From IMG/VR virus record IMGVR_UViG_3300030110_004304, positions 27,346 to 91,345 of that record: a stretch of 64,000 nt of DNA. One strand, 5' to 3'. The DNA is from a virus. Position numbers and translations under genes: made by a program. Positions 1 through 64,000 of the stretch are shown here, piece after piece. The notes beneath the pieces were generated by a model, which saw nothing but the letters and a program-made list of their open reading frames with translations, ran no database searches and had not been told where the DNA came from. The stretch's first letter is position 1; each line of letters opens with the position of its first letter.

Positions 1-205
1 TGGACATTGTTGGTCTACTACTTCTTTTCCAAGTATAGGAACTCCAGGAGTTATTGTAGATTCTAAAGGAACAGTTGCAGCCCCATTGGCGTATTCAACT
101 AATGCTACCGGCCTAACACCTGCTACTACATATTACGTACGAGCTTTTGCAACTACAGCAACAGGTACAGTATACAGTAATCAAATTACCTTTAATACTT
201 TATAA
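1..205 (+). CDS. C-terminal end of an FN3-like appendage/fibre protein (5' end outside window)
   Basis: The frame starting at base 2 is open to a TAA at 203-205 and is cut by the window start. Its last ~45 residues contain the segment GLTPATTYYVRAFATT followed by an alternating polar/hydrophobic strand and the end ITFNTL. This is the closing half of the fibronectin-III-like fold very common in Bacteroidota surface and phage appendage proteins. It lies 9 bp before the next + strand gene, so it belongs to the same late structural unit. A role in host binding or as a tail appendage is inference from the fold and position only. Confidence 0.7.
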   Translation, partial: GHCWSTTSFPSIGTPGVIVDSKGTVAAPLAYSTNATGLTPATTYYVRAFATTATGTVYSNQITFNTL

Positions 206-214
206 CTATAGTAT

Positions 215-3200
215 ATGGCAATGAAAAAACATAATAACACTTATGGTAAAGGCCTAAATGTTGATACCGCTTTTGATAGCATGCCTGCCAATATGTATAT
301 CGATGCTATGGATGTTAGAATAACAACTGCAGACGGAGAAAGCACAGGGGCTATAACTAATCTTCAAGGTAACGAAGAAGCTTTTAAAATAAACCAAGCC
401 GGTGCAACAGGATTAAAAGAAATAATAGGAGTAGGATTTATTAGAAATATTATAATTCTTTTCTGTGCAGATGATACTGGGACTAATGGTTGGATGTATT
501 ATGTAACTTATGACGAACAAACTAGAAAAATAACTAGTGGAGCTCAGGCTCCTCTTTTGTATGATGGTGATGGAAACCCTAACTTATTAGGTTTCAGCAA
601 AGACTGGCCAATAGAAGCCCAAGGAAGATATGAATCTGATTGCGTACAAAGAATATATTGGACAGATTATAACAACTCACTAAGAAGTTTATTAATTGAA
701 GATTTTACAAGTATTCCAGCTGGAGGATTATCATTAGACATTAGTGTAATTGATATATTTCCTGAAGTAACATACACACAGCCAATATTAACTAATGTTG
801 CTTTTGGGGGAACACTTCTTGCAGGAGAGTACCAATTTGCATATAGACTAATTACAGAAGACGGTAAACAAACTTTAATATCTCCTCCTGGAAACCTAAT
901 ACATCTAACAAGCGACTCAGAAGCTACTAGTACTAGTAGACGATATATGGGAGATCCCAAAGGTACTAATACTAATAAAAGTTTAGAAATTACAATAGAC
1001 ACAAGTGATTATGTAAATAAATTTGAAAGAATAGAATTAATATCAGTATTCTTTGAAGAATATGGGGGCACTCCTTTAGTACAATCTGTCGAAACTCAAG
1101 GAATAGGAGTATTAACTGAAATAAATTTTATTTATACAGGCCAAGAAAACACAATAGTAGATTTACCTTTAGCAGAGTTTGCTATTAAAGTATATCCTTT
1201 TAGCACCTGCAAAACAATGGTCCCTAAAGATAACTCTTTAGTTGTTGCTAATATAAAACAAACTAAGTTTGATATAAACGAATTATTAGAACCAGGAGAG
1301 ACTTTAGATTTAATGACAAAAAGATATAATAGTAGTAGTGAGTTACCTTTTACAGACGGACTAGTTAATCCGCTGGCACTTGTGCCAGGTACTCTTTACG
1401 AAGAAAAAGATGAAGTATTTAATCTTCCTTATAATCTAGATCAACATTGGGAAGGACCTTGGCACGAAGAACAACAATTTAAATATCAAGCTGATGGTTC
1501 TACTATGGGGGGACAATCTTTAGACGATGGTGTGAATCCTTCTAATCTATCCTATAAGTTTGCCCTAAGTCTTGATATAATAGATGACAGTAGTCAACCA
1601 GGTTTAGCAGAATTAACCAATACCTTTCCAAATGAGATTATTAATCTAAATGATGGTTATACGTACACTAATAAAAGTTTTCGCTCTAAAGCATCTCCCT
1701 ACAAAAGTGGATTAACCAGAGGCTATAAAAGAGGAGAAGTTTATCGTTTTGGTGTAGTATTTTATAATAAAAAAGGAGAGTCTTCTTATGTAGAATATAT
1801 TGGTGATATTAAGATGCCTGATATTTCAGAAGAAGCAGGCTATACAACAGTGACCGTTCCTGGTCCTGGAGCTAAAGACTTTTTTCCTATATCTTCAGCT
1901 GCATCTAGTGGTGCTACAGTTCCAAACGATTATACTTATGGTCATGATTTAGGATTAAAAATAGATTTAGATTTTACATCTTGTCCTAGTATATTAGACA
2001 AAATAACTTCTTTCCAAATAGTAAGATGTAAAAGAACAGATGTTGATAAAAGAAGACCCGCTTCTGGTATAATTAAATCATATCATTTTCCAGATATAGG
2101 TTCAAACCCACATTACGATCCTGATCCAGAAGATAGAGAAGGTTATGAATGGGACAGTCCCGATGGAAATATTTTACATTTATATTGGACAAAACCCACT
2201 GGCTTTATGCCATCTGAGAGTGGAAAACCTTTTGCTGGTAGTTGGTATTCTTTTAATAATAATTGGAACACATATCGAAGATTTTCAGCTGATGAAAACT
2301 ATAGTCCAATATATGGAGATTTCTTAGCTTTCTACAGTCCTGAAGTATCTTATAATTTTAACAGACAAAATCTTGAAGGAGCTGGAAAAGCACTTTTAAT
2401 TACAGGTTCATATGCTGACTACGGCCTTATTTGGCAAGGTGCATCATCTACTACTAGATATTATACTAGTACTCTACATGATGAAATTTATGGAACTAAT
2501 CAAAATAATCAAGAATTAGGATGTGACATATGGGAACAATATTTTAAAGTACGAACAACTAATAGAATAGATAGAGAAACCGTAGCTGAACAACCAGATG
2601 GTACTCTAGATACTGTATATGATGGAGGAGCAGGTTATCCAATATCATATAGAGGAATAGAATATGTAAGACAATTTAACAATGCTGGCGTATTCACAGA
2701 TTTTGAAAAGGCTCAAGAAGATGTTGAACGAGGAGATAGAATGAGTAAAATTATAAAAACGTATGGTCCTCTAGTTTCGAGCCCTCCTACTCCTACTTCT
2801 TTTTATATAAGACCTGTTTATGTTTTTGTAGGAAATGAAGGAGCTGTTGGAACAGATGATCCTGATGATTGTCCTTGTGCAGTATCTCAACCAGGTCGTA
2901 GTCTTGGTGGTAATAATTGTGGATATGGAGGAATAGGAAGAGGATCAGTCTGCTTAACAGTGAATACTACTAATATATTTACCAATCCTTATACAAGTAA
3001 TCCCGTTGTTGTTGGATCAACTGGAGTTGCTTTTCCTACAACTCCTACTAATGCTGTTGCTGGATCAGTAACCGATCCATGTTTTGGAGGTCCTAGCACA
3101 TGGACAGGTAGTTTTGGTTATGTTTGGCCAGAGTTTCCTGATCAAAATTTTATCCCCAGTCCTTCAGGCAATGATTTTTTAAACAACATTATGAATACTC

Positions 3201-5083
3201 CAGTAGTAGACGTTATGTTGTTTAAGCAAGAAATTTACGGAGGATATACTAACTCTGCTTTACAGAATAATATATTTGTTCCCTGTTCGCCTGTAGTTAC
3301 AACAGCACCTGTAATATCTAATTTAGAAGTTTACGGAGGAGATACTTTTATAGGAATGTATAGTATGCAAACAAGAAGTATGATTCTAGATGAGTATCCT
3401 TTTCCTAATGGATTTACAGCAGGTAATGATGAGTATAGATATGAAGCCAATGGAGGTTGCACGGAAGCTATTCCAGTAGAAACCCAAGTAAATTTAGACT
3501 TAGCTATGGGAGGTACTTATAAAACTAATTCACAAGCTTATTGGGTCTATTCTGGAGTTGCAGAAATAGAAGGATTCCTTAGACAAGAAGTAGGTAATTT
3601 ATCTGATTCAGGGGGTAGTGGTACTTGGGCTAAAGTAAACGATGCGTATAACAATGCTTATAATCAAGTATACTCAGTAGAGCCTGCAGATAATACTTTA
3701 GGATTTTTCATCAAGCCTGGAAGTGCAACTGGTTGTGGAATAAATGATATTAGAGCATTCTTATCGGATGTTAAGATAAACGAAGAAGAAGTAGATTCTT
3801 GGTCTATATTTAGAGCCAATAATTATTATGATATAGAAGCTCAGTTTGGGCCCATAAATAAAATAGAAAATTGGAGAGACGAAGTATTCTTTTTCCAAGA
3901 TACTGGCGTAGGAAAGTATAGTATAAACCCAAGAGCAGTAACAACAACAGAAGATGGTATACCTACGCAATTAGGTTCTGGACAAGGATTCCAACATCAC
4001 CAATATCTAAGTACTGAAAACGGATCTATACATCAGTGGGCAGTAAAAGCTACAGATACTGGAATATACTACTTCGATGCTATGAATAAAAAGATATTCA
4101 GAATAGGTGGCCAAGGAAACGAGCCTCTTTCAACTATGAAAGGTATGCACGGTTTCTTAGCTAATTTTAATGGAACAGTATTAAGAAGAAAAGAAACTGA
4201 TCAAGCTATAAGTTTAGGAGGAGATAATCCAATACAGAATAGAGGCGTTGTATTTTCTAGAGACCAACAAAACGATGAAGTACTAATGACTTTCTTAGGA
4301 ATGTATAAAGTAGTAGGATTAACTAATAACATTAACTATGAAGCAGGTACTATTGTACAAATAACTCCTGGTGGCGGAGGAACAATACAATATTGGATAG
4401 TGTATGAAAGCTACACAAGTGATCCCGCTGCTTCCTCTCCAGCACTACAAGCAGAACTATCCACTAAAGCTAGTTGGGTAGATACAGATACTAGAGAAGG
4501 TAGGTTATTATATAGTATCTTACAAAAAGGAGATGGAGGAAAAAGTACTTTAGTATTTGATGAGGTTGCCCAAGCATTCTCTTCATTCTATTCTTCTACT
4601 CCAGGACTTTATATAGAAAATAGCAATATTTTAATGAGTGCGAAAAAATCTAAAGAAGGAGATGAGTTTATAGCCTACACTCATAATAAAGGAAAGTACG
4701 GAGAGTTCTATGGAAGTATTGAAGAAAGTAGTATAAGCTTAGTTATAAATCCAGATGCTGATATAAACAAAATACTTAGATTTATAGAATTTGGTTCTCA
4801 GGTAAAAGAAATAGGAGGAGACATAGATAGGAGTACTACTATCACTGCTTTTAGAGTAGAAAACGAGTACCAGGACACTACTAAAACTGCTTACAGCCCA
4901 AGTAATATAAAAAGAAGATTTGATAAATGGAGAGTTAAATTGCCTAGAGATCAGAAAAGTTCTTCAAAAAGAGGACGTTTAAGAAGTACTCATTTTGTTT
5001 TAACTTTGTATTTTAATAACTTAGATAACAAGGAGTTAGTACTTAATAGGATAACTTCTCACTATGATGTACAGGTATACTAA
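215..5083 (+). CDS. Large tail protein, P22 gp10 / muzzle (stabilization) type
   Basis: 1,622 aa, beta-rich, no membrane segment or signal peptide. It opens with a short basic stretch and NTYGKGLNVDTAFDSMP, a start typical of the crAss tail stabilization/muzzle proteins as I recall them. It contains beta-propeller-like strands such as IYWTDYNNSL near residue 150 and, late in the protein, IENWRDEVFFFQDTGVGKY and GIYYFDAMNKKIFRI, consistent with a nozzle-type propeller. The last ~100 residues are charged. It sits directly upstream of the cargo genes, where crAss-like phages carry the tail muzzle. A second in-frame ATG two codons in is an alternative start. The family call rests on motif memory and position. 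Confidence 0.6.
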   Translation: MAMKKHNNTYGKGLNVDTAFDSMPANMYIDAMDVRITTADGESTGAITNLQGNEEAFKINQAGATGLKEIIGVGFIRNIIILFCADDTGTNGWMYYVTYDEQTRKITSGAQAPLLYDGDGNPNLLGFSKDWPIEAQGRYESDCVQRIYWTDYNNSLRSLLIEDFTSIPAGGLSLDISVIDIFPEVTYTQPILTNVAFGGTLLAGEYQFAYRLITEDGKQTLISPPGNLIHLTSDSEATSTSRRYMGDPKGTNTNKSLEITIDTSDYVNKFERIELISVFFEEYGGTPLVQSVETQGIGVLTEINFIYTGQENTIVDLPLAEFAIKVYPFSTCKTMVPKDNSLVVANIKQTKFDINELLEPGETLDLMTKRYNSSSELPFTDGLVNPLALVPGTLYEEKDEVFNLPYNLDQHWEGPWHEEQQFKYQADGSTMGGQSLDDGVNPSNLSYKFALSLDIIDDSSQPGLAELTNTFPNEIINLNDGYTYTNKSFRSKASPYKSGLTRGYKRGEVYRFGVVFYNKKGESSYVEYIGDIKMPDISEEAGYTTVTVPGPGAKDFFPISSAASSGATVPNDYTYGHDLGLKIDLDFTSCPSILDKITSFQIVRCKRTDVDKRRPASGIIKSYHFPDIGSNPHYDPDPEDREGYEWDSPDGNILHLYWTKPTGFMPSESGKPFAGSWYSFNNNWNTYRRFSADENYSPIYGDFLAFYSPEVSYNFNRQNLEGAGKALLITGSYADYGLIWQGASSTTRYYTSTLHDEIYGTNQNNQELGCDIWEQYFKVRTTNRIDRETVAEQPDGTLDTVYDGGAGYPISYRGIEYVRQFNNAGVFTDFEKAQEDVERGDRMSKIIKTYGPLVSSPPTPTSFYIRPVYVFVGNEGAVGTDDPDDCPCAVSQPGRSLGGNNCGYGGIGRGSVCLTVNTTNIFTNPYTSNPVVVGSTGVAFPTTPTNAVAGSVTDPCFGGPSTWTGSFGYVWPEFPDQNFIPSPSGNDFLNNIMNTPVVDVMLFKQEIYGGYTNSALQNNIFVPCSPVVTTAPVISNLEVYGGDTFIGMYSMQTRSMILDEYPFPNGFTAGNDEYRYEANGGCTEAIPVETQVNLDLAMGGTYKTNSQAYWVYSGVAEIEGFLRQEVGNLSDSGGSGTWAKVNDAYNNAYNQVYSVEPADNTLGFFIKPGSATGCGINDIRAFLSDVKINEEEVDSWSIFRANNYYDIEAQFGPINKIENWRDEVFFFQDTGVGKYSINPRAVTTTEDGIPTQLGSGQGFQHHQYLSTENGSIHQWAVKATDTGIYYFDAMNKKIFRIGGQGNEPLSTMKGMHGFLANFNGTVLRRKETDQAISLGGDNPIQNRGVVFSRDQQNDEVLMTFLGMYKVVGLTNNINYEAGTIVQITPGGGGTIQYWIVYESYTSDPAASSPALQAELSTKASWVDTDTREGRLLYSILQKGDGGKSTLVFDEVAQAFSSFYSSTPGLYIENSNILMSAKKSKEGDEFIAYTHNKGKYGEFYGSIEESSISLVINPDADINKILRFIEFGSQVKEIGGDIDRSTTITAFRVENEYQDTTKTAYSPSNIKRRFDKWRVKLPRDQKSSSKRGRLRSTHFVLTLYFNNLDNKELVLNRITSHYDVQVY

Positions 5084-5089
5084 TTAAAA

Positions 5090-8000
5090 ATGGATAAGAT
5101 AAGAAAATATAAACACGGCGGAGAGCCTCTTTCAAATACAAGGAGGATAGAACCTACTGTGTCTTATTTGCACTATTTAAACAACCAGAATGAATTTGCA
5201 TACGGAGGAGAAGTAAACCCGCCAGAAGGAGAAGATTTAGGAATGTCTAAAGAAGATTTTATTAGAAGGGTTAAAACTGGAAAAAGTAGTATACCTACTC
5301 AAGCACTTCAGAATCAAGTAGACTTTTTAAATCACCCTTTCTATCAACAAAATGCTAGAAATGTATGGGGAGAAGATGCTAATCAAAATATAGCAAACCA
5401 AATTGATAGGATGAAGAGTGCTAAAGTAACACTAGAATCCAATTTAGGAAATGCTGCCGGAATGTTTCATCCACCTGGTATCATGAAGGGTAATGAGAGG
5501 GGTCATATAAAACTTTTAGAAAGCACTGATCCGTCTGAAAAACTTCATACTATGGAGCACGAACTAGGACATGCGTCTGATACAGGCAAAGCTTCTCATT
5601 GGTGGGATTATAATGACCCTGCTCGTACATATATAACAGATGACTTTGATAATGTAGTACAAAGGGGTGATGAAGATCCTTTAGCTAAAATGGAACCAGA
5701 ATTTGGAAGTTATTATGATTTAACGCTAACTAATCCATACTATGACTCCCAAGATCCAGATTATTTAAAAGTACCAACAGAATTTAGAACAAGATTAAAC
5801 CATGTTAAAAAATTAATGGCTAATGATAATTTTAACTGGAACGAAAAATCTGCTGAAGAAATTGCTAATTACATGCAAGAAAAAAAATTAGATAATAATA
5901 TAAGCGACGCAGCAAGAAGCGAGTTACAACAGTTTTCACAATACAATCGAGAAGATGTAGATCAGTATCTGGACTATGGCGATGTTTACAGAGATTTTTT
6001 AAGTGAGGAAAATAGAAAAGGTAAAGAAGGAAAAGACTTTAGAAAACTTTGGAGACAAGGTGTTAGAACACCAGAAGAATTTATAAATGCTCACCCGTGG
6101 TATAAAAAAATGTTTCACAAAGAAGAAATAGAACAAATACTAGAAGATAAAGATGGAGATGGTAAAGCTGATTTCGAAATTTTAGATGATTATAAAGGTA
6201 GGCAACAAAACAGAGCGTTTTTAGACAAGGTATTTAAAGAACTTGCTCAAGAAAAGAATATACCAGATAATAGTTACAGAGTAGCTAGAAACGGAGGAAA
6301 GCCTTATCCAGGACCTCCTTATTATCCTTATCACAGTGCAAATCTTAAAGTAGATAAAAGCTACGATAAGAATCATGTACAACCTAGTGTATTTCCTAAT
6401 GGTGGAGAACTAGTTACAATAGGAGATAAGACATATAATACGTCTAGTAAAGAATATAGAAAGTTAGTAGAATCTGGTAAAGTTAAACCGTACACTACAG
6501 ATACTAAATCAGGAATAGGGGCATTTGATTATGGAAACCTTCCAGATTTTGAAGTAACAGCACCTACGCAAGAAGCTGTAGATATGGCTAAAAGTGCTTT
6601 TAATAGAAGTAAACAAGGGCAAGCTAAACAGCAAAACACACAAAATTTTCTAAATAATAACAGATATCGTTATCCTGAAAGTGGTGCTACAAAAGGGATA
6701 GTAGAATCAATGGTAGAAGGAGTTATAGATAATCCTAATAACTTAAGTTATTATCCAGGTGCAGGAGAACTTTATGATGCAGCACATTTAGGATATAGTT
6801 TAAGACAAGGAAATTATGGAGACGCTGCTTTTGATGCAGCTGCATTTACAATTCCTTTTGTAGGAGGAGCCGCAATTAAAAAGTTTGTAAAGCCTTATTT
6901 AAAAAATGCATATAAATACAATCCTTTTGCAACAAATTTAGAATCAAAAATTGCTAAAGAAAATTTATTAGCTCGTCAAATATATGGAGATGAAGCATAC
7001 GAAAACTTTTTAAAACATGGACCAGCAACTGAGTACGGTAAAAATGTACCTAGACATAAACAAATACATGATTGGCTAAATGCTGATGTAGAAGATGTTT
7101 CGATTATAAGCAAGGGGGGAAAGAATGAAGGTAAACTTACAGTCGCTTCTACTATGACAGAAGATAGAAATTTTAAATATCCTTATTTTCAAAAAGGTAA
7201 CTTATTCTTTGGTCCCAATGAAAGAGCATTATATAATGCTGATATGGGTAAAGGTAGAGTAATAATTCCTAAAGATGTCAATGCTAAAAGTTTTTATCCA
7301 GCAGGTGAAACAAGTTTTATCAGAAATGTTGATACTGCTCCAGAATCTGCTGTTAAAAGGTATTCAGGAGAAAAACATATATTATCACCTTTTGACAAAA
7401 ATGCTTTTAATCCTAAAGCTTTTGATGTTTACGAAGAAACTCCTCATTGGTTGATGGGCAATAGAAAAATACAAAGACATGGTGGTCCTACAGATCCTGA
7501 TAAAGAGTATTTAAAAAATTGGAATAAAGCCAGACTAAAAACAGGTAGATTTAATGACCAACTAGGATCCGGAAGAATAGAAGGGCTTAATCAAAATATT
7601 GATGAGGTCGAAAGAGTTTCGAGAGCAGAGATGTCAAAATTAATAGGAGAAAATCCAAATAGTAGAGGAATGTATTATAGAGACCCTGAAAAAGGTATGC
7701 ATACATACTTTTCGGAACCTACTTTTTTACAAGAACTTACTAATTATTTTGGAGGAATGCCCCAAACAAATCTTCACGAATTAACACATGCTATGACAAA
7801 AGCAAGTAGTCATATTCCTGGAGAAGAATCTACTGGCCAAATAAAAGCAATACAAAATATACCTTTAGGAACAGGAGAATACTATGGTTCAAAATATAGT
7901 AAGATGTCGCCGGAAGGTAAATATGACGTAGGGCCTTATGGATATGATGGAGATGCTGAAGAAATTTTAGCACAACTTATGGAATATCGTAAGAATTTTA

Positions 8001-8824
8001 ATGTAGACCCTAATAGAATTTTTACTGAAGATGACATCGAAGAAGTGATGGAAAATGTAAAAAAACAAGGAGCAAGAGGTTTATTCGGTTTAGAGGTATA
8101 TAAGCCTAAAGAACTAATAAGATTAATGAATGAAGTTGCTATGGTAGACGATAAAAAATCAGATATCAATATGGCAAGAAACGGAGGTCCAACAGATCCT
8201 CCAAAAAAAGAATTAGAAATCCAACCAGCTGTTACTTCAACAACTTATGTAGATAAGCCAGTATTTGATAGAAATGCGTTTTCAGCAAAAATAGTTAAAG
8301 AGCTAGGAATAAAGCCGGACACTTCAAATGAAAAATACCACGAAACTGCAAAATCGTATGTAGAAAATGAAAAAGTAATAGATAGAGAACCAATAAGCGG
8401 CCTTAGAAGCTTGCTTCCTTATCCTTGTTATGACTATACATGTGTAGAGCTTCTTAAAGATGCAGATAAAGATATAGGAAGGAACTCTATACCGGGGAAT
8501 ATAAATAATAATAGGCAACTAAGAGAGTATTTATTAAACAACCCTAATTACACTACAGTACATCGTGATAGTACAAAACCTGGTGATTTAATACAATATT
8601 ATGATCCTGCTAGTAATAATTATCCTTATCATGCGGGTATAGTTGATACAGATTCTTCGTATATTAGCAGTGGTGGGGGCACGCCTTATTTTCCGATTGG
8701 TAATCCTGTAGAGGTTAAAGGGCTAAAAACTTATAATACTTTAGACGGAGATCAACCAGGTACTGAGTGGTATGGTGAGTCAAAAGATCCTTATTATGCT
8801 TATAGATATATAGAACAAGATTAA
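5090..8824 (+). CDS. Modular virion/ejection protein: two zincin metallopeptidases plus NlpC/P60-like domain
   Basis: 1,244 aa. Two HEXXH zinc-protease motifs are visible: HELGH at residues 157-161 and HELTH at 896-900. The C-terminal ~200 residues look NlpC/P60- or CHAP-like: Cys1118 in YTCVEL, the segment KPGDLIQYYD, and His1181 in YHAGIV, a typical Cys...GD...His order. Gly-Gly motifs fall between these domains: HGG at 9-11, RNGG at 400-403, HGGPTDP from 797, NGGPTDPP from 1031. The start is 6 bp after the preceding stop. Likely an ejected or tail-tip protein that cuts virion polyproteins and/or host peptidoglycan. Substrates are not known, and the middle domain (about 480-790) is unrecognised. 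Confidence 0.6.
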   Translation: MDKIRKYKHGGEPLSNTRRIEPTVSYLHYLNNQNEFAYGGEVNPPEGEDLGMSKEDFIRRVKTGKSSIPTQALQNQVDFLNHPFYQQNARNVWGEDANQNIANQIDRMKSAKVTLESNLGNAAGMFHPPGIMKGNERGHIKLLESTDPSEKLHTMEHELGHASDTGKASHWWDYNDPARTYITDDFDNVVQRGDEDPLAKMEPEFGSYYDLTLTNPYYDSQDPDYLKVPTEFRTRLNHVKKLMANDNFNWNEKSAEEIANYMQEKKLDNNISDAARSELQQFSQYNREDVDQYLDYGDVYRDFLSEENRKGKEGKDFRKLWRQGVRTPEEFINAHPWYKKMFHKEEIEQILEDKDGDGKADFEILDDYKGRQQNRAFLDKVFKELAQEKNIPDNSYRVARNGGKPYPGPPYYPYHSANLKVDKSYDKNHVQPSVFPNGGELVTIGDKTYNTSSKEYRKLVESGKVKPYTTDTKSGIGAFDYGNLPDFEVTAPTQEAVDMAKSAFNRSKQGQAKQQNTQNFLNNNRYRYPESGATKGIVESMVEGVIDNPNNLSYYPGAGELYDAAHLGYSLRQGNYGDAAFDAAAFTIPFVGGAAIKKFVKPYLKNAYKYNPFATNLESKIAKENLLARQIYGDEAYENFLKHGPATEYGKNVPRHKQIHDWLNADVEDVSIISKGGKNEGKLTVASTMTEDRNFKYPYFQKGNLFFGPNERALYNADMGKGRVIIPKDVNAKSFYPAGETSFIRNVDTAPESAVKRYSGEKHILSPFDKNAFNPKAFDVYEETPHWLMGNRKIQRHGGPTDPDKEYLKNWNKARLKTGRFNDQLGSGRIEGLNQNIDEVERVSRAEMSKLIGENPNSRGMYYRDPEKGMHTYFSEPTFLQELTNYFGGMPQTNLHELTHAMTKASSHIPGEESTGQIKAIQNIPLGTGEYYGSKYSKMSPEGKYDVGPYGYDGDAEEILAQLMEYRKNFNVDPNRIFTEDDIEEVMENVKKQGARGLFGLEVYKPKELIRLMNEVAMVDDKKSDINMARNGGPTDPPKKELEIQPAVTSTTYVDKPVFDRNAFSAKIVKELGIKPDTSNEKYHETAKSYVENEKVIDREPISGLRSLLPYPCYDYTCVELLKDADKDIGRNSIPGNINNNRQLREYLLNNPNYTTVHRDSTKPGDLIQYYDPASNNYPYHAGIVDTDSSYISSGGGTPYFPIGNPVEVKGLKTYNTLDGDQPGTEWYGESKDPYYAYRYIEQD

Positions 8825-8834
8825 AATTAATGTT

Positions 8835-11800
8835 ATGGCAAAAAGAAAGAAAATTACTAAATATCCACACGGAGGACCACATAATCCACCAGCACTTTCT
8901 CAACAAGAGTTGGCTCAGGTAAACCAAGCATTAGCTGCAGGGAATACTGCGAATATGAACCAATTAATGTCGCCAGGTTTTTTACAAGGAAGACATACTG
9001 ATTTTAATAAAGACGAATTTAAAGGTAGCCCTTTCTATGGATTTCCAGAATTTTCAGGAAATGTTACAGCAACAGGAAATAAGACTGGATGGGGTTTTGA
9101 TTCTACACCACATAATAATTTAACAACTGCTGATTTATATGACCAAAATTTTATAAGCAATATAAACAGTAGTCCTTTGTTTGGGGTAAAAAATTATAAT
9201 GAATTAACAGATGAAAAGGGCCAAAAATTCTATGCACCTAACTGGCAATTTAAAGGAGCTCCTACTGCTCCCACATTATACGATTACCATACAGGAACAG
9301 GTAATCGAAACATGCCATACACAGGACCTCTAACAGCAAACCAATGGCAAAAAAATCCAGGTAATCGAAACCCTAATAAAGCTCAAGCTTTAAAACCATT
9401 GAGTAATCGACAAAAAAATTTAGCGTACAAAAACCAATGGATGTATAATGATGCAGATGGTAATGTTGTAACTTATGGTGAACTTAAAGGAAAGGATAAA
9501 AGAAAGCCTCAAATTGCTCAAGAAGAGTATACTACTTATTTTAAAGGAGATAAAGAAATAAATGAAGGTCAGTATAATAGAGGACTAAGCTCTAATGAAA
9601 AAAAAACGAATCAATATAATACACAATTAACTGATTATAATGACGCACTGACACAACTAAAAACAAGCATGTTTCCTACTACACCAGTTGATCCAATAAA
9701 TACAAGTACTTTAGTACCAGTTACTAAAAGATACGGAGGGCGTAAAAAATATAATAACGGAGGAGAACTTACAGAAGAAGAAAAGTGGAACGCTAAAAGA
9801 GAAGCTGAGTATAAAAAGAAGACTGCAGAGTTTGAAAAAAAGACTGCAGAGTTAGATGCTAAATTTGAAGCTGATAAACTAGGAAATGCAGAATACAAAA
9901 AACAATTGGCTGCATTAGAAAAAGAAAAAACAAGAGTTCAGAAAGTAAGAGATAATGTTCTAAAGACAGCAGAAGATTTGAATCAAAAGAAATTAAATTT
10001 ATTTCCTAATACTGAAGATGTTTATAGTGATGAGCAGTACGCTTTAAATCCTAATTTAGAAAACTACGAAGAACTGCAATGGTATCTTAATTCGTTGAAT
10101 AGTGGTTATCCTATTGGAGACGACGGTGAGACAGACTTTGGTGCTCCCCTTAAAACAAAACAAGAGCACCGAGAGGTAATGAAAAACATGCCTCAAGAGT
10201 TCAGAGATATTTTTCCAAGGCAAGGTAATTATGATTTATATATGGCTAATAAATTTAATCCAGACGGCACTTTAGATGAGGACAATTACACATACCACTC
10301 TGGCAGAGGCTTATATTGTACTCCAGGTTCTACAGATTGTTATAGAAGAGCCGGTGCTACAGACATGCCTATTGTGAGTGGAAATCAGGGTTTTGCTAAA
10401 AGATCTAAAGAAGGAAAAATTCCTTTTCAACTAATCTCTGATAGTGAAGCACAACCAGGAGATATAGGATTAAAATATGGTTATGTTTCTAAAAATTATG
10501 CTAAACCAGAGCTAGGAAAAACTAATAGAGTCCATCATACTACAATTGCTAAAGAGCTTGGTGATGTTAATAGTAAAGGTGAGATTACTAATATGATAGC
10601 ATACTCTCCTAATGATGGTGCCAGAGAGAGTTTTAGGCCAGTACCAGAATATGCTGATTCTCCGAAGAATGTGCCTGGAGAAGATAGTGATATTATGTTC
10701 TACAGATACGTAGGACAAACTCCCCAGATGCAAGCAAATATAGATAATCTTACAGCACAAGGTTATAATAAAGAAGCACAACAACAACTAGCTATGATGC
10801 CTACAATGGGACCAGCTTATGTAGGAGGAAATACTCCAGTACGTACTCCTCAAGCAATAAATCCTATTGAAGGAATGGATAAAAGACAAACAAGGCAGTA
10901 TCTAAAAAATCCTATGGGACAATATAATTACGATCAGTACTTACAATTACAAAACAACGATATGGTTACTAATAACAAATGGGGAGGAACAGTACCTCCT
11001 GCAGAATTTAAAAACGGTGGTAAAAAAGGCGGCGGAGATTGTGGATGTGGTAAACCTAAACCAGGAACTAAACCTACAAAATCTTCTACTAGCTACCAAA
11101 GCTTTGCTAACGGGGGTCCTAAAGACCCTCCTACACAAGAGGAGTTTGATATGATGGACCAAAAAAGTAAAGAAGCTCTTTCTAAGCAGTATCCAGGTAT
11201 GTACAAAATAAATGCTGGCACACCTACACAAGAACAATTGAACCAATTTAGAGCTCAAAATATGATGCAAATGCAGCCTACAAATATGGAACTTCCTCTC
11301 CCTGCAGCAGAAAGCACTTATGTTAATACGCCTATGATAGGCAACTATGCTAAAGGAGGCTATATGGGAATAAACCCTGACCACAAAGGATATTGCACTC
11401 CTATGAGCAAGTCTACATGTACTCCACGTAGAAAAGCACTAGCTAGAAGATTAAAGCCAGGAGGAGATTTATACAGAGGAAAGAAAGAAAATGGTGGTTA
11501 TAATTATGCTGACTCTGGTTTTAATAGTGGAATGCCTGCAGGAGTTACTCAAAGAAGTTATTTAGACTACATCAACGGAGGCCCTTTAATGGCTAATGGC
11601 ACTGTGGTATATGATAACGGAGGAGGTATGGAACAGTATTCTAGCGTACCTGTAGATAGTTTTGATACTGGCGGTAGTCACGAATCTAATCCTTTAGGAG
11701 GAATCCCACAAGGTCCTAATGCATTAGTAGAAGAAGGTGAGAAAAAAATAAAAATCCCAGGAACTGAAGAGAGCTTTATAGTATCTCCTAAAATTATTTT

Positions 11801-14800
11801 AGATAAAGCCACAGCAGAAGAATTTGATTTACCTAAAAAATACATAGGTAAAGATATGGTTAAAATATTCGATAGTGTATTAAGAGTTAACTCTAGAAGA
11901 GAAGGTGATACTATAGAAGAGCATACTAAAGAATTAGAGATTATGCCATTTATAGAAGCCCATACATTATTAACTGAAAGAAAGAACGCTGAAGAAGAAG
12001 CGGCTAAACAAGCAGCATTTACTGAAGACATGGATAACATGATGACTGAGTATCCTGAGTACATGCAAGCTTTAATGAGTCAACAACAACCTCAACAACA
12101 AGGACCGTCTCCAGAAGAACAAGCTATGATGGAACAACAAATGATGGCTCAACAACAAGGAATGCCTCAAGGTCCCCCTCAAGGTAGTATGCCTATGATG
12201 GCTAAAGGAGGAATGATTAGGCGTGCTGATGGTTCTTATAGTAGAAGAGGGCTGTGGGATAACATTAGAGCTAACAAAGGTTCTGGTAAAAAACCTACGA
12301 AAGAAATGCTTAAGCAAGAAAAAAAGATTAAAAGTATGCGTTCAGGAGGAAAGATGTGTTATAATTATGGAGGAGTAGAAACCCCTGAAGCATACGGATA
12401 CCATGACTTTGCTCAAGAAGGCTATTCATCTATGCCTGCAGGAGTCACAGATGCAAGCACTGCAACAAATACAAATAGTGGATCTGGGTGGGGAACTGCA
12501 GCAGCAAACGCAGCAGTGGCTATAGGACAAGGTGCGGCTACCAACGATGATTACCTTTCAAGCGAAGCGGCTATGAATCAAAGTGCTGATCAAATAATAA
12601 GTATGATTCCTGGATATGGAGCATTTCACGGATTAGCTTCGGGAGCTTCTGATATGGCAAGAGAGCAATTAGGAGAAGAGCAGTATGATTCAGAAGGAAA
12701 TCCAACTGGATATAAGAAATACGATAATCAAGCAGAAAAAGCAGGAGATGTTTGGCTAAAACCAGAACATGAATACCATACACAAAATATAGCTGCTATT
12801 AAAGAGGGTGAGTCTGGAGCATGGGGAAGATTAGCAATGGGATTAGTACCAGGAATGAATCAAACATACACTATGTTAGCAGATGAAAATATAAAATCAC
12901 AAGCAGCAACTAGAAATGGAGGTAACATACATGCTTATGGAGGCCAGGTAAAAGATTATGACTTTGGTGCAGTAATGAGAGGCGTGGGCACAGGATTAGA
13001 AACTGCTGCTCCATTATTATCTAAAATACCAGTATATGGTACTCTAGTAGCTACTGCTGCAGGAGGACTTGGTGCAGGTCTAGGTAATGTAGGAACAGGA
13101 GCAGACTTTAAAGAAGTTGCTAGAGATGTTGCTTTCGGTGCCGGGAAAGGTGCTGCTTCAACTGTACCTGGTTTAGGTGCAGTAGTATCAGGAGCAGAAT
13201 CAGTAGTAGATTCTAAGATAGAAGATGCTAGTGAGAAAAGAAGTAAGGAATTAATTGAACAAGGTGGTGAAGCTGCTGAGAATGAATTAAAAAGACAAAA
13301 AACAGATGCCACAGTAAATAAAGTTATCGGACTAGCGGGAACAGCAACAAGCTTAGGAATGAATGCTGCAGACCAAGCTGCTGGTGAAGCTTCCGACGCA
13401 TTTGGGGAAGCTGCTTTAGAAGGTACAGCAGACTTAGCAAGTTATGCTCCTGAAGGAACAACTACTGGAATGGTAGACGGAGCAATGGTATCTATGGCTC
13501 CCGGTACTATGGCTTATGGTGGATTTATGAATAGAAACTTCAGAAATGGAGGTAGATACAGAACATTTGCTAATGGAGGTCCAGTAGATTCTTACGCAGA
13601 TATTCCAGCAGAAGATTTAGAATACATCAAAAAAATCATAGCATATGAAAGAACTCATGGAGCAGAAGATGGTACTGGATTAACAGATGCTAAATGGAGT
13701 AAAAACAAAGTTGCTTCTATGGCAGGGGCTACTGATGATGAAAAAGCTGCTTTATTTATTTATAATACATATGCTGCAGATAAATCAGGAATGCCTCTTG
13801 ATTTAAGAATGAGAGCTGTAGATATGCATTTGAATAGTGAAGACCCTACAGGTTCTATGTTAGTTGCAGCAGGTCTTATTAGTCCTGCTGAAAAAGTAAA
13901 GTTACTTTATACAGCAGATAACAAGGGTAAGTTAAAGTACGATCCAGCTAAAGCAGAAGCTTTGTTAAAAGAATGGGAAAAAACAGATGAAGGTGTGAAA
14001 AAATTAGCTGCTCTTGACAAGGCTAAAAAAGATCCTAGATTTATAAAAGCTTTTGATTCAGAAAGAATGAGGAGTTATAAAAATACAACTAATAAAGCTG
14101 GGGCATTTGATAACACTTGGCGTCCTAGAGTACACATTTTTGATGAAGGTTTTGATTATGATGAGTATCAAAATATGCTAACGACTGTATCTGATTTTGA
14201 TAAGAAAATTGCTGGTTTAGATAATACATCTGCTACTTATGAAGACGATTTAAAAATTCTTCAAGAACAGAGAAACGATGCTGCGGAAGATATAAATCTT
14301 TTTGAGTATCAAGAAGATCCTAATGACCCAACAAAATTCACGTATACAGGTATTGGTCAAGAAGATGTGGATTACTTAGCAAGTGATGATGAAGGAGAAG
14401 AAGAAGATCCTCAAGATCCTTTTGAAAAAGCTGATCAAGATGATTATACAGCACCGGATGTTACAGATCTTAAGCCTAAGTTTAAGGACTTAGCAATTGG
14501 AGCTGCTCCTGCACTATTCGATATAGGAAGAGGTCTTCTTGAAAAAGATCAACCTTTAGAACTAAGTAGAATAAACGAAATTAGTAGTCCTCGTATTAAT
14601 TTAGACGAAGCACAAAAAGCACAAGACAGAGCATTCGCTGCCCAACAAAGTGCTATTAGAAACGCTGCTCCAGGAGGAGGAGCCTATCTAGCTAATCAAC
14701 AAATGGCATATCAAAACTGGATGCAGAATGCTGCTCTACTAAGAGAAAGAGAAGAACAGCTTAATGCACAGATTGCTGGCCAAGACTTAAGAACCAATGC

Positions 14801-15035
14801 AGGTATTCAAGCACAAAACATAAGATTAGATGCTAAAGAACAAGATTGGAGAGCTAAACAAAAAGCAGCTAAGATGGATCTAATAGGGTCAGGAATGGGA
14901 TACTTAGGAGATATGGCTGCAGAAAATAGAAAGAATAAATTTATGGTTCAGCAATATTTCCCAGCAATAGCTCCAGTTATGTCCGACTATATGCAATGGC
15001 AAAAAGAAAAAGAAAAAAACGAAGAAACTGATTAA
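8835..15035 (+). CDS. Giant modular virion cargo protein with NlpC/CHAP-like domain and NGG repeats
   Basis: 2,066 aa. It begins, like its upstream neighbour, with a basic stretch and YPHGG at 10-14. A Lys/Glu-rich coiled-coil-like stretch lies around residues 310-390. A probable cysteine peptidase/amidase follows: Cys495 and Cys502 in GLYCTPGSTDC, then QPGDIGLKYG, then His567/568. Many Gly-Gly motifs are scattered through the protein (FKNGGKKGGGDCGC, FANGGPKDPP, YAKGG, YNYGG, RNGGNIHAYGG, FRNGG, FANGG). A Gln/Met-rich low-complexity segment sits near residues 1080-1120 and an Ala/Gly-rich, weakly hydrophobic stretch near 1380-1560. The C-terminus is helical, Ala/Gln-rich and charged. This composition suits an ejection protein. 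Several parts are unrecognised. Confidence 0.55.
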   Translation: MAKRKKITKYPHGGPHNPPALSQQELAQVNQALAAGNTANMNQLMSPGFLQGRHTDFNKDEFKGSPFYGFPEFSGNVTATGNKTGWGFDSTPHNNLTTADLYDQNFISNINSSPLFGVKNYNELTDEKGQKFYAPNWQFKGAPTAPTLYDYHTGTGNRNMPYTGPLTANQWQKNPGNRNPNKAQALKPLSNRQKNLAYKNQWMYNDADGNVVTYGELKGKDKRKPQIAQEEYTTYFKGDKEINEGQYNRGLSSNEKKTNQYNTQLTDYNDALTQLKTSMFPTTPVDPINTSTLVPVTKRYGGRKKYNNGGELTEEEKWNAKREAEYKKKTAEFEKKTAELDAKFEADKLGNAEYKKQLAALEKEKTRVQKVRDNVLKTAEDLNQKKLNLFPNTEDVYSDEQYALNPNLENYEELQWYLNSLNSGYPIGDDGETDFGAPLKTKQEHREVMKNMPQEFRDIFPRQGNYDLYMANKFNPDGTLDEDNYTYHSGRGLYCTPGSTDCYRRAGATDMPIVSGNQGFAKRSKEGKIPFQLISDSEAQPGDIGLKYGYVSKNYAKPELGKTNRVHHTTIAKELGDVNSKGEITNMIAYSPNDGARESFRPVPEYADSPKNVPGEDSDIMFYRYVGQTPQMQANIDNLTAQGYNKEAQQQLAMMPTMGPAYVGGNTPVRTPQAINPIEGMDKRQTRQYLKNPMGQYNYDQYLQLQNNDMVTNNKWGGTVPPAEFKNGGKKGGGDCGCGKPKPGTKPTKSSTSYQSFANGGPKDPPTQEEFDMMDQKSKEALSKQYPGMYKINAGTPTQEQLNQFRAQNMMQMQPTNMELPLPAAESTYVNTPMIGNYAKGGYMGINPDHKGYCTPMSKSTCTPRRKALARRLKPGGDLYRGKKENGGYNYADSGFNSGMPAGVTQRSYLDYINGGPLMANGTVVYDNGGGMEQYSSVPVDSFDTGGSHESNPLGGIPQGPNALVEEGEKKIKIPGTEESFIVSPKIILDKATAEEFDLPKKYIGKDMVKIFDSVLRVNSRREGDTIEEHTKELEIMPFIEAHTLLTERKNAEEEAAKQAAFTEDMDNMMTEYPEYMQALMSQQQPQQQGPSPEEQAMMEQQMMAQQQGMPQGPPQGSMPMMAKGGMIRRADGSYSRRGLWDNIRANKGSGKKPTKEMLKQEKKIKSMRSGGKMCYNYGGVETPEAYGYHDFAQEGYSSMPAGVTDASTATNTNSGSGWGTAAANAAVAIGQGAATNDDYLSSEAAMNQSADQIISMIPGYGAFHGLASGASDMAREQLGEEQYDSEGNPTGYKKYDNQAEKAGDVWLKPEHEYHTQNIAAIKEGESGAWGRLAMGLVPGMNQTYTMLADENIKSQAATRNGGNIHAYGGQVKDYDFGAVMRGVGTGLETAAPLLSKIPVYGTLVATAAGGLGAGLGNVGTGADFKEVARDVAFGAGKGAASTVPGLGAVVSGAESVVDSKIEDASEKRSKELIEQGGEAAENELKRQKTDATVNKVIGLAGTATSLGMNAADQAAGEASDAFGEAALEGTADLASYAPEGTTTGMVDGAMVSMAPGTMAYGGFMNRNFRNGGRYRTFANGGPVDSYADIPAEDLEYIKKIIAYERTHGAEDGTGLTDAKWSKNKVASMAGATDDEKAALFIYNTYAADKSGMPLDLRMRAVDMHLNSEDPTGSMLVAAGLISPAEKVKLLYTADNKGKLKYDPAKAEALLKEWEKTDEGVKKLAALDKAKKDPRFIKAFDSERMRSYKNTTNKAGAFDNTWRPRVHIFDEGFDYDEYQNMLTTVSDFDKKIAGLDNTSATYEDDLKILQEQRNDAAEDINLFEYQEDPNDPTKFTYTGIGQEDVDYLASDDEGEEEDPQDPFEKADQDDYTAPDVTDLKPKFKDLAIGAAPALFDIGRGLLEKDQPLELSRINEISSPRINLDEAQKAQDRAFAAQQSAIRNAAPGGGAYLANQQMAYQNWMQNAALLREREEQLNAQIAGQDLRTNAGIQAQNIRLDAKEQDWRAKQKAAKMDLIGSGMGYLGDMAAENRKNKFMVQQYFPAIAPVMSDYMQWQKEKEKNEETD

Positions 15036-15045
15036 AAAATAAAAG

Positions 15046-18000
15046 ATGGCAAATCCATATTCAACTCCTTTAACAGCGAGATATAAGTATAAACCACTAG
15101 ATGTCAGTGTGTTAGCACAACCACTTGCTCAACAACAGCAGCAATATGACTTAACAGAACAAGCCGTAGATGCTGCTCAGTTTGAGTTAGCAGGCCTATC
15201 TCCAGATAGTGAAAGAGCTAAAGAAATAAAAGCAGTTTTAGGTGAGCAAGTAGGAGATATTTCTGAAGGACTGTTGTCCAAAAGAGATTATAGAACAGCT
15301 GCTAAAAATCTAAATAAACTAAATAAGTTTTATAATAGTAACGAAGAGATAAAAGCTATTAAAGGAAACTATAATGCTTGGCAAGACGCTATTAAAGAGC
15401 AGAAGAAAAGATTAGTTGGAAAAAATGCAGACTTAAGTCAAAAACAATATGAAGAGTGGTATCAAAAATCTATGATAGAGTTTCGTGACAAAGGAGGTAC
15501 TGACTTCAGAGACGGAGATTATAACACCATAAATACAATGGGAAGAATGTCCGACATGGACAAAGAAATACAGGATTATGCATATAAATTAGCTAATGCT
15601 AGGCCGGATGAAAAGAGAACTATATTAGGAAAAATCCAAGATGTAGCAGGACATAGATTCAAAGATCAAGTAATAGATACAATAATTACTTATCAAAACA
15701 AGGATGACATTACTGCTGAGCTCTACAATCAATTATCTAGTTCAGATAGATTTAAAAGTTGGTTAGATGAGAAAGCAGAATATAACCATTTCTTCCAAAG
15801 TTATGGGAATCCAGAATATGCTGCTGACATGTATGGAAAATATCATGCACATTTAGATGAACAAGAAGAGAATATAATTAAATCGAAAGCAAAGAAAAAA
15901 CAAAAAGAAGCAGCATTAGCAAATGTTGAAGAGCAAAGAAGAAGTTTAACAGAAGGTTATGCTAAAAGCAAAGGAGATTATATTAAAGGTTTGGTTAAAA
16001 AAGCCCACACACAAGATTACTTAATGGGAGTATCTTCTAGTATGGCTGATGTATTTAACTTTCAAGATATAGAATATGATCGTACTTTCGTAGATGATTT
16101 TGAAGCAAAAGAAAATTATAAAAGGGCAATGAAAGCTGCTGATGATGCTCAAAATATGTTTTTCTCAGTAAGTCCTGATACACACGTTGCTCCATTAGGA
16201 CCAAATGGAGAAGTTTTAACAGGAAAAGAAGATCCTGGAGAGCTTATACAAAACTTAATTGGAACATCTTCTACTACAGGAATGAATTGGACTCCTGGTA
16301 CTGGTACTGGTTTTAAAGGATTAGAAACTAATATATCAGGAACTCAAGTAGCTTTAAATAATTTACAATTAAAAATAAATCCTTTAAAGCGTCAAGCTAA
16401 AAGAGATCTTCAAGCTGCTAAAACAGAAGAAGAAAGACAAACTATAATTAATAATTATAATAGAGATAATGCAGACTTATTCGATAAACAAAAAAGACTA
16501 CAAAAAGCTTTATCAGAACAGAAAGCAGTATATACAAGAGAAACTGATAGAGTAAAAATTAATATAAAGAATAATTTAAATAGGTTAATAGCAGAAGGAA
16601 GAAAAAAAGGACAAGATGTTTCTTGGTATACTGAGCAATTAAATCTTATAGAAAACAATATTTCAGATCCTTGGAATCTTTCTATTTCACAAAATAAAGG
16701 GAAAGTTAGTATATCTGGTTACTTAAAAGGGATGCAGGTAGATAGTAAATCTAAATATGATAATAGTCCATTATTAGGTGATTTAAGTTTTGCACAGCCT
16801 GGTGTTCCCGGATATGATGTAATAAGATTAGATGGTATAACTAGTGCTTCTCAAGGTACTAATCTTTCAGGAGTTTTAAGCCCAGGAACTGTTGATGCAG
16901 GTGTTGCTGCGGGAGCCCTCTTATTAGATTATGCTACATCCGATTCAGGAGGAGACATTATTCCTGTACAAAGGATGGCTGGAGAAGATGATAGAAAACA
17001 AATACAGAATATTAAAAATAATAACAAAGAAGCAATACTTGAATTTGATGTTTCCAGCTCTGACTTTGATCATGATTTTGCAGTACTTCCTTATAGCCAA
17101 TCAGGTTTCGTACAACAAGCTCACGATAGAAAAAATTCTTGGATAAAAATGTTAGAAGAAGAAGGATATACAATTGTTCAAGGACCACGATCTAATAGTG
17201 ATAAGCATGCTTATTTAGATGATATAGTAGTACACCATTTAAGAGCTGTTCCTAATAGCCTAATAAAAAAGCAAAAAGAATATGTATCAAACCCAAATAA
17301 AAATCAAATGGCTATTCTACAAAAAGGGGTCAGTGAAGAATTATACAATCAACAAATGAGTAGAAGTACTCAAGATCAAGGGATTATATTAAATGATGCA
17401 TCTAATTCAGTATCAGGAGGAGTATTTAACCAATTAGTAGATTATCAACAACAAGATACTAATAACGCTAATACTCATAGATTTTATATGAATGAAAATG
17501 GAAGTTATAGAATGGCTAGTGATGGAATGAATAATGAAGAACCTAATCTAAATTTATACGAAGCTAGAGAAGTAGTAGGTACATCTACTGTAGACGGTAA
17601 ACAAATCCCCCTAATTAGATATGCTTTAAAACAAGATTTAACAGAAGGCCAAATAATAAATGAAATTTCTAGAAGTGGTAATGTAAAAGCACAGACAGGA
17701 GGAATGAGTGCTGATGAAAAAAGAGTGTGGAGTGCTACTAAAATGGGACTTTTAACTGATGATTGGAGAAATGTGTTTAGTACTGATGTAGTAGTAGGAA
17801 CTCTAGGAACTAGTTTCGCTCTAGGAGAAGCTGTTAAAAATACTAGAAAAACTTTTGAAAATATAGCAGAATATGGAGACGGAGCACAAACTGCTAACGC
17901 TTTAACACAATTAGCTCAAACAGAAATTTCTTTAGATGGTAAAATGCAAGATAGACTTGCTTTAGACTATATAGATTTATTTCAAGGAACAACAAACGAA

Positions 18001-18306
18001 ATAAGAAATCAAGGTACTCCTTTTGCATTCCCAGACGGTTCTTTAGGAAGATATGATATTATTTATAGAAGCACAGGGGGAGGAGGAGTTACTCAAGAAA
18101 TTACTTTAGTAGATGCTAAAAAATATCCTAATGAAACCGTAGGAAAAGAAATACTTACACAGAGTCTAAGTAACGTAATGAACTCTGATGTTCCTGCCTT
18201 TATGAGATCTTATGAATTACTGTATGGAATCAACACTAATCAAGCGTATATGAATAATATACTAAATAGAGGACAGAATATTGATGTAGCTAGCGTAGGA
18301 AGATAG
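15046..18306 (+). CDS. Internal virion / cargo protein, unrecognised
   Basis: 1,086 aa, no signal peptide. The N-terminal 60 residues are Gln/Ala-rich (LAQQQQQYDL). Residues ~100-320 and ~440-520 are heavily charged and helical, with long Lys/Glu/Ala/Gln stretches likely to form coiled coils. The C-terminal half is more mixed. There is no Walker motif, HEXXH or catalytic triad that I can see. It lies between the modular peptidase protein and the RNA polymerase gene, 10 bp after one and 36 bp before the other, the place where crAss-like phages keep cargo and ejection proteins. Function is inferred only from this position. Confidence 0.5.
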   Translation: MANPYSTPLTARYKYKPLDVSVLAQPLAQQQQQYDLTEQAVDAAQFELAGLSPDSERAKEIKAVLGEQVGDISEGLLSKRDYRTAAKNLNKLNKFYNSNEEIKAIKGNYNAWQDAIKEQKKRLVGKNADLSQKQYEEWYQKSMIEFRDKGGTDFRDGDYNTINTMGRMSDMDKEIQDYAYKLANARPDEKRTILGKIQDVAGHRFKDQVIDTIITYQNKDDITAELYNQLSSSDRFKSWLDEKAEYNHFFQSYGNPEYAADMYGKYHAHLDEQEENIIKSKAKKKQKEAALANVEEQRRSLTEGYAKSKGDYIKGLVKKAHTQDYLMGVSSSMADVFNFQDIEYDRTFVDDFEAKENYKRAMKAADDAQNMFFSVSPDTHVAPLGPNGEVLTGKEDPGELIQNLIGTSSTTGMNWTPGTGTGFKGLETNISGTQVALNNLQLKINPLKRQAKRDLQAAKTEEERQTIINNYNRDNADLFDKQKRLQKALSEQKAVYTRETDRVKINIKNNLNRLIAEGRKKGQDVSWYTEQLNLIENNISDPWNLSISQNKGKVSISGYLKGMQVDSKSKYDNSPLLGDLSFAQPGVPGYDVIRLDGITSASQGTNLSGVLSPGTVDAGVAAGALLLDYATSDSGGDIIPVQRMAGEDDRKQIQNIKNNNKEAILEFDVSSSDFDHDFAVLPYSQSGFVQQAHDRKNSWIKMLEEEGYTIVQGPRSNSDKHAYLDDIVVHHLRAVPNSLIKKQKEYVSNPNKNQMAILQKGVSEELYNQQMSRSTQDQGIILNDASNSVSGGVFNQLVDYQQQDTNNANTHRFYMNENGSYRMASDGMNNEEPNLNLYEAREVVGTSTVDGKQIPLIRYALKQDLTEGQIINEISRSGNVKAQTGGMSADEKRVWSATKMGLLTDDWRNVFSTDVVVGTLGTSFALGEAVKNTRKTFENIAEYGDGAQTANALTQLAQTEISLDGKMQDRLALDYIDLFQGTTNEIRNQGTPFAFPDGSLGRYDIIYRSTGGGGVTQEITLVDAKKYPNETVGKEILTQSLSNVMNSDVPAFMRSYELLYGINTNQAYMNNILNRGQNIDVASVGR

Positions 18307-18342
18307 TCAATAAATTTAAGTAAATTTGGATAAACAATAAAT

Positions 18343-21300
18343 ATGTCGGAAGAATTAGAAAATGAAATACCAGAAAACGACTTAGATGCAGTAAGTGGTT
18401 TACCAAAAGATTTTGTAGAGAGAAGCGTTATAGGAGGAAAAATGTCTCAGTATCTTACTCAAAGCGAGGCAGCTATGTCTGGACATATTCAAGGTAAACA
18501 AGGAGCTTCAGGATTTAAGGGAAATATGGGACCATTTGTAAATCAAGATTATGATTTAAATGAGATGGTAGAAGGGGGAGAATATGAAGATGAAAAACGT
18601 TTTGATCCTTTAGGACATCTTGAAACTAAAAATAATCCATATGGTCTAGATGCTAATATTCCGAACGGTGTAGACTTTTATGCAAAATTATCAGAGTTAA
18701 ACCTAAAACAAGGAACCCTGGACTACGAAGATGAGTTAGAAGAAAATCAAGGATTCTTTGAGGAACTGACTAATACGGGAATAAAGTTTTGGGGTAAAGT
18801 CGCTAACTATACTGCATTAGGTATAGCAGGTTTTGTTTGGGGAGCAGGAAAAGCTATCGTTAATTGGGATATCGATTCTCTTATGGACAACGAAGTTTTT
18901 AGAGGAATGGACGAAGTTGATGAATGGCTTAATAAAAGATTTGTCGTACATGGAGGAGCAGACTATAGATTAGCCCAGGAAAGAGGTGCGGGTATTGGAG
19001 AAAGGTTTTTATTAGATCCTACAAAAGTACTGGCAGATGATATATCAAACGCAGGATCTTTCGTAGCGAGTGCTATCGTAACTGAAGTATTATTAGGAGC
19101 AGCTACTGTAGCTACTGTTGGTGGAGCTGGACCAGCTTTAGCTGCCAACACTGCTAGACTAGGAGTACAAGGAGCTAGACTATTTAGTACAGGTGTTAGA
19201 GTATTAAGAGGTATAGATAAAATGGCTGACATGGGGGCTGCTTTAAGAAACGCTACACGGTTTAAAAATATGGCTGGTACTGGAAGAGCTATATTAACTG
19301 GAGCCGGTTTTGAGTCAGCTATGATAGGTAGAGAGACTAAAGATAGAGTTATAGAAAACCTAGCAGCTGATTATGAAGAATACTATGGAAGACCGCCTTC
19401 AGAAGCTACATTAGCAGAATATGAAGAACTTGGTAACAGTGCAATGCGTCAGGCTTATGCATTGAACCTACCACTAGTAGCAGGTAGTAATATGTTACAG
19501 TTCCCTAGACTATTTTTAAAAGGATATAGTGGAGGAAGAAAATTAGTAAACGGACTTAGATTTAAAGGAGGAAAGTGGGCTGCTAAATATGATGAATTTA
19601 GTAAAATAAGAAAAGCAGGACTTTGGACAAGAAAAAGTTTAGGAAGAGGTGTTACTGAAGCCTGGGAAGAATATGCTCAAGGAGCTATGGAAGAAGGACT
19701 AGTAGATTACTTTAGTGCTAACTATTCTGCAGACGCCGCAAAAAATGGTGTAGGTTGGTTAGATGCAATGTCTACAGCTGGTTCAAAATATTTAGGAACT
19801 ACAGAAGGACAAGATAGTGCTACTATTGGATTTTTAATGGGTATGGTAGGAATGCCAATGCCTTTTAAAATGAATCAAAAAACAGGAAAAATAGAAAAAG
19901 GTTTTGGCTGGTTCGGGGGAGTTGCTGAAGAATTAAGTAATCAAAAGCGTAGAATTAAATCTTTAAGAAATGCTGCAGACATGCTAAATCAAACAGATGC
20001 AGGACAAGCACTAGCAGCTAACTATCAGAACTTTATAAGAAACATGGCCATAGAGCAAGATAAAGATAATGCTCTAATGAATGAGGACCCTTTTAGTTTT
20101 AAAAACAGTGAGCACGATCAGCTTCATAGTTATGCTATGACTAGACATAACATGGGACTTTCTGATACTATGTGGCAAGAACTTGATGGATTAGAAAAAA
20201 TGTCCACAGAAGATTTTAATAAGGCTTATCAATTAAAAGGAGTTGATGAGTGGACCGATGCTACTAAAAAAGAAGTTCTAGATAAAACTAGAGCTAAACT
20301 AAAAAGAGTGGTAAAAGTAGCAGAAGATGTTGATACTCACTTTAATAACAAAGTAATAAGCAATGTTCCTGTTGGTGAAGAGGCAAGTTATGCTGCAGTA
20401 AAAGAACAGCTAACATATTTAGCATCTACTATTGACAACGTTGATGCTAGAGAAAAAGAATTAGAGGATAAGATAAGCAACCTCACAGGGGGCAATGTAA
20501 ACTCTAATAGCATAAAAGCAAGTAAAACAGTATCTGGAATAAATGAGAAAACAGGTCAAGCAGAGTTTGGAACATTAAGAGATCCTAAAGGTAGGTTTAA
20601 AAGCCAAGACGCCGCTTTCAAGAATCAGATGGAAGAATGGAAAGAAAATGATCCAGGAGGCTATGCTTTAAACAAAGACGAAGTAACGGATTTATATAAC
20701 GACACTAAGAAACTAAGCAACAGAAGAAGAGAAGCTGGGGGGCTTTATGAGTTTCTATTTACTAAAGAAGGAAGTGAATCATTTAAAAAAGTACACGAAA
20801 AACTTCAAAAAGATTTTGCTAAAAAAGTAGCAGATGCTGTAAAAGAAAAAGTTAGAAATAAGGCCAAAGGAACAAAAAACCAAACGCAATCTAATAGAAA
20901 TAAAAGAGACGCCGAGTCTACTAATACAGATGATATCTGGGGAGAAGAAGCAGATCAGCAAGCAGCGGCGGCTAATGATAATGTAATTAGTAAGAAAAAA
21001 GGACCTTTAGCAGACTTAGCTAGTGACGAAGAAATGGAACCTGGTATTCCTCAAGAAGTAAAAGGAATTGATATATTAGAAGATATAGCAGAAAATAGAT
21101 CTAATACATTCTTAAATAAAATACTAGATGAAGCAGAAAAACGAGGGTACAATACATCCGGTATAAACTCAATACAAGATATTCTGAACATAACAGCTTT
21201 CCAAGATCCTGAACTATTTGCTGAGCTACAAAGAATAGCTTTAGAAATGGCCCAAACAGCTAGTAAGAATAGAACAAGCGAACGTGAGCAAGCTTCAAAA

Positions 21301-24300
21301 GCAGAGGCTAATAATATAATAGGTAAGGACCCAGAAGAAAACACAACAGTCCCTCCAGGTGATATTATAAAAGAACAAGAAGATGCTTCAACTGAAGATG
21401 AGTTTATACTAATGCTAGACCAAACAGGAGACATTTATACTAAAGGAGAAAATGTTACAGAAGAAAGTATTATTCTAATAACTCATGATAAATCTTTTGA
21501 TGATGATGGAAATGTTATAACATACAAAGGAAGACCTCTCGAAAGCCGTAAGAAAGGCGATCAGCCTGAGTTACTTAATTCTCAATTAAATAATCCTAAT
21601 TTCTTATCAGATTCTCAAATAGAAAAAGAAGGAGGATCTGTTGAGGTTACTATAGTATTATTAAATAACAATCATAATTCAAAACCAGGTAATCAAAATG
21701 GAGAAGGAGCTGCTTTCGGAATTTATTACGATGGTATATATTTAGGAATGTTACCGGAGTATCAAAAAGGAATGCCAGGACAGTTTTTAGAATTAAGGAA
21801 AAAGGCGTTTGAAGCAGGAGCAAACGGTAATACTATTACTCATTCTCTTATACAAAAAATAAACACTCGAGTTAATACTCAAAGAAACAATACTGGAAAG
21901 CCTGTTCGTAATAATCCTCTTAGTATTATAAAACAAGCAATAGCAGAAGGAGCTAGTTTTATAACTAAAAAAGGAGGAAAGATTCCTTTAAAGTTATGGT
22001 TAGTATCTAGTGTAAGAGATAAGCACGGTACTCCTGTATTAAAAACTAACGGTCTTAGTAAAACAGTAGTAGACAATATAGCAGGAGATGGAACCAAACT
22101 ACAGGAAGGACATATTTATATGCTAGTACCTCATCCTAAAGGACTGTTTCCTGTAAGATTATTTTCTCAACCTTTTAGCAATGTTTCTGACAAAGCTAAA
22201 TCAGATGTAAAAAATTTATTAGATACTTTACAAGAGCAATCTGGTAAAGATGAGGATAAATATAAAGAAGCTAAGGAAAGGTTAGCAAACGTATTCCACA
22301 ATGTAAACTTTGATTTTTACGATGGTAGGTATATAATAACTAGTGAAAATCCAGCTATAGTAGAAATGTGGGGAGGAAAGGTTTTACCACAGTCTGAAAC
22401 ATCTAACTCTGAATATATTGTAATGGCTATGGGGAACTTAGTTCCTAAAGTTGCTTTTAATAATATGAATAATAAGGGCACACAAGGTTATTATGTTAAT
22501 AATGGGTTTATAACAACTGATGTATTTAGTGAGGATGGAAACTTCTTCCACTCTTCTGGATTTACATTAGATAGTTACTCGAGTCCTGAAAGTAAAACCG
22601 CTGCTAATAATATAAACGAACAAGAAGATACTAGTAAAGCAGATAGTCTTGAGAATCAAACTACAAAAAATAAAGCAGTAAATGATTCTCCTGCTCCACT
22701 TACTACTGTTTTATCAGAGTTGCAAGTAGCTAGATGGGAAGCAGAGGGTGAGATAGGACCTAACACTTTACAAAAAGTTATTGATAAGTTTAATAATCAA
22801 GAAGAAGAATTAACTACTACTGAACAAGAAATAATAGATCAACATTATTCTAACATAGCAAAAGAAGTAGCAGATGCTGCCGTAGAAGATGCAGCTCCTG
22901 AAGGTTGGAGATTGGTAGTTCCTGGAGAAGTCCTCCCTATGGGTAGTGAAGTTAGAATGGATGTAACAACTGGGCAACAGTTAGTTAAAATAGAAACTCC
23001 CTCACCAGAAAAGCCAATAGATACTGATGGAATAAGTGGTATACTACCAGGTTTAGATCCTGAAAACTCAGATGATAGTGACTTAAGAACTAGAATGACT
23101 GACAAGACAGATGGTACAACATTTAGTGAGTCAGAAGAAGTTCAATGGTTAGAAGACAAATTAGGAAAAGAAGTAGTAGGTAAAACAAAGATGTTTAATT
23201 CTCTAGAAGATTTAAAAAGCTATTTACCTAAGCAAGTTTATCAGATGCTTCTTAATGCTAGAAAAAACGGCAAGAATCTACACGGACTTTTCTCTAATGC
23301 TGCTTTATACCTAAACTCAAATGCTTTTGAAGGGACCGCATATCACGAAGCTTTCCATATAGTATTTCACCTAACTCTTTCTCCTAAGCAAAGAGCAGCT
23401 ATCTTAAAAGAAGCTCGTACAAAATATAAATCAGAGCTAGCAGAGAATGCTTCCGAAATAGAAGTAGAAGAGTTACTGGCTGATAAATTTATGGAGTATG
23501 TTCAATCAGAAGAAGGTACTAGAAAAACATTATCAGGAAAGATAAAGAACTGGTTTAGAAGTACTTACAGAATGATTAAGACTTTCTTCAATGGTAATAA
23601 TAACATATCTATAGATGAGGTTTTTGAAAATATTCAATTAGGAGTTTATAAAAACAAGCCTAAGTTCCAAAGCACAAACTTAACAGAATTAACCAATCCT
23701 GTATTCCGTACCGCACTGCGAGAAGAGTCATACGAGAATGTTGCTGAAGAATCTCAAGCCCTAGAATATTTAAGAAGCAGATATTTTGGAATACTAGATG
23801 TACTTAGAAAACAAGATGCATTAAAAGATTTTAAAGATGCTACTGACTCTGAGTTAATTAATAAAGTAGGAGTTCAGTATATGGATGACCTAGTACTCAC
23901 TCAGTTATTAGGAGACATTAACAACCTCAATGCTGCTTTAAATAAAAATCTTACTGAAAATAGAAGAATAAAAACTGAGAAAGTATTATCATTACTAAAC
24001 AACTTAAAAAGAATTGTAACTAATAACAATGTTGGAATTAGTGCTGCGGAAGATGGGGGCATGTTTAAGCTTAAAATAGGATTCAACGAGAAGAAGCCTG
24101 ATTTTATGAATAAGTTCCACAGGTTATTAAAAGGAGATGGATTAAATATTAAGACCAAAAAAGCTACCGGTACTATAGAGACTTATGATACTGATCAGTT
24201 AACAAACGAAGCAGAAGAAAGCACTCAAGAAGAAAACTGGCAAAGAAGTAATATAGAGATTAATCCTAAAGATACTTTAAGTGATCAACTTAAAAGATTC

Positions 24301-27300
24301 TTTAATTCTGTTCCTAAATATACTAGAACTAAACAAGGATATGTTCCTGCCACAAATGCTTTTGGAGTTCCATTAAGAGAAAGCTCTGCTAGAATCTTTT
24401 CTTATTTGGGAGAAAAAATAACTAACTCTACAGAAGGAGTAGACCAAATGATGGAGAAATTAAATTCTCTAAAAAATGATAAGCCTTTTGTAAAGCATAT
24501 TATAGAAAAACTTTCAGACCCTGCAAATGAGTCTGTAAAATCTGATTTGTATGTTAACCTAGCATCAAAACAATTTATAAAGTTCTTATCAGTATTAGAA
24601 TCTAATGATGAATATAGAGTATTCTTCTCTAATAGAAAGAGTGCTGAGAATCTGATAACAGAAGAATTAGTTGCTAACTTCTTAAATGAGAGAAATAAAT
24701 TATTTACAAAACAACCAGGAGGAGGTAGAAACTTTGAGAATATTGATATAGCAGAAGCTAGAAAATTTAAAGAATTAATTGGAAAGACTATAAAGTATTT
24801 ACAAAGCGTTAAGCCTAGTAATGAGTCAGAAAAGTTAAACGACAAATTTTTTAATGGATTCGCTAAAGCATTATCGGGAACAGGTGCTCAAAATAATTTA
24901 GGATTTAGTTTAACAGCAGATCAGATAAAGGATAATCTTTATAAAGAAATAGACGGAGCAAGTGCAGTAGGTGTATTAAGAAGTTTTGTTAATACTCTTG
25001 ATAAATTAGCTACACAGTTAGAACAAGGTAAAAATCCTTTCTTATTTCTCAAAGCTACTGACCAAGTTGATAAGTCTAAAGTAGGTAGTAGAAATATTGT
25101 AGAAGAATTAGCTAAACACTACTCTAAAATATTCCAAGGAGAAGTACAGTCTGCTTTCAGAAATGTAGAAAATAAAACTGTTTATAATATTCAACTAGCT
25201 AACTTTTTAAGTCAGGCCATAAGTAAGTTTAAAAACAAAAAACAAAGACAAGACTTTTTAAGACTTATTGCTAACGATCCTTTATTAAGTAACTCTCCTT
25301 TCTTAAATGATTTAGCTCAAAATGAAAAACTACAAGAAGAGCTGGATGTTGTTTTATTAGATGGTTTTAAAAGACAAGGTAAAAGCAGAGGAGTAAAGTA
25401 TACAAAGCTTTCTAACTTAGAATTAGAAGCAACCTCAATGGGAGCATTCTTAAACCAAAGTAAAAATTCTTCTTATGGTTACTATAGATTACCTATACCA
25501 GCAGATTCTCCTACTATACCATTTATAAAAATGGGAAAATATACTAACGAAGAGATATTAGATAAACTAGTAGAAGTTGCAAGAGGAGAGTTTAATAGAA
25601 CTAAGAGAGTAATGAATTTGCCTGAAAATGCAGAAATAAAAAAGATTAAAAATTTCTCTAAAAACTTTGGTAAGTTTAATCTTCTTCCTTTTTTAAATGG
25701 AAAAGTAAATTACTCAGAAAAATTTAATGAGAAGCAAGTAAGAAGCACTTTAGAAAAATGGTTAAATGATGAAACCTCCAAAGGATTTTTTGGTTCTCAG
25801 CTAGAGGCTTATACAGAAAAAGGTATTATCAAAAACATAGAAGGAAATAAAATAACATTTGCAGAAAAAGTATTAGATAAAAGAATTAGGCAAGAAGGTA
25901 AAGGATTCTTTAAGAACTATTTATTTAATTCTTTATATGCTAATACTCAACTAACTACTTTATTCTCAGGAGATCCTGCTTTTTATAGTGGTACCGTAGA
26001 TTATCAGAAAAGAAATAAACAAATTCTAAGTCCTAAACTTTATTTAGATACTAGTAAAACAAGGCCTAATTATTATTTGTCAGTAATAGCTGATAATGAA
26101 AGACCTTCTGAACAAGAACTAGTAGATACTTTAACAGAATTGATAGAAAGTTCTGATCTTCCAGCAGACAAACAAACAGAGTTAATTGCTACGTGGACTT
26201 CTGCTGAACACAACGAAACAGATGCTCAAACATATATCCATCCTAGAAGATATAAAGAAATCATGGAAGGATTAAATAGATGGAGTGATAAGCTCGAAGC
26301 AAGTTATCAAAGAGTGCTTCAAGGTAAAGAAACAATAGAAGATATTGCGGTTTTCCCTCCTATAAAACCATTCATGTATACACAAAACAGAATAAACGGT
26401 TTTGTAGTACCAGTACAAATAAAGAACTCAGAAATAATGTTAACTCCTTCTATGGCGTTAGCTAAAGAGGGTAAAGAATTAAAGTATCCTAAACTTGCTG
26501 AGGTTTATCAAGCAATGGAAAAAGAAAGAACTATGGAAGACGGTACCGTTTACCAAATAGATTCTATTGCATTTGAGTCCGCTGTTAAGGTAGGTGGGGA
26601 TGCCATAGCCCCTACTATGGAAGATATAGATGGAGCTAGAGTACTTACTTTAAAGAACTCTGATTTTGGACTACAACAAGAAACGCCTCCTCACTATCTA
26701 GATGACGTTACTAACTACGGTACTCAATTGAGGAACTTAATTTTAGCAGATATTAATCTTGAAGGAGATTATGTTTTAGATGGTCAGAAATTAAAAGGAA
26801 AAGATATAGCTAGACTGTATCAAGAAACTATTGCAGAAGATCTAAAGGCATCCTTCGATAAGTACAAAAAACTATTTGAAACAAAAGATGGTAAAGTAAA
26901 TTACGAAGCATTAATCGATACTCTTCAAAATGAGGTAGATAGGAGAGACTTAGGAGATAACGCAAGAGCAGCTATAGCAGCTATTAAAGTTAACCAAGGT
27001 ATTAATAAAGGTGAAGTAAGACCTGCTCTCCCTTTCTATCATCCTGCCCATTCTATAATGATACAGAATATCTTAAACGGCCTGTTTAAGAAAAATGTAA
27101 CGAGACAAAAGGTAGAAGGGGGAGCACTTATTAACACCTCTTCTTACGGTGTTTCTGATACTTTAAAATGGCATAAGAATAAAAAAGGTGAGTTAGAGTT
27201 TCAAGTACTATTACCGTGGTGGTCTAAGAAATATTTCCCTAAAAATGAAAAAGGAGAAGTAGACATTACTAAGCTTCCAGACGAGCTTAAAGAATTAGTA

Positions 27301-30300
27301 GGATATCGTATTCCTACTGAGGATAAGTATTCTATGTTCAAAATGAAAGTAGTTGGATTCACTCCTGCTACTATGGGAGGTACTCTAATAATGCCAAGAG
27401 AGGTAACTACTATTGCAGGTCTGGATTTTGATATTGATAAAATTTATGTAATGACTCCGGCTTTTAATGTAAGTAAAGACGGTAAGCTAAGTAAAGTAAA
27501 ACCTTTAACTAATAATACTAGCCCGGAAGTAGCAGCTAGCAAAATCTTTAATGATATAGATACTCTAGAAAAATTTGTTAATGAGAACATAGATAAAGAA
27601 TACGCTGATAACATAATGAATTTTAGAAGAGAGGCTAATGAAGCTGTTGTAGAAAATAAGGAGCTAAAAAAAGAATTATTTGAAAGTGAAGAGCACAAAA
27701 ACATTTATAATGAAATACAACTTATTAAGTTACAGATAAAAAATGCAAAAACTGATGAAGAGACTAATGAAGAGATACCGTTTTTAGTTAGTAAAAAAGA
27801 TAGTTTATATGAACAATTAAAAGACTCTTTTGCTCCTTATAATGCAGCAATAGAAGAAATTTATAACAATAAAACTACAATAAAAGATTATTTAGAAAAA
27901 GTAATAAGAGATGGAGATATTGATCTTACAAAATATAATGGTAAGAGAGAAAGAGATAATCTTAAACTAGATATAGTAAGCAGTATCTTAGGGAATAAGC
28001 ACACTGCGAAGAGTTTAGTTTCTCCAGGTAACTTTCAAAACTTATTAGATTTAGCAAATAAAATAAGATTATTACAAGCTGGTAAAGAAAAAGAAGCATT
28101 AAGTTTAAAAGGTAAAAAGCTAAAAGAAGCTGCTGATGCTTTAGACGATATTAATATGTTTAACATAGTATATCCTTCTACTCAACTAGAATTGTTTGAA
28201 AGAAATATGGCAGGTAAAGAATTAACAGGAATCTTTGCTAATCAAAATACTCACGCTGCTAAAGCTCAGTATACACAAATGGAATTGAAACTTCCTATAC
28301 TAGTTGATGGACAAGAGTATATGTATTTAAATAAATCTATAATAGGAGATACTAGGATTTCTGAAAAACTAGCATCTTACTTAGCAGCTGTTGTGGATAA
28401 TACAAAAGAACCGATGTCTGCTTTTATAAACTTAAATACTTTCACTGCAGATACTGTAGCATTATTAACAAGATTAGGTGTAGAAGAAGATACTGTGGCT
28501 TATTTAATGAATCAGCCAGTAATAAAAGAGCTCACTAAATTATGGTTCCAAGAAAAGGGGAATTTATCTGAAGAAAATGTATTTGGAGAAATCTTAGAAT
28601 TATGGAAGGATAAAATGCTTAGTAAATCAGGAGCACTATCTTTAGAAGAAATAGATAATCTATTTGAATCAGGAGGAGTGGAACTTAATAAAAATAAACT
28701 AAGAGATAACTTACTTCCTGGAAATCAAGGAACTGCCGAATTTTATAAACAACAGTATATAGCTTTATTAAGTTTTGAAAGCTTAAGTAAAACAGCTAAA
28801 GAACTTTCTGAGTCTATACAAGCTTCCAGAGTAGATACTAAAGGATTAGGAGCAACAATGGCTGAAGGCTATGTGTTCTTAGATCAACAAAGAAGATTAA
28901 TACAAAAAGAGGAGAACAACGAAAACTTAATTTTTGGTATAACAGAAACATTCACTGGCTCCGAAGATCAAATTATGATGCCTGCTTTTAACGAAAACGG
29001 TATTATAAAACCATTATCTTTAATGGATACTTTATTTCCATACAACGGTAAACAAGGTACAGAAGGAGAGTTTCTTTATAATCTTTTAGGCTCAGTAAAA
29101 AATTGGTTTTCTAATCAAAAAGGAAAAACTTTAGGATTAACAGAAAGAGAAGTTAGGCTTATAGAGGCCCAATACATGGGATACATTTCTTCTAATTTTC
29201 CATTCTTTAGTCATACTGAGAATGAGCAAATAATAAAAGAAACTCCTAGAAAACTGATAGACTTTAAGCATAAAAATCCTAATTCTCAATTTGCTCCTTT
29301 ATTAGATTCATTATATGTAAAAGCTCCTGATAAGCAATTTCCTTTAGAAAGAATAGAATATTATAAGTCAGGAAAAACTCCTATCCAATCAGAACAGATG
29401 ATTAAGAGTTGGGAGATAATGATGACTCGAGGAACTAAAGAAGAACAGGACCTAGCTTTTGACTTAGTAAAATATGCATACCATTCTACCGGTTTCGAGT
29501 ATACTCCTTATAGTTTTGTACAACAAATTCCAACTGCTTTCTGGACAGATGACTTTGGAAGAGATAGAGCAGACAGAGGATTAGTTGATGCAAAAGGTAG
29601 AACATATAATGAGTTTTTATCAGTAGCTGATGACTATATAAGAAACACTCCACTATATATAAATCCACAAAGTATAACTGAAAAGTTTTCTGAAAAAGGA
29701 GGAGGACAAGTTGCTAATAACTTTATCCACCAATTTTTAAGAAACAACTTTGATAGGGATGGTTTTGTAAAAAGTGTTACAGCTAGATCTAGAGGTGCTG
29801 CATATATTAAAGGAAAAGGTAATAAGCCTGGATTTATTTCAATTACAGCAAGTAGATTTAGTCCTTTTGCATCTTTTGGAGACGGTATGGTTACTTATGT
29901 AAAAAGATACAATAAGAATTTAAAGAAGAATGAGTTATTTAGATTCAGTCAAGTTATAGAAGGAACTGCTATATATAATAAAGTAGAGCCTTTAGGAACT
30001 ACCAATTTCTTAAAAGTATTTAATGCTAATGGAGCTATAGAGGGAGATTGGTTAGAAAGAACTAAGAAACCAAAAACAGGGAAAGTATTATATCCTGGCT
30101 TCGCTAGAGAAAAAGCTAGTTTTAAAGCTAACATAGGAACATTACAAGACCAGGTAGACAATACTACAACTGTTAAACCTTTAGTTAATCAACAGAATAA
30201 AGAAGACGTAAGTGGAGGAGCTCTACAGAAACTATCAGATAGAAATGATTTAAATCAAGTATCTATGGAAGATAGAATTAATGACATGGCTGAAACTGCA

Positions 30301-30975
30301 GTACAACCAGTTACTAAAATTATATCTGGGGCACAAACTGGTGTAGATCAGATTGGTTTAGAAGTTGGAAAAGGGTTAGGAATGAGAACTGGTGGAACAG
30401 CTCCTATAGGGTTTCAAACTGAAAAAGGAAAAGATACATCCTTAGCAGAAAAATATGGTATAAAAGAAATTACTGCGGAAGAACAGAATACGTACGCAAA
30501 AGGTAAAACTGATGCCTACACTGCTAGAACAGAGATGAATGCTTTAAATTCAGATGGAACAGTTTATTTTGCTACCAATGCAGATAGTGCAGGAAAAATT
30601 GCTACAGAAAGATATGCTAAAAAACATAGTAAGCCTTTTATTCTAAATCCTACGGCGGAACAATTAAGAAAATTCTTAGCTGATAATAATATTAAAACTC
30701 TTAATGTTGCAGGTAATAGAGGTAGTAAACTTACTGCTCAGCAAAAAACAAATATTAAGAATATTCTTACTACTGCATTAAAAGCTCCAACACAACCAGC
30801 TGCTGGGGGGTTAGCATCACTAGCTTCTGAATCAAAGGGAGAAATTACTCAGAATGAGTTAGATAAGATAAATGAAAATATAAAGAAAGCAGGCTTTAAA
30901 GATACTTATAGTATGGAAAAATTTAAAAAGCTATCTTTACAAAACCAATTAAAAGTAAGAGAATGTTATGGCTAA
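18343..30975 (+). CDS. Virion RNA polymerase polyprotein (crAss/YonO-type, DFDID) with zincin and C-terminal SLOG domain
   Basis: 4,210 aa. The catalytic signature of the crAss-like virion RNA polymerase is visible as DFDID at residues 3028-3032, preceded by MPREVTTIAGL. The three Asp bind the catalytic Mg2+ ions in the second double-psi beta-barrel. Such enzymes enter the host and transcribe early genes. Upstream, HEAFH at 1668-1672 is a zincin motif. The N-terminal ~300 residues hold two or three hydrophobic stretches (about 155-175 and 230-265), as in ejection proteins. Residues ~3990-4145 (IISGAQTGVDQ, then GGTAPIGFQTEKG) match the cpYpsA/MoCo-carrier branch of the SLOG superfamily. The protein is roughly twice the length I recall for phi14:2 gp66, so it is either processed or carries several cargo modules. 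Its stop overlaps the next gene by 8 bp. Confidence 0.8.
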   Translation: MSEELENEIPENDLDAVSGLPKDFVERSVIGGKMSQYLTQSEAAMSGHIQGKQGASGFKGNMGPFVNQDYDLNEMVEGGEYEDEKRFDPLGHLETKNNPYGLDANIPNGVDFYAKLSELNLKQGTLDYEDELEENQGFFEELTNTGIKFWGKVANYTALGIAGFVWGAGKAIVNWDIDSLMDNEVFRGMDEVDEWLNKRFVVHGGADYRLAQERGAGIGERFLLDPTKVLADDISNAGSFVASAIVTEVLLGAATVATVGGAGPALAANTARLGVQGARLFSTGVRVLRGIDKMADMGAALRNATRFKNMAGTGRAILTGAGFESAMIGRETKDRVIENLAADYEEYYGRPPSEATLAEYEELGNSAMRQAYALNLPLVAGSNMLQFPRLFLKGYSGGRKLVNGLRFKGGKWAAKYDEFSKIRKAGLWTRKSLGRGVTEAWEEYAQGAMEEGLVDYFSANYSADAAKNGVGWLDAMSTAGSKYLGTTEGQDSATIGFLMGMVGMPMPFKMNQKTGKIEKGFGWFGGVAEELSNQKRRIKSLRNAADMLNQTDAGQALAANYQNFIRNMAIEQDKDNALMNEDPFSFKNSEHDQLHSYAMTRHNMGLSDTMWQELDGLEKMSTEDFNKAYQLKGVDEWTDATKKEVLDKTRAKLKRVVKVAEDVDTHFNNKVISNVPVGEEASYAAVKEQLTYLASTIDNVDAREKELEDKISNLTGGNVNSNSIKASKTVSGINEKTGQAEFGTLRDPKGRFKSQDAAFKNQMEEWKENDPGGYALNKDEVTDLYNDTKKLSNRRREAGGLYEFLFTKEGSESFKKVHEKLQKDFAKKVADAVKEKVRNKAKGTKNQTQSNRNKRDAESTNTDDIWGEEADQQAAAANDNVISKKKGPLADLASDEEMEPGIPQEVKGIDILEDIAENRSNTFLNKILDEAEKRGYNTSGINSIQDILNITAFQDPELFAELQRIALEMAQTASKNRTSEREQASKAEANNIIGKDPEENTTVPPGDIIKEQEDASTEDEFILMLDQTGDIYTKGENVTEESIILITHDKSFDDDGNVITYKGRPLESRKKGDQPELLNSQLNNPNFLSDSQIEKEGGSVEVTIVLLNNNHNSKPGNQNGEGAAFGIYYDGIYLGMLPEYQKGMPGQFLELRKKAFEAGANGNTITHSLIQKINTRVNTQRNNTGKPVRNNPLSIIKQAIAEGASFITKKGGKIPLKLWLVSSVRDKHGTPVLKTNGLSKTVVDNIAGDGTKLQEGHIYMLVPHPKGLFPVRLFSQPFSNVSDKAKSDVKNLLDTLQEQSGKDEDKYKEAKERLANVFHNVNFDFYDGRYIITSENPAIVEMWGGKVLPQSETSNSEYIVMAMGNLVPKVAFNNMNNKGTQGYYVNNGFITTDVFSEDGNFFHSSGFTLDSYSSPESKTAANNINEQEDTSKADSLENQTTKNKAVNDSPAPLTTVLSELQVARWEAEGEIGPNTLQKVIDKFNNQEEELTTTEQEIIDQHYSNIAKEVADAAVEDAAPEGWRLVVPGEVLPMGSEVRMDVTTGQQLVKIETPSPEKPIDTDGISGILPGLDPENSDDSDLRTRMTDKTDGTTFSESEEVQWLEDKLGKEVVGKTKMFNSLEDLKSYLPKQVYQMLLNARKNGKNLHGLFSNAALYLNSNAFEGTAYHEAFHIVFHLTLSPKQRAAILKEARTKYKSELAENASEIEVEELLADKFMEYVQSEEGTRKTLSGKIKNWFRSTYRMIKTFFNGNNNISIDEVFENIQLGVYKNKPKFQSTNLTELTNPVFRTALREESYENVAEESQALEYLRSRYFGILDVLRKQDALKDFKDATDSELINKVGVQYMDDLVLTQLLGDINNLNAALNKNLTENRRIKTEKVLSLLNNLKRIVTNNNVGISAAEDGGMFKLKIGFNEKKPDFMNKFHRLLKGDGLNIKTKKATGTIETYDTDQLTNEAEESTQEENWQRSNIEINPKDTLSDQLKRFFNSVPKYTRTKQGYVPATNAFGVPLRESSARIFSYLGEKITNSTEGVDQMMEKLNSLKNDKPFVKHIIEKLSDPANESVKSDLYVNLASKQFIKFLSVLESNDEYRVFFSNRKSAENLITEELVANFLNERNKLFTKQPGGGRNFENIDIAEARKFKELIGKTIKYLQSVKPSNESEKLNDKFFNGFAKALSGTGAQNNLGFSLTADQIKDNLYKEIDGASAVGVLRSFVNTLDKLATQLEQGKNPFLFLKATDQVDKSKVGSRNIVEELAKHYSKIFQGEVQSAFRNVENKTVYNIQLANFLSQAISKFKNKKQRQDFLRLIANDPLLSNSPFLNDLAQNEKLQEELDVVLLDGFKRQGKSRGVKYTKLSNLELEATSMGAFLNQSKNSSYGYYRLPIPADSPTIPFIKMGKYTNEEILDKLVEVARGEFNRTKRVMNLPENAEIKKIKNFSKNFGKFNLLPFLNGKVNYSEKFNEKQVRSTLEKWLNDETSKGFFGSQLEAYTEKGIIKNIEGNKITFAEKVLDKRIRQEGKGFFKNYLFNSLYANTQLTTLFSGDPAFYSGTVDYQKRNKQILSPKLYLDTSKTRPNYYLSVIADNERPSEQELVDTLTELIESSDLPADKQTELIATWTSAEHNETDAQTYIHPRRYKEIMEGLNRWSDKLEASYQRVLQGKETIEDIAVFPPIKPFMYTQNRINGFVVPVQIKNSEIMLTPSMALAKEGKELKYPKLAEVYQAMEKERTMEDGTVYQIDSIAFESAVKVGGDAIAPTMEDIDGARVLTLKNSDFGLQQETPPHYLDDVTNYGTQLRNLILADINLEGDYVLDGQKLKGKDIARLYQETIAEDLKASFDKYKKLFETKDGKVNYEALIDTLQNEVDRRDLGDNARAAIAAIKVNQGINKGEVRPALPFYHPAHSIMIQNILNGLFKKNVTRQKVEGGALINTSSYGVSDTLKWHKNKKGELEFQVLLPWWSKKYFPKNEKGEVDITKLPDELKELVGYRIPTEDKYSMFKMKVVGFTPATMGGTLIMPREVTTIAGLDFDIDKIYVMTPAFNVSKDGKLSKVKPLTNNTSPEVAASKIFNDIDTLEKFVNENIDKEYADNIMNFRREANEAVVENKELKKELFESEEHKNIYNEIQLIKLQIKNAKTDEETNEEIPFLVSKKDSLYEQLKDSFAPYNAAIEEIYNNKTTIKDYLEKVIRDGDIDLTKYNGKRERDNLKLDIVSSILGNKHTAKSLVSPGNFQNLLDLANKIRLLQAGKEKEALSLKGKKLKEAADALDDINMFNIVYPSTQLELFERNMAGKELTGIFANQNTHAAKAQYTQMELKLPILVDGQEYMYLNKSIIGDTRISEKLASYLAAVVDNTKEPMSAFINLNTFTADTVALLTRLGVEEDTVAYLMNQPVIKELTKLWFQEKGNLSEENVFGEILELWKDKMLSKSGALSLEEIDNLFESGGVELNKNKLRDNLLPGNQGTAEFYKQQYIALLSFESLSKTAKELSESIQASRVDTKGLGATMAEGYVFLDQQRRLIQKEENNENLIFGITETFTGSEDQIMMPAFNENGIIKPLSLMDTLFPYNGKQGTEGEFLYNLLGSVKNWFSNQKGKTLGLTEREVRLIEAQYMGYISSNFPFFSHTENEQIIKETPRKLIDFKHKNPNSQFAPLLDSLYVKAPDKQFPLERIEYYKSGKTPIQSEQMIKSWEIMMTRGTKEEQDLAFDLVKYAYHSTGFEYTPYSFVQQIPTAFWTDDFGRDRADRGLVDAKGRTYNEFLSVADDYIRNTPLYINPQSITEKFSEKGGGQVANNFIHQFLRNNFDRDGFVKSVTARSRGAAYIKGKGNKPGFISITASRFSPFASFGDGMVTYVKRYNKNLKKNELFRFSQVIEGTAIYNKVEPLGTTNFLKVFNANGAIEGDWLERTKKPKTGKVLYPGFAREKASFKANIGTLQDQVDNTTTVKPLVNQQNKEDVSGGALQKLSDRNDLNQVSMEDRINDMAETAVQPVTKIISGAQTGVDQIGLEVGKGLGMRTGGTAPIGFQTEKGKDTSLAEKYGIKEITAEEQNTYAKGKTDAYTARTEMNALNSDGTVYFATNADSAGKIATERYAKKHSKPFILNPTAEQLRKFLADNNIKTLNVAGNRGSKLTAQQKTNIKNILTTALKAPTQPAAGGLASLASESKGEITQNELDKINENIKKAGFKDTYSMEKFKKLSLQNQLKVRECYG

Positions 30976-33900
30976 AAGTTGCGTAAGTTTAAGTAGTCCA
31001 GAATTTAAGAATCTTCTAGAAGAAACTGGTAAAGATATGTTAGAGTTAGCCGCTGAAGTATCCAGATGGCAAGATGCTAACGGTGTAGAGAATTTTCCAA
31101 ACCGTGCTCAATTAGAAGATTATTTTTACGAAGAACTTCCTAAAGACATTATTTCAAAATCTGTTTTGGAAAATATGGGATTTCCTACTGGATCAAGAAC
31201 AAGCTTAGCTATAGCTTCCGCAAGAAAAGCTCAACAAGATGGTAAATTTAATAATCTGGAAGAGGGTATAAATTGGGTTCAAGAAAATCTTGTAAAAACA
31301 AAGAAAGAAGATAATCTATATTACCAAAACAGAATAAACGCCAGAACCAGAGCAAAGAAAAAACTAATCAAGTTAGGAATAATAGATAGATATAATAATA
31401 TTATAGAAGGACAGCTGGGGGAGTTTAGAAGAAAAGGAAGAGAATGGTCAAACTACTATATACAAAAAGGAGTACTAAAACAAGGAGAACAGTTAATAGT
31501 AGATGAAAGAGGTAGTAAAGCTTTTTTCAATGAAGACTTTTTTAAGAGGGTAGACCAAGCTAATTTTCAATTAGAAAAACAATCTGGATTAGCACCTAAT
31601 GAAGACTTAAACTTAAAGTTAGAAGCTTGGGCAGAGAAACACGGCATAAGTATAGTGGCCATGGAAACTCTAAAGAAAAGGCTAGAAGGATCTGGAAGAT
31701 ATGTAGACGGAGCAATAGGTGTAGCAGATATTGCAAACCAACTAATAGGTATTGCACAAAAACAAGCTGATATTACTACATTACCTGAAGAAGTAGCTCA
31801 CTTCGCAATAGAGTTATTATTAGAAGATATCTCCGTTCAAAGAGCATTATTAGCAGTTACTGAAACGCAAACATATGCAGACGTAAAAGAACAGTATAAA
31901 GATATCTACACTACTGAAGAACAATTTAGAAAAGAGGCTTTAGGTAAAGTTTTAGCAGAAGAAATTATAAATAAGAATAAAGAGGACGTAAGTAATAAAG
32001 GAGTAAGAGGATATTTAAATGGAATAAAACAAAAGTTTAGTAGATGGATAAATAAAACATTTGGAAACCAGACTACTAGGGACGAGTTGAAAGAAATTTT
32101 AGCTCCAATTGCCTCAACGATTTTAAAAGGAGAGTATTTAGGAGATGTTAATTCTTTAGAAGGAGATCCTTTTTATTCTCTAGAAGAAGAAAGCGATAAA
32201 ATTATAGACGTAGACTCTAAGGTAGAAGAGATAATGCAGAATGCAGAGTTTATAAAACCTTCTGATAGTGAAGGAAATATAGTAGACGCTTCTGAAGCTA
32301 CTAATTATATTAATACTAGAACCGGAGAGGTCTATGAAAGAGTAACTAGTTATATAAAAGGACCTGTTTCCGAAAGCTCTCTCTTAGATACTGCTAATTT
32401 ATTAGGAAATAAGGCTGATGAATTTGTTAGAGATTTCTTTTCTGGAGCAATGAAGGACTTAAGTGAATATGATTTAGCACCAAATGTAGAATTGCAAAAA
32501 TTCTTAGAATCTTTATCAATACTTAAAGCCCAGTTTACTGCTAATGGAGAAAAAGTAATAGCTAATGGTATTACTTTATATGACGAAAATCTAGGAATAG
32601 CAGGAACAGTTGATCTTTTAACATATGATAATAAAGGAAACTTTAGAATCTATGATATGAAAACTATGAGGGGTAACCAACTAAAGACTACTTATAAAGG
32701 GGACCCTAGAAATGTAAAATATGATAGTACTCTATATGGTCAATCTAATAGAGAATCTCATATGAGACAACTATCCTTATACAGAATCTTATTAAATAAT
32801 ACACACGGAGTAAAAGCAAAAGAATTAGGAGTAATTCCTATAGTCTTTCCTAAGTATCAAGCAGGTACAACTTCTGTATCTTCTGTTAATATTCCAAGAA
32901 ATGGAAATGTTGTTTCTATAATAGGACATAAAGCTCTAGATAAAGTTGAAGATGCTGAATTAGATTTAGAAGAAACTATAGAAGACTTTGATGCTGAATT
33001 TATAGAAAATCCTCTAGATATCAGTGAGAACGAAATGAAATTAAAGTTCTTAAATGATGCTATAAGTAGTTTAAAAAGCAGAAGAAAAGCATTACAAACT
33101 AAAGGTAAAAAACAAAAATCTAAAGAATTAACTAAAGAAATATTTAAAATTGAAAAGAAAATAGCTTTAGGAGAATTAGATGCAGGGATACAAGGATTAC
33201 TGTTGCTAGCAAAAAGTGAGACAGATAGTATTAGAGAAACTCTAAACGGGTATAGAAAACAGGGAGCATTTGCAGATACAAGTATTTTAAAAATGTCAAA
33301 AGACTTTTTAGATATGTATGACGGACTGTTTACTTCATTACTTGCAGAAATGAATATGTGGATTCCATCAACGGATACTATGGAATTACAGACAGAAGTA
33401 GAAGATTTCAGAGCTGATATACAAAAAATACGAGATATTAATTTAGGATTAATAAGAAGAAATGTTGTATCTAAATTAGATTCTGAAAATAGAAATGCTT
33501 TCGGAGAAGTAATAGATCCTACTTTTGATGCTAAAGATATTTACAGAGAAACAGAAGCAGATGCTTCTTGGTGGAGAGTCTTAACAGGAAGTTATTCTAA
33601 TTCTAGTAGTAATATATTAAAGATTGCTATGAAAATGATTAAAAGAGGTATCAATTCTGTTAAAAGATTTACAATAGAAACTGGTAGAGATTTAATTATT
33701 TTAAAAGATGAGTTTAATAAAGCAGGATTTAAACAAGAAGATCTTGTTGAAGTAAATAATGAAGGTAAAAAAGGAGCTTTTATAGTTTCAGAATATAACA
33801 GACATAGGTTTCAAGAAGATTTAGATGCTGTTAGAGCAGAAGTAGCTAGTAAATTAGGATTTGAGTCTTTTGAAGAAATTATAGTAACATCTTTATCTAA

Positions 33901-36127
33901 GAAAGAAGCAGACTATTATACCAGGGCTATTAAAAATTTCTACACAGAGAATACTCAAAAAATAGGAGTAGAAGAAGAAACTGTGGGAGGACAAAAATTA
34001 ATTATTCAGAAAATAGTACCAGCACAAAAATATTATAATAAGGAGTTTGCTAAAAATATGGAAAACGAAGCGTTTGCCAATTACTATAATCTTTTATTAG
34101 AGACTAAAAAAGAAGCCTTAGCAAAATTACCTACTAATTATCAAAATGAAAATGCTATGTATTTGCTCCCCCAAATAAGAAGAACTTTCATGGAGAGGTT
34201 AGGTAATAAGAATCAAAGTTTCTTAAAAAATATGCTTCAAATTGGAGAAGATTCTTTTTTATTAGATGCTGATGATACTCAATTTGGAGATTTAAGTAAT
34301 ATAAAAGCTAAAACTGTTCCTATTTTCTTTAATAACAGGATGAGAACAGACTCAGATATTTCTTACGATCTAGCAAATACTTATACTCACTATGCTGAAA
34401 TGGCAGAAAACTTTAAGAGCATGAATAAGCTTGCTCCTGATTTAGAAAATATATTAACAACAGTAGGAGAAAGAACTTATATTAAAGGAAAGTTTAAAAA
34501 AGAAAAGAAAGAAGGTAAAGAGTCTAACGAATATAGAGCATTAGAAGGTATGTTAGATTTTTTAGTTTATGGTAAAGAAAGAGAAGTTAATGCTTCTGGA
34601 GTAATAGGAGACTCTTGGGTAGCTAAAAAATTAGGAGTAAATGGTAAAAGAGTATCTTGGACTAAAGTTTCTCAAAAATTTGCAAGTTATATCAGAACAA
34701 ATAACTTGGCATTTAACTTAGTAACCTCTACTGCAGGTTTAGTTAAAGGTAGTATCGATTCTCATATAGAAGATATGGTGGGTATTTATACTACACCAGA
34801 AAGTAAACTTTGGGCCCGAGGAGAGCTCCTTAAAAACCTATCAGCAGTAATGGCTCAAATAGGTAATCCAAAACAAACTAATAAAATGCATCTTATTTTA
34901 GAGCAAAATGATATAGTAGATCTTGGAAGAAGCTTAAAAGATTCAGAAAAAAATAGAATAACTAGAAAAATAGTCAATAAAGATTTTTTCTTTACTAATT
35001 ATATGATGGCTGATTATGTAATGAAAGGAAACATTACTCTAGCAGTATATGATAACTATAGATTAGTAGGGGATAGATTTGTTACTAAACAACAATTTGT
35101 TAATACAAAAAGAGAAGAAAATTCAGAAATTGATAATAAAACAATAGATGCTGAATGGAAAGAGCTTAGAAGTAAAAACTTATACTCAGCTTTTGAGATG
35201 GTAAATGATAAGCTTGTAATAAAAGAAGAATATAAAAATATTGTTACTGAAGATGTATTAGACATAGTTAAAAATAGAATAACTCAAATAGCTGCTCAAG
35301 TAGACGGAGTTATATCTCCAGAAGATAAAGGAGCATTAGCTAGAACTATATTAGGAGATTTTGTCTTAATGCATAGAGGATGGTTTTTATCTGGTATAGA
35401 CAACAGGCTTAAAAAATCAGGAATGAATTATCAAACTGAAGAGCATGAAGTTGGTTATTATAGAGCATTTGGTAGTTTTATAAAGAAATTTTGGGCAGAA
35501 GAAGGACCAGGATTACAAGCAAGATTTGCTTCTTGGGATAAATTAAGTGCCGCAGAAAAAAGAGGTGTTAAGAAAACAGTATTAGATCTTGTTTATATGC
35601 AGGCTATAGCAATTATTGCAGCAATGATTGGAAAAGCAGCAGATGATGATCCAGATGATTTTACATTAAACTTTGCTGCTTATCAAATGAACAGAATACT
35701 ATTAGAACAAAAAGCTTTCATTACGCCTAAAGAACTAATAGAAATTATGGATGAGCCTGTAGTAGGAGCAAGAACAGTGAGAGAGTTAATGACTATTAGT
35801 GATGCCTTAAACTGGTCAGAAACTTACGAAAAAGGAATGTATAAAGGACAATCACATGCTTCAAGATGGTGGCAAAGAAGATTTCCTACTAGAAATTTAT
35901 ACGAATTACAATTCCCAAAACAGAAAAACAGATTCATAAAATCTATATTAGACTCACCAACTTATAATTTTTATGCAAAAGATGATATGGATTTAGGAAG
36001 TTTCTTGGGAATAAGTGGCTTTTCTAATATCTTTGCAGATGAGAACGCCTCAGACGGATCTCCTAATAGAAGTTATAGTGACTCAGAACTAGAGCTCTTA
36101 TTAGATTTAAATAGTGAGGATGAATAA
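30968..36127 (+). CDS. Giant virion protein with PD-(D/E)XK nuclease domain, paired with the RNA polymerase gene
   Basis: 1,719 aa. A PD-(D/E)XK nuclease core is visible: GTVDLLTYD with Asp549, then IYDMKT with Asp563 and Lys565, followed by an HMRQLSLYR helix, as in RecB/Cas4-type nucleases. Earlier, LPEEVAHFAIELL at 272-284 resembles a zincin helix but has Glu in place of the first His, so it is probably inactive. The rest is helical and charged, and one strongly hydrophobic stretch near residues 1535-1555 (VYMQAIAIIAAMIG) could insert in a membrane. The gene overlaps the RNAP gene by 8 bp, so the two are translationally linked and probably packaged together. DNA degradation or trimming in the new host is inference. 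Confidence 0.6.
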   Translation: MAKSCVSLSSPEFKNLLEETGKDMLELAAEVSRWQDANGVENFPNRAQLEDYFYEELPKDIISKSVLENMGFPTGSRTSLAIASARKAQQDGKFNNLEEGINWVQENLVKTKKEDNLYYQNRINARTRAKKKLIKLGIIDRYNNIIEGQLGEFRRKGREWSNYYIQKGVLKQGEQLIVDERGSKAFFNEDFFKRVDQANFQLEKQSGLAPNEDLNLKLEAWAEKHGISIVAMETLKKRLEGSGRYVDGAIGVADIANQLIGIAQKQADITTLPEEVAHFAIELLLEDISVQRALLAVTETQTYADVKEQYKDIYTTEEQFRKEALGKVLAEEIINKNKEDVSNKGVRGYLNGIKQKFSRWINKTFGNQTTRDELKEILAPIASTILKGEYLGDVNSLEGDPFYSLEEESDKIIDVDSKVEEIMQNAEFIKPSDSEGNIVDASEATNYINTRTGEVYERVTSYIKGPVSESSLLDTANLLGNKADEFVRDFFSGAMKDLSEYDLAPNVELQKFLESLSILKAQFTANGEKVIANGITLYDENLGIAGTVDLLTYDNKGNFRIYDMKTMRGNQLKTTYKGDPRNVKYDSTLYGQSNRESHMRQLSLYRILLNNTHGVKAKELGVIPIVFPKYQAGTTSVSSVNIPRNGNVVSIIGHKALDKVEDAELDLEETIEDFDAEFIENPLDISENEMKLKFLNDAISSLKSRRKALQTKGKKQKSKELTKEIFKIEKKIALGELDAGIQGLLLLAKSETDSIRETLNGYRKQGAFADTSILKMSKDFLDMYDGLFTSLLAEMNMWIPSTDTMELQTEVEDFRADIQKIRDINLGLIRRNVVSKLDSENRNAFGEVIDPTFDAKDIYRETEADASWWRVLTGSYSNSSSNILKIAMKMIKRGINSVKRFTIETGRDLIILKDEFNKAGFKQEDLVEVNNEGKKGAFIVSEYNRHRFQEDLDAVRAEVASKLGFESFEEIIVTSLSKKEADYYTRAIKNFYTENTQKIGVEEETVGGQKLIIQKIVPAQKYYNKEFAKNMENEAFANYYNLLLETKKEALAKLPTNYQNENAMYLLPQIRRTFMERLGNKNQSFLKNMLQIGEDSFLLDADDTQFGDLSNIKAKTVPIFFNNRMRTDSDISYDLANTYTHYAEMAENFKSMNKLAPDLENILTTVGERTYIKGKFKKEKKEGKESNEYRALEGMLDFLVYGKEREVNASGVIGDSWVAKKLGVNGKRVSWTKVSQKFASYIRTNNLAFNLVTSTAGLVKGSIDSHIEDMVGIYTTPESKLWARGELLKNLSAVMAQIGNPKQTNKMHLILEQNDIVDLGRSLKDSEKNRITRKIVNKDFFFTNYMMADYVMKGNITLAVYDNYRLVGDRFVTKQQFVNTKREENSEIDNKTIDAEWKELRSKNLYSAFEMVNDKLVIKEEYKNIVTEDVLDIVKNRITQIAAQVDGVISPEDKGALARTILGDFVLMHRGWFLSGIDNRLKKSGMNYQTEEHEVGYYRAFGSFIKKFWAEEGPGLQARFASWDKLSAAEKRGVKKTVLDLVYMQAIAIIAAMIGKAADDDPDDFTLNFAAYQMNRILLEQKAFITPKELIEIMDEPVVGARTVRELMTISDALNWSETYEKGMYKGQSHASRWWQRRFPTRNLYELQFPKQKNRFIKSILDSPTYNFYAKDDMDLGSFLGISGFSNIFADENASDGSPNRSYSDSELELLLDLNSEDE

Positions 36128-36153
36128 ACGACAAATTTTTTAAAGGCCAAGTA

Positions 36154-36531
36154 ATGAAAATAAATGAGAGCACTGAAGTTAAGTTAGATCTTAAAACAAT
36201 AGCTACTGTGATAATAATAACTGCTTCTTTTGTAGGTATGTATTTTACTTTACAAGCAGATATCGAAGAAGCTAAAAAATTACCTCCTAATGAAATAAAC
36301 AGAATAGAGTATGATTTAAATAAACAAGCACTACAAAAAGAAATCGATGATTTATCCGATAGAGTTACTGATGCAGAAGATTTAGTAGAAACAATGTTTA
36401 GATTAGGATTAGAATTAGATAAAGAACTACATAAGATAGATGCTAGTTATGATAGTCACATGGATCAGAAAATAAAAGAAATAGAAAATCAAATCAAAAA
36501 TAAGTCTAATAAAAAAAGAAAAAATAGATGA
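36154..36531 (+). CDS. Small membrane-anchored coiled-coil protein
   Basis: 125 aa. One membrane helix at about residues 15-35 (IATVIIITASFVGMYFTL) is followed by a long charged helix with heptad-like spacing up to a Lys/Arg-rich tail. An AAAGG stretch about 9 bp before the ATG is an unusually clear Shine-Dalgarno for this genome. The gene overlaps the next by 4 bp (ATGA), so the two are coupled. A membrane-anchored coiled coil followed by a two-helix membrane protein at the end of the late unit suggests spanin- or holin-like lysis accessories, but nothing here proves it. Confidence 0.7.
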   Translation: MKINESTEVKLDLKTIATVIIITASFVGMYFTLQADIEEAKKLPPNEINRIEYDLNKQALQKEIDDLSDRVTDAEDLVETMFRLGLELDKELHKIDASYDSHMDQKIKEIENQIKNKSNKKRKNR

Positions 36532-36932
36532 GAGATTATTTAAGATGGTTCTTTACAGAACATATAAAAAATGGAAGAGGTAAGCTAAAGTTAGTAGCTA
36601 CAATATATGGTGTGTTTCAAATAATATATGCTACTCCATTAATTCTCGAAGAATATTATGGAGGGTGGATTCCATTACTTCCTGTCATTGCAAGTTTTTT
36701 TGCAATGTGGGGATTTTTAATAGGTATTATCTATCAGCCTATTAATATTTATGTAAAGTTAAAAAGACTTGCCGCAAGAAAACTAGAGGCGGAAAAGCTT
36801 ATTATAAAAGAAAGAAAAGCCAAGGTTTCTAAAACACCCAAGAAGAAGGACGTCAAAAAGAAGACTACTACTAAGAGGGCTGTAAAAAACAATAGCAAAA
36901 ATATAAAGAAAGATACCAAGGGTCTTAAATAG
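36528..36932 (+). CDS. Two-helix membrane protein with Lys-rich tail (holin-like candidate)
   Basis: 134 aa. Two membrane helices are visible, at about 24-42 and 48-70, followed by a tail of ~50 residues that is nearly all Lys, Arg, Thr and Ala. The start overlaps the preceding stop (ATGA). Size, two helices and a basic cytoplasmic tail fit a class II holin; a simple membrane protein of other function is equally possible. The Lys-rich tail is encoded antisense to the end of the - strand gene at 36783-37154, so the two convergent genes share 150 bp. Confidence 0.7.
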   Translation: MRDYLRWFFTEHIKNGRGKLKLVATIYGVFQIIYATPLILEEYYGGWIPLLPVIASFFAMWGFLIGIIYQPINIYVKLKRLAARKLEAEKLIIKERKAKVSKTPKKKDVKKKTTTKRAVKNNSKNIKKDTKGLK

Positions 36933-37154
36933 ATGCCAGGCGTCAGTTATCTGTACAGGATAATTTATTCTCCAAAAGAGCTTTCTTCTACCCATATTAG
37001 GATTAAAATTAATATATTTATTTTTCCAGCTTATTTCTGGATTCCAAAATCTAGCATTAAGTTTAGAAAATACAGAGGTATAATACTTAAAAGATATTAT
37101 ATCCATAACAGCATTGCATATGCCTGAAATTATAACTAGGATTAGAGATATCAT
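36783..37154 (-). CDS. Small membrane protein of a Bacteroidota phage/chromosomal family
   Basis: 123 aa. An N-terminal hydrophobic helix ends in CNAVMD. It is followed by FKYYTSVFSKLNARFWNP, then SWKNKY and ITDAWHLFKTL, a pattern I recognise from a widespread unnamed family of small Bacteroidota membrane proteins. Two further hydrophobic segments and the end FSFFYNKLFRL follow. The match runs to the C-terminus, so the whole frame appears coding even where it overlaps the + strand holin-like gene by 150 bp. It is the last gene of the leftward unit and lies beyond the two-way terminator at 37.3 kb, so it needs read-through or its own promoter. Function unknown. Confidence 0.65.
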   Translation of the reverse strand: MISLILVIISGICNAVMDIISFKYYTSVFSKLNARFWNPEISWKNKYINFNPNMGRRKLFWRINYPVQITDAWHLFKTLGIFLYIFAIVFYSPLSSSLLFDVLLLGCFRNLGFSFFYNKLFRL

Positions 37155-37185
37155 GTCTCAATATAGGGATTTTTTCCGACAACGC

Positions 37186-37280
37186 AATCACTCATCTAAA
37201 GTTTGGAAAGCAACCATCGTTAAAATAGTTTGTTACACTATGATGGTTATAGGTTAAAGCCCTATAAAAGATGGGTGATT
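37186..37280 (+). ncRNA. Cloverleaf-like (tRNA-like) RNA candidate at the end of the late unit
   Basis: A 12-bp closing helix joins AATCACTCATCT (37186-37197) to AGATGGGTGATT (37269-37280). One pair is a U-G wobble on the + strand and would be C-A on the - strand, which supports + transcription. Inside are a long arm AACCATC/GATGGTT (37212-37248) with an inner ATAG/CTAT, and a 5-bp arm ATAGG/CCTAT with a 7-nt loop TTAAAGC (37249-37265) placed where a T-arm would be. No D-arm or valid anticodon loop is seen, so it is not a decoding tRNA. A strong terminator follows 9 bp later, so this would be the 3' end of the late transcript or a released small RNA. Confidence 0.5.
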
Positions 37281-37282
37281 AT

Positions 37283-37317
37283 AAAAAAAGGGTAGCGTTC
37301 TAAATGCTACCCTTTTT
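37283..37317 (+). terminator. Two-way intrinsic terminator at the convergence point
   Basis: GGGTAGC (37290-37296) pairs with GCTACCC (37306-37312) around a 9-nt loop. It is flanked by a run of A on the left and T on the right, so the stem extends by A-T pairs and a U-tract follows on either strand. It stops the + late unit and could also stop the leftward unit, leaving the - gene at 36783-37154 behind it. Confidence 0.85.
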
Positions 37318-37320
37318 ATT

Positions 37321-37531
37321 TAACTATATAACCTCAGATTTATATAGTTATACAGAAGTCTAAAAAGCCAAGAATAGACTTCTGTTTAAATTTTATGGCT
37401 GGGTGCTTGGATGACTGAACATTCTGCACCCATTTAAGGTTAATATGGTCCCACTAACCACCAATTAAATAATACAGCCAGAACCCTAAATGTCGGCGTG
37501 TCATGACTTAGCTTGTTAATCTGACTGTATT
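37321..37531. repeat. Cluster of inverted repeats in the convergent intergenic region
   Basis: There is no credible gene here. Five consecutive inverted repeats are visible: TAACTATATA/TATATAGTTA (37321-37350), ACAGAAGTCTA/TAGACTTCTGT (37352-37385, followed by a T-rich tract on the + strand), TGGGTGC/GCACCCA (37400-37432), GGTTA/TAACC (37438-37459), and a long-range AATACAG/CTGTATT (37471-37531) that ends on the stop of the next - gene. They could be tandem back-up terminators, structured 3' ends of the leftward mRNA, or a DNA element. Perfect pairing gives no clue to the strand. Confidence 0.6.
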
Positions 37532-38063
37532 AATAGTAATTTTTGGCTCTATTTTCGCCATCATCTATAGTCTTATAAAAATCTAAGTCTATATCTTTTA
37601 TTCTTTTTAGATTTTCTCTTTGCATAAGTCGTACCCATCTAATTTCTTCTTTAGAACTATCAGTACCTAAATTAGCCATTAGAGAAGCATTCATATGTAA
37701 AAGAACATCGATTTTAAATCTTTTAAGCTTATCCATTTTTTGTTTTTTTAAAGTTAAGTTATAACAATGAATTTCATCTCTTCCTAAATCTTCCCACTTA
37801 TATTGAGGGATTTTACCGAAGTCATCTTCATTATCATAATAAGAAATTGTTTTACCTCCAAAGTAAATTTCGCATTTCATTCCTATTCTTCTAGGACGAT
37901 CTGCCAGTATTTCTAATAAAATTTCTTTGTATAAAGATCTAGCATAATCTATTTCTAAACAAAACATATTAGAAATTTCTTTTATAGACTTTCCGTAGTT
38001 TACAGCTTCTCTTAATATTTTTCTCTTACTTTTTGTAAGATCACCATTTAATAGTTGTACCAT
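37530..38063 (-). CDS. Hypothetical protein, possible N-terminal HTH
   Basis: 177 aa, basic. The N-terminal ~55 residues (LREAVNYGKSIKEISNMFCL, then YARSLYKEI) read like a helix-turn-helix of the sigma/terminase-small-subunit sort. The remainder is unrecognised and ends in NRAKNYY. The start overlaps the end of the uracil-DNA glycosylase gene by 23 bp, so it is translated with the repair genes. It is the last replication-block gene before the structured intergenic region. A DNA-binding role is inference. Confidence 0.7.
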   Translation of the reverse strand: MVQLLNGDLTKSKRKILREAVNYGKSIKEISNMFCLEIDYARSLYKEILLEILADRPRRIGMKCEIYFGGKTISYYDNEDDFGKIPQYKWEDLGRDEIHCYNLTLKKQKMDKLKRFKIDVLLHMNASLMANLGTDSSKEEIRWVRLMQRENLKRIKDIDLDFYKTIDDGENRAKNYY

Positions 38064-38727
38064 ATTTTTCGTTTAGTATTTTATCTGCTTCTGTAAAATT
38101 AGAGCATGTCCAATCTCTGTTACCCTGTCTTACTGCATACGCTGGATGTTCTGCAGTTAATACATGCATATTTTCACTAAGATGAGGTGCAAATGCTTTT
38201 GCATGTCCTCCCCATAGCATAAATACTATACCAGGATGATAGTCATTAATAGCAGTTAATACTGCAGAAGTGAATTTTTTCCATTGTTTAGTATGGCTTC
38301 CTGGCTTACCTGCTCTAACAGTTAAAGCTGTGTTTAACAGTAATACTCCTTGATTAGCCCAGTCTTCTAGAGTAAAATCAAAATCCAAACAAAGTCCGCC
38401 ATAGTATTCTTTTTCTATAAGACTGTGAATCTTTAAAATGGATCTACTACGAAGATTAGTGTTTACATTATTTGCAAATGCCATTCCATTTGCATCTCCA
38501 TTATAATATGGATCCTGTCCTAAAATAACAATTTTTAAATCATCCCAGGGACAGGCTTTAAAGGCTTTGAAAACATCTTTCTTCTCAGGATATACTGTAT
38601 TAAGAGCATATTCTGTTTGTAAAAATTCCATTAGTTTTTGCATATAAGGATCTTTTAAAGTATCCCTAAGCTTAAGTGCCCAACCTTCTCCCAGTTTGTT
38701 CACCCAAAATTGTTTGTTTAGTGTCAA
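38041..38727 (-). CDS. ung: Uracil-DNA glycosylase, family 1
   Basis: 228 aa, the normal length for Ung. It removes uracil from DNA by cleaving the N-glycosidic bond. Motifs: ILGQDPYYNGDANGMAF at 68-84 (the water-activating loop, catalytic Asp72), GVLLLNTALTVR at 127-138 (uracil recognition), FMLWGGHA at 169-176, and the minor-groove loop EHPAYAVRQ with His194. Two changes from the usual form are Tyr for His after GQDPY and HPAY for HPSPLS. It overlaps its upstream neighbour, a radical SAM repair-like protein, by 4 bp. The pair looks like a DNA-repair cassette. Confidence 0.93.
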   Translation of the reverse strand: MTLNKQFWVNKLGEGWALKLRDTLKDPYMQKLMEFLQTEYALNTVYPEKKDVFKAFKACPWDDLKIVILGQDPYYNGDANGMAFANNVNTNLRSRSILKIHSLIEKEYYGGLCLDFDFTLEDWANQGVLLLNTALTVRAGKPGSHTKQWKKFTSAVLTAINDYHPGIVFMLWGGHAKAFAPHLSENMHVLTAEHPAYAVRQGNRDWTCSNFTEADKILNEKYGTTIKW

Positions 38728-39587
38728 AATATATATCTAATTTTATTCCAAGGAATTATTCTATTGTGAACTTCCTTAAATTGGTTAATAAATTTTCTTT
38801 TTAGAGGAATCTTATATCTAAGATTTTTACCTCCGTATTGAGAAGTTTTATGCTCCTGAATCTCAGAAGTCCATAAATCATCTTCAGCTCTAGGATTATA
38901 TACTAAATTATAATCATGACGTTTTTGATTGTGTGTTAAGAATATGCACTCTGCAAGTACAGCATCTTTATAATCTACATAATCATTCATCATATGAAAT
39001 ATAAATTCATAATCTTTAAGCCAGCCATCATATACTATAATAGGGCTGTAGTTAACATGTACATCATATCCTGCTTCTATAAAAACATTGATAGCTTTTA
39101 TTCTATCTATAATTTTAGTAGTACCAGGTTCATGTATAGATGACATATGTTGCGGCATAAGACTAAATCTAACTCTTACTTTGCCCTGTGGGTTAAAATC
39201 AAGCAGTTTAGGATTTACATATTTTGTAGCAAACGTAGCCATAGCTACAGGATGTTCTACAAAAAATTGAAATATTCTTTGCCAATCATAATACTTAGCA
39301 TGAAGAGCAAAGTCTTCGTTACAGCTAATATCATAAGTCATATATGTACTATGTGTTTGGTTAGGTTTTTTAACGTCTGCATAAAAATATGCATGATCAT
39401 TAATTTGTGTAAGTATGTCTCCAATGTTTGTTGCTACATCTAAGCCTTCTGGTTTGTGGCGTTTCATATAACAGTACGAGCAATTATATAAACAACCATA
39501 ACCAAAACTAGGGGTAATGTAATCGCTACTTCTCAAAGACTCTCTAATTGTAAAAGTCTTTCTAGTAACTTTATTTAGTTTCATCAT
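38724..39587 (-). CDS. Radical SAM protein, spore-photoproduct-lyase-like
   Basis: 287 aa. The 4Fe-4S-binding motif is CLYNCSYC, with Cys32, Cys36 and Cys39 (CX3CX2C as in radical SAM enzymes). It is followed by a TIM-barrel-like run with VRVRFSLMPQHMSSIHEPGT and AGYDVHVNYSPIIVYDGW, typical of the SplB-like family. SplB reverses the spore photoproduct (a thymine dimer) using SAM radical chemistry. The adjacent ung gene supports a role in repair of damaged phage DNA. Substrate is not provable from sequence; a tRNA or other nucleic-acid modification is an alternative. Confidence 0.8.
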   Translation of the reverse strand: MMKLNKVTRKTFTIRESLRSSDYITPSFGYGCLYNCSYCYMKRHKPEGLDVATNIGDILTQINDHAYFYADVKKPNQTHSTYMTYDISCNEDFALHAKYYDWQRIFQFFVEHPVAMATFATKYVNPKLLDFNPQGKVRVRFSLMPQHMSSIHEPGTTKIIDRIKAINVFIEAGYDVHVNYSPIIVYDGWLKDYEFIFHMMNDYVDYKDAVLAECIFLTHNQKRHDYNLVYNPRAEDDLWTSEIQEHKTSQYGGKNLRYKIPLKRKFINQFKEVHNRIIPWNKIRYIF

Positions 39588-39891
39588 ATAATTTTTTTAA
39601 TATTTCGTGCCCTCCTTCTTCGTGCTCAATTTCTCCTAACATAGATCCAAATACTTCATTTTCTTCTTCAAGTCTTAAAACCTCATCTCTCATCATGTCA
39701 TATAAATCATAAGTTATTTGGCAATCAGTGTATTTTTCACTCATATCTAAATACTTCTTTATCCAAGTTTTATTTGCTTCATAAAGCTTGTTACATCTAT
39801 TATTCAGATTATAGTTGAGTAAAAATAATGTTACACTTATAATACACACTACATAAAACGGCCTCCTAAATCGGTCCTGTGTTGTCTTCAT
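39571..39891 (-). CDS. Small membrane-anchored helical protein
   Basis: 106 aa. One N-terminal membrane helix (FYVVCIISVTLFLLNYNL, about 12-29) is followed by an acidic, Glu-rich helical domain likely to form a coiled coil. Both ends overlap neighbours (17 bp and 26 bp), a packed early-gene arrangement. Not recognised; the topology is similar to a spanin or membrane tether. Confidence 0.7.
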   Translation of the reverse strand: MKTTQDRFRRPFYVVCIISVTLFLLNYNLNNRCNKLYEANKTWIKKYLDMSEKYTDCQITYDLYDMMRDEVLRLEEENEVFGSMLGEIEHEEGGHEILKKLYDETK

Positions 39892-40075
39892 CTTTTTTAA
39901 AATTTATATTACTATCTGCTACATGTTCGTTATAACTTGCTTCTGAATTTGCACATGCTTCTAAATCAGATAAAAATTCGTCTACATTTTTAGCTACCCA
40001 ATTAGGAACATCAGAAACATATTCTTCTTTTCCATTATCCCAAGTTATTTTAATTGTCCAGTGTTCTACTCTCAT
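39866..40075 (-). CDS. Hypothetical acidic small protein
   Basis: 69 aa. It starts with a beta-like stretch WTIKITWDNGKEEYV, followed by an acidic helix and a polar tail. No membrane segment. It overlaps the next gene by 26 bp. Not recognised; small acidic phage proteins of this sort often act on host proteins, but nothing specific shows that here. Confidence 0.7.
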   Translation of the reverse strand: MRVEHWTIKITWDNGKEEYVSDVPNWVAKNVDEFLSDLEACANSEASYNEHVADSNINFKKDEDNTGPI

Positions 40076-40085
40076 AATTTATTTT

Positions 40086-40385
40086 TTATTCCATTAAACC
40101 TATTGGTGCTACTACAATATTTCCTACTAGAAAATCATCAACCATACTACTGGCTATTTGATTATGGTGTAAGTGTCTGAGTTTACCTTCTTCATTTATT
40201 ATTAAGTCGTACTTACCGCATCTAGACTTTCTAATTTCTATATATCCACCAACAGCTTCTTGTAAATTGTCTAAGTCTAAATCCTTTGTAAAAGGAGTTA
40301 TAGTAGAAACTAATTCTTTTCCGTCAGTAAGACTTACTTCTATAAGAACAGGTGAATCTAAAACTAATCTTTCTTCGTGTTTCAT
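40086..40385 (-). CDS. DUF3846-like protein
   Basis: 99 aa. The central part GYIEIRKSRCGKYDLIINEEGKLR followed by a short helix and FLVGNIVVAPI matches the layout of the DUF3846 family (beta hairpin, NEEGKL, then a final 'vGdvvv' strand), frequent in phages. Function of the family is unknown. It follows a terminator hairpin (40401-40432), so it probably starts a new transcript segment or lies beyond an attenuator. Confidence 0.65.
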   Translation of the reverse strand: MKHEERLVLDSPVLIEVSLTDGKELVSTITPFTKDLDLDNLQEAVGGYIEIRKSRCGKYDLIINEEGKLRHLHHNQIASSMVDDFLVGNIVVAPIGLME

Positions 40386-40393
40386 GGTAATTG

Positions 40394-40432
40394 TTTTAAA
40401 AGTGTGAAAGTACTTTAAAATACTCCCACACT
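40394..40432 (-). terminator. Intrinsic terminator, leftward
   Basis: On the - strand AGTGTGGGAGTA pairs with TACTTTCACACT (12 bp, two G-U wobbles that exist only on this strand) around an 8-nt loop, followed by TTTAAAA. It separates the microprotein gene at 40440-40598 from the DUF3846-like gene. The U-tract is broken, so it may only attenuate. Confidence 0.6.
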
Positions 40433-40439
40433 AAGTTAG

Positions 40440-40598
40440 TTATTGTTTTTTAAATGCTAAAAAGAACTCTCTCACCGCAAAACCTGCAGCAAAGAAAGCA
40501 TAATTTATACTCCCATTAATAAAGAGTGCTAGGCCTATACCACCGATAGCGGCAGACTTAAACCAAGACTTGTTTACGATTTCTATAATCTTATCCAT
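40440..40598 (-). CDS. 52-aa membrane protein
   Basis: 52 aa: an N-terminal amphipathic stretch MDKIIEIVNKSW, then two short hydrophobic segments (AAIGGIGLALFI and INYAFFAAGFAV) and a basic end. The start overlaps the upstream gene's stop by 8 bp and a terminator follows the stop, which supports it as a real gene. It may be a small inner-membrane protein with two short helices. Function unknown. Confidence 0.75.
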   Translation of the reverse strand: MDKIIEIVNKSWFKSAAIGGIGLALFINGSINYAFFAAGFAVREFFLAFKKQ

Positions 40599-40875
40599 GT
40601 TTATTGTTTTTTTTATTTAGATATTTTTCTTTTACTTCCTCTATATAAACTTCTTCAGGATCGAGGAATCTGAATCCTGGTTTAGAGTCTTTACCTAAAA
40701 GCCAAGAAATAGTATTTTCTAAAGACCAAGAGTAATAAGCTATAAAAGCTTCTCCATAAACATGTATATACATATCATGTTTACCTCTATTTTTTCTCAT
40801 GAATCTGTCATACCTTTTCATTACTCTAGGAGACATTTTACCTTCTTCGACTTCAATGTGTATTTTATCTGCCAT
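40591..40875 (-). CDS. Hypothetical basic protein
   Basis: 94 aa. It starts with a beta-like IHIEVEEGKMSP, then a basic helix RVMKRYDRFMRKNRGKH and an aromatic stretch, and ends in a Lys/Asn-rich tail. No catalytic motif or membrane helix. It is followed by the 52-aa membrane gene with an 8-bp overlap. Not recognised. Confidence 0.7.
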   Translation of the reverse strand: MADKIHIEVEEGKMSPRVMKRYDRFMRKNRGKHDMYIHVYGEAFIAYYSWSLENTISWLLGKDSKPGFRFLDPEEVYIEEVKEKYLNKKNNKHG

Positions 40876-40903
40876 AAATTTATAAATTTTTAAGAGGAAG
40901 AGT

Positions 40904-41515
40904 TTATAATTGTTCTTCCTCTAGTGGTTCGATTTTTGGTTTCTTTCTTAATTGTTTAAATATTTCGAGACAAAGCTCTTCTTTCTTTGGTTCCAATATT
41001 GACCATACTTCTTGATCCAATAAATCAGCATCTAGTCTACTTTCCCAGGATTCTTTTAGAGCTTGTGATTTGCTCAAAATCAAAGGAATAGTACTAGCTT
41101 GCCCATTATTTGGATGGAAAAAATTATTTTGAAGTATAGCTTTTTTGCCATCAGGACTTATTTTTGAATACTCGCCATTCATTACTAATAAATAATCTGC
41201 CTTAAATTTATCAGGTATAGAATAGACTATGACTAAAGAATCCTCTCTGTCATAGTCATCCACATAATTATCGAAAGCAGTTACTGTATCATAAAAACAT
41301 TGAAAATCAATGTCTTGATAATAATCTACAAGCACAAAAACAAAACCTTCTTGATATTCCGATATAGTACAGTCACTTGTATAGGCATTTACAAACCTAT
41401 TATTTAAGACTGTTTTTCCAAAACTATTCTTAACATGACATGTAAAAATAGACTTTGGAATATCTAGTAAAGGAAAAAGAAAGGTTGCCGTTTTAGTATA
41501 CTTGAGCTTCCCCAT
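40904..41515 (-). CDS. Hypothetical protein
   Basis: 203 aa, predicted mixed alpha/beta. The N-terminal half is beta-rich and aromatic (FVFVLVDYYQDIDFQCFYD) and the C-terminal half is helical with an acidic-basic tail KKPKIEPLEEEQL. It follows the nuclease gene by 3 bp, so it is probably co-translated with the recombination genes. No motif recognised. Confidence 0.7.
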   Translation of the reverse strand: MGKLKYTKTATFLFPLLDIPKSIFTCHVKNSFGKTVLNNRFVNAYTSDCTISEYQEGFVFVLVDYYQDIDFQCFYDTVTAFDNYVDDYDREDSLVIVYSIPDKFKADYLLVMNGEYSKISPDGKKAILQNNFFHPNNGQASTIPLILSKSQALKESWESRLDADLLDQEVWSILEPKKEELCLEIFKQLRKKPKIEPLEEEQL

Positions 41516-41518
41516 AAT

Positions 41519-42529
41519 TTAAACAGTTAACTCTACACAGTGCGACTCATAATATTCCATAGGGTAATCCCACTTATCGTTTTCTGTATGAAATTTATAT
41601 CTTTTCATAGCTTGATGAAATCCTTCTACAACTTTATTGTTGCTCAGAGTTCCACCATTTAAACCAATTTGTAAAATTTTAGAATTAGAGCTATAAACTA
41701 AAGGTTTATTTATAGAATCTTTTTCCGCAACAAACCATTTAAAATTATTTATGTGATAATTATTTAAGTTAGTACCAGTTATAGATTGCTCTAAAGCAAA
41801 ATGATACACAGCTGCTTGAAAATCATAACGATATTTCCATAAAGAATAAGGAAAACCGTATACAGTATTCGCAGTAGTTTTAACATCTATAGGTGTGATA
41901 GTTTGTAGCTTATGATTAATAAAAACTAAATCTAACTCACATTTCATAGGAATACTCTCAAACTCAAATTCAATAACCTTTTTCTTAATCAATTCCATAT
42001 GTGATTCTTTAGGTTTTAAATATTTTGAAATATAAGAGTCTGACATTAAAGAAGCATGAGTAGTAACAGCCTTATAATAATCTTCACTAGATATTACTGT
42101 TTTACCAGCACTATCTATTAAATTTTCTAAATAAGTCTGTCCCTGTTCTATTACTTTGTTAATTCTAGTATCTTCTTTCCAAGATTGGCCATAGTTTACA
42201 AAACCACATGCCCTTACAATACTATCTTTACAATCTTCTAGCTTGACAATAAACTCACGGGCTTCCATATGCTCATCATAAACATAGTCCACAACAGTCT
42301 TAATAGTATCACTAACTGCTGATTCTCCCATGATATAAAACTTATCAGTAAACTCTGTGTCTTCAGTTACTAAATGATCAACAGCACTCCCAAATACAAA
42401 ATGAGGGGCTATTGTTCTTTCTTCTGTCATATATCTTTCTTGTGCCCTTATAAATGATCCTGGGCTCTTTAGGATCTCTTTTAACAAACTTTGATTTAAT
42501 TTTTCAATAGTCCGATATTCTATTTCCAT
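41519..42529 (-). CDS. PD-(D/E)XK exonuclease, RecE/RecB-like
   Basis: 336 aa. Early helix NQSLLKEILKSPGSFIRA and HFVFGSAVDHL match the N-terminal signature of phage RecE-type/PDDEXK nucleases. The catalytic core is visible as KCELDLVFIN (Asp) then TPIDVKTTA (Asp-x-Lys), followed by the QAAVYHFAL helix. Such enzymes resect double-stranded DNA to leave single strands for annealing. Neighbours are a RusA-like resolvase (26-bp overlap) and, further along, a Sak4-like ATPase and SSB-like proteins, so it probably serves phage recombination. Confidence 0.8.
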   Translation of the reverse strand: MEIEYRTIEKLNQSLLKEILKSPGSFIRAQERYMTEERTIAPHFVFGSAVDHLVTEDTEFTDKFYIMGESAVSDTIKTVVDYVYDEHMEAREFIVKLEDCKDSIVRACGFVNYGQSWKEDTRINKVIEQGQTYLENLIDSAGKTVISSEDYYKAVTTHASLMSDSYISKYLKPKESHMELIKKKVIEFEFESIPMKCELDLVFINHKLQTITPIDVKTTANTVYGFPYSLWKYRYDFQAAVYHFALEQSITGTNLNNYHINNFKWFVAEKDSINKPLVYSSNSKILQIGLNGGTLSNNKVVEGFHQAMKRYKFHTENDKWDYPMEYYESHCVELTV

Positions 42530-43019
42530 CTTTTATAGTTTTAATATTATACACTAATTTTCTTTCTTTTAGAGTTTTAACGGGCCTAAACTCGTAAGTA
42601 CTCTTACTAATATAATCTACGGTATCATCCGGAATGAGATTCTTTTTAATTAACATATCATCTAAAGCTTTAAGCCAGACTAATGCTAAATTACCTATAT
42701 CCCAATTTGCACGGTAACCCTCCGCAGGGGGTTTCCAATTAACCCTCCTTTTTCCTGTCTTTCTATCTCGTAAAGACTTTACATTTCCATAATTCAGCGG
42801 AGCATAAACAATTAGATGTGTCTCAATAGGAGTATCTATAGTTAAATTATTAGGTATATGCTTCTCGATATAACCGTGTAGAGCCGCCACGAAAGCAGCT
42901 CTTACGGTAAAATGAGATGAGGCATATATTTTATTATAACCAATTTTTATCCATTTGTTTTTACTCTGAGGAATATGTGTTATAAATTCAGGAAATTCTA
43001 GTTTTATTTCACTTACCAT
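42504..43019 (-). CDS. RusA-like Holliday-junction resolvase
   Basis: 171 aa. The C-terminal half holds the RusA arrangement: YRANWDIGNLALVWLKALDD then IPDDTVDYIS, giving Asp-x-x-Asn, a Lys helix and an Asp pair as in RusA, which cuts four-way junctions with Mg2+ held by Asp residues. The N-terminal strand ETHLIVYAPLN fits the fold. Length is slightly above the ~120-aa bacterial RusA. It overlaps the exonuclease gene. Confidence 0.72.
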   Translation of the reverse strand: MVSEIKLEFPEFITHIPQSKNKWIKIGYNKIYASSHFTVRAAFVAALHGYIEKHIPNNLTIDTPIETHLIVYAPLNYGNVKSLRDRKTGKRRVNWKPPAEGYRANWDIGNLALVWLKALDDMLIKKNLIPDDTVDYISKSTYEFRPVKTLKERKLVYNIKTIKDGNRISDY

Positions 43020-44480
43020 TTATATATCCTTAATCCTTCCCTTAGTAACAATAGTCATTTCTACTAAACTAGAGCGAAGATCAGATACTAAGCTAGTATA
43101 TTTAGCAAAATCTATATCAGGAGGAAGTATGTCTTGTTTTCTAGAATACGTAAACTTGGAAGTATCTAAAAGATCTTCAAGTTGCTTTTGATTATATTCA
43201 TAGTATCCTAAATCTAATAATTCATACTCAAATGGGATAACATTCCTATCATCATCATATTCTATTACTGAAACAGGAACATACTCACAACATCTAAGTT
43301 TTCCAGAATCTGCATAAGGACATGCTACTACATTCATAGGATTAATTAAAACACCTAAACCATGCTCTCCAAAGTAACCTCCTTTTAGCCATTCTGAATT
43401 AGCAGCATGAAGTCCTCTAGAACAAGTAGCATCTGCATTAGAATCACATTGTTGTCTAGGAATAGCTACTGGATCTCCCAATCTAATAGTCATCCTGCCT
43501 GAATATCCATCAGTATATATAGTAGCATCCGGATTATCTAAATCCGATAAAGCATCATACATAGCTTGAACATTACCCAGACAAACATGTCCCTTGTAAG
43601 GATCTTGAGTATCATCTAAATTATTATAAGTAGTTACAGATTTAGTAGGAACAGCTTCAATAGAATCTGCTAATCCACTTTCTACAAGCATTTGAGCTAT
43701 TAAAGGACTATCAGGAATTTCTACTACTTTTTCGTCACTACCTATAGAAGAAGCAAACTTCTTGTGTTTGTGTACTGAATAGTATTTATCTATTTCATCA
43801 GTAGGAAACCCATCTTGCATTATATACTTTGCATAAAAAGCATAATCATTAGGATCTTTCTTCTCAGCCTTTAATTTAACCCATTCCTGAGCAATAGCCT
43901 GATTCTCTTTTAAATTACCCTCTTGTTTAAGATTAACATTTCTATATGCTACAAAACATCCAGAAGGAGTCACTGTCATTTTATTCTTTTTCAAGAAACC
44001 ATATAAATCTTCTCTACATCTAGTATTAGGATTTAAAACACATAGTTTCCAAAAATTAGATAAAGCAGAAAACATTTCAGAAGATTTTAAATCTGCTTTA
44101 CGTTGGTAATTATAAACTAACTCTGAAGCTAAGAATTGAGGTATAGGAATATCAATGCCTTTCATAAAAATTTGAGAACCCAAAACTCTAAAAATAGGAT
44201 CATTTTTACAATTCTTCATAAAGTCCACTAAATCTGCATTATATTCTGCTTCTTTTTTAACCTCTTCAAACTCTTCTTGCATTTGTTTTTCTTGAGCAGT
44301 TATCTTAGGAACAAATATTTCTTTTATTTCTTCTACTGCTTCAACATCTCCCTCTTTAACATTTAGAATCTGCTCATAAATATTGATTAATTCTAAATCA
44401 TCATTAAAAGTTCGTTGAAATAACTCTCCTCCAATATTGCATATTATAGTATTGCCTACTTTAGTTGTTTGTATATTCAT
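43020..44480 (-). CDS. rIIB: rIIB-like protein
   Basis: 486 aa. The second half resembles phage rIIB proteins: SGCFVAYRNVN near 167-177, a long polar linker, then CSRGLHAANSEWLKGGYFG and VLINPMNVVACPY, ending in a charged C-terminus. In T4, rIIA and rIIB are membrane-associated proteins needed to grow on lambda lysogens (exclusion). The rIIA-like gene lies just upstream with one small gene between, supporting the call. Biochemical function is still unknown in the family. Confidence 0.72.
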   Translation of the reverse strand: MNIQTTKVGNTIICNIGGELFQRTFNDDLELINIYEQILNVKEGDVEAVEEIKEIFVPKITAQEKQMQEEFEEVKKEAEYNADLVDFMKNCKNDPIFRVLGSQIFMKGIDIPIPQFLASELVYNYQRKADLKSSEMFSALSNFWKLCVLNPNTRCREDLYGFLKKNKMTVTPSGCFVAYRNVNLKQEGNLKENQAIAQEWVKLKAEKKDPNDYAFYAKYIMQDGFPTDEIDKYYSVHKHKKFASSIGSDEKVVEIPDSPLIAQMLVESGLADSIEAVPTKSVTTYNNLDDTQDPYKGHVCLGNVQAMYDALSDLDNPDATIYTDGYSGRMTIRLGDPVAIPRQQCDSNADATCSRGLHAANSEWLKGGYFGEHGLGVLINPMNVVACPYADSGKLRCCEYVPVSVIEYDDDRNVIPFEYELLDLGYYEYNQKQLEDLLDTSKFTYSRKQDILPPDIDFAKYTSLVSDLRSSLVEMTIVTKGRIKDI

Positions 44481-44715
44481 CGCTGTCGTTTTTTAATCTA
44501 ATTAAATTTTGAGTACCCCACCATCTGTTTATAGCTATTCTTAAAGGAGGTAGGCCTTTGTCTATACTCCATTGGTCTTTCCTTTTAAAATGTATAGCTC
44601 TTGGTGTTAACTTTACTACTGTTTCTACATAAAGCTCACTATGCATTGCCCTAAGAACTTTATCTCCAGGGCGTATTTCTTTACCGAAATAGTCGGTATG
44701 TTCGTTTGTTGTCAT
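44461..44715 (-). CDS. Small SH3/Tudor-like hypothetical protein
   Basis: 84 aa. The segment IRPGDKVLRAM followed by YVETVVKLTPRAIHFK has the 'GDxV...V..I' beta-barrel pattern of SH3-like small proteins. It sits between the rIIA- and rIIB-like genes, overlapping the latter by 20 bp and 7 bp from the former. It could be a partner of the rII proteins; nothing shows it directly. Confidence 0.65.
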   Translation of the reverse strand: MTTNEHTDYFGKEIRPGDKVLRAMHSELYVETVVKLTPRAIHFKRKDQWSIDKGLPPLRIAINRWWGTQNLIRLKNDSDEYTNN

Positions 44716-44721
44716 TTTTTA

Positions 44722-47229
44722 TTAATTTAATTGTTTTTCTTCAACAAATGTATGTTCATCTGTCGTCTCATCGTTTCGATTGTCTTTTAACCAAGATACT
44801 TCCTCATTGTTAAACATAACATAGTAATAAGAATTTATTCTTTTAAAGCCTTTTATATTTCGAAGCCCTTTATTATGATTTCTTATATATCTGGCAATAT
44901 GTAAATAAGGAAAATCTTCTGTATTTTTCCAAGTTAAATAATGTAATATTTCCAACCCTTTAAAATATTGCTGAACGTTTTTTACTTTATCTAAAAATTC
45001 ATCATCAAAGAGATTCTTTTCACAAGCTACTCTATAGCAACTATCCATAAAATCCTGATCAATATTATAATCACGAACTTTATTTTTAATACGATATTCA
45101 TTTATAAACTCTAAATCCTTTCCTAAAGGTTCATAGATTTTATTCCACAACTCGTAATACTTACTATACTTATCTATCAAATCTCTTGCTTCTCTAAGAT
45201 TTTTATCTTCTTTGAGTTTTCTTATAGACATAGCTCTACTAAAAACCTTATTATTCTTACTCATAAAATTATCTATTGTTATTGTATTAGGTAAATCATT
45301 AAAATATTTCAAATTGGTAGGAGCAACAGTATATACTATCACACGTCCCTTCATATCTGTTCTACTTCTAGGCAAATTAATAGCAGTTGTTTCATGATAA
45401 TATAAAGCTATGGTTTGTAACTTTTCTCTATTTTCATATGTTCCTACTATTTTAAGAGGCTTAACACATTGATCAATCTTATATTTTATAAGCTCTGTCC
45501 TATGCCAGCTATAATTATTACCTTGAACATAATATTCTAATAATTGCTTAGCTACAATTTTACTTCTATCTATAGTTTTACGAGCACCATAAGTGTTAGC
45601 TATCCAAGTTTTATCTACGACTACTCTATCATAAGACTTTGTTCTTTTCAACATAGCTTTAGTAATAGTATCTTGGTAAAGCTTAATCTTAGATCTCCAA
45701 TTTGCTCTATCGTCCCAATCTAAATTGAGCCACTTAACATATGTTGTCAATTTTATAGAATATTTAGGTTTACGTCTTATTAAATATACGTCTTCATCAT
45801 TTTCTAACTCATACCTAATATACTTACTCTTTCTAGCAACTGTATTATCTTTAACTCTGTAAACATTCTTGTCTCCATGAGTCATTAAATAAGTAACATT
45901 GTTACCTGCTTTTCTAAGACCGTGACCACCTATATAATGATCACAACTATAGTCAAAGAAAGGATAAGTAGGAATTGGCAAACGAGTTTCCTGAAAAGGT
46001 TTAAACGTAAACCAAGGTAGTTTGTCTTTAAACTTTTCTTCTGGATATAATTCAGATAAGTCAAAACTAACTCCTTCATATTCTAAAGTAGGAGAGGAAT
46101 CTTCAACATCCATATAATACAATAAATCCTCAGTTTCTAATTCTTTATCGTTTTCCCACCTTTGTTCAAACTCTGCTATTAAAAGTTTAATCTTATCTCT
46201 AATAGCTTTTTTAGTTCTAGGAGTATACTTTACATCTTCTCTAGTCTGAATAATATCTAATTCACCTATTTCAAATCGTAAAGCCACAGGAAAGTCATAT
46301 TCTTTAACTTCAGAAATATTATCCCAGTCAATAGGATAAGCAACTTTACCTAAACATAAATGAAGTCCTTTAAATGGAGAATTTAGATCATTCTTCATCC
46401 AATTAGTACCTCTTATTATTTTGTAATCATTTGATAAAGGCTGATCTCTTTCATAGCTAGCTGTATAACTATATCTCCTTCTTGCAGGAATCATCAACAT
46501 ATCTCCTCTAAAATATACATTATCAAAATAGACTAATTGCTTTTTACATTCTTCAATAAATCTTTCTTTATCGTTACTATCTTCTTTTCTATCCTCTTTG
46601 ATATATATTTTAATCTCAGTCCCATTTCTTTCAGAAGTAGGATTTTGAGAAAATAAATCTAATCTAGGTTGCTTTTCTCCTTTTCTTAAGAGATAAATAT
46701 ATTCTATATTATTATACCTAGTTCTAATATGCACTACGTCACTATAAGACAGACCGGATTTAGAACCAATTCCAAAAGCACCTATAACATTGTTAGATTC
46801 TTCTTTAGTAGAACTTAAATAGCTACAAAATACATCTGTAACTCTTTCTTCAGATAAACCAACTCCGAAATCTTCAGTACTCCAATAATAACCAGTAGAG
46901 TCTTTAGATATAGTAACTACTACAGCATCGTCATCAAAGACATTTAATTGTCTTTTTAGAGTATTTAATTCTTGATCAGTTGATTTATGATAAATACTAT
47001 ATTCATTTCTTATAGCATGTAAATCATTGTTTTTTATGAACTCTGCTTCAGCATGAGCGTCAAAGGAATTACTTACATATTCTCTTACAATAGCCCCTAT
47101 AGGATTCTTGTAAGGATTTTGTAATAAATCCCACAACTTATGAATATTTTCTTCGCTAATTTTAGCATCTTGACCCTTGAGAGCCATATTGGATTCATAA
47201 GCTAATTGATTATTTCTTTGTAACTTCAT
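44722..47229 (-). CDS. rIIA: rIIA-like GHKL ATPase
   Basis: 835 aa. The N-terminal ~250 residues form a GHKL ATP-binding domain: N-box REYVSNSFDAHAE near residues 44-56, G1 box EDFGVGLSEERV, and G2 box GAFGIGSKSGLS. This is the ATPase fold of Hsp90, MutL and gyrase, and is present in rIIA. The remainder is charged and helical/beta. T4 rIIA is about 725 aa, so this is somewhat longer. Together with the rIIB-like gene it forms the classical rII pair; the usual proposal is protection against prophage or other exclusion. Confidence 0.82.
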   Translation of the reverse strand: MKLQRNNQLAYESNMALKGQDAKISEENIHKLWDLLQNPYKNPIGAIVREYVSNSFDAHAEAEFIKNNDLHAIRNEYSIYHKSTDQELNTLKRQLNVFDDDAVVVTISKDSTGYYWSTEDFGVGLSEERVTDVFCSYLSSTKEESNNVIGAFGIGSKSGLSYSDVVHIRTRYNNIEYIYLLRKGEKQPRLDLFSQNPTSERNGTEIKIYIKEDRKEDSNDKERFIEECKKQLVYFDNVYFRGDMLMIPARRRYSYTASYERDQPLSNDYKIIRGTNWMKNDLNSPFKGLHLCLGKVAYPIDWDNISEVKEYDFPVALRFEIGELDIIQTREDVKYTPRTKKAIRDKIKLLIAEFEQRWENDKELETEDLLYYMDVEDSSPTLEYEGVSFDLSELYPEEKFKDKLPWFTFKPFQETRLPIPTYPFFDYSCDHYIGGHGLRKAGNNVTYLMTHGDKNVYRVKDNTVARKSKYIRYELENDEDVYLIRRKPKYSIKLTTYVKWLNLDWDDRANWRSKIKLYQDTITKAMLKRTKSYDRVVVDKTWIANTYGARKTIDRSKIVAKQLLEYYVQGNNYSWHRTELIKYKIDQCVKPLKIVGTYENREKLQTIALYYHETTAINLPRSRTDMKGRVIVYTVAPTNLKYFNDLPNTITIDNFMSKNNKVFSRAMSIRKLKEDKNLREARDLIDKYSKYYELWNKIYEPLGKDLEFINEYRIKNKVRDYNIDQDFMDSCYRVACEKNLFDDEFLDKVKNVQQYFKGLEILHYLTWKNTEDFPYLHIARYIRNHNKGLRNIKGFKRINSYYYVMFNNEEVSWLKDNRNDETTDEHTFVEEKQLN

Positions 47230-48241
47230 TTATTCTTCTTTTTAAACATTTATAAAACTCTTCTTTAGCATTTTCAATACCTATAACTTTCACTAAATCT
47301 GAAAAGTCAGTAACTTCATCATATTTAGGCATAAAAAAATGAGGGATGTGATACTTTTCTGTAAATTCTACAGATAGTTTTTCACCAGCTTTATCATTAT
47401 CAAAAAGACAGATTACTTCTTTAAATCTTCGTTTATATTCGTCCATAACAGACTGCTTCATCAACACAGATTCTGACTGCAAACCAATTGCAGTAATATT
47501 CACGACATCGTGAAGACTCATTACATCTTTTAAAGATTTAGTAATGATTAAAAGATCTCCAGATTCAGGCAATTGCCTATATCCTTGGTGAACACTATAA
47601 TTTGCATTATTTATCCACTTAAATCTTTTGTTATATGGTTGATAGATTTTATAAGAAATAATATTATCCTTAACTTCTTGATAAGAGTAAGCAAGTTTTT
47701 CTAATTTAACAGCTTTGCCATTATAAAAGACATAACTTATAGGAGCAACATTGTATTTAATAAGAGTTTTCTTTCTTATACCAAATTGCTTCCAATAGTT
47801 TGCATCGTGTTTATTGCACGGTCTTTTCTTAATCCCTATTTTTATTCTCTCTTTTGAGAAAGATTTTTTTATATTTTTTAATTTTTTACTTCTTTCTGCC
47901 GTAATATTTAAGTTTGCTAATCCAAAATCACAAGCTATTTTCAAAATTGCACTTTTATAACTAAGGTTAAATAACTTAGAAACAAAAACTATACAATCGC
48001 CACAGTCTTTAGTAGCAAAATCAGAAAACATCAGTATACTAGTCTTTGCTCTATGATAATATAATCCAAAAGAAGGCACATCATCTTGTCTTAGCGGACT
48101 ACAAAAAAGTTTTCTTCTATTTGTAGTTATATCCTCTCCTAGATAAAAAGAGTATATATCTTCTTGATTAATTATCTTGAATAATTCTTCTTTAGCGAAT
48201 TTTTCATTATAGATAATCGAATTTAAGTCTATTTTATCCAT
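47210..48241 (-). CDS. dnaG: DnaG-type primase (zinc-binding plus TOPRIM)
   Basis: 343 aa. The N-terminal part KLFCSPLRQDDVPSFGLY, then FSDFATKDCGDCIVFV, is the CHC2-type zinc-ribbon of DnaG primases. The C-terminal TOPRIM is visible as LLIITKSLKDVMSL (Lys where the usual first Glu stands), AIGLQSESV and VICLFDNDKAGE with the DxD-like metal site. Length fits a compact phage primase without the helicase-binding C-domain. Makes RNA primers at the fork with the DnaB-type helicase encoded nearby. Overlaps the rIIA-like gene by 20 bp. Confidence 0.85.
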   Translation of the reverse strand: MDKIDLNSIIYNEKFAKEELFKIINQEDIYSFYLGEDITTNRRKLFCSPLRQDDVPSFGLYYHRAKTSILMFSDFATKDCGDCIVFVSKLFNLSYKSAILKIACDFGLANLNITAERSKKLKNIKKSFSKERIKIGIKKRPCNKHDANYWKQFGIRKKTLIKYNVAPISYVFYNGKAVKLEKLAYSYQEVKDNIISYKIYQPYNKRFKWINNANYSVHQGYRQLPESGDLLIITKSLKDVMSLHDVVNITAIGLQSESVLMKQSVMDEYKRRFKEVICLFDNDKAGEKLSVEFTEKYHIPHFFMPKYDEVTDFSDLVKVIGIENAKEEFYKCLKRRINEVTKK

Positions 48242-48251
48242 AATATAAATT

Positions 48252-48279
48252 AAAAAAGGGAGACATTTCTGCCTCCCTT
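48252..48279 (-). terminator. Intrinsic terminator between SSB-like and primase genes
   Basis: On the - strand AAGGGAGGC pairs with GTCTCCCTT (9 bp, one G-U pair only on this strand) around a 6-nt loop and is followed by a U-run. It would cut expression of primase and rII relative to the SSB-like gene, which is needed in larger amounts. Confidence 0.8.
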
Positions 48280-48291
48280 ATATAACAACAA

Positions 48292-48888
48292 TTACCAATC
48301 GTCACCATCATTAGCTAAAGACTTAGAAGTCCCATTATCCGAAAATACTGGGTCTGCACTGTCTTCAGTTAATCTTTCCATAGCATCAATATTACCTCTT
48401 TTAAGTCTAGTGTTTTCAATAGAAACACTCATAGGCTCAATAAAAGGAACCCAAGAACGAACTTGAATATATTGTTTTACTCCCATAGTAGAACCATAGT
48501 TAGTAAAAACTCTATAGGTATTTTGACCAACTCCTTCTTTAAGAAGCTTCATAACTCCATCTAACATTGCTGTCGGATTAGGAAAATTAGGAAACTCAAA
48601 CTCACTACCATAAACAGCGTGTACTAAGTGTTTAAGAATTTTACCTTGTTTCTGAATTTGTTCATCAACAGTAGCATAATCAGTAGCTTCTTTCACATAC
48701 CAAAATGCAGTATTTACTTCACCTATTCCGTCATCATAAATTAGTTTATAATCAGGAGCATTATCTTTATCTTCTGCCGTTTTTCTCTTTAGAGAGATTT
48801 TTACATTTTCTACGATACCTGCCGTACCGTTGTTAAAAATTGAAACATTTGATCCTCCATTAAAGGAGTCATCATTTAAATTAATCAT
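48292..48888 (-). CDS. ssb: Single-stranded DNA-binding protein candidate
   Basis: 198 aa. The core has alternating strands compatible with an OB-fold (AGIVENVKISLKRK, DYKLIYDDG, KQYIQVRSWVPF), and the last ~40 residues are acidic and end in DGDDW. An acidic tail closing in an aromatic residue is how SSBs recruit partner proteins. It lies next to the Sak4-like ATPase and a protein with a similar acidic-Trp end, and is separated from primase by a terminator, as expected for an abundant fork protein. Confidence 0.65.
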   Translation of the reverse strand: MINLNDDSFNGGSNVSIFNNGTAGIVENVKISLKRKTAEDKDNAPDYKLIYDDGIGEVNTAFWYVKEATDYATVDEQIQKQGKILKHLVHAVYGSEFEFPNFPNPTAMLDGVMKLLKEGVGQNTYRVFTNYGSTMGVKQYIQVRSWVPFIEPMSVSIENTRLKRGNIDAMERLTEDSADPVFSDNGTSKSLANDGDDW

Positions 48889-48915
48889 ACTTTAAATTTT
48901 AAAAATTAATAATTA

Positions 48916-49461
48916 TTACCATTGTTCATCTAAAGAAGGCTCTGCATCTTCAGAAATTACTTTATTTTCTACTACTACAGCTTCTTCTACTTCTTCTACC
49001 GAATTACTAGGAACTTCTGTCACTTCGTCTAAAACGACAGGTTCTTCTTTCACAATCGTTTCATTAGTATAAGAAACATACTTTAAGAAATTATTAGAAC
49101 CTGCGATACCTTCTACTAAGTTAAAATGTAAATCATTTTCAACATTAGTATCCAATTCTAGGATTCTAGCAATGTACTCAAAAGTCCTCTTATCTCTTAT
49201 ACCATAACTTTTATTTAGTATAAAAGTAGTCGGAGTAGCAGTATCAAAAGGAGCCACTACTATTTCATTGTTAGGCATAAAACCAAAAGCAATGTTAGTA
49301 TTACCCCCTACTAAGTTTAAGGCAGCAATAGCTGCTTTATTAAACTGCAATTTTCTCCCTGCTCCCTTTTTATTAAGAGCACTCATTGTAATAACAGGAG
49401 TGTTATATTTTTCTTCCTTCTTTTTATTGAGGGAAGGAACTCCCCAATGTACTTGTTCCAT
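48916..49461 (-). CDS. Recombination/replication accessory protein with acidic Trp tail
   Basis: 181 aa. Residues ~20-130 form a compact alpha/beta domain (KLQFNKAAIAALNL, NTNIAFGFMPNNEIVVAPF). The last ~50 residues are strongly acidic (Glu/Val repeats) and end in PSLDEQW, echoing the SSB-like neighbour's end. It sits between the Sak4-like ATPase and the SSB-like gene. A second ssDNA-binding or loader protein is plausible; not recognised. Confidence 0.65.
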   Translation of the reverse strand: MEQVHWGVPSLNKKKEEKYNTPVITMSALNKKGAGRKLQFNKAAIAALNLVGGNTNIAFGFMPNNEIVVAPFDTATPTTFILNKSYGIRDKRTFEYIARILELDTNVENDLHFNLVEGIAGSNNFLKYVSYTNETIVKEEPVVLDEVTEVPSNSVEEVEEAVVVENKVISEDAEPSLDEQW

Positions 49462-49485
49462 ATTATTTATTTTTATGGTTTATAA

Positions 49486-50160
49486 TTAAATCCCGTAATA
49501 ATCTTTGATAGCATCGCTAACAAGGACTAAATCATTATCTATTGCTTCTTCCTCAAACATCTCCATAGGAGTCTTGCAAGTATTAGCTCCAGAGTTCACA
49601 GTTCTAAAGATGTGCTTATTAGCTTTTCCAGGTGCTTTTTCTATATCTGCATATAACACTATAGAACTAAAGCTTTCTGGACAGAATTTCTCTAGCTGTT
49701 TACCTTGTACACTAATTCTCTCTCTTGCAAACCCATCCTCATCATAATGGGTTTCGGGATGACAAATAGCATAGACGATGATATCGTCACGTAGCTTCTC
49801 ATTGATAGTATTTATCAAGTCATATTGTGATGCTGAAAATTTACCCCACTTCTCAAAACCTTTAGCAGATCTAAAATTGGGATGCATTACAGCGTCAGTC
49901 ATAATCCTCGTCCATGTATCAACGATAACATATTTTATCTTGGGATTTTTGTGTGCTTCTTTCAACTTTTCCATAACGGAAGGCATGTCAGAAGACTTTA
50001 CATAATTACCTTTGCTATCATTATACTTTTCATTGAACTTTTTGAAGGGTAACGCTTTCTGGTCTGTATTAATCCAGAGCGTTTCTTCGGGGTTTAAGTT
50101 CCTACCGGAGGTAGATTTCCCCATACCTGATTTTCCAACCAGGAAACATAATTGTGCCAT
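49486..50160 (-). CDS. Sak4/AAA_24-type RecA-fold ATPase
   Basis: 224 aa. Walker A GKSGMGKS at 9-16 near the very N-terminus, a Walker B-like strand KYVIVDTWTRI with Asp81, and a later strand IIVYAICHPETH carrying a polar sensor. Short phage ATPases of this layout (Sak4) are RecA-like ssDNA annealing or strand-exchange proteins that work with the phage SSB. The neighbouring SSB-like genes and the RecE-like nuclease support a recombination module. Confidence 0.8.
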   Translation of the reverse strand: MAQLCFLVGKSGMGKSTSGRNLNPEETLWINTDQKALPFKKFNEKYNDSKGNYVKSSDMPSVMEKLKEAHKNPKIKYVIVDTWTRIMTDAVMHPNFRSAKGFEKWGKFSASQYDLINTINEKLRDDIIVYAICHPETHYDEDGFARERISVQGKQLEKFCPESFSSIVLYADIEKAPGKANKHIFRTVNSGANTCKTPMEMFEEEAIDNDLVLVSDAIKDYYGI

Positions 50161-50214
50161 AAATTTTTGATTTTTTGTTGTTTAACCTCTATATAAAGAT
50201 ACGAAAATTAGTCA

Positions 50215-51303
50215 TTATTTCCTATCTGAATTTGTTGTTTCTACCTTGCCATAAGCCATGATTTTCCTTATTAAATTAGGGTTGTTTTCAAGATCCTTCG
50301 CAGGAGGAAGTTCCTTAAATTTACCTACTTCGCCTAGGAAGTGCATGCCTACAACTAGACCATCCATTCCGTCTCTATTTTTTAAAATATGATTGGAACG
50401 ATATCGTCTTTGTAAAAGTGTAATAGGGTATCCCCTATGCTTTTCCATACCATATTTAAATGGATGAAAAAGTGCCATAACTGTGTTAGCATCTTCTTGA
50501 GTAGCACCAGTGTCTTTAAAATCAGACAGTTGAGGTTCTTGAGAATCATTTTCCTTACGGTCCATACCCTCTATGCCTCTATTAAACTGTGAAACTACTA
50601 CAGGAGAAAACTTACACATGTTTCTAAAATATACTAATATTTTAGATGCTCTATCTATTGCTTTCTTTTTATTACCCTGGTCTTCTTTATTACCTTCTAT
50701 TAGACCAATATGATCTATAATAACTAAAGTAATAAGAAAAGGGTCTTTGGGAATATACTGAATAACTATGTTATCATCGTTACGTACAAAAGTACCACGA
50801 GCTTCTGCATAGTCCATCAAGTCTTTATATAAATAATTAGGGCTCATACTGCTCCTAAAAAATAAAGTTCTTTTTTGCATTTCATCAAAGTAACCTTCAT
50901 AAGTATCTAAAATATCTAGTACTTTTTTAGGAACCTTATGATTCCCTTTACTATATATTTGATTTACGTTAGTTAGTATACCGTGATCTTCCCAAATCTT
51001 TCGGGCAACAAATTTAGCTAATTTTACTGTGGGCTCTATTTCTAAAGAATAGTAGATTATCTCAAGTTTGTAAAAAGAGTCATTATTTTGTAAATAATCA
51101 TAAGGATGAAACACATAAGCAGAATCGACTAAAGCAGTTTTACCTGTTCCAGTTGCTCCTCCTATAGTATCATATCTTCCTTGTTGAATGTTGCAGACAT
51201 GCGTAGTGAGTCTATTAAACCCCATTGTTAGTCCTACATTATATCCCTTTTTACCTCTATCAATCTCTTTTTTTAAATTATCCCATACTCTTATTTCGTT
51301 CAT
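50215..51303 (-). CDS. dnaB: DnaB-type replicative helicase (SF4)
   Basis: 362 aa. Walker A GGATGTGKT at 48-56, Walker B LVIIDHIGLIEG, then PVVVSQFNRGIE (the H3 glutamine motif), LSDFKDTGATQEDANTV and an arginine-finger-like QRRYRSN. This is the RecA-like ATPase of the hexameric 5'-3' helicase. The usual N-terminal primase-interaction domain is missing (DnaB is ~450 aa), as in several phage helicases; the small helical gene just upstream (51278-51574, 26-bp overlap) might supply it. Confidence 0.85.
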   Translation of the reverse strand: MNEIRVWDNLKKEIDRGKKGYNVGLTMGFNRLTTHVCNIQQGRYDTIGGATGTGKTALVDSAYVFHPYDYLQNNDSFYKLEIIYYSLEIEPTVKLAKFVARKIWEDHGILTNVNQIYSKGNHKVPKKVLDILDTYEGYFDEMQKRTLFFRSSMSPNYLYKDLMDYAEARGTFVRNDDNIVIQYIPKDPFLITLVIIDHIGLIEGNKEDQGNKKKAIDRASKILVYFRNMCKFSPVVVSQFNRGIEGMDRKENDSQEPQLSDFKDTGATQEDANTVMALFHPFKYGMEKHRGYPITLLQRRYRSNHILKNRDGMDGLVVGMHFLGEVGKFKELPPAKDLENNPNLIRKIMAYGKVETTNSDRK

Positions 51304-51574
51304 AAGCTTCTTGTAATTCTTGGAATGTTTGTTTATATTTTTGCTGTCCTTCTTCGTCTAAACTAGAATACCAAGGAAGAAATTGACCACCATTAATTTT
51401 AAGAACGGTTTCTTTATCCACAGACTTAGCTGCCTCTTTCAACATTTTAAATCTTTCTAGTTTACTTTCCATAGATCTACATCCTTCGTATTGTCCATAA
51501 GGACCTTCCGTGAAGATTCTAGCAAATTCCATAACCAAAGCATCCGTCCATTTAAAGGATTCGTCTTTCGCCAT
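51278..51574 (-). CDS. Hypothetical helical protein coupled to the helicase
   Basis: 98 aa, mostly helical (MEFARIFTEGPYGQYEG, then a basic helix, then QEEGQ-like C-terminal helix). It overlaps the helicase start by 26 bp. Because the helicase lacks an N-terminal domain, a loader or interaction role is possible but unproven. Confidence 0.65.
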   Translation of the reverse strand: MAKDESFKWTDALVMEFARIFTEGPYGQYEGCRSMESKLERFKMLKEAAKSVDKETVLKINGGQFLPWYSSLDEEGQQKYKQTFQELQEAYERNKSMG

Positions 51575-51575
51575 T

Positions 51576-51767
51576 TTAATTATTTTTTACGGTGATTTTA
51601 TTTTTGATTTTCTCTAAACAATATATCTCTTCTAACCAGATAGCAGTTTTCGTAGCATCTTCCTGTCTTTCTATAACAGAATATAAGTTATACATTCTAT
51701 CTTCTATAGCTTTGCTCAAAGCATCGTGCTCTGTTTTAGACAGTTCTATGGTATCATTACTACTCAT
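51576..51767 (-). CDS. Hypothetical helical microprotein
   Basis: 63 aa. Highly charged, with a helix from about 8 to 60 (LSKTEHDALSKAIEDRMYN, then EDATKTAIWLEEIYCLEKI) that could form a coiled coil. Overlaps its upstream neighbour by 8 bp and precedes the helicase-linked gene by 1 bp. Not recognised. Confidence 0.6.
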   Translation of the reverse strand: MSSNDTIELSKTEHDALSKAIEDRMYNLYSVIERQEDATKTAIWLEEIYCLEKIKNKITVKNN

Positions 51768-51966
51768 TTTCGATAATGTTTATTCTATTTAATCTATACC
51801 AATGTCCTATTTCTAGTTTATCCTTAGTCACAATGACTTCAATATCGCCAGTTTTAGGGTTATGCATGTGATATAAATTTACTTGTAATTCTGATACTAC
51901 CTGATACTTAGAACAGTTTGTAAAGATTAACAAAGCAAATAATATTAACAGAATAAATTTCTTCAT
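51760..51966 (-). CDS. Small putative lipoprotein
   Basis: 68 aa. A signal sequence MKKFILLILFALLIFTNC ends in a lipobox-like FTNC at Cys18, followed by a beta-rich polar domain. This suggests a lipid-anchored envelope protein made early, for example for superinfection exclusion; that role is inference. The lipobox is not ideal (Asn before Cys). Confidence 0.65.
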   Translation of the reverse strand: MKKFILLILFALLIFTNCSKYQVVSELQVNLYHMHNPKTGDIEVIVTKDKLEIGHWYRLNRINIIENE

Positions 51967-51990
51967 CTTCCTAAGTTAGTAAATTTTGAG

Positions 51991-52296
51991 TTAGTTTTTA
52001 GAATTAGGTCCATTATATTTCCAAACATATTCCGGACTTCCATACTCTCCAAGAACTTTATCTTCTGTTTTTAATAGATGACCAGTATACGTTAAGTTAC
52101 TGATAGCTCTTCTGACAGAAGTTAGCGGCCATTTAAGACATTCTCTTCGTATTATCTTATTTACTTGAGAAGGTGAATACTTTTTTCCTTGTTTAAAAAT
52201 TTCTAAAATAACACTTTCTTGCGATAAGGAAGTATCTATTGCCTTCTTTAATTTACTACCTGTTAAATTGGTAGTATTGTGATAGTTTTTTGCCAT
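51991..52296 (-). CDS. Winged-helix DNA-binding protein
   Basis: 101 aa. The order SQESVILEIFKQGKKYSPSQ, VNKIIRRECLKWPLTSVRRA, ISNLTYTGHLLKT, then GSPEYVWKY reads as helix-helix-recognition helix-beta wing, the winged-helix fold common as a small phage regulator (the TSVRRAISNL helix is typical). Probably a transcription regulator or replication-origin protein of the early block. Its operator is not visible. Confidence 0.75.
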   Translation of the reverse strand: MAKNYHNTTNLTGSKLKKAIDTSLSQESVILEIFKQGKKYSPSQVNKIIRRECLKWPLTSVRRAISNLTYTGHLLKTEDKVLGEYGSPEYVWKYNGPNSKN

Positions 52297-52299
52297 ATC

Positions 52300-52506
52300 T
52301 TATTTTTTTTCGTTAAAAATTCTTATTTTATCTACTAGCCATTCAAAATCAGAATGTTTTCTAGTAGCCAGTAATCTGAAAGATATTTCATCAGCCAGTT
52401 TTCTATATTTTATTTCATTTTTTCTCTCCTTTCTTTTTTTATTAAAATAAATATTATCGAAGTATTTTATTAGTGTCAGTATTATATAGTTAAAATATCC
52501 TCTCAT
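52300..52506 (-). CDS. Hypothetical basic microprotein
   Basis: 68 aa. The start has a hydrophobic, Tyr/Ile-rich stretch (YFNYIILTLIKYFDNIYF) that could be a membrane helix or amphipathic anchor, followed by a very basic KKRKERKNEIKYRK and a helix. Lies 3 bp from the winged-helix gene. Not recognised. Confidence 0.55.
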   Translation of the reverse strand: MRGYFNYIILTLIKYFDNIYFNKKRKERKNEIKYRKLADEISFRLLATRKHSDFEWLVDKIRIFNEKK

Positions 52507-52518
52507 CTTCTTTTGGTT

Positions 52519-53073
52519 TTAAATTGTTGTTGTATTCCAATCAGCACCTTCTTTCCCAACAGTTTGTATAAATACTTCCCATTGTTCCCACAATGCATTA
52601 TTCAAAACAGTCTCCATAGCAGGAAGATACTGAAGCTTACCAACTAATCGTTGTTTAGCTACAAATGCTTCAGTAGCTTTTACAGCCATTTCATGATCTT
52701 TTTTAGTTCTAACTTTTAGAAAATACTTTTTCTCATGTTTAATAGCTAACTGACTTTCAGGATTAGCAGCCCTTAAAACTCTATTATTATGTCTTATAGG
52801 GTAGGCGTTGTAAAATTCCCAGAAGTTGACCTTATCAGATCTAACTCCTAGCAATTTCCCAACATTAGACTTACTGATTGCTGTATCTTTAAACTTAGTT
52901 TTTTCAGTCAATAAATATTTAGTAGAAATAAGGCTATCCCTTATAAGAAGAGCCTCTTTCTTTCCAAATAATTTTTCGATTTTTGTAAACTGTTTATCAT
53001 ACAGCAATGCTAGTAAAACATATTGATTAGGAAGTATATTATTCCTAATTAGTCTATTCACATCTATGTTCAT
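52519..53073 (-). CDS. Hypothetical protein, possible replication initiation role
   Basis: 184 aa. The N-terminal part (NQYVLLALLYDKQFTKIEKL) and FWEFYNAYPIRHNNRVLRAA, then LAIKHEKKYFLKVRTKKDHE, resemble conserved helical proteins found next to replication genes in crAss-like phages. The 'FYNAYP' region recalls DnaD-like or O-like replication proteins. Its start codon overlaps the stop of the 33-aa microprotein (ATGA). Function is inferred weakly from neighbours. Confidence 0.6.
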   Translation of the reverse strand: MNIDVNRLIRNNILPNQYVLLALLYDKQFTKIEKLFGKKEALLIRDSLISTKYLLTEKTKFKDTAISKSNVGKLLGVRSDKVNFWEFYNAYPIRHNNRVLRAANPESQLAIKHEKKYFLKVRTKKDHEMAVKATEAFVAKQRLVGKLQYLPAMETVLNNALWEQWEVFIQTVGKEGADWNTTTI

Positions 53074-53171
53074 TGTTCTAAGTATTTAGTCATACCTAAT
53101 ATAAAGAACATCCATAATGCAAATAAATAAAGACCATAAGCCTCTATGAATCGAATAATTTTGTTTCGCAT
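53070..53171 (-). CDS. 33-aa single-helix membrane microprotein
   Basis: 33 aa: a basic start MRNKIIRFIEA, a membrane helix YGLYLFALWMFFILGM, then TKYLEQ. The ATG lies inside the end of the SF2 helicase gene (28-bp overlap) and its TGA overlaps the next gene's ATG as ATGA. This double coupling argues that it is translated. Function unknown. Confidence 0.65.
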   Translation of the reverse strand: MRNKIIRFIEAYGLYLFALWMFFILGMTKYLEQ

Positions 53172-54361
53172 GTTTCTTGTATTTTAAATTGATTAATAAA
53201 TTCACTTAAAGTTAAATCAGTAATAAGGCTAGGATGTATATCTAATAAACGTTTACGCATCCATTTTTCTTCTTGCGTATTAGGACTATATAGATTTACA
53301 ATAACAGCATGTTTACCATCCTGATATCTAACTACCCTTCCTAATTGCTGGATCATAGTACGTTTAGTCGAATTACTGCCTGCTATTATACCAATAGAAC
53401 AATGAGGGACATTAAATCCCTCATTCAAAGCTTGGACAGAGCTCAAAAAACGAACCTTAGTCCTCTTATCTTTGAATCTTTTTATTACCTCAGTCTGCTC
53501 TTTCTTTTTAAGCTTACTATGAAAAGTCATAGAAATATCACCAAGCTTATCTTGGAGACTATCTGCAAATTCAGTAGTAGCACTGAATATAAGGCCATTC
53601 TTTTCAGGAAATAAATCTACAATGCTTTTGACAGCATTAATTTTGTTCGAATTATTCAAACAAACTTTCTTTCTACTTCTCATAGAGTTGTAGTAAGCAG
53701 CAGCTTGTCCAGCTAACTGTTTATTATCAGATTTAATCCATTCCTGAGCAGTACGAAAAGCTTCCGCTCCTCTGCCTAATTGTGCAGCAAAATGCTTAAA
53801 AGAATTATCAGCTTTCTTATATAATAATAATTCTTCAGATGTTAGGTTAACGGCAACGTTATACACCCTATAAGGACTTATCCAACCTTCATCTAGAGCC
53901 TCATTAACACTAATTTCATCAAACACAGATAAATACTGTAATATTATAGTATGAAAGCCATCCTCTCTTTCAAGAGTAGCTGTCAGCCCCATAATAAACT
54001 TATAAGATGCTTTTTCGAAAATCTTTCTAAAAGTATCTGCAGCATATCTATGTATTTCATCCAGTATTAAGAAATCTACATTATGTTGGTGTTTAATAGC
54101 AGTATTAATTACTAATACTTCTGCTATTTTAATTTTGCTTTTTGAAAGCTCTTGTTCCCATTGCTTTTTCAGTTCTATTGTTGGAACAATAACAAGTACT
54201 GATTTTATATTTGCTTTTTTGACCATTCCTTTAATGGCCATCAAAGCTGTAAAAGTTTTACCGAAACCAGTAGGGTATTGTGCAATACCCTTAAAATTAC
54301 TAGCTCTCCACTTTCGTAAACCTTCTATCTGTCTATTTGTTCTTCCTATATTTGGCTTCAT
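53144..54361 (-). CDS. SF2 helicase, UvsW/XPB-like
   Basis: 405 aa. Motif I PTGFGKTFTA at 30-39, motif II LDEIHRY with DEIH at 101-104, motif III GLTATLERED, motif V LNEGFNVP and motif VI QQLGRVVRY are all in order. It is like T4 UvsW/RAD25-type helicases that unwind recombination and fork intermediates. It starts at the last base of the upstream gene's stop (1-bp overlap) and ends with an embedded microprotein start. Confidence 0.88.
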   Translation of the reverse strand: MKPNIGRTNRQIEGLRKWRASNFKGIAQYPTGFGKTFTALMAIKGMVKKANIKSVLVIVPTIELKKQWEQELSKSKIKIAEVLVINTAIKHQHNVDFLILDEIHRYAADTFRKIFEKASYKFIMGLTATLEREDGFHTIILQYLSVFDEISVNEALDEGWISPYRVYNVAVNLTSEELLLYKKADNSFKHFAAQLGRGAEAFRTAQEWIKSDNKQLAGQAAAYYNSMRSRKKVCLNNSNKINAVKSIVDLFPEKNGLIFSATTEFADSLQDKLGDISMTFHSKLKKKEQTEVIKRFKDKRTKVRFLSSVQALNEGFNVPHCSIGIIAGSNSTKRTMIQQLGRVVRYQDGKHAVIVNLYSPNTQEEKWMRKRLLDIHPSLITDLTLSEFINQFKIQETCETKLFDS

Positions 54362-54597
54362 TACATTATTGGTTTATCCATCGCAACCATTTCTATATGG
54401 CTTTCCGGTAATTTATATATACTCATGAGTTCAATCATCTCAGCATTAGTCATACGAGATAATGTCCCACATCTATCAATAAGAGGAAGTTTCTCTTCCC
54501 CATCTTGTGTATCAAATACCTGGAAAAAATAACCAAGTGACCTATCAGAACCATAAACTATCTCTCTTCCGTCTACTTGTTTGATATATTTACTCAT
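54361..54597 (-). CDS. Hypothetical small protein
   Basis: 78 aa. The sequence SKYIKQVDGREIVYGSDRSLGYFFQVFDT followed by a helix MTNAEMIELMSIYKLPESH looks like a small alpha/beta domain. It shares a base with the SF2 helicase start. No recognisable motif. May be a helicase partner by position. Confidence 0.65.
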   Translation of the reverse strand: MSKYIKQVDGREIVYGSDRSLGYFFQVFDTQDGEEKLPLIDRCGTLSRMTNAEMIELMSIYKLPESHIEMVAMDKPIM

Positions 54598-54599
54598 AT

Positions 54600-54758
54600 T
54601 TATAATTTAGTAGGCCCAGGATAATTATGTAGAGGTTTTTTTCTTTTTGCTTTTCTAATGATTATTCTAGCTGATTTTCCTAAATCAGCATCATTAGGGT
54701 GCAAATCCTCCATAATAATTATCGACTTAGCCAGCATAATTAGCTCGTCATCATTCAT
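54600..54758 (-). CDS. 52-aa hypothetical protein
   Basis: 52 aa: an acidic start MNDDELIMLAKS, an Ile/Met-rich helix, then a very basic segment RIIIRKAKRKKP and the end HNYPGPTKL. The start overlaps the upstream gene by 8 bp and its stop is 2 bp from the next start, so the coding assignment is well supported by packing. Basic and small, perhaps nucleic-acid-binding. Confidence 0.7.
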   Translation of the reverse strand: MNDDELIMLAKSIIIMEDLHPNDADLGKSARIIIRKAKRKKPLHNYPGPTKL

Positions 54759-54987
54759 AAAATTCAGTTTTACATTTTAAAAGTTCTCCGCATTTTTCAT
54801 AATCCTCTCTGTCTTCAGATTCAAAATAATCTATTACAGATTGAATATCTTCATTATCATAAACAAAAGGATTAAAGGGAAAAAACAATACATCAAGATC
54901 AGCCTCGATAATTTCATCGATATCATACTTACCAGTAATTAACCGGTAAGCATTCAACATAGCTACATCTTCATTATATTGTGACAT
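54751..54987 (-). CDS. Hypothetical acidic protein
   Basis: 78 aa, very acidic (DIDEIIEADLDVLFFPFNP, then ESEDREDYEKCGE). No membrane segment. It follows the DNA polymerase gene by 4 bp and overlaps the 52-aa gene. A DNA-mimic or polymerase accessory is possible; nothing specific is visible. Confidence 0.65.
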   Translation of the reverse strand: MSQYNEDVAMLNAYRLITGKYDIDEIIEADLDVLFFPFNPFVYDNEDIQSVIDYFESEDREDYEKCGELLKCKTEFYE

Positions 54988-54991
54988 ATCA

Positions 54992-57004
54992 TTAGTGGGC
55001 CCAAACTTTAGTTATACAAGGTTCAGCCTTCAATTTTATTGTTTTACAAAATCTGTCACCTGCTTTCTCCATACAATTTTTAAGAAGCTCCGCCATTTCA
55101 TTAGCAATAGACTTATCACATTCTAAATGTAACTCATCATGTACTACATTAGGCATTAGCACCTTAAATAATAACCCCCTCTTTTTTAATTCTCTGAAAG
55201 CATAAATGCCAGCTAGTTTAGTAATATCAGCAGAACTACCCTGTATAGGATAATTTAAAGACATTCTTTCCATGTCTCCCTTCTTCATAAAATATTCTCT
55301 AACTAGAGGTTTCAGCTCATTGTTAAAAAGATCAGTATTGCCGAGTTTTTCTTGTTTATATTTAGCCCAAAATCCTTTTTCCTGTACTGTTTTTTCCAGT
55401 CTTTTAAAGTCTTCATAAAACCATATAAAACATTTTCTCTTGCTTACTTCGTTAAACTCTATATAACCTAAATTTAAGACTTTTTGTTTCTCTTTCCTAA
55501 AATATAATGACAATCCAGGGAAAGCTTTAAAGTAGGCTTCATATACTTCTTCTCCTTTATTCAAAGGTAATGATAAATTCTGTGCTATAGTAATTCCAGT
55601 ACCCCCGTAATTAATAGCAAAGCCAGCTCCTTTAGCAATTTGTCTTTTATCTTTATGTAGTTTTTTTATATCAGCCAAGCTAACATCATTTAACTCTAAA
55701 AATATTTTAGAAGCAACAAAAGAATGCATATCTCCCATACCTTTTTCATAAAAATCAAGTAAGTCTACATCTTTAGATTTGTTAGCCAATACAATTTGCT
55801 CCTGGCCACTATAATCAGATACTATTAAAGTATTTGTATTAGTATTCTGAGCAGTAAAACAATTTCTAGTCCTATCATCAGAAGGAATATTTTGCATATT
55901 AGGCTTCTGAGCAATATTCTTTTTCTTGTTTCCTTTTTGACCAGAAGATAATCTACCTGTACTCATAATTTGAGTATAGTTAGTATGTATTCTTCCACTT
56001 ACAGGATTTATATAATCTAAGAAATTGTAACCATAGGTACTGACTTCTTTCTGATATTCTTTATACTTAAGATAAATTTTTACAAGCTTAAATTTCTCTT
56101 TCTGAGAAGTTAAAACCTTTTTATCTACAGAGTCTTTCATAAGACCACTAACTTTATCCTTAACTTGAGTATTTACTCCCAATCTTTTCATCAAAGGAAT
56201 TACTTGTTTCTCACTATTCCAATTAATATTACAACTCACACCTTCTTCAAATAAAGTCAGCTGTTGATTAATAAACTCTGGATATGTATCACTGTTTTCT
56301 AGAATATAACCATCTAAAAGATCTTTTACTGATTTCATGTTAGCTTTATCCTCATCACATTTTTTACTCCATTTCTCTGTGTCTAGAAATACGCCACAAT
56401 ATTCAATATACGCCAATACAGAAACATAATAATTATCTAAAGAAACAGTCTTAACTAAATCATGTTTCTCTATCTCAACCATTTGCTTCCTTTTTATCTC
56501 ATGTAAATACTTTACATCGTCAGCAGCATATTTTATTACTCTTGTACTTAAACCTTCTTTATGAATTACACCTCTTACAGTCTTATCCATTTCTTTTTTA
56601 CAGTATTTATAAGTAAGAAAATCCAAAGCCCTTCTTGCTCTATCATCACCAGTAGTGAGGATGCGTTCAACAAGCATAGTATCATATATTTTAGTAGGAA
56701 CTATTTTTTTATGATATAGAAATGCTAAATCAAACTTAGCATTTTGCATTAAAATCTCTCTTGTTTCCAATAAAGATTTATACAGTCTAACATCTACTGT
56801 TTTACAATCCACTACGAATTGTGTATCAGCATTGCCAAACTGCACAGAAATTAATCCTTTAGTATAAGGATCAAACCCTTCAGTTTCCGAATCAAATGCA
56901 ATACTATCCCAAGAGGATAACATTTCAAGTGATTCTTTTACTGACAGTATACTATAACCAATAGGATTAAAAGCACTACGTTGGTTAGTTACTAAATAAA
57001 TCAT
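54992..57004 (-). CDS. polA: DNA polymerase, family A
   Basis: 670 aa. 3'-5' exonuclease motifs: SIAFDSETEG (Asp38, Glu40), NAKFDLAFLY, and YAADDVKYLH. Polymerase motifs: A, SDYSGQEQ with Asp397; B, KRQIAKGAGFAINYGG (fingers, Lys and Tyr for dNTP binding); C, VVHDELHLE with His622-Asp623-Glu624. No 5' nuclease domain, as in T7-like and many crAss-like PolA. The length is normal for such phage enzymes. It replicates the phage genome with the primase and helicase encoded in the same block. Its start overlaps the upstream microprotein (ATGA). Confidence 0.95.
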   Translation of the reverse strand: MIYLVTNQRSAFNPIGYSILSVKESLEMLSSWDSIAFDSETEGFDPYTKGLISVQFGNADTQFVVDCKTVDVRLYKSLLETREILMQNAKFDLAFLYHKKIVPTKIYDTMLVERILTTGDDRARRALDFLTYKYCKKEMDKTVRGVIHKEGLSTRVIKYAADDVKYLHEIKRKQMVEIEKHDLVKTVSLDNYYVSVLAYIEYCGVFLDTEKWSKKCDEDKANMKSVKDLLDGYILENSDTYPEFINQQLTLFEEGVSCNINWNSEKQVIPLMKRLGVNTQVKDKVSGLMKDSVDKKVLTSQKEKFKLVKIYLKYKEYQKEVSTYGYNFLDYINPVSGRIHTNYTQIMSTGRLSSGQKGNKKKNIAQKPNMQNIPSDDRTRNCFTAQNTNTNTLIVSDYSGQEQIVLANKSKDVDLLDFYEKGMGDMHSFVASKIFLELNDVSLADIKKLHKDKRQIAKGAGFAINYGGTGITIAQNLSLPLNKGEEVYEAYFKAFPGLSLYFRKEKQKVLNLGYIEFNEVSKRKCFIWFYEDFKRLEKTVQEKGFWAKYKQEKLGNTDLFNNELKPLVREYFMKKGDMERMSLNYPIQGSSADITKLAGIYAFRELKKRGLLFKVLMPNVVHDELHLECDKSIANEMAELLKNCMEKAGDRFCKTIKLKAEPCITKVWAH

Positions 57005-57156
57005 TTTAATATTAAATATGTAATTAACACAACCTGTAAAATTATACTTAGGATAGCCAATTTATAGGCTTTCCTAGCTGTTTCGCTACTTCTCATTAGT
57101 TCTTTTTTTAATGCCTCAACTTCAGTAGCTGAGGCTGCATTAATAAATTCTCTCAT
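57001..57156 (-). CDS. 51-aa single-pass membrane protein
   Basis: 51 aa: a charged helix MREFINAASATEVEALKKEL, then basic residues and a membrane helix LAILSIILQVVLITYLIL at the C-terminus. The stop overlaps the DNA polymerase start by 4 bp and the start is 2 bp after the upstream gene. This is a C-tail-anchored topology. Function unknown. Confidence 0.78.
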   Translation of the reverse strand: MREFINAASATEVEALKKELMRSSETARKAYKLAILSIILQVVLITYLILK

Positions 57157-57158
57157 AA

Positions 57159-57773
57159 TTAACAGATTTCAAAACCTCCAGACAATTTACAAAATTTACT
57201 AAATTCTTGTACGTTTTCTAAATTTAGAGGATACGATTTCTTAAAGGATGGTCTCTTACCAGATCCCTCACAATGTTTACATTCTTGTATGCTATCGTCT
57301 TCTATAACATTCCAATTTAAATCCATTGTACCTTTTAAGCTTCTTTTTCCTTTACCTTCACAAACATGACAATCTTCATCTTCTAGAGAATCTAAATGAC
57401 ATGTGTAATTAGTTATGTACTCTTGAACCTTACCGTTCTTAATAGCATCTTCTAAATTTAAATGCATATCTAAGGCTTTATCAACATCTATTCTGTGGCC
57501 ACTGTTAAAGCTACCTTCTTCCATATCTTGAGGAGATAAAGTATCTTCACAGAAATGGCATACCAATTCCCACAAAGGCCTCCACCACCATACATTATTT
57601 CTAAAGTATGTTCCTGGATTATCCTCTCGCCATTCTTGATACTCACTGTGATAAGCATCTTTTTCCTTATCTGTTAATTTGCCATATTCTTCTCCCCAAT
57701 TACTATCTACTTTTTTAAGTAATTCAGGCTTTTCTGTCTCTTTTGGTGCTATACCATATAAATCAAATCCCAT
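57159..57773 (-). CDS. Phage protein with two DnaJ-type zinc-binding repeats
   Basis: 204 aa. It begins MGFDLYGIAP, a start I recognise from unnamed Bacteroidota phage proteins, and has a Trp-rich VWWWRPLWEL near 80-90. Two CxxCxGxG repeats, CHVCEGKGKR and CKHCEGSGKR, match the zinc-finger of DnaJ, which binds Zn2+ and unfolded protein. Only two of the usual four repeats are present, and there is no J-domain. Possibly a chaperone-like or RNA/protein-binding role. Confidence 0.7.
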   Translation of the reverse strand: MGFDLYGIAPKETEKPELLKKVDSNWGEEYGKLTDKEKDAYHSEYQEWREDNPGTYFRNNVWWWRPLWELVCHFCEDTLSPQDMEEGSFNSGHRIDVDKALDMHLNLEDAIKNGKVQEYITNYTCHLDSLEDEDCHVCEGKGKRSLKGTMDLNWNVIEDDSIQECKHCEGSGKRPSFKKSYPLNLENVQEFSKFCKLSGGFEIC

Positions 57774-57789
57774 AATTTTTAATTTTTTA

Positions 57790-57882
57790 TTATTTATAAA
57801 GTTCTCTAGCTACTAAAAAACCAGTTATAAATTGAATTATACATACTATTGTTACTGTCCATATATAAATAGTTAATCCCAC
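57790..57882 (-). CDS. Possible 30-aa membrane microprotein (GTG start)
   Basis: 30 codons from a GTG inside the end of the upstream gene (10-bp overlap), encoding one membrane helix (WTVTIVCIIQFITGFLVA) and a basic end RELYK. Overlap with the upstream stop and hydrophobic content support it; the short length and GTG start count against it. Otherwise the region is non-coding. Confidence 0.35.
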   Translation of the reverse strand: MGLTIYIWTVTIVCIIQFITGFLVARELYK

Positions 57883-58133
57883 GTTCCCTCCAATCTCACT
57901 CCAAACTCTATTTCCCTGGACGCTTTTTCAAAATCTTCGTGTTGATAGTGATAATATAGATTTTCATATTGATCTACATCTTTCTCATAACATTGTACTC
58001 CGAAGTTTTCTGTTATCAGCTTAGCTATATGTTCGTTATCATTAGTTTTATAATCTCTACTAATTACTCTAATATATAACCCAATGTCCTCTGTTTTTAC
58101 AGTAGGTAATGTTTTTGTTTTGCTATCACTCAT
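57873..58133 (-). CDS. Hypothetical acidic protein
   Basis: 86 aa. Mixed alpha/beta: EDIGLYIRVISRDYKTN, then IAKLITENFGVQ, then acidic, Tyr/His-rich YENLYYHYQHEDFEKA. No known motif. Followed by the possible 30-aa membrane ORF. It lies just after a strong terminator, so it needs its own promoter or read-through. Confidence 0.65.
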   Translation of the reverse strand: MSDSKTKTLPTVKTEDIGLYIRVISRDYKTNDNEHIAKLITENFGVQCYEKDVDQYENLYYHYQHEDFEKASREIEFGVRLEGTWD

Positions 58134-58225
58134 ATTCTAATTATTATATTACTATAAATACTATATCCATTTACGTTTTTTATGTAGTAACTGGACTTAT
58201 ATTTAAATTAACCTATTCTACGACT

Positions 58226-58273
58226 AAAAAAAAGAAAAAAAGGAACAGGAATACATAATAATATTCCTGTTCC
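58226..58273 (-). terminator. Strong intrinsic terminator after the 184-aa gene
   Basis: GGAACAGGAATA pairs with TATTCCTGTTCC (12 bp, perfect, 58242-58253 with 58262-58273) around 8 nt, followed on the - strand by TTTTTTTCTTTTTTTT. It ends the transcript of the gene at 58286-58840. The ~90 bp between it and the next start (58134-58225) holds no gene. Confidence 0.93.
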
Positions 58274-58285
58274 ATATATAATTGA

Positions 58286-58840
58286 TTATCCACCAATCGC
58301 ACTTGCAACAGCATCAGATGCAACAGAAGCACCAACAGCACTAGCTCTTTGAGTTCCCTCGAAGAAATAATGTTGAGGTTCTCCAGCTACAACAGTAGCG
58401 TTCATGAAGATATGATGACCATCTTTAGTCAAAATATATTCTCCATCAGCTCCTGCTTTCTTAGCAGTAGACTCTAAGTTAGCAACTTGCCACTCAGTAC
58501 CTTCAGTTGTTTCAGTAATCTGAATGTTTAAAGGCTGACCGTCAAGACTAGGACTTAACTTATTGATTTCCATAGTATCACCTACTTCTTTCAATGAAGA
58601 AAAATCTATACCTAACTTCTCAGACGCATCGTTTGGCTCAACAGAAATCCAAGCATATCTTGGCTTTCCAGTTTGAGTAAACCTCGAATCCGAAGCATTT
58701 AACAGTCCTACAATAGACGATGGTCTAACATTAGGATTCTTTATTTTTTGTGCAAAACACAGTTGTAGCTTACCACCGTTTACTTTTCTAGCAGATGCTA
58801 ACAACATTTCTCCAACTTCTAAATTTTCAATTGTTTTCAT
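58286..58840 (-). CDS. Probable highly expressed early protein, unrecognised
   Basis: 184 aa. The N-terminal part (GEMLLASARKVNGGKLQLCFAQK) and YAWISVEPNDASEKL are soluble alpha/beta. The C-terminus is rich in Ala, Val, Ser and Gly (SAVGASVASDAVASAIGG). Its own strong terminator, a structured ~190-nt leader with a copy of the AAACTTATT motif, and slightly more GC-rich codons suggest heavy expression as a single-gene transcript. No catalytic motif. Not recognised. Confidence 0.7.
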   Translation of the reverse strand: MKTIENLEVGEMLLASARKVNGGKLQLCFAQKIKNPNVRPSSIVGLLNASDSRFTQTGKPRYAWISVEPNDASEKLGIDFSSLKEVGDTMEINKLSPSLDGQPLNIQITETTEGTEWQVANLESTAKKAGADGEYILTKDGHHIFMNATVVAGEPQHYFFEGTQRASAVGASVASDAVASAIGG

Positions 58841-59031
58841 TTTATGATTTTTTAAATGATTATTTTGATTTATTTTATGCTCTTAGAAATGGGAACAGAT
58901 TTATCATTACAGTATATATACATCGGATCCTACGCATCTAGCGTTTCAGTATTGTTTTATCCGTGATAATTGGTAATAGTAAAAATCTTATTGTTAACGA
59001 TAAGAGCGTCGTACGTTAACTCCCAATAAGT
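58841..59031 (-). promoter_or_regulatory. Structured leader of the 184-aa gene, with AAACTTATT motif
   Basis: No gene. On the - strand it begins with TTAAACTTATTGGG (59034-59021), the same core as the three copies at 63.17-63.38 kb. It then holds a GTTAAC pair (59015-59020/58993-58998), CTTAT/ATAAG (58987-59004), TTATC/GATAA (58957-58969) and CGC/GCG around 58931-58943. A promoter plus structured 5' UTR, or an RNA regulator of the downstream gene, would explain it. The strand is inferred from gene direction. Confidence 0.45.
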
Positions 59032-59139
59032 TTAATTTTTAGGGTTTCTAAGTTGTTTTATTAATGCATATAATTTTACATTAACATTGTCCCAGTACTT
59101 CATCCAGTCTGGGTTAGTTTTTTTATTCTTTGTTTTCAT
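59032..59139 (-). CDS. 35-aa hypothetical microprotein
   Basis: 35 aa: MKTKNKKTNPDWMKYWDNVN then VKLYALIKQLRNPKN, basic with a short helix. It sits right after a terminator and its TAA lies inside the AAACTTATT motif. Only length, AT-rich start context and composition support it. Confidence 0.5.
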   Translation of the reverse strand: MKTKNKKTNPDWMKYWDNVNVKLYALIKQLRNPKN

Positions 59140-59151
59140 ATTAATAAGGTT

Positions 59152-59197
59152 AAAAAAGAATGGGTTACCGTTAAGGGAAAAATTTAACAGTAACCCA
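59152..59197 (-). terminator. Intrinsic terminator, leftward
   Basis: TGGGTTAC pairs with GTAACCCA (59190-59197/59161-59168), continued by GTTAA/TTAAC across a U-G wobble that exists only on the - strand, with a 9-nt loop and TTCTTTTTT after it. A second hairpin, TGACATG/CATGTCA (59213-59234), lies just before it after the stop of the next gene, without its own U-tract. Confidence 0.88.
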
Positions 59198-59243
59198 GTT
59201 CTTACCTATTATTGACATGATAAAGGCCATGTCACCTGTCTTT

Positions 59244-59645
59244 TTAGTAACCTAAATCCTTTAGGTCAACTTCGTGAAATTTTATTTGATTATTATTACT
59301 AGGATTGTCACAAGTATTATTTATTAATAAACTTCTAGTAGACTTATCATAAATATAATCAATAAACTTTACTCCTTGTTTAAAGACAACTGCTCTACTA
59401 TTAAAATATATAGTATTGTCGTTTTCTTTAACTAATTCTACAGGAAAGTATATTGTTTCTCCAGGCCATTCTTGTACTAAGTAGCCATCTTCATACCACG
59501 TATGTAGTGAACCAGGTAATACATTGGTATATATGCTATCTGTACCATAATTATATGATATAGCATTAAAAGGAGCAGATACCTCTTGTGTAAAATAATT
59601 AAAGGAAATAAAGAAAAATAACACGAGAATTAGTGTTTTTTTCAT
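59244..59645 (-). CDS. Exported protein, unrecognised
   Basis: 133 aa. A clear signal peptide (MKKTLILVLFFFISFNYFT, likely cut after EVSA) precedes a beta-rich, Tyr/Asn-rich domain (SYNYGTDSIYTNVLPGSLHTW). Exported phage proteins near a lysis-like gene group could act on the periplasm or block a receptor. Two hairpins, one a terminator, follow it. No motif recognised. Confidence 0.7.
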   Translation of the reverse strand: MKKTLILVLFFFISFNYFTQEVSAPFNAISYNYGTDSIYTNVLPGSLHTWYEDGYLVQEWPGETIYFPVELVKENDNTIYFNSRAVVFKQGVKFIDYIYDKSTRSLLINNTCDNPSNNNQIKFHEVDLKDLGY

Positions 59646-59655
59646 AATAAAAGTT

Positions 59656-59901
59656 TTAAATGATGTCTAAAATATCACCTTTTTTCGAGTCCATATTATC
59701 TATCTGAGTCAACCACATACTTTTCAGTAATGTCAATTTATAATAGGAAGGATATTCTGACTTATACAACTTAATAGCAAAGTACATCTCCATAGCTGTT
59801 TCGTTTGTTGTTACAAACGGCATAGCTTTAGATAGAATATTAAATTCTCTATCTCTTTTAGGACTGTTACCTCTGTTATTTTCTTTTCTTCTAGGTCTCA
59901 T
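59656..59901 (-). CDS. Hypothetical protein
   Basis: 81 aa. A basic start MRPRRKENNRGNSPKRDRE and a helical, Tyr/Ser-rich remainder (AMEMYFAIKLYKSEYPSYYKL). Overlaps the preceding gene by 1 bp (its ATG uses the last base of the TGA). Possibly nucleic-acid-binding at the N-terminus; not recognised. Confidence 0.65.
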   Translation of the reverse strand: MRPRRKENNRGNSPKRDREFNILSKAMPFVTTNETAMEMYFAIKLYKSEYPSYYKLTLLKSMWLTQIDNMDSKKGDILDII

Positions 59902-60083
59902 TATACTGTAGATCCTTTTAGCTTTCCCTCTAAGTTAAGAATTTCTTTTGATATTCTTTTCTTATCAGTATCATTTAATGGTGTTTCAGTTGACTTACTT
60001 TTAACTCCACTTTCGATTTGTGCTTTTAATCTTTCTAAAGCACGCTTTTGGCGTTCACGCCTTTTGATTCTATTTCGCTTCAT
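59901..60083 (-). CDS. Basic helical microprotein
   Basis: 60 aa, Lys/Arg-rich (KRNRIKRRERQKRALERLKAQ) then a Lys/Glu helix. A strongly basic N-terminus suggests nucleic-acid or ribosome binding. Translation is coupled to the next gene. Confidence 0.6.
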   Translation of the reverse strand: MKRNRIKRRERQKRALERLKAQIESGVKSKSTETPLNDTDKKRISKEILNLEGKLKGSTV

Positions 60084-60097
60084 TGTTATAGTTTTAT

Positions 60098-60120
60098 AAA
60101 GGGAGCACTACACTCCCTTT
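60098..60120 (-). terminator. Hairpin after the two-helix membrane gene
   Basis: AAAGGGAG pairs with CTCCCTTT (8 bp, 7-nt loop) immediately after the stop of the gene at 60125. The following U-tract on the - strand is broken (TATAAAAC), so it is a weak terminator or attenuator. Confidence 0.5.
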
Positions 60121-60124
60121 GGAT

Positions 60125-60565
60125 TTAATAATGTCGATGACATGGATAATAATTCTTGCTTTGTTTCTTATTAATTTTACGGTTAATATAACCTTGTAAA
60201 AGTAAGAAACCAACAGAACTTATCGCTCCACCGATTAAGATATTCTTGTTTGATTGCATTAACATATTATATGTTTCTAACTTCTCACCTTGCATATAAG
60301 GTTCACGGATACCATATTGGCTTTTCCATTGAGCATCCCTGATAGTAACAGTGACCATTGCCGCAGGCAATGATGCTAATCCTACATAACCTGATAAGTT
60401 ATGATGAGGTTTATAGATATAATAGTTATTGTTCTTTTGAGCGTCAGATTTTATACAAATGATCATAAATGCTATAAATAATATAGACACATAAATCCAT
60501 TGTAATAAATCCCAATACCAACCCTTTTGCCTAAGTCTGTCTATGAATCTTTCCTTATTTCTCAT
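60125..60565 (-). CDS. Two-helix membrane protein of the lysis-like group
   Basis: 146 aa. Membrane helices at about 20-38 (LLQWIYVSILFIAFMIICI) and about 105-125 (ILIGGAISSVGFLLLQGYI), with a third weaker stretch near 60-72, and a basic C-terminus ending CHRHY. It overlaps the upstream lipoprotein-like gene by 4 bp and lies close to a DUF1287 peptidase gene. A holin or other lysis accessory fits, but is inferred from context. Confidence 0.7.
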   Translation of the reverse strand: MRNKERFIDRLRQKGWYWDLLQWIYVSILFIAFMIICIKSDAQKNNNYYIYKPHHNLSGYVGLASLPAAMVTVTIRDAQWKSQYGIREPYMQGEKLETYNMLMQSNKNILIGGAISSVGFLLLQGYINRKINKKQSKNYYPCHRHY

Positions 60566-60963
60566 GGCGTAGATTCATGTTGGTTATAATATTGTAAAGA
60601 CAAACTACTATGAATGTCTTTTAACTCTCTTATTTCTTGTTCTAAGCTATTCTTATAAACATTGCCTATTTCTGAAGGTATATTACCTTCTGATATATCC
60701 CATAAAAGGACTTCATAAGCATCTTCACTATCATCTATAGCGAATGCGATATCTTTTAAAATACCTTTAGTTATAATTAATCCAGAATCACTTACAACTT
60801 GTACTTTAGCTGGATGATACAATTCAGCACCAATCCCTGTTTTACTAACAGTACAACTAGTAGATAAAGTAATAACACCTGTTATTACTGCTGTCCACAC
60901 AAGTAGTGTAAACAAAACTTTAACCATGTCTCCATGACTAAAGAGGCTTTTTATTTTTTTCAT
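60562..60963 (-). CDS. Putative lipoprotein/membrane-anchored protein of the lysis-like group
   Basis: 133 aa. A hydrophobic helix VLFTLLVWTAVITGVITL runs into STSC, a good lipobox with the Cys near residue 37, then a soluble alpha/beta domain ending in a helix of polar repeats. A basic stretch before the helix makes the signal sequence long. An outer-membrane or inner-membrane lipoprotein next to an endolysin-like peptidase would fit an o-spanin-like role. Overlaps the following gene by 4 bp. Confidence 0.65.
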   Translation of the reverse strand: MKKIKSLFSHGDMVKVLFTLLVWTAVITGVITLSTSCTVSKTGIGAELYHPAKVQVVSDSGLIITKGILKDIAFAIDDSEDAYEVLLWDISEGNIPSEIGNVYKNSLEQEIRELKDIHSSLSLQYYNQHESTP

Positions 60964-60983
60964 AAGTTCTGAGGTTTATAAAA

Positions 60984-61562
60984 TTATTGATAAGTATAAT
61001 GTCCTACTATTCTAGCACTAAATAGAAAATCGTCAATATTCTGACCACTCCCTATATTATGTACTACCAAGTAACGTTTACCATCACTTGATTTTCTATC
61101 CACAACCAATCCAACATGATCTAATGTTCCCAGCTTCCAACATACGATGTCACCAGGCTTATAATCATTAGGATTTGTAGTAATAGGTAAGACTTTACCT
61201 TTTCTTTTAAAAAATACGTGCATATTTGATACTCTTCTGTGATCTATGTCAGTATTTGGTCGTTTTACCTTCCAGTACTTATCAACATTGGCTTTAATAT
61301 CTAAATGCATGTCTTTTTGTAAATCTATACCAACTTTTCGATATGCTCTAATGATAACATCAGTGCATACTCCTATGTGAGGTGGTACATCCCCATTAGG
61401 ATAGTCTATTTTTCTATACGAACCATCATAAACAACATAATCGTGGCTTATGAGGATACCAGCATTAGATAGTTTCTCTGAGAAACCCTGTGCTGTTGTT
61501 ATTATAGTCAAACACAAGCTTAGTATAATTAGCAGTGCAGACTTCTTCATTATTTGTTTCAT
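60984..61562 (-). CDS. DUF1287 family cysteine peptidase/amidase (endolysin candidate)
   Basis: 192 aa with a signal peptide (MKQIMKKSALLIILSLCLTI, cut near TTAQ). The family signature is clear: DYPNGDVPPHIGVCTDVIIRA with Cys66, then WKVKRPNTDIDHRRVSNM, then YKPGDIVCWKLGTLDHVGLVV with the GD and His of the NlpC/P60-like triad. These periplasmic enzymes are thought to cut peptidoglycan peptides. The export signal means it needs no holin for release, only control of timing. Neighbours are membrane and lipoprotein genes, forming a lysis-like group in the leftward unit. Confidence 0.85.
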   Translation of the reverse strand: MKQIMKKSALLIILSLCLTIITTAQGFSEKLSNAGILISHDYVVYDGSYRKIDYPNGDVPPHIGVCTDVIIRAYRKVGIDLQKDMHLDIKANVDKYWKVKRPNTDIDHRRVSNMHVFFKRKGKVLPITTNPNDYKPGDIVCWKLGTLDHVGLVVDRKSSDGKRYLVVHNIGSGQNIDDFLFSARIVGHYTYQ

Positions 61563-61589
61563 AATAGGTAAAAATGTTTAAACGTGTTA

Positions 61590-61640
61590 AAAAAAGAAAA
61601 AAAAGAAAAAGAACCCAACTACTATACTTCGTTAGGTTCT
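61590..61640 (-). terminator. Strong intrinsic terminator before the DUF1287 gene
   Basis: On the - strand AGAACCTAAC pairs with GTTGGGTTCT (10 bp with one U-G wobble on this strand only), then a long U-rich tract TTTTCTTTTTTTTCTTTTTT follows. It ends the two-gene unit at 61684-62062 and insulates the lysis-like genes, which then need their own promoter. Confidence 0.9.
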
Positions 61641-61683
61641 TTTCGACAGAAATGATAGCTTATATGCTACCTGATAGGCATCT

Positions 61684-61863
61684 TTAAGTGTTTTTATTTA
61701 TCTGTACAAATATTAAGAATACAGACGCAACAAAAACAGTAATAACAGCTCCAAAGAATACAGCAACAGGCCCAAATAAAAGGGAAAGCAACTCTACTCC
61801 AGTGGCTCCTACTATCGACACAACTAGTGTTAATAGTAAGAAATTTCTAAAATTCTTTTTCAT
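61684..61863 (-). CDS. 59-aa two-helix membrane protein
   Basis: 59 aa: MKKNFRNF, a helix LLLTLVVSIVGATGVELL, then a very hydrophobic segment LFGPVAVFFGAVITVFVASVFLIFV and a polar end. The start is 1 bp from the preceding stop. A holin-like or antiholin-like small membrane protein is possible; it is separated from the DUF1287 gene by a terminator. Unrecognised. Confidence 0.78.
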   Translation of the reverse strand: MKKNFRNFLLLTLVVSIVGATGVELLSLLFGPVAVFFGAVITVFVASVFLIFVQINKNT

Positions 61864-61864
61864 C

Positions 61865-62062
61865 TTAAACTGTTTCAGGATTATAGTAAATCTTAGTCAA
61901 TTCAATACGATAAACATAAAAAGGAATATGTATAATAAATTCATGTTTAGATTTCTCTCCATTTCGATATGTAAACGATTCATAGCCAAAAGACAAACCA
62001 AAGGCTTTAATCTTTTCACCATAAGAGTTCCATTGTCTTTTAATACAAGTTAATTTTTTCAT
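61865..62062 (-). CDS. 65-aa hypothetical basic protein
   Basis: 65 aa, beta-rich and basic (KLTCIKRQWNSYGEKI, then SFTYRNGEKSKHEFIIHIPFYVYRIEL). Pairs with the 59-aa membrane gene. It begins ~35 bp after the terminator of the non-coding region. Not recognised. Confidence 0.6.
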   Translation of the reverse strand: MKKLTCIKRQWNSYGEKIKAFGLSFGYESFTYRNGEKSKHEFIIHIPFYVYRIELTKIYYNPETV

Positions 62063-62096
62063 AATTGATAAATATTTAAGTTAATAATAGGTAAGG

Positions 62097-62132
62097 AAAA
62101 ATTTAGGACTGTTTTTTATGATTAAACAGTCC
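62097..62132 (-). terminator. Intrinsic terminator closing the non-coding region
   Basis: GGACTGTTT pairs with AAACAGTCC (62124-62132/62106-62114), 9-nt loop, then TAAATTTTT on the - strand. It marks the 3' end of the putative structured RNA and separates it from the gene at 61865-62062. Confidence 0.82.
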
Positions 62133-62380
62133 CATTACTGTTTTTACTCTTTTTATACAGGTCAGAGTCTTAGAACCTAGGATATCTTTAGTGTATCATT
62201 GTACTGTCTGGTAATTAGAAGGTCCAGACTACCTTTAAAGAGTTTGTATAAGAAGTAAGAGTGCAGACTCCAGGATTTTACCCACTATTTTCGCTGGTGG
62301 TTACCCTACCAATGTCTTAAGCTATTGATGCTGCCGTTTGTTTTCGTTAGAGTTAATTTATTATGACTCTTACTTCTTTG

Positions 62381-62437
62381 CCCATAACTGAGACTTCTCT
62401 CATAATGTTATGGGACTAGTATTTTTTGTAAGTCTCA
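62381..62437 (-). other. Pseudoknot or two-state switch element within the RNA
   Basis: On the - strand TGAGACTT (62437-62430) can pair with AAGTCTCA (62396-62389), while CCCATAAC (62414-62407) pairs with GTTATGGG (62388-62381). The two 8-bp helices cross, giving a pseudoknot with 15-nt and 10-nt loops and no gap between the 3' strands. Alternatively TGAGA/TCTCA folds locally inside the second helix, closing on GAAG, and the two forms exclude each other. Confidence 0.5.
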
Positions 62438-62724
62438 CCGATTTCCTTACACACTTTCACTAATAATAGCTCGTACCACACAGGTGTGGGAAAGTTAATT
62501 TGCATTGTAAGTAACAACTTTTACTTGGTCATGTATGCCACCATTAGTGATTGTTGATCACGTCTATCATCTTTAATATTTGTTGAAGCGAGGTGCCAGG
62601 CAAAGACCTGCAGGATTTTGGGCATCCAGCTCTTTCACAAGCTGTCATCCCCCACTTCAATTCGATAAGACACAAATGGGACTATAGTGATCAATTATAG
62701 AGGCATTCGTGTCCTTTAATTTGT

Positions 62725-62826
62725 TACTAGTGATGAGATTCGAACTCATACTCGTGGACTTCTGTACGTAACCACGCTCCGCGTTGCTGAGCACCATTAC
62801 CTAGGTAGTACTCAGTTGCCACTAGT
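62725..62826 (-). ncRNA. tRNA-like element with canonical acceptor and T-arm, abnormal middle
   Basis: A 7-bp acceptor ACTAGTG/CACTAGT with discriminator A encloses, in the correct place, a 5-bp T-stem ATGAG/CTCAT with the canonical 7-nt loop TTCGAAT. The middle is 70 nt instead of about 45-55. It folds into a 10-bp hairpin CTGAGTACTA/TGGTGCTCAG (two U-G pairs on this strand only), a mini-hairpin ACGC/GCGT and CGTGG/CCACG with a 14-nt loop, so there is no valid anticodon loop. CCA is not encoded. It is a tRNA mimic or degenerate tRNA rather than a decoding tRNA. Strand is clear from the T-loop. Confidence 0.6.
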
Positions 62827-63169
62827 TAATTATATCAATTAGCCAAGCTTGCCCTCTTGTTGCGTTGTTTAACGACCAGATAGCTACCAGGTCCGGCAAC
62901 GTTGCCAGACACTTTTTCCTGAACTTAGATGAAATGGAGACTCATTGCACCACAATCATCCAGTGGTATGTACTTCAGTGTGCTGAACAACTTACTTGGC
63001 TAATAATTACTTATATCTGCAAGGTTCTAATCCTTGAAATGTATCCCGGTGTAGGATTTTCAATTGGTGCTATACCATACCTTTTCCTTAAGGGCTGAAT
63101 TTTAATCTAATGTCCAGTGTTAGTGGATAATAGAACCGTGTCAAAGGGTAACAATGCTATTGCACAGAT

Positions 63170-63384
63170 AATAAGTTTAAGCAGAGCAAACTCGTCAGTT
63201 TAATACTCTCAGAGGTTTAGTTAGCTAAACATGTAGTATGAACCCTACTTAGATAATAAGTTTGCAGGTCACATGGAGCTCAAGAGTGGTCTTAACACGC
63301 ATTACGAGGAGCTACCTCAACTTGAATATTTATCAGAATCCTGTCTTTATAATTTCTGTTGGACCCCATGTGATTAATAAGTTT
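63170..63384 (-). promoter_or_regulatory. Three copies of the AAACTTATT motif
   Basis: The core AAACTTATT (reads AATAAGTTT on +) occurs at 63376-63384, 63255-63263 and 63170-63178, in two copies as TTAAACTTATTA and in one as GCAAACTTATTA. Helices start within a few bases after the first and third copies. The same core lies at 59025-59033 ahead of the 184-aa gene. Repetition in one orientation, in front of structured non-coding pieces, suits a promoter of an unusual polymerase, an RNA-processing site or a protein-binding site. Function is not shown. Confidence 0.45.
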
Positions 63385-63400
63385 AAGCTATAAATATAAT

Positions 63401-63442
63401 AAAAAGGAACTAATCAGCTTGTACTCCCACAAGCTAATTAGT
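63401..63442 (-). terminator. Strong intrinsic terminator after the 94-aa gene
   Basis: On the - strand a 14-bp stem (63429-63442 with 63409-63422; ACTAATTAGCTTGT with ACAAGCTGATTAGT, one U-G pair on this strand only), 6-nt loop, then TCCTTTTT. It separates the small gene at 63626-63910 from the structured RNA, so the RNA needs a promoter between about 63400 and 63373 or regulated read-through. Confidence 0.88.
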
Positions 63443-63625
63443 GTTGTTAAGGCCTAGAAAAGGCTTAAGCGTTTTCGTTAACTAACCACGAGATAGTGGT
63501 GATAACTCCAAAATGATTGATGTATCTTTTCATTTCTTCACAGTATTAAAAGGTTATTGCAATAAATTCTACTGTATTGCGTCAGTATGCATACGAAAGC
63601 GTTACCTCCAAGAGGAGTTCTAGCA
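63443..63625 (-). other. Structured 3' region of the 94-aa gene transcript
   Basis: No gene. It holds TTAA/GCCT pairs forming a hairpin at 63447-63468, ACCAC/GTGGT around 63484-63500, and ACAGTA/TACTGT enclosing the palindrome TTATTGCAATAA at about 63541-63575. These continue the style of the neighbouring structured RNA but lie before its terminator, so they may be the 3' UTR of the small gene. Confidence 0.4.
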
Positions 63626-63637
63626 TTACGCTAGAAC
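63607..63637 (-). promoter_or_regulatory. Tandem hairpins overlapping the stop codon of the 94-aa gene
   Basis: GTTCTAGC pairs with GCTAGAAC (8 bp, loop GTAAT that contains the TAA stop), followed at once by CTCC/GGAG around TCTT. There is no U-tract, so these are RNA stabilisers or ribosome-release structures rather than a terminator. Confidence 0.55.
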
Positions 63638-63910
63638 TGCTTGGAAGAACCCGTCCTCATCGGCATCACCGATGAACTTAACCTGACCAGTTACATCCTG
63701 ACCCGCGGTTAGCTGAGCTTCAGCATCAGCAAGGCTCACGCCTCTGTTAAGAGACATACCTCCAGTAAAGGTCTGGTCTTTCAAACCACCGAACGCAGTG
63801 GTAACTTGTTGGATACACACCCAAACTCTAGGCCCCTTAGTGCCTGTTGGCTGATCGTTCTCATAGATTTCAGACTCATACTCTGTTAAAGATTTAATTA
63901 AATATTTCAT
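63626..63910 (-). CDS. Small soluble protein with GC-rich, optimised-looking codons
   Basis: 94 aa. MKYLIKSLTEYESEIYENDQ, then VWVCIQQVTTAFGGL, SLNRGVSLADAEAQL and GQVKFIGDADEDGFF look like a small beta-rich domain; no known motif. Codon use differs sharply from the AT-rich neighbours: GGT, ACC, CAG, CTT/CTC, GTC and GCG are frequent. The usual reasons are very high expression or recent transfer. A hairpin covers the stop and a strong terminator follows 180 bp later, so it may be a monocistronic, abundant early protein. Confidence 0.7.
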   Translation of the reverse strand: MKYLIKSLTEYESEIYENDQPTGTKGPRVWVCIQQVTTAFGGLKDQTFTGGMSLNRGVSLADAEAQLTAGQDVTGQVKFIGDADEDGFFQAVLA

Positions 63911-63952
63911 AATAATAGGATTTACACGGGGACGACGTTGCCCACGCAGAAT

Positions 63953-64000
63953 TTAGGAAGGGTCGATGATCTTGGTACTCTCAGCGTGTGTATTCTCTTT
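63953..64000 (-). CDS. C-terminal end of a further leftward gene (partial)
   Basis: The frame from the window end reads 15 residues, KENTHAESTKIIDPS, to a TAA at 63955-63953. Codons (ACC, AAG, ATC, GAC) match the GC-rich style of the next gene, 42 bp away. Too short for any function. Confidence 0.4.
   Translation of the reverse strand, partial: KENTHAESTKIIDPS

Follow-up and report, generated by a model that had tools for sequence, protein, structure and literature searches.

Our results suggest that the non-coding interval near the head of the minus-strand replication arm of this crAss-like phage genome holds small structured RNA modules that form an exchangeable array, which is probably transcribed early and would act on host factors. 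We hold this reading as a whole with moderate confidence. The modular build of the array and the exchange of its modules among relatives are well supported by sequence comparison, and covariation is strong in M1, a module that sister arrays carry and the window lacks. We infer the transcription, processing and function of the array from its position, turnover and architecture.

The window, that is, the whole stretch of 64 kb analysed here, is the right-hand part of a virus record of 91,345 bases in all. The two ends of the record overlap exactly over 99 nt (window 63902-64000 equals the record start), and hence the genome is probably complete, with a size of ~91.2 kb when the overlap is counted once. 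The crAss-like assignment given in the preliminary description is upheld by the large terminase, portal and major head families, and by a major capsid protein with 29% identity to that of Bacteroides phage PhiCrAssBcn in an alignment over 99% of its length. The array lies close to where the two transcription arms of this genome meet. DNA polymerase I, helicases, primase and rII-like genes form the content of the minus-strand arm. A 94-aa gene of no family precedes the array (63910-63626, minus strand), and a 65-aa gene is the next gene after it (at 62062, minus strand). Downstream of the array lies a DUF1287 protein (61562-60984, minus strand; Pfam PF06940, 199 bits). Short genes of about 77-100 aa precede other arrays too, and DUF1287 relatives are also found downstream of the arrays in L004, L002/L022 and L003/L029.

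The interval had been described as non-coding, and its reading frames agree with this. The longest minus-strand frame has 46 aa under table 11, and recoding extends it to only 80 aa (TAG read as Q) or 74 aa (TGA read as W), none of them a plausible protein. A coding remnant, which the preliminary description had foreseen as an objection, was rejected because there is no long open frame, whether standard, TAG- or TGA-recoded. The bounds of the array are better set at 63393, at the leader, to 62097. The separated complementary arms named earlier are real: they include 13 bp at 62378/62250, 14 bp including G-U pairing at 62550/62457, and 11 bp each at 63373/63269, 63004/62838 and 62660/62583. In line with the order claimed for them, the module stems, A to L, tile head to tail without overlap from 63373 to 62197 on the minus strand. 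The additional claim that chance could not give so many arms was too strong for arms of 7 bp. We observed 14 exact arms of at least 7 bp versus 12.0 ± 3.3 expected, and 63 of 200 dinucleotide shuffles reached 14; the count of long arms was therefore rejected as proof of structure. Only the longest arms are unusual, with the 13-bp pair seen in 0 of 200 shuffles and two pairs of at least 10 bp in 2 of 200. Folding energy supports a structured minus strand (z -3.1, versus -0.7 on the plus strand). When folded in 200-nt windows, most of the interval does not stand out, and adjacent coding DNA scores lower. Since this intrinsic evidence is modest by itself, the comparative evidence carries the case. 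RNA on the minus strand is indicated by three lines of evidence together: the one-sided folding energy, the conservation of G-U pairs and the compensatory changes.

The array opens with a conserved 17-nt leader TTATAGCTTAAACTTAT (63377-63393, minus strand), directly before the first module. The leader is identical in seven independent contigs (L004, L020, L021, L022, L026, L028 and L029) and has one mismatch in an eighth, L045; it is the sole sequence that all eight arrays compared have in common. The scan of the region recognised no promoter at this leader. A terminator had been proposed at each end of the interval. The upstream one is strong: an intrinsic terminator of the preceding unit, with a 15-pair stem followed by TCCTTTTT, occupies 63401-63441 on the minus strand (63442-63409 in the terminator scan). 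In contrast, the downstream one at 62133-62097 was not called by the scan. At this position a 9-bp hairpin GGACTGTTT/AAACAGTCC is followed by AAATTTTT, with the T's a few bases further on, and it may mark the end of the array. Some of the window modules are separated by AACTTATTA linkers. In nine arrays we counted 19 sense and 0 antisense copies of the linker AACTTATT, against a shuffle mean of 0.8. Linker-like sites lie near 22% of the starts of shared blocks versus 7% of random positions, a roughly three-fold enrichment. The window has only three exact linkers, and most borders of shared blocks are without one.

All modules lie on the minus strand. Module A (63269-63373) has an 11-bp closing stem TCACATGGGGT/GCTCCATGTGA, and L004 has unrelated sequence in its place. 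The linker AAACTTATTATC and module B, with stem TAAGTAGGGT/GCTCTGCTTA, follow at 63175-63263 (module 63251-63175), and another linker and module C at 63014-63180 (module 63170-63014). Module C has a tRNA-like end, where the stem ATCTG/CAGAT is abutted by a T-arm-like hairpin CAAGG ATTAGAA CCTTG (63036-63020). Module D (62838-63004) is closed by ATTAGCCAAGT/GCTTGGCTAAT, and a 26-nt piece of it (62874-62849) also occurs in L021. Module E (62722-62826) confirms the presence of the tRNA-like element reported inside the interval: its acceptor-type stem ACTAGTG/CACTAGT abuts a T-arm ATGAG TTCGAAT CTCAT (62749-62733). No 7-nt anticodon loop was identified in module E, and its Rfam tRNA score was 17.7 bits versus a cut-off of 29. 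Module F (62667-62715) has a 12-bp stem AGGACACGAATG/CATTTGTGTCTT with an inner hairpin, module G (62583-62660) an 11-bp closing stem TTGAAGTGGGG/CCTCGCTTCAA, and module H (62457-62550) a 14-bp closing stem TCACTAATGGTGGC/GCTATTATTAGTGA. Module I (62427-62451) is a small hairpin TGTAAG/CTTACA, and module J (62381-62414) a hairpin with the apical stem-loop TGAGA-GAAG-TCTCA. Module K (62250-62378) is closed by 13 bp, AAGAAGTAAGAGT/ACTCTTACTTCTT, and module L (62143-62244) has the stem GTCTGG/CCAGAC and a conserved CAATGATACACTANAGATAT. In the contigs compared, no homologue was found of modules A, B, E, H and I, and hence their structures come from single-sequence folding.

Comparison with L004, obtained by a scan with the DUF1287 neighbour, illustrates how modules are replaced. 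The proteins of both flanking genes are 80-82% identical between L004 and the window, and the non-coding intervals are of similar length. The match before the array (87%) runs up to the leader and ends there, and the L004 sequence departs from the window right after it. In this syntenic interval only the leader, module C (L004 1833-1986, 87% identical; shared block 63179-63015), module F (L004 2064-2124, 92% identical; shared block 62718-62658) and the end are kept. The remainder is replaced, including the modules that flank module C. Searching with the leader 17-mer gave further arrays in L020, L021, L026 and L028 and in the records of L002 (L022) and L003 (L029), and two module patterns used as queries gave L030-L038 and L045. 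L011 is a near-duplicate of L022, and L012 a duplicate of L029; L010 and several 17-mer leader matches, for instance L013, were rejected as chance. When the 94-aa and 65-aa neighbours served as protein anchors for scans, L004 was the only contig obtained. A blastn search of 50,697 annotated phage records with the window interval, the L028 and L022 arrays and single modules gave no match.

The arrays compared share the leader but have different module sets behind it, and an all-against-all comparison found blocks of about 50-300 nt common to arrays in differing orders. For instance, module L (block 62244-62143) recurs in three other arrays, at 86% identity in L028 (6208-6309) and L045 (1017-1120) and at 94% in L021 over the first 53 nt. 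Module G has kept its 3' half in L028 (94%; block 62629-62578) together with its stem (TTGAAGTGAGG/CCTCACTTCAA), while the interior is different. Modules J and K match L038 at 74% identity (block 62429-62304), where the homologue of K lies at about 3375-3533. A 110-nt module with the closing stem AGAGGAAC/GTTCCTCT stands in different contexts in L004, L021, L022 and L036. Between L028 and L045, a 290-nt run of consecutive modules is 94% identical, and a separate block of 89 nt is 100% identical. The arrays of L021, L022, L026 and L028 also contain scattered tiny ORFs of about 35 aa, and hence the exchange may concern more than RNA.

Covariation in relatives, proposed earlier as a check of the structure, was found in M1 (13 distinct sequences, a widespread module of sister arrays that is absent from the window), whereas the window modules gave pairwise comparisons of mixed outcome. 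The stems of M1 are an invariant closing GCUGU/ACAGC, GUAGUA/UACUGC and a 3' hairpin that alternates between AAGCA/UGCUU, GAACA/UGUUC and GAAUA/UAUUC. The pair cells of M1 are paired in 95-97% of cases, versus 17-57% in a slid control. Six pairs changed on both sides, and the covariation score was matched by 0 of 500 shuffles. Related sequences may beat the shuffles of this tool even without structure. Such an artefact of kinship is unlikely for M1: the slid control speaks against it, as does the number of pairs with double changes, which only 4-6 of 500 shuffles reach. M1 contains an invariant U-G pair, and the G-U pairs are consistent with the module strand. The M1 model had no match in crAss001, phi14:2, PhiCrAssBcn2 and DAC15, and five M1 matches in a scan of genome contigs were rejected, all being chance on inspection of their sequence. 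In L031, L033, L034 and L037 another repeated stretch, ATCTAACAGAGTAAACTG, adjoins M1, and the AACTTATTA leader is absent.

Of the window modules, J and K were compared pairwise with L038, using stems chosen by hand; four pairs had double compensatory changes and one pair was broken. The apical stem of J has three double changes and none broken (its L038 counterpart is TTGAA-GAAG-TTCAA), while in K the closing stem has one double change and an inner stem one broken pair. The pairwise comparisons of G and F showed two one-sided changes in the former, and one one-sided change and one broken pair in the latter. In the tRNA-like T module found elsewhere, with three sequences, all cells are paired and two of the 23 pairs show double changes, which 66 of 500 shuffles equal. 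The scores of the T module and M5, with three sequences each, were reached in 11-13% of shuffles; among the multi-sequence tests, only that of M1 had statistical power.

The interval had originally been regarded as a candidate for a single large RNA of long-range helices. This part was not supported, as the arms close separate modules that are independently kept, lost, replaced and reordered in relatives. The accompanying likeness to GOLLD was apt, in that the related array of L045 contains a genuine full-length GOLLD (RF02032) at 1629-2038, with 171.1 bits versus a gathering score of 150. The same array holds window module L. GOLLD was found in no other record searched, the window record included. 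The Rfam scan suggested in the preliminary description gave no gathering-score match anywhere in the window (ROOL, OLE and HEARO included), and a search to E 5 gave nothing credible in the interval.

In vitro, GOLLD assembles into a 14-mer cage; it often lies near tRNAs, combines variable 5' with conserved 3' domains, and has no known function (PMC12286853). ROOL is abundant and occurs in phages and prophages, and has no function assigned (PMC12286853). Phage ICP1, which lacks tRNAs, has an ORF-less gap of ~1 kb with an abundant non-coding RNA of about 800 nt, which its authors likened to GOLLD and ROOL (PMC7567579). By description, the window array resembles this ICP1 RNA as an ORF-less phage gap of ~1 kb in a genome without tRNAs. 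It resembles GOLLD as a large phage-borne structured non-coding RNA, and ROOL and OLE in being long, ornate and non-coding. However, the window contains a chain of small modules, whereas GOLLD is one conserved domain of about 400 nt, and in contrast to ROOL and OLE the window is without Rfam match and the arrays share no common core. The stable RNAs C and D of phage T4 are short non-tRNA RNAs beside the phage tRNAs, with a function that is unknown. Compared by description, they resemble our modules in being short and not tRNAs, and we know of no shuffled array that involves them. Because the defining features that we tested were not found, the array would work like GOLLD and ROOL or like tRNA arrays without being a member of these groups.

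An alternative explanation might be one ornate RNA of ~1.25 kb, a GOLLD- or ROOL-like cage or scaffold in which the modules are uncut, exchangeable peripheral domains. The length, the order of the stems and the phage non-coding gap recall these RNAs, the sister array L045 carries GOLLD, and GOLLD itself has variable 5' and conserved 3' domains in a 14-mer cage (PMC12286853). We consider this explanation unlikely, because no conserved core domain was found in all arrays, with only the leader common to them, and the window has no Rfam match. Linkers and the replacement of whole modules suit separable units better.

The exchangeable array that we favour might work as follows. About 12 autonomous folds stand head to tail behind the conserved leader, with AU-rich AACUUAUUA linkers between some of them, where the minus-strand arm (replication, early-type) begins. 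Transcription would be early and would set out from the leader. Its single-stranded linkers could be cut by an RNase E-type host RNase or a phage nuclease, after which the modules would persist as separate stable RNAs, and the tRNA-like modules may protect or define RNA ends. The modules may then bind or decoy host factors of defence, RNA decay or translation. Binding of host factors would account for a repertoire that turns over behind a constant leader and within a constant architecture. Host interaction is likewise suggested by the fast turnover, the tiny ORFs and the location where the replication arm starts.

A less probable explanation is a cis-acting leader, where the interval is the 5' part of an early operon transcript and serves attenuation or RNA stability, together with a micro-ORF and the terminator. 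The position at the head of the minus-strand arm and the conserved leader agree with this, and so does the micro-ORF MKRYINHFGVITTISWLVNENA (63465-63533, minus strand), which is followed by the terminator. Yet 1.3 kb of exchangeable modules goes far beyond the needs of attenuation, and the recognised terminator stands before the leader, not after it. Frames of 21-25 aa like MKRYINHFGVITTISWLVNENA stand before the leader in L022, L029 and L028 and inside the L021 array, and they could be leader peptides. The micro-ORF family, which includes MKRYINHFGVITTISWLVNENA and MDYIIHNGVLTVRAWVVNPNA, has members at about 692-618 of L021 (minus strand) and at 4980-5057 of L028. A hairpin with the conserved loop ATCTTGGCAACAGAAT occurs at about 605-565 of L021 (minus strand), at about 5090-5122 of L028, and in L026 and L020. 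All five hand-picked pairs of its stem differ, with CGTCA/TGACG versus GACTC/GAGTC.

It is very improbable that the interval is a degenerate tRNA cluster, in which former tRNA genes have decayed to remnants. T-arms with acceptor-type stems occur in modules C and E and also in L004, L022, L028 and L029, and in crAss001 a large cluster of tRNAs lies upstream of the large terminase gene, while ARAGORN found no tRNA gene in the window and the rest of its record. The tRNA array of crAss001 (1683-5807) resembles our array as a tandem series of small structured RNA genes and tiny ORFs in a crAss-like phage. However, the modules are not tRNAs: ARAGORN accepted none, the scores against the Rfam tRNA model (RF00005) are below the cut-off, no 7-nt anticodon loop was identified in those with a T-arm and acceptor-type stem, and most modules have no tRNA feature. 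Decay is further disfavoured by the stems of the T module, which stay paired with two double changes, although three sequences are weak evidence alone. A tRNA-looking element with a TTCGAAT loop and an inserted hairpin lies at 5455-5575 of L028 and was not accepted by ARAGORN. A DNA-level element acting through cruciforms, such as an origin, packaging or recombination site, would suit the long inverted repeats near the junction of the transcription arms, but is the least credible explanation, as the G-U pairs and the one-strand energy bias indicate RNA and the modules turn over freely among relatives.

We return to the exchangeable array of RNA modules. GOLLD and ROOL belong to the largest bacterial RNAs for which no function is known. 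Our comparison places GOLLD, as a single element of a locus, amid many small, unnamed and partly covarying folds that are swapped like cassettes. More tentatively, the arrays may represent an undescribed locus of crAss-like phages, a combinatorial array of small structured RNA cassettes that phages exchange behind a fixed leader and in which GOLLD is one cassette, serving as an RNA arsenal against host defence or for host takeover. In open-licence papers on GOLLD and ROOL, on non-coding RNA of crAss-like phages, and on stable RNAs and decoys of phages, we found no description of such arrays, which is weak evidence of absence. The array context makes function testable module by module. The arrays also supply several candidate new RNA families, of which M1 is the best supported. 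Finally, the tiny ORFs of ~35 aa swap between arrays like the RNA modules, as at 7697-7806 of L026 and 5884-5992 of L028, and in L021 and L022.
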